Assembly: GCF_000227315.1 (NCBI RefSeq)
Contig: NZ_JH165061.1
Coordinates: 136,374 to 175,129 of the forward strand
Reading direction: 5' to 3'
Source: Peptoniphilus indolicus ATCC 29427
Lineage (GTDB): Bacteria > Bacillota > Clostridia > Tissierellales > Peptoniphilaceae
Length of the DNA stretch: 38,756 bases
Shown here: piece by piece, positions 1 to 38,756 of the stretch
Layout of the letters: the number at the start of each line of letters is the position of its first letter
Numbering within the stretch: the stretch's first letter is position 1
Program-made: the position numbers and the translations under genes
The notes under the pieces: generated by a model
The model's database searches: none
Told to the model about the DNA's origin: nothing
The model's input: only the letters and a program-made list of their open reading frames with translations

Positions 1-14
1 GAAAATATTTATTT

Positions 15-23
15 TGGTATAAA
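15..23 (+). promoter_or_regulatory. Possible extended -10 for the nitroreductase gene
   Basis: TGGTATAAA fits the TGnTATAAT extended -10 pattern and lies about 30 bases before the nitroreductase start. The -35 region would fall at or beyond the window edge, so support is weak. Confidence 0.35.
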
Positions 24-54
24 TAATGAGAATTAAATAAATATGAGGTGAAAT

Positions 55-573
55 ATGTTAAAAGATTTAATTAAAGAGAGAAGAAGTATTAGACAATATA
101 AAGAAAATTCTGTAGATGTAGAATTAGTAAAAGATTTATTAAAATATTCACTTATGGGGCCATCTTATAAGAGCGCAAGGCCGGTTGAGTTTTTAGTTGT
201 AACTGACAAAGAAATTTTAGAAAAACTTTCAAACGTCGGCTCTTTCTCAACAAAATACATAGCTGAGGTTCCAATGGCTATAGTAATCCTTGCAAATACT
301 GAAACCACTACAACTTGGGTTGAAGAGAGCGCTATTTCTGCAGCTTATTTCCAACTTCTTGCTCAAGAAGAAGGGCTTAATACTTGTTGGGTAAACTTAA
401 AAGAAGGTGAAGCATCTAACGGAGAAGAAATACAGGCTTACTTAAAAAGTTTCCTAAACTTCCCTAAAAACTTAAAAGCCGTCTGCATGATTCCTGTTGG
501 ATATGGAAACGAAAGAGTTAGAAAAAGAAAAGATTTTGAAGTTGACGAAAAAATACACTACAACACATTCTAA
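55..573 (+). CDS. Nitroreductase family protein
   Basis: This 172-residue protein has the opening typical of the FMN-dependent nitroreductase family: a basic ERRSIRQY stretch near residues 8-15 that would contact the FMN phosphate, followed by the YKSARPVEFLVV segment. The family reduces nitro compounds, quinones or flavins with NAD(P)H and is cytoplasmic, usually a homodimer. The length matches the short, roughly 170-residue branch. GAGGTG lies six bases before the ATG and supports this start. The gene is alone on the plus strand and ends at a strong terminator. The physiological substrate cannot be told from the sequence; a redox-balancing or oxidative-stress role is a guess. Confidence 0.85.
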   Translation: MLKDLIKERRSIRQYKENSVDVELVKDLLKYSLMGPSYKSARPVEFLVVTDKEILEKLSNVGSFSTKYIAEVPMAIVILANTETTTTWVEESAISAAYFQLLAQEEGLNTCWVNLKEGEASNGEEIQAYLKSFLNFPKNLKAVCMIPVGYGNERVRKRKDFEVDEKIHYNTF

Positions 574-579
574 AATTTT

Positions 580-604
580 AGGGCGATCATCTCGCCCTTT
601 TTTA
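580..604 (+). terminator. Rho-independent terminator after the nitroreductase
   Basis: AGGGCGA and TCGCCCT form a perfect 7-bp stem around a 5-nt loop, followed by six or seven T. It begins a few bases after the stop codon. Confidence 0.9.
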
Positions 605-612
605 TTTGTATC

Positions 613-1467
613 TCAATTTTGAAAATATCTATCATTATTTTTTAACAATTTATATACTACTAAAGAAAAAATTATATATATCGAAATTGATGGTAGAGAA
701 GCTTCTACTCCAAAATCCCCACCGGTAATCAATAAGTTTTTTGACAATAAAACTATATTATAAATAGATTCCGGATTTTCTGATATACCTATATTTATTA
801 TTTTACCAATAAATACTATATTCCATATACTATGTACAATGGCACTATTCCAAATACTATTGCTTTCAATAGTTATTAGAGAAAATAATATCCCAACAAA
901 AGTTCCTGCAACCATTAATTGAATTATACTTATAATATCCAAGTCTCTGCCAATTATATGTAATCCTCCGAATATAACTGACGGTATTAAAATAGCCCAT
1001 TTTCTATTTAGTTTCTTTTCCAAAATTCCAAGTATTACTCCTCTAAATATACTCTCCTCAGCTATCCCTGTTGCAATTCCAAAAAAGAATACTGAAGCCG
1101 TTATTATCTCGAGTTTATTTGTCGCATTTCCTATTTTAAATTCTGCACCTGTAGTAATTAATAGTACTATTACAAAAATAACCATAAGAAACCCTATAAC
1201 TACATACTTTAATTTCATATTAGTTGGGCATATCCTATATTCATTCAAAGTTGATTTAAGTACTTTTTCAATTAATACCTTCAAATTTATTAATATTAAA
1301 ACAATAGATATTACTCCCGTGAAAATATTTGCTACTGCATTTGGAATACCTATCTTCACTACTATCCTTCCCACTCCAATTGCTGCTAATTGCGCTATAA
1401 CTAAGCATACAATTGATAAAAATATTCCTCCCACAACTTGATATTTAGATAAGTGTTTTTCTGTCAT
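613..1467 (-). CDS. CPBP family intramembrane glutamic endopeptidase
   Basis: This 284-residue protein is strongly hydrophobic with about eight predicted membrane segments. The CPBP (CAAX protease / bacteriocin-processing) motifs are present: EESIFR at residues 137-142, FGGLH at 166-170, and a later His at 212 in VHSIWN. Members are membrane-embedded proteases that cleave prenylated or peptide substrates, and in Firmicutes often serve peptide maturation or immunity. AGGAGAG five to six bases before the ATG supports the start. It lies downstream of the terminated module A and has its own -10, so it looks monocistronic. No bacteriocin gene is seen nearby, so the substrate is unknown. Confidence 0.85.
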   Translation of the reverse strand: MTEKHLSKYQVVGGIFLSIVCLVIAQLAAIGVGRIVVKIGIPNAVANIFTGVISIVLILINLKVLIEKVLKSTLNEYRICPTNMKLKYVVIGFLMVIFVIVLLITTGAEFKIGNATNKLEIITASVFFFGIATGIAEESIFRGVILGILEKKLNRKWAILIPSVIFGGLHIIGRDLDIISIIQLMVAGTFVGILFSLITIESNSIWNSAIVHSIWNIVFIGKIINIGISENPESIYNIVLLSKNLLITGGDFGVEASLPSISIYIIFSLVVYKLLKNNDRYFQN

Positions 1468-1501
1468 AAGTCTCTCCTATTGTCATTATGTTAATAATAG
1501 C

Positions 1502-1507
1502 ATTATA
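1502..1507 (-). promoter_or_regulatory. -10 element of the CPBP protease promoter
   Basis: A perfect TATAAT on the minus strand lies about 35 bases upstream of the ATG. No good -35 is apparent at the usual spacing. Confidence 0.5.
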
Positions 1508-1556
1508 CTAAAACTATACAATATTTACTAATTACCTTTTTCTATTGCACTGTTCA

Positions 1557-1588
1557 TAAAAAAGAGCTACGCAACAAAGCATAGCCCT
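1557..1588 (-). terminator. Terminator of module A
   Basis: On the minus strand AGGGCTATGC pairs with GCGTAGCTCT (10 bp, two G-U pairs) around a 6-nt loop, followed by six T. It starts four bases after the ATPase stop codon and closes the AraC-ABC-ABC-S-T-ATPase operon. Confidence 0.9.
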
Positions 1589-1591
1589 TAT

Positions 1592-2969
1592 TTAATGCAC
1601 AAATTCTATAACTTTACCATTTGAATTTTTAATAAATTCAAAGTCATGCGTAACTACTATAACAATTTTATCTCGTTCTTTTAGCATATCCAAAAGGTTT
1701 ACAACAGATTTCATGGTCTTATTGCACAACCCGCTCGTCGGCTCGTCTAAAACCACTATTGGCTTGTCCGATAAAATAGCATTTGCAATTAATAACCTCT
1801 GTTTTTCTCCGCCCGATAAACTTTGTGGGTGAGAGTCTTTCTTTTCAAATAAGTTTAAAACTCTTAGCACTCTCTCCTTACTTAAATTATCTTCGGTCGC
1901 CAAAGAGAGTTCTTCCCAAACACTTTCTGTAAAAATTTGATAGTTCACATCTTGCATGACCAGTGAAATATAATCCTGTGGTCTTTTTATTCTCTCTCCA
2001 TTGTAAAATGTCTTTCCTTTAAATTTTTTATTAAGGCCGCACAAACTCCTTATAAAAGTTGTCTTTCCTATTCCGTTCTCTCCAACTATAAAATTTATCC
2101 CTCTATCAATCGACAAATCCATGTCGAACAAAACTTTGCCTCTCTCATACCAATACTTGTAGTCTCGCATCTCCAATGCTCCACGTGGAGCATGCTTTTC
2201 ATAGACGTTCGTTTTACTCCATTCACAGTCCACATTCTCTTTAACTATTTTTTCAAGAGTTCTAAGTTCATATGTAGATACAGTTTCTTCTCTTATATCG
2301 TCTTTATTTAACTCTGTAACTCTCCCTTTGTTCAGGATGTAGAGCTTATCCATGAGTTCTTTTAAAAAATATAACCTATGTTCAGCTACTATAATTATCT
2401 TGCCCATGTCTCGTAACTTTTCTATCACATTTTTGAATTCATCTATTGAACTTCCATCCAAAGACGAGGAAGGTTCATCAAAAATATATACTTCTCCATC
2501 CATAACGGCCACTCCCGTTATAGCTACTAGCTGTCTTTGACCTCCTGACAATTTAAAAATATTTTTACCTAGTAGATGTTTTGTATTTAACAGAGTCGAA
2601 TATTCTTCAATTGTATCTATTATCTTCTTCCTCGGAATGTTTCTGTTTTCTAACGCAAAAGCTATTTCATCAAAGCTGTCTATTGAAAAAAAATTGACTT
2701 TTAGGATTTTGAAACACCGTCTATATACTTTCGCTCCGTTTTGCTATGTCCAGTTCATAGATGTTTTTCTTATTAAAAAGTATCTCTCCACTAAAATAAG
2801 CCTTTGTAAAGTGAGGTATAACTCCGTTTATCAGTTTCATAATAGAGCTCTTGCCTGAACCTGAATTGCCTGTTATTACATTTATTGTTCCTTTTTCAAA
2901 CTTCATTGAAATTCCATTCAAAACTGTATCTTTTGCATATTTTAAAGTCACATTTTTAAATTCAAGCAT
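1592..2969 (-). pseudogene. ECF transporter double-domain ATPase, disrupted
   Basis: This gene should encode a fused EcfA-type protein of about 460 residues with two nucleotide-binding domains. The first domain shows GNSGSGKSS (Walker A), LSGGQRQ and a FDEPSSSLD Walker B; the second shows GENGIGKTT, LSGGEKQR and VVLDEPTSG. The reading frame is broken twice. A TAG at 2723-2721 stands just before the conserved VFQNP Q-loop. A run of eight T at 2693-2686, where seven would keep frame, shifts the frame by one base. Correcting both restores a continuous protein that aligns by eye with the intact homologue at 31600-32997. The start at 2969 is chosen because AGAGGTAG precedes it; it overlaps the EcfT stop. 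The C-terminal 319 codons remain open from a TTG. Either this is a real pseudogene or there are two sequence errors. Confidence 0.85.
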
Positions 2970-3651
2970 ACCTACCTCTAACAAATATTACAAACACTAC
3001 ACCACATCCTAAAATCATTAAGTAATCTATAATTTTTAGTCTTGTGTTAGATATAGAAGTCCTTTCTTTCCCAACCACAAGCCCTCTGCTCATGGCAGAT
3101 ATGGAGACATCGTCCGCAGTTTTTGAAGCAACCATGAACAATGGTACTACTTTAAATTCAAAATATCTAATTGGGTCTTTGAAAAAATTAGATATAGTGA
3201 TCCCGTACATCTTCATTCCATAATTTATAAACTGTAAATCTATTTGTAGTGAATAGAAAAATCTAAACATGACGGCTATAGGTATTATGAGTTCATCCGG
3301 AAAGTGCCAAGCCTTTAAAGCCGCCACCAAGTCCGACATAGTTGTTGTGGATATTGCGTAGTACCCCATCATTATCCCCGGCAACATTCTTCTAATTATG
3401 CTTCCAAGTATTAATGTAATTAGAGATAAAATTCCCATTCCCTCTTCAAAATTCTTTGTCAAAAAAATAGATATAACTATTGCAAGTAAACCCTTTATAC
3501 ACATTTTATACTTCTTTTTTTCAAGCAATAATACAAATGGAAATACTACCAAAGAATACGCTAATAGAGGAGCTGTATATTCTAAATTTCCTGAAATACA
3601 TACCGTGGACAAAGTCACAGTCATAATAAGTTTAGTTCTAAAATCAAACAT
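2962..3651 (-). CDS. ECF transporter T component (EcfT/CbiQ family), module A
   Basis: This 229-residue membrane protein has four to five hydrophobic segments and the EcfT cytoplasmic coupling helices, including PIRYFEFKVVPLF and the Ala-Met-Ser-Arg-Gly motif (AMSRGL) near residue 190, which sits in the ATPase groove in characterised ECF transporters. It would couple ATP hydrolysis to toppling of the S component at 3651-4238. Its ATG shares a base with the S component stop (TGATG), and its own stop overlaps the ATPase start, so the three are translationally coupled. Because the partner ATPase gene is broken, this protein may be idle or may borrow the module B ATPase. Confidence 0.85.
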   Translation of the reverse strand: MFDFRTKLIMTVTLSTVCISGNLEYTAPLLAYSLVVFPFVLLLEKKKYKMCIKGLLAIVISIFLTKNFEEGMGILSLITLILGSIIRRMLPGIMMGYYAISTTTMSDLVAALKAWHFPDELIIPIAVMFRFFYSLQIDLQFINYGMKMYGITISNFFKDPIRYFEFKVVPLFMVASKTADDVSISAMSRGLVVGKERTSISNTRLKIIDYLMILGCGVVFVIFVRGRYA

Positions 3652-4238
3652 CAGATCATATTCGCTCTCTTAAAATGTTTGTTTAACATTTTTATTCCGA
3701 ATGTCGCTCCTATATATCCACCAAGGCACCCCATTAGCACTATAGGTATAAATGACCAAGTTGGCATGACTGATAACATCTTGTTGACAAATTCTTTAGG
3801 ATATCCCATTGCTATAATTTGCTTAATATAAGCCTCTCTAGCAAAAAATATAGGTATTAAATTAAATCCGGCAAACACCGCAAAAACTGTATATGCAAGT
3901 CTAGCTTTCTTAATACTCTTGTAATTTCCGGACTTAATAATGTATTCAGAAATCAAAGCTGTAACCACTGTTCCCGGCAATACATAAGGACCGTGTCCGC
4001 TCATCATAAATACAAGACCCACCACTATTCCAAGTATTAAAACCATACCGAATTTTTTAATCTTGGTTGAATACAGCATAAATACCGGCGCAGAAACAAG
4101 CGCTCCAACGAATGGTACTATAGGCATCAAGACCGGAATAAACCCTATCATTCCTCCACACCAGTAAAGTGCTGTAAGTAAGATCGAAAATAATCCCGCA
4201 TTTATTAAATCTTTAACTTCCAATCCTTTTTTATCCAT
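3651..4238 (-). CDS. ECF transporter S component, MptD/Trep_Strep-like, module A
   Basis: This 195-residue protein is almost wholly hydrophobic, with about five to six membrane helices, consistent with a substrate-binding S component. It has the same length and layout as the module B protein at 33677-34258, and both end in a Gly-rich helix followed by a Lys-His-Phe tail (LNKHFKRA here, LKKHFNKA there). I assign it to the Trep_Strep/MptD group from its overall look and its context of paired ABC genes. GAGGAGG precedes the ATG by five bases. In streptococci a comparable S component (SiaF) belongs to a heme-linked ECF importer, so heme or a metal chelate is the leading substrate guess. Confidence 0.75.
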   Translation of the reverse strand: MDKKGLEVKDLINAGLFSILLTALYWCGGMIGFIPVLMPIVPFVGALVSAPVFMLYSTKIKKFGMVLILGIVVGLVFMMSGHGPYVLPGTVVTALISEYIIKSGNYKSIKKARLAYTVFAVFAGFNLIPIFFAREAYIKQIIAMGYPKEFVNKMLSVMPTWSFIPIVLMGCLGGYIGATFGIKMLNKHFKRANMI

Positions 4239-4248
4239 AATTTCCTCC

Positions 4249-5967
4249 TCAATAAGTGAACTTTTCTGTCAAGTTTGATTTTTCTATGAGTCTGTTGTAT
4301 AGTTTGGATTTTTCCATTAGTTCTCTATGAGTTCCCTGTGCGTTTATCTTGCCCTTATCCATAACTATTATTTTATCCACCATCTCTACTGACTTTAGTC
4401 TGTGTGAAATAATGACTACAGTTTTTCCAACTATAAGTTTATTTAAACTCTCTTGTATCTTCATCTCATTATCTACGTCTAAAGATGCACTGATTTCATC
4501 TAAGAGTAATATTGGAGCATCTTTTAAAAATGCTCTTGCTATTGAAAGTCTCTGCCTTTCTCCCCCTGATAGCTTACTTCCATTTTCACCAATGAGCGTC
4601 TGATATCCATTAGGTAACTTCCTTATAAATTCATCACAATTTGCAGCCTTCGCCGCTTCCATTATCTCTTCATCAGTTGCATCCTGTCTACCTATTCTTA
4701 TATTCTCCATAATAGAGGCATTAAAAAGAATTACATCTTGAAATACCATTGACACATTCTCAAATAAAGAATCAGTTGAAATTTTTTTAATGTCATATCC
4801 ATCAATCTCTATATTGCCTGAATCATAGTCAAACAGTCTGGATATAAGACGTAATATAGTAGTCTTACCACATCCTGAAGGTCCGACTATCGCTGTAACA
4901 TCACCCTGCTTAGCTACAAATGAAACTCCATCCAATACTCTCACATCAGAATTGTATCCGAAAGATATATTTTTAAATTCTATGTCGAATTTTCTCAATT
5001 CAACATCCTTCCCCGTTTGTATTTTAGTATCTTTTAAAGCATTTATACGTTTAGTCCTTGCATCTATATAGAATAACTCAGCTAAATTTTCATCCATAGC
5101 TCCAATGCTGTCTATTAACTTAACTGAACCAATTAAAAATCCTATTACGTAAATTAGCTCAACTTCATTTTTGGCAAGCATCATAGAACCCACCAATACC
5201 ACAGCACCTATTGCAAATTTAATAACCGAAAAAGAACTCAACACCGGCAAAGCCTGTCTTATTTCTGCCTTTATATGCATATCCTCGCTGTCTTCTATTG
5301 CAGCATATACTTCATCTTTCTTTTCCGATGCCATACCGTAACTTTTTATCTCTTGTTGCATCTCTATATTCTCTTGAAATATTTCTGCATTCTTTCTAAG
5401 TTTCCAAAAGAATTTTTCACTCCAAACCTTTTGGTTATTCTTAGACATAATTAACATCAATATTCCAATCAACATAGGAACCATAGCCGCAACGCCTAAT
5501 TTCCAATTTGAAAGCAACATCATAGTCGCTATGATAGTTAAAAATATTGCCGTTGCTACCACTCTTGGAATTGCATGGGACACGCTATGTTCCAAATCGA
5601 GCACATCTTGCATTATAGTTTGAGCCACATCTGATATATCATGCTTTGAGAAATATGATATCGGCATCTTCTTGAGTTGGTCTGCAATTGCTATTCTCAA
5701 ATCCTTTGCCTCAGCGTAGGTAGTGTTAAAAGTTCTCTTATATTCTAAATTCAGCACAATGTACATCACTACCACAATCGCAAAAATAATTATGTAGTAA
5801 GTTTTATTTTCTACAGAATTTCCTTTTAGCAAATTATCTACGAAAAACAATATTGCCACCATGGCAGACATAAGTGAAAAATTCACCAGCACAGATGCCT
5901 TTATAGCTTTTACAACTCCCCTTGCTCCCTTTTCAGTTAGAGCAAATTTATTTTTTAACCAGTTCAT
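4249..5967 (-). CDS. ABC half-transporter (TMD-NBD fusion), module A, second of pair
   Basis: This is a 572-residue ABCB-type half-transporter with six predicted membrane helices in the first 300 residues and a complete ATPase domain: GPSGCGKT near residue 362, LSGGERQ near 466, LLLDEIS near 487-493 and SHRL near 521. With its neighbour at 5964-7703 it would form a heterodimer. The layout resembles streptococcal SiaD/SiaE, YbtP/YbtQ and IrtA/IrtB, ABC-exporter-fold pairs tied to heme or siderophore handling. The start at 5967 is preferred: GGAAGGTG lies five bases upstream, and the ATG overlaps the preceding stop as ATGA. Catalytic motifs of both members look intact. Confidence 0.85.
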   Translation of the reverse strand: MNWLKNKFALTEKGARGVVKAIKASVLVNFSLMSAMVAILFFVDNLLKGNSVENKTYYIIIFAIVVVMYIVLNLEYKRTFNTTYAEAKDLRIAIADQLKKMPISYFSKHDISDVAQTIMQDVLDLEHSVSHAIPRVVATAIFLTIIATMMLLSNWKLGVAAMVPMLIGILMLIMSKNNQKVWSEKFFWKLRKNAEIFQENIEMQQEIKSYGMASEKKDEVYAAIEDSEDMHIKAEIRQALPVLSSFSVIKFAIGAVVLVGSMMLAKNEVELIYVIGFLIGSVKLIDSIGAMDENLAELFYIDARTKRINALKDTKIQTGKDVELRKFDIEFKNISFGYNSDVRVLDGVSFVAKQGDVTAIVGPSGCGKTTILRLISRLFDYDSGNIEIDGYDIKKISTDSLFENVSMVFQDVILFNASIMENIRIGRQDATDEEIMEAAKAANCDEFIRKLPNGYQTLIGENGSKLSGGERQRLSIARAFLKDAPILLLDEISASLDVDNEMKIQESLNKLIVGKTVVIISHRLKSVEMVDKIIVMDKGKINAQGTHRELMEKSKLYNRLIEKSNLTEKFTY

Positions 5968-7703
5968 TTTTTCACCTTCCAATCATTAGCTTGTCTAAAT
6001 TTTTCCTGATAACTTCTATATACTGAATCTTTAGCCATCAATTCAGCATCATTACCGCGTTCAATTATCTTTCCATCTTGCACAACCAAAATTTCATCCA
6101 CATTTCTTATAGAACTCAACCTGTGTGCTATCATAATCACCGTCTTGCCCTTCATTAAATTGGCAAAGGCCTTTTGTAATTCATATTCATTTTCCGGATC
6201 AGCTGCCGCACTCGCCTCATCTAAGATTATAATCTTGGCATCTTTTAAAATCGCTCTGGCTATAGCTATGCGTTGAGTTTCCCCACCTGATAGATAAACT
6301 CCCTTTGTCCCAATAACTACATTCTCTCTCTCTTTAAATTTGTCCAATATCTCATCACATTGTGCCAAGTGCAAAGCTTCCATAACCTCTTCACGAGTTG
6401 CTTCTTTATTCCCAACTTTTACATTGTCAAATATCGACATTTTAAAAAGTTTTGAATCTTGGAACACATTCGCTATATTCTTCACTATAGCATCTTCTGT
6501 ATATTCATCTATAGAATGTCCACCTATCAAAACCTTGCCGCTATTCACAGGATAAAATCCTGAAATCAACTTAACTATTGTGGACTTACCACTTCCTGAA
6601 GCTCCAACCAGCGCATATGTCTTACCTTGTTTTAAATAAAATGAAAGATTATTCAAAATCATATTTTCTTCATATCCAAAGCTGACATTCTCAAAAGTTA
6701 TATCACAATTCTCGATCTCTTTGACCTCACCATGAAATAAACCTTTTTGTTTCATATCTGTAAATAAATCTTCAATCTTTTTAATCGCTGATGTTGCTTG
6801 GTATTGATACATTGCCACATACATTATCTTCATAAATGCATTGAAAATTACTCCACACATAGATACATAGAAAATAACCTTAGCCGCTATATCATATATA
6901 TTTTCTCCTCTTGATATGACATATATTGACGCAGGTATCAAAATTAAAATTATAGAATTAAAAAACATTTGGAATACTACATAAGGCACTCTACAACTCA
7001 TGCTGTATGAAAGAGCCATTTCTGAATAGTCCAAAATAGAATTGTAAAACTCTTTTAATGATCTGACATTTGCTTTAAATATCTTCAAAACGCTCATGCC
7101 TCTGACATATTCTACAGCTCCTGAAGTCATTTTCTCTTGAGCCAACATATACTTGCCCATGAATTCAGTCTCACCCATCATTCCCTTACCGATAATTCCA
7201 CCAATGATTACAGTTATAATAAATAAAATTCCGAGTCTATAGTCTACAACAAAAGCCAAAATTAAAGAAAACAATGGAGTGAATACCGCTGTCGCCAAGT
7301 CTGGAATCAAGTGTGCCACGCTCATATGAGTTAAAGCCGTATTGTCATCTATTATCTTACGAATTCTTCCTGATTCATTCTTGTCATAAAATGAAAATGA
7401 AGCTCCCATAAGATTGTCTATTCCCCTCTTTTTTAAATTCGTCTCCAATCTAAATGCTACCAAGTGAGTACACCAAAGACTTATAAAATAAACAATTGCA
7501 TTTGCTATTAAAAACCCTAATATACATCCCGCAATGTTTACAGCATCTACAACTTTCTTCTCAACTAAAAGACTGTTCAATAATTTGTACAAATGCCAAT
7601 ACGACGCTGCCATACATGCTGAAGATATTATGGTCAACAGAATTCCGCTATAAACTAAGTGAATCTTTTCCGGCACATACTCCTTTAACTTTTTATAAAT
7701 CAT
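5964..7703 (-). CDS. ABC half-transporter (TMD-NBD fusion), module A, first of pair
   Basis: This 579-residue protein has six membrane helices followed by an ATPase domain with GASGSGKST at about residue 367, LSGGETQ at 471, IIILDEAS around 492-498 and AHRLS near 526. All catalytic residues appear present. It overlaps the regulator gene upstream by 11 bases and the partner ABC gene downstream by 4, so the pair should be made in equal amounts. AGGAGGG precedes the ATG by about eight bases. The fold is that of exporters, but the closest architectural parallels (YbtPQ, IrtAB, SiaDE) work in iron or heme uptake, so the direction of transport is not settled by sequence. Confidence 0.85.
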   Translation of the reverse strand: MIYKKLKEYVPEKIHLVYSGILLTIISSACMAASYWHLYKLLNSLLVEKKVVDAVNIAGCILGFLIANAIVYFISLWCTHLVAFRLETNLKKRGIDNLMGASFSFYDKNESGRIRKIIDDNTALTHMSVAHLIPDLATAVFTPLFSLILAFVVDYRLGILFIITVIIGGIIGKGMMGETEFMGKYMLAQEKMTSGAVEYVRGMSVLKIFKANVRSLKEFYNSILDYSEMALSYSMSCRVPYVVFQMFFNSIILILIPASIYVISRGENIYDIAAKVIFYVSMCGVIFNAFMKIMYVAMYQYQATSAIKKIEDLFTDMKQKGLFHGEVKEIENCDITFENVSFGYEENMILNNLSFYLKQGKTYALVGASGSGKSTIVKLISGFYPVNSGKVLIGGHSIDEYTEDAIVKNIANVFQDSKLFKMSIFDNVKVGNKEATREEVMEALHLAQCDEILDKFKERENVVIGTKGVYLSGGETQRIAIARAILKDAKIIILDEASAAADPENEYELQKAFANLMKGKTVIMIAHRLSSIRNVDEILVVQDGKIIERGNDAELMAKDSVYRSYQEKFRQANDWKVKK

Positions 7704-8628
7704 ATTTCAACCCTCCTCTGTATACTCTAGGACTAATGCCCTCATATTTTCTAAACATATCTGCAAACTTACTCGCATTTGCATAACCAACACTCTCTGC
7801 AATCTCTGTTATGCTAATTTTGCTCAATCTCATCTGTTCCTTTGCATATTCTATTCTCTTGTTTATTAAATACACATGGATGCTATCTCCATAAACTTCC
7901 TTGAAAGCTCTGTTCAGATAAGTCTTTGAAATGTTCACGATGCTCGCCAACTCATCAACAGTGTATTTTTTTCTAAAATCACCAGTTATCAATTTTTGAA
8001 CCTGCTGTACTTTTTCTATATGTTTCTTTGGCAGATAGACAAATTCATTTTCTTCAGAAAGTTGAATGTCTTTTAAATAGAAAAGCGTTTCTAAAAGAGC
8101 CATTCTGTATCTATTCACATTAAAAAACTCTTCTCCTATAAAACTTTTAAAAATCTTTTCGATTCCTAAATCCTTTTTAAGTACAGCCACCTTCTCCGAA
8201 CCAAATTTCTCATATATTCCCATTATCGAAACTCCAAAGCTTTCAAAAATTTTTTCTGTCTCTTCGCTTATCTCTTCAATTGAAATAAAATACTCTAAAT
8301 TTTTTAGATGTCCTTCCGGAAATTTAGCCTCCGCACAGTGCTTAGCTATGCAGTCCACAGTGAATGAATGTTTTGTTATAAAAGATACCTCATTAGTGGT
8401 AGGCAACTGACACTTCATTTGCCCCTCTAAACAGTATGACAAATTCATTGATTTAATATTAAACCCTCCAGAAACTTCATAATTATATGTGTCTCTATAG
8501 TCAGTCAAAACCAAATATATCCCATCAAATAATTTCGCCACATAATTAAAGCTATCTTGTGCCTTTTTATATCTAAACTTCGAAAGACCTTTGAGCTCTC
8601 CTATATAATCCAAATTCATTTTATTCAT
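7693..8628 (-). CDS. AraC family regulator, PchR/YbtA-like
   Basis: This 311-residue protein ends in a canonical AraC double helix-turn-helix domain (about residues 210-308), with YTVDELASIVNISKTYLNR as the first recognition unit and the ITEIAESVGYANASKFADMF signature in the second. The N-terminal half looks like the ligand-sensing region of PchR/YbtA regulators, which respond to iron-siderophore complexes. It heads module A and overlaps the first ABC gene. The start lacks a good ribosome site of its own. Instead a seven-codon reading frame with a GAGGG site (8628-8651) ends on its ATG. An imperfect inverted repeat at the expected transcription start suggests autoregulation. Confidence 0.85.
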   Translation of the reverse strand: MNKMNLDYIGELKGLSKFRYKKAQDSFNYVAKLFDGIYLVLTDYRDTYNYEVSGGFNIKSMNLSYCLEGQMKCQLPTTNEVSFITKHSFTVDCIAKHCAEAKFPEGHLKNLEYFISIEEISEETEKIFESFGVSIMGIYEKFGSEKVAVLKKDLGIEKIFKSFIGEEFFNVNRYRMALLETLFYLKDIQLSEENEFVYLPKKHIEKVQQVQKLITGDFRKKYTVDELASIVNISKTYLNRAFKEVYGDSIHVYLINKRIEYAKEQMRLSKISITEIAESVGYANASKFADMFRKYEGISPRVYRGGLKYDL

Positions 8629-8651
8629 CAGAATTTTTTCATTTGTTTCAT
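8628..8651 (-). other. Seven-codon micro-ORF coupled to the AraC start
   Basis: On the minus strand GAGGG stands seven bases before an ATG opening the frame M-K-Q-M-K-K-F, whose TGA shares its A with the AraC ATG (TGATG). AraC has no convincing Shine-Dalgarno of its own, so ribosomes finishing this micro-ORF may start AraC. This is inferred from sequence only. Confidence 0.35.
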
Positions 8652-8670
8652 AAATTTACCCTCAATAAAT

Positions 8671-8695
8671 TGATAACATATATCATTTGCTATCA
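8671..8695 (-). promoter_or_regulatory. Imperfect inverted repeat at the module A transcription start
   Basis: Half-sites GATAGCAAAT and ATATGTTATC match each other's complement at 8 of 10 positions, around a 3-nt centre, bounded by TGA and TCA. The repeat begins where transcription from the promoter at 8702-8729 should start, a good place for an autoregulatory or iron-responsive operator. The spacing does not fit a standard Fur box. Confidence 0.4.
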
Positions 8696-8701
8696 GTATA
8701 C

Positions 8702-8729
8702 ATTTTATTTTTTCTTTATTCCACTCCAA
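8702..8729 (-). promoter_or_regulatory. Module A promoter
   Basis: TTGGAG and TAAAAT on the minus strand are separated by 16 bases. The predicted start falls near 8695, about 65 bases before the regulator ATG. Confidence 0.5.
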
Positions 8730-8804
8730 TTTAATTTAATTGTCCCTTTTGGAAAATTCATTTGTTCAATAACTGTTTGCATTTAAAAATTTTATAACTT
8801 CCCA

Positions 8805-8837
8805 CAAAAAATAACCTATTCCGTTTGAATAGATTAT
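8805..8837 (-). terminator. Terminator after pgi
   Basis: ATAATCTATTC pairs with GAATAGGTTAT (11 bp, one G-U) around a 5-nt loop, followed by six T on the minus strand. The stem includes the pgi stop codon. Confidence 0.9.
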
Positions 8838-10045
8838 CTCAATAATTTTTTATATATTTGTTTATACTGCTCAACGCCCGGCTGATTGAATGGATTTGCT
8901 CCAAATAAAACGGAAGATACGAAGCATGCGTACATAAAAAAGTAAACTAATTGACCTAAGTTATACTCATCTATACTATTTATCTCAATCATAAGAGTAT
9001 CTATATTATTTTTTGAATGAGCAACTTTAGTGGCTTCCATCACCACTTTATTTATATTGTTTAAACTATATTTATTCAAACCCGCATAGTCATTGCTGAA
9101 CTCTTCCAAATTTATTTCCAAATCTATTTTATTTTCATTTACGAATAGTACTGTCTCAAATAGATCTCCAGGTCCTTCTTGAATATACTGCCCAATTGAG
9201 TGGAGATCTGTTGTGTTTGTCAAATATGTGGGAAAAATAACATTATCACTCTTCCCTTCACTCTCTCCAAACAACTGCACATACCATTCTTGTAAAAATT
9301 TCAAGCTCGGATCATATGAAACTAAAAACTCTTTATTCTTCCCATTGTCATAAAACTCTTTCCTCGACAGAGCATATTGGACAGAAGGATTATCGAATGT
9401 AACCAATTTTCGTTTGTAATCTCTTATTCCTCTTAGAAATTCATCTATATTTATTCCCGCCGCCGCCATAGGTAACAACCCTACTGATGTGTGGAGTGAA
9501 TATCTTCCACCTACATTTTTAGGAACTGTAAGTCTTTTATAGCCTTCTTTTTTTGATATATCATATAGATATCCCGAGTTACAATTAGTTATCACATAGA
9601 TTCTATCAGAAACATCGGTATACTTTTTTTTAAAGCCTTCTCTTACCAATTGATAGCCTATATTTGTCTCAAGAGTTTCTCCGGATTTTGAAATTACGAT
9701 TATACAAGCTTCGTAGTTATCGATTAATTTTAAAGCTGTTCTCAAATATCTCGAAGACAAATCATGCCCCAAAAATATGATCTTGGGTTCATCTCTTAAT
9801 TCTCCCTGCACGCTTTCTATTATCGCTCTCGAACCAGTATATGAACCACCTGCACCACAAATCACTATCAGTTTGTATTTATCTCTTATTTCTTGTGCGT
9901 ATTCATATATCTTATCTAATTCAAAAGTCGAATTAAATTCATCAGTCCACCCTAAGTAATCTGAATACTCTTTAGATTTTTCTTCAACTAACTTTTCAAC
10001 TTTTTCAAATTCTATAAACTTAGTTTCTCCAATAAATTTTATCAT
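8834..10045 (-). CDS. pgi: Glucose-6-phosphate isomerase
   Basis: This 403-residue cytoplasmic enzyme interconverts glucose 6-phosphate and fructose 6-phosphate. Family motifs appear in order: GAGGSYTGSRA (sugar-phosphate binding), SKSGETLET, NVGGRYS, QLFGESEGK with the catalytic Glu, HSIGQYIQEGP, and the C-terminal NPFNQPGVEQYK carrying the active-site Lys. It is shorter than the roughly 450-residue Bacillus enzyme, mainly at the N-terminus. The ATG directly follows the TAG of the PAS-SpoIIE gene with no spacer, so it shares that message and promoter, and a terminator closes the unit. Pairing a glycolytic enzyme with a signalling phosphatase is unusual; the sequence gives no reason for it. 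Confidence 0.95.
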   Translation of the reverse strand: MIKFIGETKFIEFEKVEKLVEEKSKEYSDYLGWTDEFNSTFELDKIYEYAQEIRDKYKLIVICGAGGSYTGSRAIIESVQGELRDEPKIIFLGHDLSSRYLRTALKLIDNYEACIIVISKSGETLETNIGYQLVREGFKKKYTDVSDRIYVITNCNSGYLYDISKKEGYKRLTVPKNVGGRYSLHTSVGLLPMAAAGINIDEFLRGIRDYKRKLVTFDNPSVQYALSRKEFYDNGKNKEFLVSYDPSLKFLQEWYVQLFGESEGKSDNVIFPTYLTNTTDLHSIGQYIQEGPGDLFETVLFVNENKIDLEINLEEFSNDYAGLNKYSLNNINKVVMEATKVAHSKNNIDTLMIEINSIDEYNLGQLVYFFMYACFVSSVLFGANPFNQPGVEQYKQIYKKLLR

Positions 10046-11140
10046 CTACCAAACCTTTATCAAAAGAGCAGTTATATCATCCTTTTGTTCGCCCCACATA
10101 TAACTATAAATAGATTGTTTAAGCTTCAAAAGTTCGTCAGTTTCATTTTTTAGCATGATATCTTTAATTCTTTCTATTCCATAAGGTTCATTTTCATAAT
10201 TCATAACTTCACTAACTCCATCACTCATCATTATGACTTTGTCAGATGTATTTAATTTTATACTGTATTCTTTGTATTCAACCTTATCGAAAAATCTGGA
10301 AATTGGATATCCTTCCACTTCTATTTCTTTTATTATTTCACCTTGTACTATCAAGGGACAAGGAAAATGTCCTGCATTCGAGTACGTGAACTGCCCTGTT
10401 TTCTTATTAAACACTCCGTAAAAGCAAGTAAAATATATTTCAAAGTCGAGTCCCAAATTTTTAAATCTCCTCCAAAGCTCTTGTAGTAACATTGATGGTC
10501 TCAACTTTTTGCCATACGATATTGTACGCATTGTAATTCTAATAAACATAGTTACCATTGACGCTGCAAAACCATGTCCAACAGTATCTGCAATATATAT
10601 CCCCAAGTGGTCATCGTCTATTTCAAATATATCAAACATATCTCCGCTAAGTAAATTTGAAGGTCTGTATAGATAATCTACATTTAACACCCCAAAAAAT
10701 CCTTTTTCAGGTAGCAATGCCGTTTGAATTTTTCTGGCATGATTCATTTCAACTGTCATAGATTTATTCTTTTCTACAATGGCTGAAATCAATTTTCTCT
10801 CTTGGGAAATATTTCTAAACACTTCTACTACGCCTATTATTTTTTCGTCACTTTTAATAGGTGAGCATTTTACTGAATACAACTTATCTTGAATAGTTTC
10901 TTCTCTTTGAATTACTTCTCCTGTTTCAAGCGTTCTCTTTGTAATTTTCGATTTCAAGATATTATCATAAATATTGCAAATCAAATTTTCAGTATCATAC
11001 CCTAAAGTATCTTTCATAGCTTGATTTACATAGACCACTTCATTTCTATGGTCTAAAACTCTCACCAAGTCCACTATTCCATCTAATATTTGATAATTTA
11101 ATTTTGAATTTTTTAAAACTTCTTCTAAATCTTCATTCAT
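10046..11140 (-). CDS. PAS domain-containing SpoIIE/PP2C-type phosphatase
   Basis: This 364-residue protein has a PAS domain at about residues 15-110, a short helical linker at 112-145 ending in the HARKIQTALLP motif typical of RsbU/RsbP-like proteins, and a PPM/SpoIIE phosphatase domain to the end. The metal-binding acidic residues are visible: Asp167 in GDMFD, Asp185 in ADTVGHG, the Asp of MMSDGVSE, and the Asp pair in KDDITALLI. Such proteins dephosphorylate an anti-sigma-factor antagonist in response to a signal sensed by PAS. No antagonist or sigma factor is encoded in this window. AAGGAGAGG precedes the ATG, and a promoter lies immediately upstream. Confidence 0.88.
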   Translation of the reverse strand: MNEDLEEVLKNSKLNYQILDGIVDLVRVLDHRNEVVYVNQAMKDTLGYDTENLICNIYDNILKSKITKRTLETGEVIQREETIQDKLYSVKCSPIKSDEKIIGVVEVFRNISQERKLISAIVEKNKSMTVEMNHARKIQTALLPEKGFFGVLNVDYLYRPSNLLSGDMFDIFEIDDDHLGIYIADTVGHGFAASMVTMFIRITMRTISYGKKLRPSMLLQELWRRFKNLGLDFEIYFTCFYGVFNKKTGQFTYSNAGHFPCPLIVQGEIIKEIEVEGYPISRFFDKVEYKEYSIKLNTSDKVIMMSDGVSEVMNYENEPYGIERIKDIMLKNETDELLKLKQSIYSYMWGEQKDDITALLIKVW

Positions 11141-11162
11141 AGCGAACCTCTCCTTGATATTA

Positions 11163-11190
11163 ATTATACCATACTAATATTGCTTTACAA
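11163..11190 (-). promoter_or_regulatory. Promoter of the PAS-SpoIIE and pgi pair
   Basis: TTGTAA and TATAAT are 16 bases apart on the minus strand, and TGG directly before TATAAT makes an extended -10. It sits in the 55-base gap after the methyltransferase gene, so these two genes can be expressed separately from the efflux genes. Confidence 0.7.
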
Positions 11191-11195
11191 ACACA

Positions 11196-12317
11196 CTATA
11201 ACGGTTTAGGACCAAAGTATTGATACAAATAGGAGAGTAATCTTCCGTTATAAAGTTTTCTATTTTTATTGCTTTTACCTAAATTCTTTTCAAGTTTTTC
11301 ATCTGCCGAAATTACATACATTGAGTATGTTGGAACGGATTTATAGAGAACCTTTAAAGCTATCTCCAATTCCTCTACTTCATCTACTCCTATTCTGATA
11401 CCATAAGGTGGATTTGTTATTATCACGCCATAGTTATCAGGTAAGTCTAAATCTCTAACATCTTTTACAAAGAAAGTTATATCTTCTTCAAGTCCTAAAA
11501 TTTCCGCATTTGACTTTGCTATTTCTATAGCTTTCCTTGAAATGTCAGAGCCTATTATATTTAACTTCTTATCATAATCTATCTCCGAATAACATCTCGC
11601 CTTTTCTTCTTTCAAAAGAGATTCATCGATAAAGATAAATTTTTCAAAATCAAATTTTCTCATAAGTCCCGGCGCTATTTTTTTAGCCATCATAGCTGCC
11701 TCAATCAAAATAGTCCCTGATCCACAGAACGGGTCTACCAACAGCCTCTCCGGTTTCCAATAAGACAATTGGACCATTGCCGCTGCGAGAGTTTCTGTTA
11801 TAGGTGCCTTGTATGAAGCCTCTCTATATCCCCTCTTATGCAGCCCTTCTCCTGATGTGTCCAAAGTCACAGAGACAATATCATTTCTAATTGCAACTTC
11901 TATAGAGTACCTCTCTGCAGATTTTTCAAATCTGTTTCTTTTGTAAGTTCTTTGCAAACTCTTTATTATTGCTTTTTCCGAAATTCTTTGAATATCAGAA
12001 AGAGAGAACAATTTTGACTTATAACTCTTAGAATTTATTATGAAGTTTCCATCTTCAGAAATCCATTCTTCCCAATCTATAGCATTTATATTATCAAAGA
12101 GTTCCTCAAAGCTAAGAGCTTTAAAATTCCCAATCTCTATTAAAACTCTCTCTGCACATCTAAGTCTTAAATTTAAAATGGCGACATCTCTCAAGTCGCC
12201 ATTAAATTTTATTCGTCCATCTTGAACTGTTAAATCTCCATACCCCAAATCATATAATTCTCTTTTTACTACTGATTCAAGTCCAAAATTCACAGTCACT
12301 ATAATATTTAAATTCAT
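11196..12317 (-). CDS. THUMP-domain class I RNA methyltransferase (RlmL/YpsC-like)
   Basis: This 373-residue protein has an N-terminal THUMP-type RNA-binding region (about 40-155) and a UPF0020 methyltransferase domain. The SAM-binding motif is LLVDPFCGSGTILIEAA near residue 192, and the catalytic NPPYGIRIG near 300 marks N-methylation of a nucleobase. E. coli RlmL makes m2G2445 in 23S rRNA and this is the likely equivalent, though target identity is inferred. Its ATG overlaps the permease stop as TAATG, and GAGGT lies upstream inside the permease gene, so an rRNA modification enzyme is co-translated with an efflux system. It lacks the second methyltransferase of fused RlmKL. Confidence 0.88.
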   Translation of the reverse strand: MNLNIIVTVNFGLESVVKRELYDLGYGDLTVQDGRIKFNGDLRDVAILNLRLRCAERVLIEIGNFKALSFEELFDNINAIDWEEWISEDGNFIINSKSYKSKLFSLSDIQRISEKAIIKSLQRTYKRNRFEKSAERYSIEVAIRNDIVSVTLDTSGEGLHKRGYREASYKAPITETLAAAMVQLSYWKPERLLVDPFCGSGTILIEAAMMAKKIAPGLMRKFDFEKFIFIDESLLKEEKARCYSEIDYDKKLNIIGSDISRKAIEIAKSNAEILGLEEDITFFVKDVRDLDLPDNYGVIITNPPYGIRIGVDEVEELEIALKVLYKSVPTYSMYVISADEKLEKNLGKSNKNRKLYNGRLLSYLYQYFGPKPL

Positions 12318-13567
12318 TATTCATACCTCAAAGCATCTATAGGATTTAATTTTGCAGCTTTATTCGCCGGATAATATCCAAAGAAAATTCCTATGCTCAT
12401 AGAGAAGCCAACTGCAATTACTATAGATAAAATATTTGGAAGTGTTGGTAACTTCATCATTGATGAAGCAAGATATCCGAGCGAACCTCCCAACAACACC
12501 CCTATTATTCCACCTATTATACATATTATAATACTTTCTGTTATAAATTGCCCTCTAATATCTTTTGAAGTAGCTCCTAATGCCTTTCTAACCCCTATTT
12601 CTCTGGTCCTCTCTGTAACAGAAACAAGAAGTATATTCATTACCCCAATTCCACCTACTAATAATGAAATTGCCGCTATTCCTCCTATTGCCAATTTAAC
12701 ATTTGACATAATTGATGTTATTTGCTCAAGTTCCGATCCTACGGATTTAGCTTCAACCTTGACAACTTCATTTTCAGCAAATTTATTTTCATTATAATAT
12801 TTTTCTATTTCTTTTGTGGCAAAATCTATATCCTCTGCTTTATTAGTTATTATGCTGAAATTCATAAACTTCTGATCATTTTTTTCAAAATCTCTAACTC
12901 CTACTGTATATGGAATGTACAACGTTGTACTATCTTCACCTTGTCCTCCCAAGGCGCCAAAGTTTATAGTTTCATTTTTATAAACACCTTTACACCTGTA
13001 AACATATATGCCATTCCCGGTATCAACTTCTACTTCTTTCCCTAAAGCTTCTGAATATCCACCAAACAAATCTTTTGCTACTTTGTCACTTATGATACAA
13101 ACTTCTCTATACGCTTGAACATCATTTTCATTATAAAATTCTCCGGACAGCATCTTTAATTTTTGAATTTCCTTCACACCTTCTGTACTCGGATTAATAT
13201 TTACTTTTAAATCCTTACCTTGCTCAGTTTTTATCTTAGCTCCTTTACCGTCACCCTGTAATATAATAAACTTTATAAAACTTCCAAATTGTTGTTTAAG
13301 AAATTCTGTATCCTCAGATTTAAAAAAATCTCTATTTTGTATATCTGTCCAGCTATAGCCTTCTTTAGGTCTAAGGCCTACTTGAAACATATTTTTATTA
13401 AATTTATCAAACCCATCAGATACCGACTTTGACATTGCTTGTCCTATTGTGAGAATTGAAATTACAGAAGCTATACCTATTATTATCCCAAGCATTGTCA
13501 AAAAAGACCTCATCTTGTTAAGTTTTAGTCCCTCCAGTGCCATGGTTATATTTTCAAGTATATTCAT
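12317..13567 (-). CDS. MacB-like ABC transporter permease (FtsX fold)
   Basis: This 416-residue permease has one membrane helix near residues 18-40, a large extracytoplasmic domain of about 230 residues, and three C-terminal helices at about 288-400. It contains VTERTREIGVRKALGATSKDI, the cytoplasmic segment that contacts the ATPase in FtsX/MacB proteins, and it ends in the common AAKLNPIDALRYE tail. It works with the ATPase at 13567-14241 and the adaptor at 14238-16163. The three genes overlap by one to four bases, and the order adaptor-ATPase-permease matches Bacillus YknXYZ. Likely cargo is a peptide or antimicrobial; the substrate is not identifiable. Confidence 0.9.
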   Translation of the reverse strand: MNILENITMALEGLKLNKMRSFLTMLGIIIGIASVISILTIGQAMSKSVSDGFDKFNKNMFQVGLRPKEGYSWTDIQNRDFFKSEDTEFLKQQFGSFIKFIILQGDGKGAKIKTEQGKDLKVNINPSTEGVKEIQKLKMLSGEFYNENDVQAYREVCIISDKVAKDLFGGYSEALGKEVEVDTGNGIYVYRCKGVYKNETINFGALGGQGEDSTTLYIPYTVGVRDFEKNDQKFMNFSIITNKAEDIDFATKEIEKYYNENKFAENEVVKVEAKSVGSELEQITSIMSNVKLAIGGIAAISLLVGGIGVMNILLVSVTERTREIGVRKALGATSKDIRGQFITESIIICIIGGIIGVLLGGSLGYLASSMMKLPTLPNILSIVIAVGFSMSIGIFFGYYPANKAAKLNPIDALRYE

Positions 13568-14241
13568 TATTCTATTATCCTTCCATCTGACATAGTAAGT
13601 ACCCTCCCAGTTTCTTCAGCTAATTCAGGATTATGAGTTATTAAAACTATAGTCATGCCTTGTTCTTTGTTTAGCCTATGAAACAAATCCATTACACTTC
13701 TTCCCGTCTTTGTATCAAGTGCTCCGGTTGGCTCGTCGGCTAACAATATACTAGGACTATTTGCCATCGCCCTTGCAATAGCCACCCTTTGTTTTTGTCC
13801 CCCTGACAATTCGTTGGGATTGTGATTAGCTCTTTCAGACATCTCAACCAATTCCAAAAGTTCCATAGCTCTGCTACTCATATCTTTTTTATTTTTTGAA
13901 TATATCATTGGCAGCTCCACATTTTTCCTCGCAGAAAGCCTTGGTATTAGATTAAAGTTTTGGAATACAAAACCTATTTTTTGATTTCGTATCCCTGAAA
14001 GTTCTGAGTCTTTTGCTTCACTCACATTCACTCCGTCTAAAAAATATTCTCCCTCGGTCTGCCTATCAAGCAGTCCAATTATATTCATAAGTGTACTCTT
14101 CCCCGATCCGGAAGCACCAACTATAGATACAAATTCTCCCTCGTATATATTTACATCTATCCCATGAAGAATTTCTAACTCATTCGGTTGCCCTATATAA
14201 TATCTCTTGATGATATTCTTCATCGATATTAATTCTTTCAT
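13567..14241 (-). CDS. MacB/LolD-type ABC transporter ATPase
   Basis: This 224-residue stand-alone nucleotide-binding protein has all motifs: GASGSGKST (Walker A, near residue 43), FVFQNFNLIP (Q-loop), ELSGGQKQR (signature), LLADEPTGALD (Walker B) and LITHN (switch His). The ADEPTGALD sequence and short length are typical of the MacB/LolD/FtsE-like group. Its ATG overlaps the adaptor stop as ATGA, and its stop overlaps the permease start, giving tight translational coupling. It would power the permease at 12317-13567 by the mechanotransmission mechanism described for MacB. Confidence 0.92.
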   Translation of the reverse strand: MKELISMKNIIKRYYIGQPNELEILHGIDVNIYEGEFVSIVGASGSGKSTLMNIIGLLDRQTEGEYFLDGVNVSEAKDSELSGIRNQKIGFVFQNFNLIPRLSARKNVELPMIYSKNKKDMSSRAMELLELVEMSERANHNPNELSGGQKQRVAIARAMANSPSILLADEPTGALDTKTGRSVMDLFHRLNKEQGMTIVLITHNPELAEETGRVLTMSDGRIIE

Positions 14242-16163
14242 TTCTTTTCTTCCATTTCTTCTGTAAGTTGTACTGTTGTTCCTGATTGATACTTATCAGC
14301 AGAATTTATAACTCTCATTTTCCCCTTTAAATCCTTTGATGTTATTACACTCTCCACATCATTTCCTGTTACAACTTTTACTTCAATTTCTCTAATTTCC
14401 GTTACATCTTTATCGTCCACAACAAGCATAAAACTCTTGTCATTTTTTTTGTAAATTGCACTTGTAGGGACTATTATTACATCTTTTTTAGATTCTAGTA
14501 TATATTTTGTCCTAACACTCATACCAGGTTTAAGTTTTAATTGCGGATCATCAATTGAAATTTTACTTTTATAAGCTACTTCTTGTGATTGTGTTTGTCC
14601 TTGGTTAGATTCAGCTGCTTTAGGAGTTGGAGATATGGACTCAACCCTACCTTTAAATACTTCATTCTTGCCTAACGCATCAGCCGTAACCTCAACTTCC
14701 ATCCCCACTTTTATCTTAGGATAATCATATTCCTTTATTTGAGATTCAATTATTGTTCTCTTTACAGTCTGTATTTGAGCAAGAGACGCCGTTGGAGCTT
14801 GCCCTTTTACCATATCTACCTTTGTAATTGTTCCTGAGATAGGAGCTTTTATAACTGTCTTTTCAAGTTCTTCATACAAATTTTTCAAATCTACTGAATT
14901 AACCCCATTATCTCCACTTGCCTTAGCTTGCTCAAGACCTGACTCAAGGCTTCTTATTTCTGCCTCTTGCGCTGCAAGAGCAACTGTCAAATTCTTCTTT
15001 GCATTTTCATATACATTTTTCGCATCTGCAGCATTTTTTCTATAAGTATTCAAAACATCTTCCCTTGAGCGTTTTGAAAGTTGATCTTGACCTATTTGAG
15101 TATTAAGTGTATTTTTTGTGTTTGCAAGATTCTGCTCTTGTTGTGCCAATTCTTTCTCTAAAGACAATCTTGTCTCTTCATTACTATCAATTTGTGATTT
15201 AAACTTTGATCTCTCAGCTTCTACTTCGGCTATCTTAGCTTTGATTTGTTGAGACTCAATCGTCTTTTCATTTATTTTCCTTGTCTCTCTATTAATTTCC
15301 TCTTGAATCTTTAATGTTTCTTCAAACATTTGTGTATTCTTTTTTCCATTTATTTCATCTCCTGATGAGCCTCCTTCTCCTCTTGCTTTTACATTTCCCA
15401 ATTTTATATTTAATTCATTTATATCTCTAGTTATAGCTTCATCTTCAGATTTTAATCTATCAAGTTGAACTGTCAACTCGCTATAGCCCCTTCTTGCATT
15501 CTCTGCTAAAGATACAGATTCTGTTAATTTCTGTTTTGTTTGTTCATAAGTAAGATTTTGACTATTTAAATTATTTTGTAAAGTAGTGTCATTACCCTTT
15601 TTTGCAACTAAAGCTTCATTATAGCCCATATTTAAACTTCTTAAATAATCATCATATGTTTTTTCAGCTAATTGCCATTGGTCATAAGTTTGTAATACAT
15701 TGGCATTTGCACTCACAACCTGTGAATTTGTCCCATCATTCTTTCCCTTTAATGCTTCATTTAATTTATCCTTGGCACTTTTTACTTGAATTCCTGAAGT
15801 TCTATTATTAGACGCAATAAGAGCTTCTTTCGCCTTTATTTGTTGTTTTAAAGAAGAGTCATCCAGTTTAGCTATAATCTGCCCTGCAATCACCTCATCT
15901 CCCACTTTTACTTCCACGCTTTCAACAGGTAGGTTTTTTTCAGCAAATATATCTACTGAGTCTTCACTTTTTACCTTTCCACTTTCTTTTATCATGTTAG
16001 AAAAATCCTTTTTTCTTATCTCAGTAGTTTCTATTTTTGGTAATTGAACATATTTACTTTTACCAGCTCTCCCTAAAATCGACCTACCTATTAAAAGAAC
16101 CAATATTATACCCAATGCTATGGCTATTTTCTTATGTCCTAAAATAAAATTTTTAATCTTCAA
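14238..16163 (-). CDS. MacA/YknX-like efflux adaptor with very long coiled coil
   Basis: This 641-residue protein has an N-terminal membrane anchor (about 12-28) and a biotinyl/lipoyl half-motif at 68-104. A long, charged, Gln-rich helical region follows at about 104-437. The second lipoyl half is APISGTITKVDMVKGQ at 440-455, then a beta-barrel domain and a membrane-proximal domain to the end. Usual MacA or YknX proteins are about 370-400 residues, so the coiled-coil hairpin here is roughly 200 residues longer. The start is TTG, supported by AGGGGGAT six bases upstream; the next Met is far inside. It heads a three-gene efflux system behind an extended -10 promoter. Confidence 0.85.
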   Translation of the reverse strand: MKIKNFILGHKKIAIALGIILVLLIGRSILGRAGKSKYVQLPKIETTEIRKKDFSNMIKESGKVKSEDSVDIFAEKNLPVESVEVKVGDEVIAGQIIAKLDDSSLKQQIKAKEALIASNNRTSGIQVKSAKDKLNEALKGKNDGTNSQVVSANANVLQTYDQWQLAEKTYDDYLRSLNMGYNEALVAKKGNDTTLQNNLNSQNLTYEQTKQKLTESVSLAENARRGYSELTVQLDRLKSEDEAITRDINELNIKLGNVKARGEGGSSGDEINGKKNTQMFEETLKIQEEINRETRKINEKTIESQQIKAKIAEVEAERSKFKSQIDSNEETRLSLEKELAQQEQNLANTKNTLNTQIGQDQLSKRSREDVLNTYRKNAADAKNVYENAKKNLTVALAAQEAEIRSLESGLEQAKASGDNGVNSVDLKNLYEELEKTVIKAPISGTITKVDMVKGQAPTASLAQIQTVKRTIIESQIKEYDYPKIKVGMEVEVTADALGKNEVFKGRVESISPTPKAAESNQGQTQSQEVAYKSKISIDDPQLKLKPGMSVRTKYILESKKDVIIVPTSAIYKKNDKSFMLVVDDKDVTEIREIEVKVVTGNDVESVITSKDLKGKMRVINSADKYQSGTTVQLTEEMEEKK

Positions 16164-16235
16164 AATTATCCCCCTATTAAATTAGCCAATTTATTTTATT
16201 AATATTTATTATATTATTGACTTTATATACTTTAT

Positions 16236-16244
16236 ATTATATCA
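16236..16244 (-). promoter_or_regulatory. Extended -10 promoter of the MacA-like efflux operon
   Basis: TGATATAAT on the minus strand is a perfect extended -10 about 75 bases before the TTG start. No consensus -35 lies upstream, which is normal for extended -10 promoters. Confidence 0.55.
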
Positions 16245-16305
16245 GTGTTTAATACATCAAAAGCAAAGTAAATATAAATAAATTTTTAAAATTTTATTAC
16301 ATATG

Positions 16306-16335
16306 TTACATATTTTTATCTTATAGGTTTATAAT
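16306..16335 (+). promoter_or_regulatory. selU promoter
   Basis: TTACAT and a perfect TATAAT are 18 bases apart on the plus strand. TATAAT ends 16 bases before the selU ATG, leaving a short leader with AAGGTGA as ribosome site. Confidence 0.55.
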
Positions 16336-16351
16336 GTCCTAAGGTGATGAA

Positions 16352-17371
16352 ATGAAATTTGAAATTAGTCCCAAAGACTTATTTGAATATAGCGTTAAAA
16401 ATGAAATTTTTATATTAATAGATATGAGAAGCCCAATTGAATTTAAAAGTTTTAATATCCCTGAAGCTATAAACTTTCCAATTTTAAATAATGAAGAGAG
16501 AAAAATTGTAGGTACTTTATTTGATAACGGAGAAATAGATAGAGCAAAATCTCTATCAGTTAAATACGCCGCTGCTAAATTACCTACTTTATTTGATAAT
16601 ATTTTAGAACTTGTAAAAAATTATGACCATGTAATTTTATACTGTGCAAGAGGTGGATATAGAAGCACAGTATTTTTTCAATTTTTAAGAAGTCTGGGAG
16701 TCCCTGTAAAAAAATTAGTCGGAGGTTACAAAGCATACAGAAAATATATAAGAGAAAATTTAGAGCAATTAGTATCCACTAAAAACTTTGTAGTTCTCCA
16801 CGGAAAAACCGGAGTAGGAAAAACAGAGATATTAAATAGGTTAAAAAGTTCAGGGCTATCTATTTTAAATCTCGAAGAACTTGCAAACCACCGTGGCAGT
16901 TCATTTGGTAGTCTGGGTTTAAATGCTCAGCCATCTCAAAAACAATTTGAATCTCTTCTGTATAACTCTCTTTTGAAAACTTCCGATTTAATATTTTTAG
17001 AAGGTGAGAGTAGTAGAATAGGAAATATCTTACTTCCGAAATACTTATTAGATAAAATGTACAAGGGAACCAACATAGTTATAGAAGATACCATTGAAAA
17101 TAGAGTTGCTCGAATAAAAAGAGACTATGTAAATGGCACAAAAGAAGAAATCAACTCAGCACTCGATAATTTAAGTAAGTATATATCCGAAGATAGAATT
17201 AATTCATATAAATCCCATGTTGAAAATAACGATCTTGAATTTGTTATAAAAGATTTAATCTTAAACTACTACGATAGTCATTACGCCATAAATTATTCCA
17301 AAGATGACTTGCATTTAAATAACGATGAACTAATCTTAGAAAACTTACAAAATTTTATGCAGACACTGTAA
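16352..17371 (+). CDS. selU: tRNA 2-selenouridine synthase
   Basis: This 339-residue protein (SelU/MnmH) replaces sulfur by selenium in 2-thiouridine at the wobble position of Lys, Glu and Gln tRNAs, using selenophosphate. Residues 1-135 form a rhodanese domain with the active Cys98 in YCARGGYRS. A P-loop domain follows, with GKTGVGKT at 151-158 and the family motif NHRGSSFG near 178-185. It is slightly shorter than the E. coli enzyme but both domains are complete. AAGGTGA precedes the ATG. It is monocistronic and converges on ilvA with a shared terminator. It implies that the cell has selenophosphate synthetase (SelD), not encoded here. Confidence 0.93.
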   Translation: MKFEISPKDLFEYSVKNEIFILIDMRSPIEFKSFNIPEAINFPILNNEERKIVGTLFDNGEIDRAKSLSVKYAAAKLPTLFDNILELVKNYDHVILYCARGGYRSTVFFQFLRSLGVPVKKLVGGYKAYRKYIRENLEQLVSTKNFVVLHGKTGVGKTEILNRLKSSGLSILNLEELANHRGSSFGSLGLNAQPSQKQFESLLYNSLLKTSDLIFLEGESSRIGNILLPKYLLDKMYKGTNIVIEDTIENRVARIKRDYVNGTKEEINSALDNLSKYISEDRINSYKSHVENNDLEFVIKDLILNYYDSHYAINYSKDDLHLNNDELILENLQNFMQTL

Positions 17372-17396
17372 AAGCCGACCTTTAGCCGGCTTTTAC
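17368..17396. terminator. Bidirectional terminator between selU and ilvA
   Basis: GTAAAAGCCG and CGGCTTTTAC form a perfect 10-bp stem with a 9-nt loop. The T run lies within the arms, so it can serve both converging genes. Both stop codons fall inside the hairpin. Confidence 0.8.
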
Positions 17397-18589
17397 ATAT
17401 TTACTATATTTATTCCACTTGCAACTATTTTGTTCTTTATTTCCTTAATATGCTCTGCATCTCTTGTTTCAATTACAAATTTAACTATCTTGCAATTTAT
17501 CTCCATATGCTCTTCACTTTCATTGTGCTCAACCTTAATGATGTTTGCCCCGGACTCGCCAATTAAGTTTACAACCTTTGCCAGTTGTCCAGGTTTATCA
17601 GTCAACACTAATCTAAACTTAGTGTTTCTTCCGCTCATTACAAGACCTCTGTGAACAACCTTAGAAAGTATATTTACATCAATGTTGCCTCCAGATAATA
17701 AAACAGCTACCTTTTTGCCTTCGTATGGAATCTTTCCGTGTTTAATGGCTGAGTATCCTACCGCACCAGACCCTTCACAAACTAACTTTTGTTTTTCCAT
17801 AAGTTCAAGTACACCAGATGCAATTTCATCTTCAGACACTGTCACTATTTCATCAACATATTTTTCAACTAAATCAAAAGTAACTTCTCCCGGTTTTTTT
17901 ACAGCTATCCCATCTGCAAAAGTACAAACTGAATCAATGCACATCAATTGATGAGTTTCTTTAGACAACTTCATTGCATTTGCAGACTCAGCCTCTACAC
18001 CGTAAACTTTACAATTTGGATTTAAACTCTTTGCCACAAAAGCAACTCCGGAGATAAGTCCACCCCCGCCTATTGGCACCACAATTGCATCAATATCCTC
18101 AATTTCTTGAAGAATTTCAAGTCCAACCGTTCCTTGACCTGCAATTAAAGTTTCATCATTGAAAGGGTGTATGAAAGTCTTTCCCTCTGACTCATTGTAT
18201 TTTATAGCAGCAGCATATGCATCATCATATACACTTCCCACTAACTTAACTTCTGCTCCATATGATTTTGTCGCCTCAACTTTTGAAATTGGAGCTGACT
18301 CAGGCATAAAAATAGTTGCACTGATTCCAAGTCTTTGACATGCTAAGGCTACTCCTTGAGCGTGGTTCCCGGCAGAACAAGCAACAACTCCCCTTTCTTT
18401 TTCTTTTTCACTTAAAGTTGATATTTTATAATATGCACCTCTCAATTTAAAAGAACCTGTTACCTGTAAATTTTCAGTTTTTAGATAAACCCCTTTAAAT
18501 TGACTTGACTCAATTAAAGAAGTTTTTCTCGCAACCTCTTTAAGTTTCTCTGCCGCACTATATACGCTCTCCATACTTAATTTATTCAA
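17393..18589 (-). CDS. ilvA: Threonine ammonia-lyase (threonine deaminase) with ACT domain
   Basis: This 398-residue PLP enzyme converts threonine to 2-oxobutyrate and ammonia. The PLP Lys is Lys48 in GSFKLRGA, the phosphate-binding loop is PIGGGGLISG near residues 171-180, and a C-terminal ACT domain begins near 325. The single-ACT, roughly 400-residue form is the common one in anaerobic Firmicutes and often has a catabolic role, so tdcB is an equally fair name. No isoleucine synthesis genes are adjacent. The start is a TTG at 18589 with GAGGGG nine bases upstream; an in-frame ATG five codons later is the alternative. The upstream region carries a long inverted repeat. Confidence 0.92.
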   Translation of the reverse strand: MNKLSMESVYSAAEKLKEVARKTSLIESSQFKGVYLKTENLQVTGSFKLRGAYYKISTLSEKEKERGVVACSAGNHAQGVALACQRLGISATIFMPESAPISKVEATKSYGAEVKLVGSVYDDAYAAAIKYNESEGKTFIHPFNDETLIAGQGTVGLEILQEIEDIDAIVVPIGGGGLISGVAFVAKSLNPNCKVYGVEAESANAMKLSKETHQLMCIDSVCTFADGIAVKKPGEVTFDLVEKYVDEIVTVSEDEIASGVLELMEKQKLVCEGSGAVGYSAIKHGKIPYEGKKVAVLLSGGNIDVNILSKVVHRGLVMSGRNTKFRLVLTDKPGQLAKVVNLIGESGANIIKVEHNESEEHMEINCKIVKFVIETRDAEHIKEIKNKIVASGINIVNM

Positions 18590-18695
18590 TACAAATAACC
18601 CCCTCTTAATTCTCTAACTCCAATTTTATATTATGTAAACCACTTCTTGCTTACGTTTTCCTTTTCACTAAAACACAAACTTGATTTGATGTTAT

Positions 18696-18738
18696 ATAGT
18701 AATTTTATCACAACTTTTAATATTATAAAATTTACTAT
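18696..18738 (-). promoter_or_regulatory. ilvA upstream inverted repeat over an extended -10
   Basis: Arms at 18696-18708 and 18725-18738 are complementary over 13 positions with one bulged base. The minus-strand TGATAAAAT at 18702-18710 fits an extended -10 and lies in the proximal arm. This could be an operator, but the region is very AT-rich. Confidence 0.35.
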
Positions 18739-18811
18739 GTAATAGTTCAGTTCTAACTCTATTTATTTTTAAATTATATTATAAATTCCTGAATTAAAAT
18801 TTATTTATACT

Positions 18812-18839
18812 AAAAAAGAGATGAGCTTAACCCATCTCT
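18812..18839 (-). terminator. Terminator after superoxide reductase
   Basis: AGAGATG and CATCTCT form a 7-bp stem with a 9-nt loop, followed by six T on the minus strand, just after the stop codon. Confidence 0.85.
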
Positions 18840-18849
18840 AAATCTATTC

Positions 18850-19206
18850 TTATTTAACTTCTTCAGCGCTTTCCCAAAGGCCGTGAATATTGCAATAGCT
18901 TAATGCATATACAGTTCCTTTTTTATCAGTCTTAACAACTGCGTGAACTTCAGGTTTAGAAAGAAGTTCTCCTTCTCCGTGTGCAGAGAAATTATAAGAA
19001 CCTACTTCAACTGGAGCTGCAAATCCTTCAGGTTGGAAGAATACTTTAATCCATCCAATATGGTGTTCTAAAGTATTTGGATGTTCAATTTCTTCTCCTA
19101 CTTGTGCATGTATTTTTAATTCTCCGTTTACACTTTCAACGTGAAGTACAGGTACGTGCTTTTCGTTTTTCCAATCTCCGGCTTTTACTGTTTCTGTTAA
19201 TTTCAT
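18850..19206 (-). CDS. Superoxide reductase (neelaredoxin / class II desulfoferrodoxin)
   Basis: This 118-residue cytoplasmic protein reduces superoxide to hydrogen peroxide at a mononuclear iron centre, without making oxygen as superoxide dismutase does. All iron ligands can be placed: His17 (after the functional Glu15-Lys16 pair in EKHVP), His42, His48, Cys105 and His108 (in YCNIHGLW). There is no N-terminal desulforedoxin domain with four Cys, so it is the single-centre neelaredoxin type. GAGGAGG lies close before the ATG. It is monocistronic, with its own terminator. The protein is typical of anaerobes and helps place the organism. No clear PerR box was found upstream. Confidence 0.94.
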   Translation of the reverse strand: MKLTETVKAGDWKNEKHVPVLHVESVNGELKIHAQVGEEIEHPNTLEHHIGWIKVFFQPEGFAAPVEVGSYNFSAHGEGELLSKPEVHAVVKTDKKGTVYALSYCNIHGLWESAEEVK

Positions 19207-19313
19207 TATATTTCCTCCTCAAATTGTATATAACTTACTCTGACAAATTTATACCCTTTGTGAAGATTTTTAACCTTATTATTTAAATTATCTTTATTTT
19301 ATATAACTTTTAC

Positions 19314-19341
19314 AAAAAATAAGAGAGGTTTCCCTCTCTTA
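19314..19341 (-). terminator. Terminator after the VTT-domain gene
   Basis: TAAGAGAGG and CCTCTCTTA form a perfect 9-bp stem around GAAA, followed by six T on the minus strand. The stop codon is inside the stem. Confidence 0.92.
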
Positions 19342-20001
19342 CCAATTTAATAGCATTTTCTTAATCAAAACATCTCCACCTAATGTATAGGCGATTAATG
19401 ACCAAGGTTTTAAGAATAAAATTATCCATGTGAATTTTGACAATTTCATATTCACAAGCCCTGCAAACAAGCAGAGTATATCATCAGGCGCCACTGGCAA
19501 CGCAATAGCTATTGCAAAAAACCTATCAAATTTATTTCCCTTGTGAATCCATTTTGTATATCTTTGCAATTTTTTCTTGCCAATTAATTTTTCAACAAAT
19601 ACTATGCCATATTTCCTTGCCAAAAAATAATTGATATAACTTCCTATTACAATCCCAACATAATTATAAATAGTTCCCTTCAAAGGTCCAAATATGAAAA
19701 CTCCTGCTATTGAGGTTATTCCTCCCGGTATTATAGGAACAACTACTTGTATAATTTGAAGTACTACAAAAAATAACGGTCCCCATACTCCAAGATTTAC
19801 TATGAAGCTATCTAACTTTTCTTGAGATGTAAAAATTCCAAGTCTATAACCTCTATAAAATCCCCAAAACATTAATAACATAGTTACCGCAGTAATACTA
19901 TGATAAATTCTATTTAGTTTTCTATTGTTTTCTTCTAACAAGCCTCTTCTTTCGAGAATTCCATGTGGTTTGTCAGTTTCTATATTTTTTTCATCCTTCA
20001 T
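19339..20001 (-). CDS. TVP38/TMEM64 family (VTT domain) membrane protein
   Basis: This is a 220-residue polytopic protein with a hydrophilic N-terminus of about 30 residues and five to six hydrophobic segments. The VTT/SNARE-associated signature is visible as PIIPGGITSIAGVFIFGP followed by NYVGIVIGSYINYFLARKYG. The family is related to DedA proteins and implicated in lipid or ion movement across membranes; the specific role here is unknown. The start at 20001 is preferred over an in-frame TTG six codons upstream because that TTG overlaps the TATAAT promoter element. The chosen ATG follows TATAAT by only seven bases and has no ribosome site, so the message may be leaderless. Confidence 0.8.
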   Translation of the reverse strand: MKDEKNIETDKPHGILERRGLLEENNRKLNRIYHSITAVTMLLMFWGFYRGYRLGIFTSQEKLDSFIVNLGVWGPLFFVVLQIIQVVVPIIPGGITSIAGVFIFGPLKGTIYNYVGIVIGSYINYFLARKYGIVFVEKLIGKKKLQRYTKWIHKGNKFDRFFAIAIALPVAPDDILCLFAGLVNMKLSKFTWIILFLKPWSLIAYTLGGDVLIKKMLLNW

Positions 20002-20008
20002 ATTTATA

Positions 20009-20014
20009 ATTATA
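20009..20014 (-). promoter_or_regulatory. -10 element immediately before the VTT-domain gene
   Basis: TATAAT on the minus strand is separated from the ATG at 20001 by seven bases, which puts the transcription start at or next to the start codon. No strong -35 is visible. Confidence 0.45.
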
Positions 20015-20059
20015 CACAATATTTTTAATTTCTATTCTTAAGTTATAATTAAGATTTTA

Positions 20060-21580
20060 TTAATAACCTGTTATTTCTAATATTTCATAATATGCCCAGT
20101 CATTTTTATCAAAATCTTTAAATGGATTCTTTGAATAAGTATCCATAAATTCTTTATTCGGACTTCTGTCCAAAATCTTGTTCAATACTTTTGCACACTC
20201 AGCTCTTGTAATAGGATAATCTGCTGCAAATATTGTAGAACTTCTGCCTGTCATATATCCTTTAGAGCTAACATAGCTTATTGCCTCCCTCGACCAACTA
20301 TCTGCTTTTACATCTTCATAAGTTACACTTTCTTCTACACCTTCATCTTTTAATTTGGCTATAACTGCTGCAAATTCTGCTCTTGTTATAGATTTTTCAG
20401 GTTTAAAGCTTCCGTCATAGTAGCCTTTCATAAAGCCCTTTTCTTCCATAAAACCAATTGCATCTGCATACCATTCACTTTGTTTTACATCCCTAAAATT
20501 AGTATAGTTCCCTGAAGGTTCTTTCTTCAAGTAAACTCTTGCCAATACTTGAGCAACTTCTGCCCTTGTCATCTCTTTTTTAGGTTTAAAAGTCTTGTCC
20601 CAATATCCATTCATATATGGAACTCTTAAATATTTAACTGCATTCTTAACTTTAGTAAGTGCGTCTTCTAAATCAGAATTTTTTCTATCTGACATTACTA
20701 ATACATATTTAGCATTTGCAACTGCCGCTTCTATTCTCGCCCTGTCTTCATTACTTGCTCTGTTTGTAGAAATATTCATTGCCATCTTAACATAATCTTC
20801 TAAAACTTTTGTATCGATAGCTACAGTTGCCTTCTTCCCTTCCGAATCGGAAACAACTATGTTTTCAGAGTCTGTTGTAACTTTTCCATTCAATTTATAT
20901 ACTGAAATGACTTTTAGTTTTTTGCCAAGTTCTTGTTTAGGAATCTTTATTTCAAATTCTCCCTTGTCATTTGCAATGACATTTTCAATTTCTATATTTC
21001 CATCAAAAACACTTACTTTAGCTTTTGGTTGAGTTGTCCCTGTTAGAATTTCATCTTGAGTCTTTAATTCATTGATTTTTAATTGTGTCTTAGAATTCGT
21101 TACAACAGTATTTGATGTCAAATCTTTTTGACTTGAACTCTCTTTTCCATCATCTTTTATTGAACTAAGCACTACAGAATTGTTGAAATCTCCTTCTTGT
21201 GCTCCTGTTCTAACTTTAGTTGATATAGAAACTGAAAAGTTATTTACTTCTCCAAGTGCCTTCATATCATTCACTGAAAGTGAAACTATATTTTGTTTCC
21301 CTTTAACTTCTGTACTCTTCAACACAATCTTATCATTCTTAACAACACCTTCTAAAGACGTCCCAGTAACTGATAACTTTTCATCCATTAGTAGAGTAAC
21401 AGCAAAAGATTTATACTTTACACCTTCTTTTGGAATACTTATATTCAATTTATAATTTAAATTATCCCCAACTACCGCCTTTGCCACTGCCGGTTGTTCC
21501 AAAACAGCAGATATTTCTTGAGCAAACACCGGTGTACTTAGCATCAATATAAAACAAAATAAAATCAAAATCTTCTTCAT
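20060..21580 (-). CDS. S-layer homology domain surface protein
   Basis: This 506-residue exported protein has a signal peptide at 1-20 ending in VFA before QE. A beta-rich region of about 130 residues follows, then a bacterial Ig-like domain near 168-245 (TTQPKAKVSVFDGN and later). Next is a helical segment at about 250-315. The C-terminus holds three SLH repeats, each recognisable by ITRAEF- or MTRAEV-like cores (EMTRAEVAQVL, SITRAEFAAVI, PITRAECAKVL), plus a partial fourth (FKDFDKNDWAYYEI). SLH domains bind pyruvylated secondary cell-wall polymer, so the protein sits on the cell surface. AGAGGTG precedes the ATG, and it has its own promoter. Function beyond anchoring is unknown. Confidence 0.9.
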   Translation of the reverse strand: MKKILILFCFILMLSTPVFAQEISAVLEQPAVAKAVVGDNLNYKLNISIPKEGVKYKSFAVTLLMDEKLSVTGTSLEGVVKNDKIVLKSTEVKGKQNIVSLSVNDMKALGEVNNFSVSISTKVRTGAQEGDFNNSVVLSSIKDDGKESSSQKDLTSNTVVTNSKTQLKINELKTQDEILTGTTQPKAKVSVFDGNIEIENVIANDKGEFEIKIPKQELGKKLKVISVYKLNGKVTTDSENIVVSDSEGKKATVAIDTKVLEDYVKMAMNISTNRASNEDRARIEAAVANAKYVLVMSDRKNSDLEDALTKVKNAVKYLRVPYMNGYWDKTFKPKKEMTRAEVAQVLARVYLKKEPSGNYTNFRDVKQSEWYADAIGFMEEKGFMKGYYDGSFKPEKSITRAEFAAVIAKLKDEGVEESVTYEDVKADSWSREAISYVSSKGYMTGRSSTIFAADYPITRAECAKVLNKILDRSPNKEFMDTYSKNPFKDFDKNDWAYYEILEITGY

Positions 21581-21597
21581 AAAACACCTCTCTTATT

Positions 21598-21626
21598 ATT
21601 ATATCTTTTTAAAGTAGTTTAGTAAA
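21598..21626 (-). promoter_or_regulatory. Promoter of the SLH protein gene
   Basis: TTTACT and TATAAT are exactly 17 bases apart on the minus strand, about 18 bases before the ATG. It lies downstream of the transporter terminator, so the gene is transcribed independently. Confidence 0.65.
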
Positions 21627-21658
21627 ATACAAGCTCATATTTTTCTTCACTTTAAACT

Positions 21659-21683
21659 AAAAAATCCCCTTTTAAAAAGGGGA
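21659..21683 (-). terminator. Terminator after the NSS transporter
   Basis: TCCCCTTTT and AAAAGGGGA form a near-continuous hairpin followed by six T on the minus strand, about 15 bases after the stop codon. Confidence 0.88.
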
Positions 21684-21696
21684 CTTGTAATATATA

Positions 21697-23037
21697 TCAG
21701 CCGATTCCTCCAAAGATTGCACCTGCTATTAGGGCAATAAAAGCTAAAGCACAATATAAATACTTTCCTGCAGGATAAAACCATCCTCCAATTTTGTGAG
21801 GTGCTCCTAAATTTACTGCTTCCTCTGCAAATTCTCTGTTTGCTATCCAGAAGAACATTACCCCTGCTAAAAGTGCTCCTAACGGACAAATGTAGATCGA
21901 AACAATATCCATCCATTGAGAAACTATGGCTTGTATAAATATAGCTACAGCACATCCAATAACATGAATTATTACAACTGCAGTTAATCTATTCATATTA
22001 AATTTTTCTTGTAAGACTGCAACCGGTGTTTCATATAGATTGATTATTGAGCTAACGCCTGCAAATAATATACAGAGGTAGAATACAACCCCTATAATTC
22101 TTCCACCAATCATTCCATTTATTACATTTACTAAGTAAATAAACATAAGTCCTGGACCTCCTTCTGATAGCTCAGCGCCACCAACTGCCATAGCTGGAAT
22201 AATAACTATTGCAGCAAGCATTGCGGCTAAAGTATCAAAGAATGCAACTTGTTTTGCAGAATCTATTAAATTTTCACTCTTACTCAAATATGAACCATAT
22301 ATTACCGAGCCACTTCCCGCTACTGATAGAGAAAAGAAAGCTTGTCCAAAAGCAAAAATCCAAAGCTTAGGGTCTTTTAATCCTTCTGAATTTACAGTGA
22401 ATATATAACTATAACCATTAGATGCTCCCGGTTGTAGTGCTATGTATATGGCTAAAAATACAAATAGTATGAACAGCACCGGCATCATTATCTTATTTGC
22501 CTTTTCTATACCGCCTGCAATACCCATTGACATTATTATTAAACTTACAACTATTGCTATAATGATCCATGTATTAGCTCCACCTGCTGAAGCAGTTTTG
22601 CCAAATGTAGAACCTATTACATCCATATCATTACCCATTGCATACAATGAACCGTCTATTGACATCCAAGCATATTTAAAAATCCAACCCATTACGCATG
22701 TGTAACCTATCGCAAGAGCAAGAGAACCCACTACAGGAATTAAACCTAAAGTTTCCCCCACTTTTCTATTACCTTTTTGCTCTGTACACATCCCAAAAGC
22801 TCCCACAGGGCCTGCTCCTGCAGCACGACCAAGTGCAAACTCTTCTATAACCCCAGTACTACCTATTAAAATTACAAATATGAAGTACGGAATTAAAAAT
22901 GTCATTCCTCCCCATGCCGAAACTAAAACAGGAAATCTCCAAATATTTCCCATACCTACAGCTGAACCTATACAGGCTAAAATAAATCCCCACTTACTGC
23001 TAAATCCGTCTCGTTTCCCACCGTTTTTTTCTGACAT
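21697..23037 (-). CDS. Sodium-dependent amino acid transporter (NSS family)
   Basis: This 446-residue membrane protein of the LeuT/TnaT family has about 11-12 helices. The first unwound helix motif GNIWRFPVLVSAWGG, which binds sodium and substrate, is intact, as is AFGQAFFSLSVAGSG in helix 6. It lies 92 bases downstream of the tryptophanase-like gene on the same strand. TnaT of Symbiobacterium, a sodium-tryptophan symporter, has a comparable tie to tryptophanase, so import of the lyase substrate is the likely job. The start at 23037 is chosen because GGAGG lies six bases upstream; an in-frame TTG five codons earlier overlaps that site. A hairpin separates it from the lyase gene. Confidence 0.9.
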   Translation of the reverse strand: MSEKNGGKRDGFSSKWGFILACIGSAVGMGNIWRFPVLVSAWGGMTFLIPYFIFVILIGSTGVIEEFALGRAAGAGPVGAFGMCTEQKGNRKVGETLGLIPVVGSLALAIGYTCVMGWIFKYAWMSIDGSLYAMGNDMDVIGSTFGKTASAGGANTWIIIAIVVSLIIMSMGIAGGIEKANKIMMPVLFILFVFLAIYIALQPGASNGYSYIFTVNSEGLKDPKLWIFAFGQAFFSLSVAGSGSVIYGSYLSKSENLIDSAKQVAFFDTLAAMLAAIVIIPAMAVGGAELSEGGPGLMFIYLVNVINGMIGGRIIGVVFYLCILFAGVSSIINLYETPVAVLQEKFNMNRLTAVVIIHVIGCAVAIFIQAIVSQWMDIVSIYICPLGALLAGVMFFWIANREFAEEAVNLGAPHKIGGWFYPAGKYLYCALAFIALIAGAIFGGIG

Positions 23038-23066
23038 ATTGTGCCTCCACAATTATTTATTTTATT

Positions 23067-23105
23067 AAAATCTCATCCTCTCCATTACAGAAGGGATGAG
23101 ATTTT
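23067..23105 (-). other. Intercistronic hairpin between the lyase and transporter genes
   Basis: AAAATCTCATCC and GGATGAGATTTT form a perfect 12-bp stem with a 15-nt loop. The following bases are AATAAAATAAAT rather than a T run, so it is at most a weak terminator. It may tune the ratio of lyase to transporter or protect the upstream message end. Confidence 0.6.
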
Positions 23106-23129
23106 AGGTTGGTTTATTTAATTATTAAA

Positions 23130-24767
23130 TTATTTTTCTTCGTTTGGATATGGTTCCAAAAATGCATGGAAGTGACGCATTGGAAGAGTGTGACCTTTTG
23201 TAATTCTCATGTTTGGAATTGATTCACGGTCTTCATAAAGCGCCTTAACAGCAGCTATTACATAATCTAAATGTTCTTTAGAGTAAACACTTCTGTTAAT
23301 TGCAAATCTTACTACGTTTGCAACTTCAGCTTGTTGCTCAGGAGTCTTAAGGTCATATTCCATAGAATAATCTCCAAGTTCAGAAACCCTTATACCGTAA
23401 CGACGGATAAGTTCTAAACTGAAACCTTCTCCGGCAAATGTTTCATGCCCTCTCTTTCCATCAAAGAATTCATCCATATTGATATAAACTCCGTGTCCAC
23501 CTGCAGGAATTACAACACCTTTTACTCCAGCGTTGAATAAACCTTCTGCAAGATAGTTGCATTGATCAATACGTTCTTCAAGATAGTTTACGTTTAGACA
23601 TTCATATAAACCTGCTGCAAGAGCCATGATGTCACGTCCTGACATTCCACCGTAAGAGTCATTACCATAAGAAGAAATTTGTTTAACTTTTAGTAATATA
23701 CCTACATCTGTCTTAACTGTTCCGTCTTCGTTGAAATCTGAGAATTTCTTCCAGAAGTATCCTTTATCACGGAAAGCTAAGATACCACCCATGTTAGAGT
23801 GTCCGTCTTTCTTAAGTGAAGCTGTGAAACCATCACAATAAGAGAACATTTCTTTAGCTATTTCAGCAATTGATTTGTCTGCATAGCCATCTTCATTCAT
23901 CTTGATAAAGTAGCAGTTTTCTGCCCATCTTGCAGCATCAAGCATAAATGGAATTTCATATTTATGAGCAAGTTCAGAAGTTTCTCTGATACTCTTCATA
24001 GAAACAGCTTGTCCACAGATAGTATTGTTTGTAACTGTAGTGTAAATCATTGGAATGTTTTCAATACCAACTGCATCTATAAGTTGTTGAAGTTTTTCAA
24101 CGTCCATATCACCTTTGAAAGGATTCTTTTCATAACGTCCGTTTTCTGGAACTTCATATAATAATTCTTTGTTGTATAGGTTACGAGGAATTGAACCCAT
24201 TTGTTTAATATTTCCTTCAGTAGTATCGAAGTGTCCATTTGAAGGAATTGTGAATACTTTCCCCGGTTCACGTTCTGCTAATATTTTACGAACTATTTCA
24301 AATAAAATAGATTCCGCTGCACGGCCTTGTGGCATAATGAACGCATTTGGACGTTCAAGTTGAGCTGCCCCACCGTTGAAAAGAGTGCCTTCGTATTCAC
24401 ATAAGTACATTTCGTCCATCATTTTTTCTATATCTTGGCAATCTGTTCTAACCAAGTCTATAATTCTCTTTTGATCGTCTCCACGTTCAAAACAATCACG
24501 CATTGCATCTAAAAGTACATAGTAGCCCTTGTTTCTTCCGTAAGCTTCATCGCCTAAGAACATTGCTGACCATTGTTGGTCTGTCATAGCTGTTGTACCT
24601 GAGTCAGACAACATATCTACAGTAAGCATACCTGCCGGGAATGCAAATTCATTGTAATGAGTTTCTTTCAAAGCTCTTTCACGTTGTTCAATAGTAACAT
24701 TTGGGATATTACGTTTTACGTAAGAAAAAGAACGTGGTGTTGGAACGTTTAATTGATATTCTTTCAT
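23130..24767 (-). CDS. tnaA: Tryptophanase / beta-eliminating lyase, long form
   Basis: This 545-residue PLP enzyme of the tryptophanase/tyrosine phenol-lyase family splits an aromatic amino acid into pyruvate, ammonia and indole or phenol. Visible landmarks are LTDSG-like MLSDSGTTAMT (51-62), MPQGRAAE (145-152), SNGHFDTTEGN (176-186), LDAARWAENCYF with PLP-binding Asp277, and the Schiff-base Lys in ASLKKDGHSNMGG (Lys319/320). It is about 75 residues longer than E. coli TnaA, largely from an insertion near residues 94-140. Whether tryptophan, tyrosine or cysteine is preferred cannot be told by eye. AGGAGG lies 11 bases before the ATG, behind a long structured leader. An NSS transporter follows. 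Confidence 0.85.
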   Translation of the reverse strand: MKEYQLNVPTPRSFSYVKRNIPNVTIEQRERALKETHYNEFAFPAGMLTVDMLSDSGTTAMTDQQWSAMFLGDEAYGRNKGYYVLLDAMRDCFERGDDQKRIIDLVRTDCQDIEKMMDEMYLCEYEGTLFNGGAAQLERPNAFIMPQGRAAESILFEIVRKILAEREPGKVFTIPSNGHFDTTEGNIKQMGSIPRNLYNKELLYEVPENGRYEKNPFKGDMDVEKLQQLIDAVGIENIPMIYTTVTNNTICGQAVSMKSIRETSELAHKYEIPFMLDAARWAENCYFIKMNEDGYADKSIAEIAKEMFSYCDGFTASLKKDGHSNMGGILAFRDKGYFWKKFSDFNEDGTVKTDVGILLKVKQISSYGNDSYGGMSGRDIMALAAGLYECLNVNYLEERIDQCNYLAEGLFNAGVKGVVIPAGGHGVYINMDEFFDGKRGHETFAGEGFSLELIRRYGIRVSELGDYSMEYDLKTPEQQAEVANVVRFAINRSVYSKEHLDYVIAAVKALYEDRESIPNMRITKGHTLPMRHFHAFLEPYPNEEK

Positions 24768-24778
24768 TTTTATACTGA

Positions 24779-24982
24779 CCTCCTAAATTTTGACTATCGC
24801 CTTCTCAGAGGATACCCCGGTTTTCGAAATTATCGATTAGCGGACAGTATACTACTCTAACTATTTTTGAATATCTAAAGCAGTTCCTTAGATATTACAA
24901 ACAATTGCTTTGATTTTTTATTAGATCTATGTATTCAAGTTTTTAGAATCGTTTGCATAACACGGAACTTCTTTATAGGTCA
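24779..24982 (-). promoter_or_regulatory. Structured 5' leader of the tryptophanase-like gene (candidate riboregulator)
   Basis: The leader between the -10 and the ribosome site has a nested fold. Stem I pairs GCAAACGAUU (24956-24947) with AAUUGUUUGU (24906-24897). Stem II starts on the next base: AAUAUCUAA (24896-24888) with UUAGAUAUU (24878-24870). Its 9-nt loop holds GGAACU (24887-24882), fully complementary to AGUUCC (24969-24964) just upstream of stem I, giving a pseudoknot. Stem III pairs ACUGUCCGCU (24848-24839) with GGCGAUAGU (24801-24793) with one bulge, and encloses a GC-rich GGGGUAUCC segment unlike the AT-rich surroundings. There is no terminator, so control would act on translation or RNA stability. 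I could not match it to T-box, TPP, glycine, lysine or SAM leaders. Confidence 0.55.
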
Positions 24983-25012
24983 ATTTTATCATCTACTGAG
25001 ATACTTTGTCAA
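24983..25012 (-). promoter_or_regulatory. Promoter of the tryptophanase-transporter operon
   Basis: Consensus TTGACA and TAAAAT are 18 bases apart on the minus strand. The predicted start near 24976 leaves a leader of about 210 nt before the lyase ATG. Confidence 0.8.
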
Positions 25013-25074
25013 TAAGTTGACGCCTTATACTAACCTTTATTTTTAACTATAACTTATTCTAAATAATCTATGTT

Positions 25075-25167
25075 TTACTTCTTAATTATTTTACTTATAA
25101 CATATACAACCAAGCCCGCCATAAGTATCATAAAAATCGTTGGCAATATGTTTGCAATTGTATTCAT
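25075..25167 (-). CDS. Unannotated 30-residue single-helix membrane protein
   Basis: This small ORF begins MNTIANILPTIFMIL, continues as one hydrophobic helix (about residues 5-26) and ends in a basic KIIKK tail. AGGAGGA stands eight to nine bases before the ATG. A promoter with TTGAAG and TATAAT-like TAATAT at 17-bp spacing lies upstream (25219-25247), so expression is well supported. It is on the same strand and directly upstream of the tryptophanase-NSS operon. Very small membrane subunits accompany some NSS transporters (MetS with MetP), so it may be an accessory subunit, although I do not see the WGG usual in MetS. A type I toxin-like peptide is the alternative. Confidence 0.6.
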   Translation of the reverse strand: MNTIANILPTIFMILMAGLVVYVISKIIKK

Positions 25168-25218
25168 AATAAATATCCTCCTATCGATTTATCTAAAAAT
25201 ATTACTTAATCATAAATA

Positions 25219-25247
25219 ATATTATCATTTTAAAATTATTTCTTCAA
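25219..25247 (-). promoter_or_regulatory. Promoter of the 30-residue membrane protein gene
   Basis: TTGAAG and TAATAT are separated by exactly 17 bases on the minus strand, about 50 bases before the small ORF start. Confidence 0.65.
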
Positions 25248-25270
25248 TTTGCTGTAAATTATTATTTCTT

Positions 25271-25300
25271 TTGCCATGCTGTACATTTAATGTGTATAAT
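25271..25300 (+). promoter_or_regulatory. Promoter of the M16C peptidase gene
   Basis: TTGCCA and a perfect TATAAT are 18 bases apart on the plus strand. TATAAT ends 22 bases before the ATG at 25323, which rules out the longer in-frame start at 25290. Confidence 0.75.
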
Positions 25301-25322
25301 ATCTTTAATAAAGGAGGCTACA

Positions 25323-28196
25323 ATGTATAAACTTTTAAAAGAAGAAATGATTGATGAAGTGTCTTCTAAGGCACTATATTTTATACACGAAAAAACTAAT
25401 GCACAAGTCCTTGTGCTTTCAAATGATGATGCAAATAAAGCCTTTGGAATTGGTTTTAAGACAATCCCTGAAGATTCAACAGGAGTTGCCCATATAGTTG
25501 AACACTCTGTACTATCCGGCTCAAGAAAATATAGAACAAAAGAACCTTTTATGGACCTTATAAAATCCAGCCAACAAACTTTTTTGAATGCTATGACATT
25601 TCCTGATAAGACAATCTACCCTGTCAGTTCAAGAAATGAAAAAGACTTTTATAACCTGATGGATGTGTACTTAGATTCCGTATTTTATCCGAGAATGTAT
25701 GAAGTCAAAGAAATCTTTGAACAAGAAGGTTGGCACTATGAAATGGAAAAAGATTCTCCATTATCTATAAACGGTGTCGTATACAATGAAATGAAAGGTG
25801 TCTACTCAGACCCTCAATCAATAGTTTCTGATACTTTGACTTTTAACCTACATCCCAACTCAACTTATGGTGTTGATTCAGGTGGAGACCCTAAAGAAAT
25901 TCCAAATTTAACTTACGAAAACTTTTTGAATTTCCACAAAAAATTTTACCATCCTTCTAATTCTTATATCTATCTCTATGGAAATATGAATTATGAAGAA
26001 GTTTTAAAATTTATAGAAGATAACTATTTAAATTCATTTGATTTTGAAGAAATAGACTCTGAAATAAAATTAAACTCTCCAATTACAGAAACTACCTTTG
26101 TAAAAGAGACTTATGCTGCAACTCCAGCAGAGGTTGAAAAGAAAAATGATTATTTAGGATTTGGGTGGTGTATTGGAAAGAGTTTAAACCCTGAAGATTT
26201 ATTTATGAGAAATTTCCTATCTGAACTCTTAGTAAATTCAGATTCATCTCCTATAAAACAAGATGTTTTAAGCTCAGGTTTTGCAGAAGATGTTTGGGCT
26301 GAAAATTCAACTTCACTAACTCTTGACTTATCAATTGTCGCTAAAAACACCGGTGGGAAAACTGCCGAAGAATTTCGCGACTTCATATATGCCTCTCTCG
26401 AAAAAATAGTTTCAAATGGCATAGATAAGGATTTGCTCCTTGCTACATTTAATAAATTTGAGTTTGCATATCGTGAAGGCGGAGGAGTCCAAAAGGCTAT
26501 AATATATTACATTAGAGCTCTTAACACTTGGTTATATGGCGAAAACCCTATAGACGGACTAAAATCTCTATCTGTAATTGAAAACTTGAGAAATAAAATA
26601 GATACTGATTTCTTTGAACAATACATTCAAAAGCATTTGATTGATAACAAATATTCAGTTGGAGTTCAAATTTCAGCAGACGCTGATAAAAATGAAATTG
26701 AACTAAATGAATTAAAAGAAAAACTTGAGAATATAAAGGACTCTCTTTCTGATGAAGAAGTAGATAACATTATATTAAATCATAAAAATTTAGTCGAATA
26801 TCAATTAAGAGAAGACAGTGATGAGGATAAAAACACCATACCTTCACTTGAACTTTCTGATATCAAAGAGGGTATCGAACACATTGAAAGTGAGATATTT
26901 AAAGAAAAATATGGAACGCTTTTATTCAATCCTCAACCTACAAATGGTATCTCTTACGTTACAATTTCGTTCCCTGCTGAATATATAGCTATCGAAGATT
27001 TGCCAACTATGAATCTATTAAGCGAATTATTCGGCAAAGTCTCCACTCAAAACTATCACTATTCTAATTTAGACACAGAAATATATAAGACAATGGGTGG
27101 TTTTGGAACAGGACTTGCAACTTATAGAGACTACACTAAAGAAGATGAATTCAAATCTCGATTTGAAGCTTCTATTAAGACTTTAGACTTGAACTTTGAA
27201 AAGTCTATTGAACTTTCAAAAGAAATTTTATTAAATTCTAAATTTGATGATAAGAAGAGAATTAAAGAGCTTATCTTACTTCAAAAATCATATATCGAGG
27301 CAATAATACTTCAAAGCGGACATTCAATAGCTGCTGAAGTTGTTAAGAGTTATTTCTCAAAGCTATCTGCTTATAATCAAATAGCCGGTGGATTTAACTA
27401 CTACTTCTACCTTTCTGATTTGATTGAAAACTTTGAAACTATGTGGGAAGGTTTAAGCGCTAAACTTAAAGAACTATCAGCCAAGTTGATAAACGGTGTG
27501 GATGTTGTTGTGAATTTAACTGCCGACAGTTCTGAAAAGAAAGATTTTCTATCCGAGTTTTTAGAATCTCTTCCTACTGAAAAATATGAATCTGTTGAAT
27601 TTGAATTTACTCCTAATCCAAAAAATCAAGGATTTACAACTTCTGCCAATGTAAACTATGTATCTAAAGGATATAATCTAAAAGAATTCGGAATAAACTA
27701 CTCAGGTATTATGCCTGTCCTTGGAAATATATTGTCCGCTGATTATCTTCATAATCAAATACGTGCTAAAGGTGGCGCTTATGGAGCTGGAGTTAAGTTC
27801 TCTATGTCAGATGACGTAGTAACTTATTCTTATAGAGACCCTAACCTTGAAAAGACAGCTGAAGTTTATGACAATATGGCTGAATATGTGGACTCACTTG
27901 ACTTAACTGAAGATGAACTCAAAAATTATATAATCGGTACTATGAATGCTTTCGACCCACTTCTTGGCGCAGCTGAAAAGGGAAGTGCAAACTTCAGCCG
28001 ATTTATGACAAACTTAACAGAAGAAAAAGTTGCTGAATTTAAAGAACAAGCGCTAAACACCAAGCTTTCAGACCTAAAAGCTCTACGTGGAGCATTAAAA
28101 GAAGCTATGAATAAAAATTATATTACTGCAATAGGCTCAAAAGAAATGATAGAGTCAAGCAAGTTGTTTAAAGAAGTAATTGAACTAAAAAGATAA
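25323..28196 (+). CDS. M16C family zinc metallopeptidase (presequence protease / insulinase-like)
   Basis: This 957-residue protein carries the inverted zinc motif HIVEH at residues 57-61 and the downstream Glu-bearing segment VVYNEMKGVYSDP near 155-168, followed by the long hinge and a second inactive M16 half. It is the single-chain M16C type (PreP/falcilysin-like), which encloses and degrades peptides of up to about 70 residues. No signal peptide is present, so it is probably cytoplasmic and recycles peptides, suiting an amino-acid fermenter. AAAGGAGG five bases before the ATG fixes the start. It is transcribed away from the small membrane protein gene and ends at a long terminator. Confidence 0.93.
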   Translation: MYKLLKEEMIDEVSSKALYFIHEKTNAQVLVLSNDDANKAFGIGFKTIPEDSTGVAHIVEHSVLSGSRKYRTKEPFMDLIKSSQQTFLNAMTFPDKTIYPVSSRNEKDFYNLMDVYLDSVFYPRMYEVKEIFEQEGWHYEMEKDSPLSINGVVYNEMKGVYSDPQSIVSDTLTFNLHPNSTYGVDSGGDPKEIPNLTYENFLNFHKKFYHPSNSYIYLYGNMNYEEVLKFIEDNYLNSFDFEEIDSEIKLNSPITETTFVKETYAATPAEVEKKNDYLGFGWCIGKSLNPEDLFMRNFLSELLVNSDSSPIKQDVLSSGFAEDVWAENSTSLTLDLSIVAKNTGGKTAEEFRDFIYASLEKIVSNGIDKDLLLATFNKFEFAYREGGGVQKAIIYYIRALNTWLYGENPIDGLKSLSVIENLRNKIDTDFFEQYIQKHLIDNKYSVGVQISADADKNEIELNELKEKLENIKDSLSDEEVDNIILNHKNLVEYQLREDSDEDKNTIPSLELSDIKEGIEHIESEIFKEKYGTLLFNPQPTNGISYVTISFPAEYIAIEDLPTMNLLSELFGKVSTQNYHYSNLDTEIYKTMGGFGTGLATYRDYTKEDEFKSRFEASIKTLDLNFEKSIELSKEILLNSKFDDKKRIKELILLQKSYIEAIILQSGHSIAAEVVKSYFSKLSAYNQIAGGFNYYFYLSDLIENFETMWEGLSAKLKELSAKLINGVDVVVNLTADSSEKKDFLSEFLESLPTEKYESVEFEFTPNPKNQGFTTSANVNYVSKGYNLKEFGINYSGIMPVLGNILSADYLHNQIRAKGGAYGAGVKFSMSDDVVTYSYRDPNLEKTAEVYDNMAEYVDSLDLTEDELKNYIIGTMNAFDPLLGAAEKGSANFSRFMTNLTEEKVAEFKEQALNTKLSDLKALRGALKEAMNKNYITAIGSKEMIESSKLFKEVIELKR

Positions 28197-28200
28197 AAAT

Positions 28201-28247
28201 AAGGTGATATTGTAAAATAGAATTCTATTTTGCAACATCACCTTTTT
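28201..28247 (+). terminator. Terminator after the M16C peptidase
   Basis: AAGGTGAT pairs with ATCACCTT, then TTG with CAA, then AAAATAGAATTCTATTTT is self-complementary. The result is a long, nearly perfect hairpin followed by five T. Confidence 0.9.
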
Positions 28248-28311
28248 AATATAAACCAGTTTAATCATCTAAATTAATCAAACATGTCATTATTCACCAA
28301 TACAGTACATA

Positions 28312-28320
28312 TGCTATAAT
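28312..28320 (+). promoter_or_regulatory. Extended -10 promoter of the CapA-like gene
   Basis: TGCTATAAT is a perfect extended -10. It ends 15 bases before the ATG, giving a very short leader with TTGGTGA as ribosome site. Confidence 0.65.
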
Positions 28321-28335
28321 TAACTTGGTGATTCA

Positions 28336-29484
28336 ATGAAAAAACTTATAACGATATCATTATCCATTCTACTGTGTTTAGTAGGAGCACTATACATTTA
28401 CTCAAACAACAATAAATCTATTAACATAAACAGCCCGAAAAAAACTGAAAATGAAATATACAGAACTAAAATTTGGGCAACTGGCGACATCATGTACCAT
28501 ATGCCATTGTATAAATATAATTATGATGCCACCACAGGATTGTACTCTTTCAACACCTATTATCAAAAAGTTTCAGAATATTTAAAAGGTGCTGACTTAG
28601 TAATTGGAAATTTTGAAAGCACAGTCAATCCAAACAAAAATATCTCAGGTCATCCAATGTTCAACACCCCGTCTGAAGCTTTAAATTATTTAAAAGACTT
28701 TGGTTTCGATGCATTAGCGACCTCAAATAACCACTGTCTTGATTCCGGATACGAAGGCGTTCAAACAACTATTGACGCAATAGAAAAAGCCGGCTTAAAG
28801 CACTTCGGCACTCGCAAAGAAAATTCCAAACCTCTAATCATAACTACCAATGGCATCGCAGTTGGTTTGCTATCATATTCTGAAATGTTTAACGGTTTAG
28901 ACGGACTCGTTCCAAAAGATAAGAGATATGAAATCTCACCACTTCAAGAAGATTTAATTTTAGGTGACATCCAAAATTTAAAAAGCCTTGGCGCAGATTA
29001 CATCATTGCATACCCACATTGGGGTGTTGAATACGCGAGCGAACCATCAGAAACTCAAAAATATTTTGAAAAATTTTTGTTAGATAATGGTGTAGACGCA
29101 GTCCTTGGTTCGCACCCTCATGTTTTGCAAAGAGTTGAACTAAAAGATAATAAATTTACAATTTTTTCAATGGGAAACTCAATTTCAAACCAAAGACAAC
29201 AGTGGATTGGTCATGCCGGAGTTGAATCCGGAGTCTTTGTAGAATTGAATTTGATTAAACAAAATGGAAATACAAAACTTGAAAACTTTATTCTCCACCC
29301 AACTTACGTGAATAGATACCACGACCAAAACGGAAAAATACAATCCGAAGTCGTATTGTATTCAGATATTCTAAACGGTGGAAAATATAGAAACACTTTA
29401 GACCAAAGAACTCAAAACTTTGTCGATTCAAGTTATAACTGGGTCATCGAAAGACTTGGCATCTTACAAGGTCCACAGAAATAA
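28336..29484 (+). CDS. CapA family protein (metallophosphatase fold)
   Basis: This 382-residue protein has an N-terminal signal or membrane anchor (residues 4-24) and a calcineurin-like fold of the CapA/PgsA type. Metal-site motifs appear in order: WATGDIMYH near 48, VIGNFESTV near 95, ATSNNHCLDSGYEG near 128, YPHWGVEY near 225 and LGSHPHVLQ near 257. CapA proteins take part in poly-gamma-glutamate capsule assembly or export, but no capBC-like synthetase genes are nearby, so the solitary gene may have another cell-envelope role. It would act outside the membrane. The gene is monocistronic, with a promoter close to its start. Confidence 0.88.
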   Translation: MKKLITISLSILLCLVGALYIYSNNNKSININSPKKTENEIYRTKIWATGDIMYHMPLYKYNYDATTGLYSFNTYYQKVSEYLKGADLVIGNFESTVNPNKNISGHPMFNTPSEALNYLKDFGFDALATSNNHCLDSGYEGVQTTIDAIEKAGLKHFGTRKENSKPLIITTNGIAVGLLSYSEMFNGLDGLVPKDKRYEISPLQEDLILGDIQNLKSLGADYIIAYPHWGVEYASEPSETQKYFEKFLLDNGVDAVLGSHPHVLQRVELKDNKFTIFSMGNSISNQRQQWIGHAGVESGVFVELNLIKQNGNTKLENFILHPTYVNRYHDQNGKIQSEVVLYSDILNGGKYRNTLDQRTQNFVDSSYNWVIERLGILQGPQK

Positions 29485-29582
29485 TTCTATATTGATTAAT
29501 TGCCAAAAATATAATTATTAAATATAGTATCTTTTATCACAACTTTCATTATTTTTCTACTCATATATTTATGATCGTAAAA

Positions 29583-29625
29583 GAGGTCAACCTCTCCTTT
29601 ATTTTAATAAGGGCAGATTGACCTC
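29583..29625. repeat. Inverted repeat downstream of the CapA-like gene
   Basis: GAGGTCAA at 29583-29590 and TTGACCTC at 29618-29625 are perfect 8-bp inverted repeats, with a smaller CCTTTAT/ATAAGG hairpin inside. Four T follow on the minus-strand reading, so it could be a weak terminator for minus-strand transcription coming from the MATE gene, or an old element end. Confidence 0.5.
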
Positions 29626-29781
29626 CTCTATTACTAAAATATTAAATTACTACAATGAATTTTTTATCTTTTTAAAAATTTTATTTCTTATCTTTTAATT
29701 AATCCTCGATATCTAATTCTTTTTAAGTTTTTACTTAGCGATTCATTTAATTCTAATATCCTATTAAATGTAGAAATACAA

Positions 29782-30046
29782 TCAATTCATACGAGTAATG
29801 TTTTTAATCTTTTCTTTAGTATTTATTGTTTCAAGTAATACATCGACGACATCAACTAATAAATGAAAGAGTTCATTCTTAAATCCCATAGATCTTATTT
29901 GTTTCCATATTTGTTCTATGGTATTCATTTTCGGTGTATAGGGTGGTATGTGAATAATTTTTATATTCCCTGAAATTTTAAGTTCTTTTAATTTATGCCA
30001 TGCCGCTCAATCATATACAGATAGTATCCTATTGTTATGTTTTATC
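29782..30046 (-). mobile_element. Degenerate IS630-family transposase C-terminal remnant
   Basis: Minus-strand translation gives an 85-codon tail of an IS630-type DDE transposase. It reads AAWHKLKELKISGNIKII, then HIPPYTPKMNTIEQIWKQIR with the catalytic Glu of the NxxE motif, ending in INTKEKIKNITRMN and a stop. An in-frame TGA near 30007 sits just after the Asp that precedes AAWH, and nothing upstream of 30046 resembles the missing N-terminal half. It is therefore a dead fragment. It lies between the CapA-like gene and module B, so it may mark an old junction where module B joined this locus. The rest of the 29485-30122 gap shows only AT-rich sequence and the inverted repeat at 29583-29625. 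Confidence 0.75.
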
Positions 30047-30122
30047 CTCCTTCAACAATTAAATATTTCATTTCTTATTTCGCATTTCTAACAACCAATA
30101 TGTTTATTTTTGTTAATAGTAT

Positions 30123-31475
30123 TTAATTAATTGTCTTTTCTCTTCCCATTTTATTCAACTCAACAATCATCATAAATATTCCAACAACAATCATTATAAA
30201 ATCTACAAGAGGTTGCGTGAACCAAACCGCTTTCACTCCAAATGCCATTGGCAAGAAAATCATTGCAGGAACAAATAAAAATAACTGTCTTAACATAACT
30301 ATAATCCCTGCCTTCTTTCCGTTTCCAATTGATTGAAAAAATGTAATGCTCATGACCATAACACCATATAAAATAAATACAGAATAGAACAGTCTGAAAT
30401 TCCCTACTCCCTGAGCTATGATATTTGCGTCTACTCCAAACAGCGAAAGTATCTGACTTGATAACAATAATGACGGAATCCAGAAGACTGCTGCAAGCAC
30501 AATCCCTCCGATAGAAAATACTTTCATTGCTTGTCTTACTCTATCATATTGCTCGGCTCCGAAGTTTGTTCCTACAACAGGTTGTAAGCCTTGGCTCATT
30601 CCCCAAAGCGGAATGAATGAAAAGGCATATACACGAAGCGATGCTGCCATTAAAATTCCGTTTGGATCACCGCCATATTTAAATGCCATTTTGTAGAGCA
30701 TAGTTTGCTGAATCATAAACAAAAGCTGCATCATCATAGCCGATGAACCTACTGCGAACATTTCTTTTTTTATTCTCACATCAGATTTAATCTTATAGAT
30801 CCTTACAACTTTACTTTTCCTCAAAAAATATTGAAGTGTTATCACAGCTTGAACAAACTGTGCTGTGATCGTTGCAAGAGCAGCACCTTCAATGGCATAT
30901 TTACCCATAAGTATCATTAAAATCGGATCAAGAATTATATTGAGTAATGCCCCAAGCCCCATAATCATCATTGCTTTTTTCATCAATCCTTCCCCACGCA
31001 TGACCATATTTGCAGACTGCGTGAAGTTTACAAAGATAGAACCGATAAAAATCACTCTCAGGTATCTGATACCATAAGACTTGATTTCGCCTGTCGCACC
31101 GACCATATCTAAAAAATGTGGTGCAAGTAGTATTCCGCCAACTGTTATAATTGTCGAAAAGAAAATCACCCAAAAAATCAAATTCCCCATGATTTTATCT
31201 ACAGTTTTCTGATCACCTTTTCCAATTGCTCGTGATAAAACAGATGCCGAGCCTACACCAAGTAAAGTTGAAACACCACTATTAAAAAAAGTAAGCGGCA
31301 TTGCAACCCCGCAGGCAGTCATGGCTATCTGTCCAATAATCTTCCCTGCAAATATTCCGTCCATTAATGGATACAATCCAATTACTATCATCCCGATAAC
31401 TGCCGGGATAGATAATTGAAACATCAATGATATGGGTGTTTTTGTGAGCAATTGTTCTTTCATATTTTCTTTCAT
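30123..31475 (-). CDS. MATE family efflux transporter
   Basis: This 450-residue protein has 12 predicted helices and the MATE layout. The N-terminus TPISLMFQLSIPAVIGMIVIGLYPLMDGIFAG matches the NorM/DinF-type start, and the two halves are pseudo-symmetric. Such proteins export cationic or other small molecules using sodium or proton gradients. The start at 31475 is chosen because AAGGAGATC lies four to five bases before it; the frame stays open 34 codons further upstream but without a ribosome site. It follows the module B ATPase on the same strand after a 124-base gap and is likely part of that unit, perhaps exporting a toxic or chelating product. The substrate is unknown. Confidence 0.88.
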   Translation of the reverse strand: MKENMKEQLLTKTPISLMFQLSIPAVIGMIVIGLYPLMDGIFAGKIIGQIAMTACGVAMPLTFFNSGVSTLLGVGSASVLSRAIGKGDQKTVDKIMGNLIFWVIFFSTIITVGGILLAPHFLDMVGATGEIKSYGIRYLRVIFIGSIFVNFTQSANMVMRGEGLMKKAMMIMGLGALLNIILDPILMILMGKYAIEGAALATITAQFVQAVITLQYFLRKSKVVRIYKIKSDVRIKKEMFAVGSSAMMMQLLFMIQQTMLYKMAFKYGGDPNGILMAASLRVYAFSFIPLWGMSQGLQPVVGTNFGAEQYDRVRQAMKVFSIGGIVLAAVFWIPSLLLSSQILSLFGVDANIIAQGVGNFRLFYSVFILYGVMVMSITFFQSIGNGKKAGIIVMLRQLFLFVPAMIFLPMAFGVKAVWFTQPLVDFIMIVVGIFMMIVELNKMGREKTIN

Positions 31476-31599
31476 AAACGATCTCCTTATTTTTAATATA
31501 ATATCGTTAATAATATTAATTTTCGCACTTATTAAACTTCCATATACTTCACTAAGACTATTTAAATTTCTTTCCATTTCATTTAAACAGTACTCTTCA

Positions 31600-32997
31600 T
31601 TATTCTTGATATTTATAACTTCGAAAATCCTCTAAACAAAGAACATAATCTGTTGTTGCATTTATAAATTCAATATCATGAGAAACAATAAATACGATGT
31701 TATCTTTCGTTTTCATTTTCTTTATCAGTTTTGAAATTTTTAGCATATTATTATAATCCATTCCACTTGTAGGCTCATCAAAAAATATAAACTTAGAATT
31801 TTTGCATAAAACAGAAGCAATCGCCACTCTTTGTTTTTGTCCTCCTGATAAGCTCATTGGATGCCTTTTCCTCAATTCATCAAGTCCAAGTCCAATTAGA
31901 ACCCTATCTATTTTATCTTGACTTGAATCCTTAACTCCGAGTTTCAATTCTTCTTCTACAGAATCTGTAAAAAGTTGATGATTTACATCTTGCATAACAA
32001 AAGCTGAATTTTTAATTCGTTCTATTTTGCTAAGTTTTTTACCTTTAAAAATAATTTCATTGTTATCCTTTTTGTTCAGCCCTGTCATTGCACGTAAAAA
32101 AGTAGATTTCCCACAACCATTTTTGCCGACAATGCCATAAATCTCTCCCAAGTCAAAAGATATGTCTTTAAGGACTAATTCACCTTTGTCTTCAAAATCA
32201 ATTTTCATCGTTTGAATGACTAAATCTTTTCCATAAAGTTTTTGATTTTTACTTAAAGGTGTCTTGTGTATTGAACGAAGTCCATACTCGATCAAACTTT
32301 CACTTGATAATGACAAAAACTCTTCTTTGTTAAAAACTTGGTCAATTCTTCCTTGTTTTATTAAATAAATATAATCGACCAAATTCATCAGATAATAAAT
32401 TCGATGCTCTGCAAGAATAAGCGTTATTTTCTTTTCTTTTAACATTTTTAGCATTTTCATTAAAATATTTATGTGCTTGTCATCCAAGTTTGATGACGGT
32501 TCATCAAGTACTATAATTTTACATCCGGAAATATACGAAGCAGCTACACACAATATCTGTTTTTCTCCACCGGATAATTCAAAGATACTACGTCCAAGTA
32601 AATGCTCTATATGAAATATTTTCAGCATTTCTTGCATACGTGAGTCCATATCCTCTTTAGATAACCCGATGTTCTCTAAATAAAACAGGAGTTCTATTGT
32701 AGTATTAACATTAAAAAAGTGTGTCTTAGGATTTTGAAAAACACTGGCAATAAGTAGGGATACTTCATAAAGTTCTAAGTTCTTTATTTCTTTGTCATCG
32801 ACTTTAATGCTACCTGTTCCAACGGCATTTTCATAGGCAAATGCTAATCCGTTAATTGAATTGATTATAGAGGACTTTCCGCTTCCGCTTTCACCTGTTA
32901 GTAAAATACATTCTCCGTCAAGAACTTTTAAGGAAATATTATTTAATATTTTATTATCTTCACCATACGATAAACAAAGATTTTTTATTTGAAGCAT
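31600..32997 (-). CDS. ECF transporter double-domain ATPase, module B (intact)
   Basis: This 465-residue protein contains two complete ABC ATPase domains. The first has GESGSGKSS, VFQNPKTHFF, LSGGEKQ, IVLDEPSSNLD and AEHR; the second has GKNGCGKST, VMQDVNHQLF, SLSGGQKQR, FFDEPTSGMD and SHD. It is the intact counterpart of the broken gene at 1592-2969. It would energise the S and T components encoded just upstream. AGGAGG stands six bases before the ATG at 32997, whereas the longer start at 33003 abuts that site with no spacing. It overlaps the EcfT gene by 13 bases. Fused double ATPases of this kind are common in Firmicute ECF systems that carry dedicated rather than shared ATPases. Confidence 0.92.
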   Translation of the reverse strand: MLQIKNLCLSYGEDNKILNNISLKVLDGECILLTGESGSGKSSIINSINGLAFAYENAVGTGSIKVDDKEIKNLELYEVSLLIASVFQNPKTHFFNVNTTIELLFYLENIGLSKEDMDSRMQEMLKIFHIEHLLGRSIFELSGGEKQILCVAASYISGCKIIVLDEPSSNLDDKHINILMKMLKMLKEKKITLILAEHRIYYLMNLVDYIYLIKQGRIDQVFNKEEFLSLSSESLIEYGLRSIHKTPLSKNQKLYGKDLVIQTMKIDFEDKGELVLKDISFDLGEIYGIVGKNGCGKSTFLRAMTGLNKKDNNEIIFKGKKLSKIERIKNSAFVMQDVNHQLFTDSVEEELKLGVKDSSQDKIDRVLIGLGLDELRKRHPMSLSGGQKQRVAIASVLCKNSKFIFFDEPTSGMDYNNMLKISKLIKKMKTKDNIVFIVSHDIEFINATTDYVLCLEDFRSYKYQE

Positions 32998-33677
32998 AAC
33001 CATCCTCCTATGACTATTGATGCCATCACTATCCCATAGATGAAGTCGATTAAATTTACACCAACCCTAACATATCTCGTTTTTTTTATGGGATTTGCAA
33101 TACATTTTGTTTCAGCCGCCTTAGAGATGTCATCAGCAATATTAGATGAAATAATTAAAAGAGGTACAATAACATACTCTAAATATTTAAAAGGATTTTT
33201 TGTTTCTATTCCCCTTATTTTCATTGCCATTTTTATATTTTCTCTTTCTTCCGCAAAAGACGGAAAAAATCGAAACATCACCGCTATAGGTATAGATATG
33301 ACACTTGGGATTTTTAAGACATCCATAGATGAAATAATACTCCCAACATCCGATGTTTTAATCAAAAATTTTCCTGCAGCAAAAGGTATATAAAACATAC
33401 GCAGTACAAAAATTAAAGAAAATAACATCTTTATTAAAAATGGCAACTGAGCTAATATCTTAAAATTCGGTGCAAGAAATAGAATACCGAATAAAAGAAT
33501 ATTTTTTATTGCTTCTTTTCTAAAGCCATTTATTAAGTACATTATGGAAATAATAAATATCAATGCCCATTCCAAAATAGGATGAATGGAATGTACAACA
33601 GTTAACCCCAATAATCCCACAACAAATAACTTTGTTATGGGATTTGGATTTAATCTTCTATTATTCTCAATAAACAT
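32985..33677 (-). CDS. ECF transporter T component, module B
   Basis: This 230-residue membrane protein has about five hydrophobic segments and the EcfT coupling region (NPFKYLEYVIVPLLIIS then DDISKAAETKCIANP). The Arg-Gly pair normally found in the second coupling motif (AMSRGL in the module A protein) reads Thr-Lys-Cys here, a departure worth noting though a basic residue is kept. It links the double ATPase at 31600-32997 to the S component. Its ATG shares a base with the S component stop (TAATG) and its end overlaps the ATPase gene, so the three subunits are co-translated. Confidence 0.85.
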   Translation of the reverse strand: MFIENNRRLNPNPITKLFVVGLLGLTVVHSIHPILEWALIFIISIMYLINGFRKEAIKNILLFGILFLAPNFKILAQLPFLIKMLFSLIFVLRMFYIPFAAGKFLIKTSDVGSIISSMDVLKIPSVISIPIAVMFRFFPSFAEERENIKMAMKIRGIETKNPFKYLEYVIVPLLIISSNIADDISKAAETKCIANPIKKTRYVRVGVNLIDFIYGIVMASIVIGGWLCFK

Positions 33678-34258
33678 TAAACAATACCCGCTTTGTTAAA
33701 GTGTTTCTTAAGAAGAGCCTTTCCAATATATGCTCCGATAATTCCACCTATTAAAGCACCGGCATAAACTAATAACATATTTGGATAGGTAATTAACTTT
33801 TCTAAAGCATCTACATATTCTTTTCCCATCATCATTGATAATTTAATATATTTTTCTTTTGCCCATAGCATTTGCATTAAAGATCCACAAATCCATGTAT
33901 TAAAAATCGCAAAAGCAAACATATTGTATTTAAAAGAATTATATCCGCCCACTTTTCTTATCATTTCAGCAATAAACATAACAACAATAGCATGAACTGC
34001 TATTACATAGGTATGCCCCATAGCAAACATCAATAATGGGGATAGTATTCCTAATATAAATAAGCCCCAAGGTTTTTGAACCTTTGCCATAAATAACATA
34101 ATAATTGTACCTGTCACAATACCAAGAAGAGTTGGATATACTAAGAATAAAATAGGTACCATTCCTATCATTCCCACACCGAACATTACTACAAAATAGA
34201 TAACTGCAAATACACCAATGGTTACTAAATCTTTGATTTTTAGTTTATTTTCTCTCAT
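33677..34258 (-). CDS. ECF transporter S component, MptD/Trep_Strep-like, module B
   Basis: This 193-residue hydrophobic protein with about six helices is homologous by eye to the module A S component. Shared features include a short charged N-terminus before a helix (KIKDLVTIGVF here, EVKDLINAGLF there), a conserved MIGMVP/MIGFIP segment, and the C-terminal GAYIGKALLKKHFNKA. AGGAGG six bases before the ATG supports the start. As the substrate-binding subunit it sets specificity. Sequence alone does not reveal the ligand; the neighbouring ABC pair and the parallel with streptococcal SiaFGH point to heme or a metal complex. Confidence 0.78.
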   Translation of the reverse strand: MRENKLKIKDLVTIGVFAVIYFVVMFGVGMIGMVPILFLVYPTLLGIVTGTIIMLFMAKVQKPWGLFILGILSPLLMFAMGHTYVIAVHAIVVMFIAEMIRKVGGYNSFKYNMFAFAIFNTWICGSLMQMLWAKEKYIKLSMMMGKEYVDALEKLITYPNMLLVYAGALIGGIIGAYIGKALLKKHFNKAGIV

Positions 34259-34288
34259 TTTCTTCCTCCTAATAAATTTTTCTAATTT

Positions 34289-36025
34289 CTATAATGTCCA
34301 ATTGGCTGCACGTTCTCGTGCCTGTATAAACGATGAGTAAATTCCTTCCTTGCAAATCAAGTCACTGTGATTTCCCGCTTGCACCAATGTACCGCCGTCA
34401 ATTACTAAGATTTGATCAGCTTTTTTCACTGTAGAAAGTCTGTGTGCTATAGAGATAACAGTATGCCCTTTCGATAATTCTTCAATAGCAGCCAAAATCT
34501 CATATTCATTTTCAGGATCAACAGAGCTGGTCGCTTCATCTAAAAGAATAATCGGTGCATTTTTCAGTAACGCTCTCGCAATAGAAACTCTCTGTTTTTC
34601 TCCGCCTGAAAGAGAACTTCCCCCTTCGCCTACCATAGTATTATAACCGTCGGGAAGTTCCATAATAAAATTATGACAGCGCGCTTTTTTAGCAGCTTCT
34701 ACAACTTCTTCATGACTTGCATCAGGATTTGCAAAGCGAATATTGTTTTCTATGGTATCTCGAAAAAGATATACATCTTGGAAAACAAGAGAAAGATTTT
34801 TTAGTAAACTTTCTACTTTATAATCTCGTATATCCTCATCCCCCAATCTTATTTCACCACTATCAACATCATAAAAACGAGATATTAAATTGATAATTGT
34901 AGTTTTCCCTGAACCGGAAGGTCCGACAATAGCTGTCCTTGAACCTTGTGGAATCGTAAATGAAAGATCTTTTAAGACAAAATTTCTCTTGTCATAACCA
35001 AAATTCACCTTATCAAAGACAATATCATTGTTTTTCATGACTTCTAAAGTCCCCTCACTTATTTCAGGAATATCTAAAACCTCATCCAAATATTGCATAT
35101 TCGCAGGATTTTTAACCATCAGAATAGCTGCGTTTTCAAGTTGTTTTAAGCCACCAAAAATCATAAACCCGGCAGCTGAAACAGTGAGTGCTTGCGGTAA
35201 TAAAACCTCTCCTTTAGTATAGAGATAACAAGAAAATAGTGTAACAAGGAGGCTCGAAAGATTGATAATAGTAGAAAAAATTCTAGCATAAATAACAAAG
35301 ACCATCTCAAAATGTACTTGCGTAAGTCTAAGCTCCTCAGAAGCATTCTTCAATTTAGAGTGTATTTCCTCCTCAACGCTCTCGTTCACAAGCGGAAAAC
35401 TTCGAAGCACAGGAATACCGCTGATACTGTCGACTAAAGCATCCCCCAACTTGGTAATGGCAGTATGTTCACGTGCAATTTCTTTCTTTGCTTGATTAGT
35501 CATAAGTAATACGCAAAGCCAAATAAAAATTAAGCAAATTAAAGTCAATATTCCGATTTTAATATTTACACCGAACATTCCAATCAATAGGAAAAATGAT
35601 ATTGAAATCCCGGAAACAGCAAAGTCTATGCTCATTGCAGAGTAGTTTTCAAGACTTTTCATAACATTGGTAAAAGCCGCCATAATTCTCGATAAACTTT
35701 GTTCTGCAAAATATCCCATGGGTGCTTTTTTAAGTTTTTCTCCGACAGCAAGTCTGTAATCTTTGAAAATTCCGAAGAAAACACCGTCACTAAGACCACT
35801 CTTTGCCCAACCTGTTAGAAAATTGAAAAGAAAAGATGCAAATAATACTCCAAAAATCGTCCAAATATGTCCGACAGTAATTTCATTCATCCAACCGAAT
35901 GCAAGGAATAGAGCGAAAAATCCAAACAACACAGAAGCGTTTTGAAGAAAAATAAGCAACATTCCCGCCTTAAGTCGATTTTTATACTGTCCCGCTAATT
36001 TGAGTGATAATTTTATAAACTTCAT
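34289..36025 (-). CDS. ABC half-transporter (TMD-NBD fusion), module B, second of pair
   Basis: This 578-residue protein has six membrane helices in the first 300 residues and an ATPase domain with GPSGSGKTT at 368, LSGGEKQ at 472, ILLDEATSSVD around 493-503 and AHRLS near 527. All catalytic residues are present. It begins three bases after the stop of the partner ABC gene, with AAGGAG six bases before its ATG. The two proteins should form a heterodimer of the IrtAB/YbtPQ/SiaDE kind. The S component gene follows after 30 bases, so exporter-fold and ECF parts belong to one transcription unit. Confidence 0.87.
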   Translation of the reverse strand: MKFIKLSLKLAGQYKNRLKAGMLLIFLQNASVLFGFFALFLAFGWMNEITVGHIWTIFGVLFASFLFNFLTGWAKSGLSDGVFFGIFKDYRLAVGEKLKKAPMGYFAEQSLSRIMAAFTNVMKSLENYSAMSIDFAVSGISISFFLLIGMFGVNIKIGILTLICLIFIWLCVLLMTNQAKKEIAREHTAITKLGDALVDSISGIPVLRSFPLVNESVEEEIHSKLKNASEELRLTQVHFEMVFVIYARIFSTIINLSSLLVTLFSCYLYTKGEVLLPQALTVSAAGFMIFGGLKQLENAAILMVKNPANMQYLDEVLDIPEISEGTLEVMKNNDIVFDKVNFGYDKRNFVLKDLSFTIPQGSRTAIVGPSGSGKTTIINLISRFYDVDSGEIRLGDEDIRDYKVESLLKNLSLVFQDVYLFRDTIENNIRFANPDASHEEVVEAAKKARCHNFIMELPDGYNTMVGEGGSSLSGGEKQRVSIARALLKNAPIILLDEATSSVDPENEYEILAAIEELSKGHTVISIAHRLSTVKKADQILVIDGGTLVQAGNHSDLICKEGIYSSFIQARERAANWTL

Positions 36026-36028
36026 ATT

Positions 36029-37945
36029 CTACTCCTTCCCTAAATATTGTTCCCAAAGACTTGCATAGAGCGGCTCTTTCATAAGTTCATCATGCTTACC
36101 CTTAGCTATAATTTTACCTTTATCAATCAAAATTATTTGATGCGCCTGCTTAATTGTATTTAATCTATGGGCAACCATCACAAGATTTTTTCCCTTTACA
36201 AGATGAGATAACGCTTCTTGAATGAGTGCTTCATTTTCCGGATCGGCATAAGCTGTTGCCTCATCTAAGACAATTGTTGATGCAGGTTTCAAAATTGCTC
36301 TGGCAAGAGTTATACGTTGTCTTTCTCCACCTGACATTGCTCCGCCTGCTTCACCCGCTTTAGTATCATATCCTTCAGGAAGTGCCATAATAAAATCATG
36401 ACAATGAGCAGCTTTTGCTGCCGCAATAATTTCATCCTCGCTCGCCCACGGTTTACCAAGTCTTATATTATCTCTAATGCTCACATCGAACAAAAAGTTA
36501 TCTTGTGATACGAAAGAAATCTCTTCTGCAAGCTGTTTAAATGAGATTTTATTTGTATCCACACCTCCAATAGAAATTGTTCCCGATGACTGATCCCAAA
36601 AGCCTACTAAAAGCTTTGCAATTGTGGATTTACCTCCCCCTGAAGGCCCTACAAGTGCAGTTACTTCCCCCGGTTTTGTTTCAAAAGAAATGTTATGCAG
36701 AACCTCAGTTCCGTCATGATAAGAAAAACTTACCCCATCAAACTTAATTCCCCTATTCTTGTCTATAACAGCTTTATTTTTTGAATCAGGACGTTTTTGT
36801 ACAGGCATATCAAGCAATTCTTGTATGGATACCCAAGTATTCGATGCCATTTGGAAGAGTTCAAAGCTCGTCATAATTGAAAAAGCCTGCGGAAGAATAG
36901 CAATCGGAAGTATAAGTGATAAAATTAAAGTTTCGATACCTATTTGTCCGTTCCCATATAAATAAAAAGCTAAAGGCATACTAACTATCTGCGGTGTCAT
37001 CATCGCCGCAGTCATCAGTGCTTTGCCAAACCAACTTTGCTTCCACCACTTCATCGTAGAGAAATGATAGAATTTTACCGCATCTGCAAATTTCCCATAC
37101 GAAACTTTATCTTGTACAAAAGCTTTTATTACAGGTATCCCACGAACATATTCAGCACTTCTATCCGCAACATTAGCATAACTTGATATCCACACAGCCA
37201 TCCTGCTACGGTATTTATACATCATAGTAGCCATTCCGATAAAAATAATTGGCAATGGTACAAATATTGATAATCCTATCCGCCAGTCCAATAAAAATAA
37301 AATGATTATACAAAGTATCGGATGTAAAAGTCTACTCGGCAACTCCGGCATTATATGAGCTACCCAATCTTCCATATCCGCTACTCGTTCCATGATAATT
37401 ACTTTGATTTTTCCCACAGGATTATCCACCAAATATCCCATTGGAATCACCTTTAATTTTTCAAATAAAGTCTGTCTAAGTTTTGCGAGTATAGAAAATG
37501 ATGTTCTGTGTGAAATAGTTGTGCTAAATCCTGTAAATATAAAATAGAGAAACAATGATCCTACTGCCAAAAAAGCATATTTAATAAGTTCATCAAAGCT
37601 TACCGGTTTATTACCGGAATTTTTTATTAACCACCCTGCCGCATAAGCACTGAAAAAATAAGTAGAAAAACTAAAAATCTCTCCAATACAGGCCAAAATA
37701 ACAGAAAGTTGCATCCTCCCCTTATACTCCGGAGCTATACTCATAAGCGCTTTATTTAATCCCCCCATGCTAATTTTGGGTTGCTTTTCACTTCGCTCAA
37801 CATCACTTTCGATTCGCTGCATAATTTCATTAGGAACATCGAGATTTAAATTCTCTATATCTCTTATTAAATTTTCATTTCCCTTGGGCTTCTTGATTTC
37901 CGAAGTAGAATCAAGCAATTTATCATTATGTTTTTTCTCCTTCAT
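36029..37945 (-). CDS. ABC half-transporter with N-terminal extension, module B, first of pair
   Basis: This 638-residue ABCB-type protein carries a charged N-terminal extension of about 65 residues before the first helix, absent from its three relatives in this window. The ATPase motifs are GPSGGGKST at 433, MSGGERQ at 537, IVLDEATAYAD around 558-568 and AHRLN near 592. AAAGGAG eight bases before the ATG supports including the extension. It is the first structural gene of module B after the TetR gene, with a -10 at 37984-37989 and a hairpin-like inverted repeat upstream that may be an operator. Its partner is encoded at 34289-36025. Confidence 0.87.
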   Translation of the reverse strand: MKEKKHNDKLLDSTSEIKKPKGNENLIRDIENLNLDVPNEIMQRIESDVERSEKQPKISMGGLNKALMSIAPEYKGRMQLSVILACIGEIFSFSTYFFSAYAAGWLIKNSGNKPVSFDELIKYAFLAVGSLFLYFIFTGFSTTISHRTSFSILAKLRQTLFEKLKVIPMGYLVDNPVGKIKVIIMERVADMEDWVAHIMPELPSRLLHPILCIIILFLLDWRIGLSIFVPLPIIFIGMATMMYKYRSRMAVWISSYANVADRSAEYVRGIPVIKAFVQDKVSYGKFADAVKFYHFSTMKWWKQSWFGKALMTAAMMTPQIVSMPLAFYLYGNGQIGIETLILSLILPIAILPQAFSIMTSFELFQMASNTWVSIQELLDMPVQKRPDSKNKAVIDKNRGIKFDGVSFSYHDGTEVLHNISFETKPGEVTALVGPSGGGKSTIAKLLVGFWDQSSGTISIGGVDTNKISFKQLAEEISFVSQDNFLFDVSIRDNIRLGKPWASEDEIIAAAKAAHCHDFIMALPEGYDTKAGEAGGAMSGGERQRITLARAILKPASTIVLDEATAYADPENEALIQEALSHLVKGKNLVMVAHRLNTIKQAHQIILIDKGKIIAKGKHDELMKEPLYASLWEQYLGKE

Positions 37946-37983
37946 TAATTTATCTCCTTTCAGCTAGTGTATACTAACCCTTG

Positions 37984-37989
37984 ATTATA
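37984..37989 (-). promoter_or_regulatory. -10 element of the module B structural genes
   Basis: A perfect TATAAT on the minus strand lies about 40 bases before the first ABC gene. The matching -35 zone is weak and is bordered by the inverted repeat at 38007-38027, as expected for a regulated promoter. Confidence 0.5.
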
Positions 37990-38006
37990 AAAAATATTCT
38001 ATTTGC

Positions 38007-38027
38007 CTTATCATAGCTATCGATAAG
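38007..38027 (-). promoter_or_regulatory. Inverted repeat upstream of module B structural genes
   Basis: CTTATC and GATAAG form 6-bp arms around GATAGCTAT, itself largely self-complementary. It abuts the -35 zone of the promoter whose -10 is at 37984-37989. It could be an operator for the adjacent TetR-type protein or another metal-responsive regulator. Confidence 0.4.
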
Positions 38028-38077
38028 CAGATTAACGGATCCTAGAAAAAAACTATCTATTCTTATAAAGCTTTATT

Positions 38078-38668
38078 TTATTCCTCTCCATTTTCAAATA
38101 TGCAAATAATCATTTTTTCTAAAATCTTTCTATTCTTGGCGAAATTTTCTCTAGCGTCTAAAACATCTGCCGCAATAATCATTGCATTTGTAAAATCAGT
38201 AACTAATTGAAAAATATTGGCTTCATTTATCCATTTTAGTTCTTCATTCATAGATATTTTGAGTCTTTCTTTTGTCTGCTCCTGTAATTCCACCATAAGT
38301 TCACAGAGCTCAGGATTTCTTTTTTTAGCAATTAAAAACTCAATATAAAGCGGCATATAAAGGTTGTCATCAATTATCTTTGTTACAAGCTCCTTAGCCA
38401 TAAATTCCTTAGTTACATTTTTTTGAGATTTAGCCAGATGTTCTCTTATAATTTCGTCTCTATATTTAATTCCATTAAGCATAATATCTTTAAATATTTC
38501 TATAACACTTCCATAATAGTGATAAACCCCACCCTTTGATAAAGTTGTTCCTGCAATAATTTCTTCCATTGTTGTCTTTTCAAGTCCCTTTTCTGCAATT
38601 ACTTTTGCAGCTGAGTCCATGATTTCTTTTTTTCTTTCCTTTACGCTCAACCTTTTGGCAGCACACAT
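38078..38668 (-). CDS. TetR family transcriptional regulator of module B
   Basis: This 196-residue protein has a standard TetR N-terminal DNA-binding domain (about residues 8-55: ERKKEIMDSAAKVIAEKGLEKTTMEEI, then LSKGGVYHYYGS) and an all-helical ligand-binding remainder. The start at 38668 is chosen because GAGGAGG precedes it by six bases; the longer frame to 38725 runs through the promoter and operators. Two palindromes upstream (38684-38705 and 38708-38726) are likely binding sites, so it probably represses itself. It is the first gene of module B, 132 bases from the ABC pair, and is the natural candidate to control that pair in response to heme or a related ligand. The ligand is inferred, not seen. 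Confidence 0.88.
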   Translation of the reverse strand: MCAAKRLSVKERKKEIMDSAAKVIAEKGLEKTTMEEIIAGTTLSKGGVYHYYGSVIEIFKDIMLNGIKYRDEIIREHLAKSQKNVTKEFMAKELVTKIIDDNLYMPLYIEFLIAKKRNPELCELMVELQEQTKERLKISMNEELKWINEANIFQLVTDFTNAMIIAADVLDARENFAKNRKILEKMIICIFENGEE

Positions 38669-38683
38669 ATATTTCCTCCTCTT

Positions 38684-38705
38684 ATACCGACGACGTAGTC
38701 GGTAT
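38684..38705 (-). promoter_or_regulatory. Palindromic operator before tetR-type gene
   Basis: Half-sites ATACCGAC and GTCGGTAT are perfect inverted repeats flanking a 6-nt centre with ACGT at its core, so 20 of 22 positions are symmetric. It lies between the -10 and the ribosome site, an ideal repressor position, and is GC-rich against its surroundings. Confidence 0.75.
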
Positions 38706-38707
38706 TT

Positions 38708-38726
38708 AATGATATTATATATCATT
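38708..38726 (-). promoter_or_regulatory. Second palindrome over the tetR-type -10 element
   Basis: AATGATAT and ATATCATT are perfect 8-bp inverted repeats around ATA, and they contain the TATAAT -10. It differs in sequence from the 38684-38705 palindrome, so it may bind a different regulator. Confidence 0.5.
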
Positions 38727-38742
38727 TAACTTCGCCTAACAA
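38714..38742 (-). promoter_or_regulatory. Promoter of the tetR-type gene
   Basis: TTGTTA and TATAAT are exactly 17 bases apart on the minus strand, about 45 bases before the ATG at 38668. Confidence 0.75.
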
Positions 38743-38756
38743 CCATTTTTTAAAAT

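Follow-up and report, generated by a model that had tools for sequence, protein, structure and literature searches.

A conserved RNA motif of about 52 nucleotides was found upstream of tryptophanase in the window (the whole 38,756-nucleotide stretch of DNA analyzed here), at positions 24805 to 24856 of the minus strand, on which all features of the window given below also lie. That a conserved cis-regulatory RNA stands upstream of tryptophanase is close to certain, and the element is predicted with good confidence to be a ligand-binding riboswitch. The reading favored here, on comparative sequence evidence, is that it is probably an aptamer that would sense L-tryptophan and turn on the translation of tryptophanase, and that it represents a riboswitch class not described before.

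The operon begins with a long-form tryptophanase of 545 amino acids (positions 23130 to 24767; PRK13238 model, 622.7 bits), of which residues 2 to 545 match PDB entry 8sl7, "Tryptophanase." The accompanying transporter belongs to the sodium:neurotransmitter-symporter family (positions 21697 to 23052; Pfam PF00209, E = 7.6e-42) and is a probable tryptophan uptake protein. The Shine-Dalgarno sequence of the tryptophanase gene was read from the sequence as AGGAGG (positions 24779 to 24784). A promoter-like site of the sigma-70 type (positions 24983 to 25012) was predicted by consensus scan with 11 of 12 matches, with TTGACA at 25012, a spacer of 18 nucleotides, and TAAAAT, preceded by TG and ending at 24983. 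This site would place the transcript start near 24982, the first leader base in the original prediction, and the leader of about 210 nucleotides claimed there for the tryptophanase-transporter pair was borne out. Three absences that had been noted for the leader also held: nothing resembling an intrinsic terminator was found in positions 24700 to 25330, none of the five short open reading frames (ORFs) starting between 24982 and 24768 contained a Trp codon, and the T-box model (RF00230) was unmatched in the window and in 14 relatives. Between an M16 peptidase gene and the tnaA promoter lies a 30-codon ORF (positions 25075 to 25167, minus strand), which has a strong ribosome site (AGGAGG) and reads as a small membrane protein.

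The motif is built as a helix (P1), a core, a hairpin (P2), the second half of the core, and the returning P1 strand. Model R2 matched the window at positions 24805 to 24856 (54.3 bits, E = 1.2e-14) and at no other place in it, the window copy (L001) being one of the 78 sequences on which R2 was trained. Across these 78 distinct sequences, the layout of the model is P1 (NNUAC/GUANN), a UG bulge, CCG/CGG pairs, an internal loop, and P2, and the isolated motif segment of the window folds unaided into this consensus structure. The pair table, pair counts, and segment fold place the P1 5' arm, AUAC, at positions 24847 to 24850, pairing with 24812 to 24815 and with more pairs below after a mismatch; the 3' arm, GUAU (positions 24812 to 24815), is followed by CCUC, a potential anti-Shine-Dalgarno sequence. 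The conserved core, UACUGNCCGCYAG ... UGACCGGGGU, was defined by invariant or near-invariant columns in the 78 sequences. Its 5' half in the window is CUGUCCGCUAA (positions 24837 to 24847; consensus CUGNCCGCYAG), and its 3' half is AAAACCGGGGU (positions 24814 to 24824; consensus AUGACCGGGGU), with the variable P2 hairpin, marked by covarying pairs, at positions 24824 to 24836. Loci of the window's family share a block that reads UACUGNCCGCYAGU, a hairpin of variable length, and then AUGACCGGGGU. The invariance of the core is partly circular, since the sequences for R2 were gathered with patterns demanding most core bases; the covarying columns were left free. Core changes did appear in later model matches, as UACCGUCCGC in L171 and UACCGACCGC in L172, both of which the pattern would miss, and L165 was changed as well.

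An Infernal-type covariance check of the window against 4227 Rfam 15 families returned nothing at or above the gathering score, in agreement with the earlier statement that the leader fitted none of the riboswitch consensus patterns considered there. Three sub-threshold matches around the leader (E up to 10) were all to eukaryotic families and were taken as chance. No Rfam 15 family matched the motif in the 14 motif-bearing relatives. The sole Rfam match in these loci was a Clostridiales-1 RNA (RF01699, 128.7 bits, L067:7416-7572), which lies about 3 kb away from the motif in a Lachnospiraceae genome.

The original prediction had drawn the sensor as two stacked stems (I and II) with a loop pseudoknot between GGAACU and AGUUCC, an architecture to which we now give very little credence. 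Both hexamers exist in the window leader (GGAACU at 24887 to 24882 and AGUUCC at 24969 to 24964), and the whole leader folds moderately better than its shuffles (z = -2.0; 6/200). However, L002, the closest relative, with a tryptophanase 97% identical to that of the window, has neither hexamer in its leader; in a pairwise alignment the two sequences are near-identical from about 24882 to the start codon, and conservation is poor in the left part of the leader. Judged by eye and unaligned, the left half also lacks an evident counterpart in further relatives. A hairpin-loop 6-mer with an exact complement outside the hairpin occurred in 108 of 300 shuffled leaders, so that, with the hexamers gone in the closest relative and such coincidences common, stems I and II are unsupported and the pseudoknot is abandoned. 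Stem III, drawn around a GC-rich block near the ribosome site, was partly right: the block is real and important, and the stem is only a partial view of the motif. What survives of the proposed new structured RNA leader is the claim of novelty and structure, carried by the lack of an Rfam match, by covariation, and by occurrence ahead of two diverged tryptophanase groups, without stems I and II and the pseudoknot.

Of the 249 genomes of the order that were searched, 36 carry a long-form tryptophanase, and the motif was present on the fetched stretch at 26 of these 36 loci and missing from the other 10. Two loci, L004 and L005, have tnaA with the transporter and no motif; the coding sequence directly upstream in both reads like that of a PLP synthase subunit (PdxS). 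Model R1, built from an initial alignment of 26 sequences, detected the motif in 28 of the order's 249 genomes, two of which belong to another family and carry it ahead of a short-form tryptophanase. A degenerate pattern scan of one genome per species (84,980 species) yielded 87 stretches, and the figures given here come from the 80 matches listed. Among these 80, 72 were directly upstream of tryptophanase (66 long-form and 6 short-form), 1 preceded a transporter, 2 were cut off, and 5 had neither gene and were chance-like. The five (L069, L122, L133, L139, and L146) had no tryptophanase within 900 nucleotides downstream and were taken as chance; about 7 chance matches would be expected for the genome pattern by our own estimate, which assumes equal base use. 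The locus with the transporter (L083, Pseudoflavonifractor sp. Marseille-P3106) retains both motif and ribosome site but lacks tryptophanase, and the transporter, 53% identical to that of the window, lies about 230 nucleotides after the motif. This arrangement is possibly the product of a deletion or of an assembly join.

Hosts among the 72 listed included Peptoniphilus, Anaerococcus, Murdochiella, Levyella, Agathobaculum, Anaerotruncus, Flavonifractor, and Butyricicoccus, as well as Acidaminococcus, [Clostridium] aminophilum, [Clostridium] citroniae, and Enterococcus alishanensis; the hosts with a recognized name are Bacillota. At E values up to 0.01, R2 matched 7/391, 3/33, 1/188, 3/398, and 2/73 genomes in class, order, and phylum samples, some genomes recurring among them. 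Outside the window's family, 8 genomes had model matches (the two R1 genomes included), and in 6 of the 8 the motif precedes tryptophanase, some of these six showing the core changes described above. Weak model matches in L169 and L170 apparently fall inside coding sequence, have no tryptophanase on the fetched stretch, and were rejected as chance, as were five IMG/VR matches with 63 to 70% G+C, for which the retrieved stretch contained neither tryptophanase nor transporter. Searching plasmids with the leader gave no match. The motif is sparse across Bacillota and, where apparently real, is almost confined to tryptophanase, which gives the downstream genes a single metabolic theme.

The long-form and short-form tryptophanases that carry the motif are about 35% identical, and the motif therefore appears to follow the reaction rather than a single gene lineage. 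In the 71 downstream proteins scanned, FDTT was present in 66 (the remaining five are locus ends of 44 to 107 residues), RHF was present in 57, and the RFF form was present in none; the places of FDTT and RHF are those that we take to separate tryptophanase from tyrosine phenol-lyase. The motif might instead be the RNA site of a trans-acting, tryptophan-sensing protein, of a TRAP-like or antiterminator-like kind, since protein sites too can be short and contain an internal loop that is conserved. A single partner protein would, however, have to travel along with the motif through two diverged enzyme groups and scattered families of Bacillota, and its core appears larger than a loop for protein binding would call for. 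A protein site is accordingly judged improbable, and the riboswitch reading is retained.

Covariation was scored on alignment A2, which kept 78 of 86 instances; the 8 left out have long inserts (one of them, in L072, probably reflects a false upstream start), and L018 stands outside the 86 since its 3' half misses the pattern. In P1 and P2, 88.7% of 1092 cells paired in the 78 distinct sequences, versus 32 to 48% when the partner was slid by 1 to 3 columns. The covariation score was 0.251, against 0.150 (standard deviation [SD], 0.008) in shuffles, and was reached by 0 of 500; cells changed on both sides numbered 91, against 41.0 (SD, 6.0) in shuffles. Shuffles and permutations ignore relatedness. 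Pairs with two-sided change numbered 6, with no excess over shuffles (5.8), and the CCG/CGG pairs hardly vary, which makes them uninformative on covariation. On a tree of 76 enzymes (8 loci left out beforehand, and 22 of 98 rows then dropped as duplicates), the Watson-Crick type switched at least 7 times at one P1 position and at least 4 and at least 8 times at two P2 positions. The check that had been proposed for the leader, covariation across relatives, thus found covarying helices in P1 and P2 as redrawn here.

Unpaired covariation was also seen at one core position (A2 columns 19 and 59), where the 86 sequences had A opposite G in 61 cases, C opposite A in 15, and A opposite A in 9, a non-Watson-Crick pattern pointing to a putative tertiary contact in the likely binding site. 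Single copies of the motif were not unusually stable against shuffles, with z values of -1.1 and -1.7 for window segments and -1.5, 1.3, and 0.1 for three relatives. The features expected of a riboswitch, namely, a conserved structured 5'-untranslated region (5'-UTR) element, covarying helices, and conserved loop bases, were found, with the conservation of the core partly built in by the collection. A location between promoter and ribosome site would also suit an operator acting at the DNA level, or else a structure that serves translation initiation and has no sensor. In the instances collected, 7 to about 64 nucleotides intervene between the core halves, with a hairpin of covarying bases, which suits RNA rather than a DNA operator, and the strongly kept unpaired core bases exceed what structure alone would need, subject to the same caveat on collection. 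Both of these simpler explanations are considered highly unlikely, and an RNA sensor remains the preferred reading.

Two copies of the motif stand in tandem upstream of tnaA at 14 loci (L006 to L017, L019, and L020), out of 26 in the window's family that bear the motif and 36 long-form tnaA loci in the initial set; their starts lie 46 to 100 nucleotides apart. At 12 of these 14 loci, the core of the upstream copy deviates slightly (UCAUC...AUAACC or AUAACG), which hints that tandem arrangements may serve cooperative or two-input sensing.

Beside the Shine-Dalgarno sequence, CAGUAUA (positions 24771 to 24777) is complementary to UAUACUG (positions 24845 to 24851), which spans the P1 5' arm and part of the core, and the two segments would form the proposed OFF helix. 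In the minimum-energy fold of positions 24768 to 24862, UAUACUG (24851 to 24845) pairs with CAGUAUA (24777 to 24771), the aptamer is undone, and the ribosome site is mostly buried. Under strict Watson-Crick pairing with 27 clusters, helices with the arm's own partner were longer than with swapped partners both for the helix between the 5' arm and the ribosome region (3.52 versus 3.01, P = 6e-5, a value to be discounted because the tests were run in several forms, with two regions, G-U pairs allowed or not, and three clustering levels) and for P1 itself (4.11 versus 3.57, P = 0.001). Allowing G-U pairs weakened the ribosome-site signal to P = 0.08 and that of P1 to P = 0.05; with 7 clusters only, the P1 signal was lost (P = 0.79) and the ribosome site gave P = 0.03. 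Earlier versions of the ribosome-site pairing test gave P values of 0.036 to 0.11. The P1 3' arm had no own-versus-swapped signal against the ribosome site (P = 0.27), and its complementarity to that site exceeded that of its shuffles (-7.6 versus -5.3 kcal/mol).

Openness of the ribosome site was computed for 69 leaders, which are the 86 instances minus 11 upstream tandem copies, five without a start codon, and one duplicate L072 row. Openness was 0.14 in free folds and 0.38 with the aptamer forced (31% in shuffled leaders), and forcing the aptamer opened the site further in 60 of the 69. Among 18 nonredundant leaders, neither burial relative to shuffles (P = 0.97) nor opening by the aptamer (P = 0.17) was significant. 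Two sets of forced pairs, differing slightly, were used in turn. With the set behind the figures above, forcing the aptamer closed the site of the window leader from 0.35 to 0.14, yet the other set opened it (0.74), so the window leader bears no claim here. Folds with P1 barred were discarded as a measurement, since the constraint removed competing pairs too.

The complementarity of the P1 5' arm to the ribosome site suggests an ON switch, with support of mixed strength, and a ligand-ON translational switch at the tryptophanase ribosome site is the likely mode of action by these models. With ligand absent, the P1 5' arm and part of the core would pair with the Shine-Dalgarno region and hide the ribosome site; in some lineages, the P1 3' arm may take this role instead. 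Tryptophan would bind the conserved internal loop and stabilize P1, core, and P2 together, which would withdraw the 5' arm and free the ribosome site.

On the reasoning that a catabolic enzyme is induced by its substrate, L-tryptophan is the leading candidate for the ligand, and we infer, with somewhat better than balanced confidence, that it is the one sensed. Tryptophan had been among the ligands suggested originally, and that proposal as a whole, a new structured RNA leader with tryptophan as a possible ligand, is supported by the covariation, the lack of an Rfam match, and the association with two diverged tryptophanase groups across Bacillota. A riboswitch for another ligand, such as the product indole, the cofactor PLP, or a general aromatic signal, would fit the anatomy and covariation equally, and gene association alone cannot separate a substrate from a product or cofactor. 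Among the 80 matches listed (the 2 cut off and the 5 chance-like ones aside), though, only tryptophanase and one transporter gene were directly downstream, and an ON switch of a catabolic enzyme would fit its substrate better than its product. Another ligand is thus held to be rather unlikely, if less so than a protein site, and tryptophan is kept as the probable ligand.

Bacterial tryptophanase makes indole, and its known control is by a nascent peptide, in enterobacteria. Indole is described in PMC12383901 as a gut signal that the liver converts to the uremic toxin indoxyl sulfate. If the reading proposed here is true, an RNA sensor would explain how indole is gated in Peptoniphilus, Anaerococcus, Agathobaculum, Anaerotruncus, Flavonifractor, Acidaminococcus, and others, and the motif would supply a natural tryptophan aptamer.

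To our knowledge, no natural class of tryptophan riboswitch has been recognized, and the literature searched, which included few subscription papers, contained neither a natural tryptophan riboswitch nor a tryptophanase-associated RNA motif. The full proposition, that this is the first natural tryptophan riboswitch, an aptamer of about 50 nucleotides in Firmicutes that would act as an ON switch for tryptophanase and indole, in tandem in 14 of 26 family loci and with a core that may have converged on a laboratory-selected site, is one that we consider evenly poised. That site, an L-tryptophan RNA site selected by Majerfeld and Yarus in 2005, reportedly has an internal loop containing CYA. The motif core shares CYA (GCYAG opposite UGACC), a likeness of 3 nucleotides on which no weight is placed, and differs from the selected site at 12 of the 14 tandem loci, where the upstream copy carries UCA.

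By theme, the nearest published candidate is the trpB motif (SRC-39-1), which PMC11109978 presents as a Firmicutes riboswitch candidate with a possible tryptophan link, formed of two hairpins, the second an intrinsic terminator, and located mostly before an ABC transporter. Compared with that description rather than by sequence, the window element differs in having no terminator-like site in positions 24700 to 25330 and a tryptophanase downstream, and the features that characterize the trpB motif there were not found in it. In Escherichia coli, tnaA is under the control of the tnaC leader peptide and is induced by tryptophan. The window element resembles this system in that tryptophanase would be controlled through its leader with probable induction by tryptophan and differs from it in that the five short ORFs of the leader lack a Trp codon and what is conserved is a structured RNA next to the ribosome site. 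The T-box (RF00230) and TRAP are other routes by which leader RNAs of Firmicutes sense tryptophan status; unlike these, the window element comes with no T-box match in the window or 14 relatives, and its leader lacks anything resembling a terminator. Bacterial riboswitch classes in general, orphan and validated (those for guanidine, glycine, and PRPP, for example), are marked by a short 5'-UTR element, an internal loop of conserved bases flanked by variable helices, one gene family downstream, tandem copies in some species, and the ribosome site in a competing helix. Unlike known classes, the window element is matched by no Rfam 15 model; it is like them in sharing all of these traits, the competing ribosome-site helix being a predicted one.
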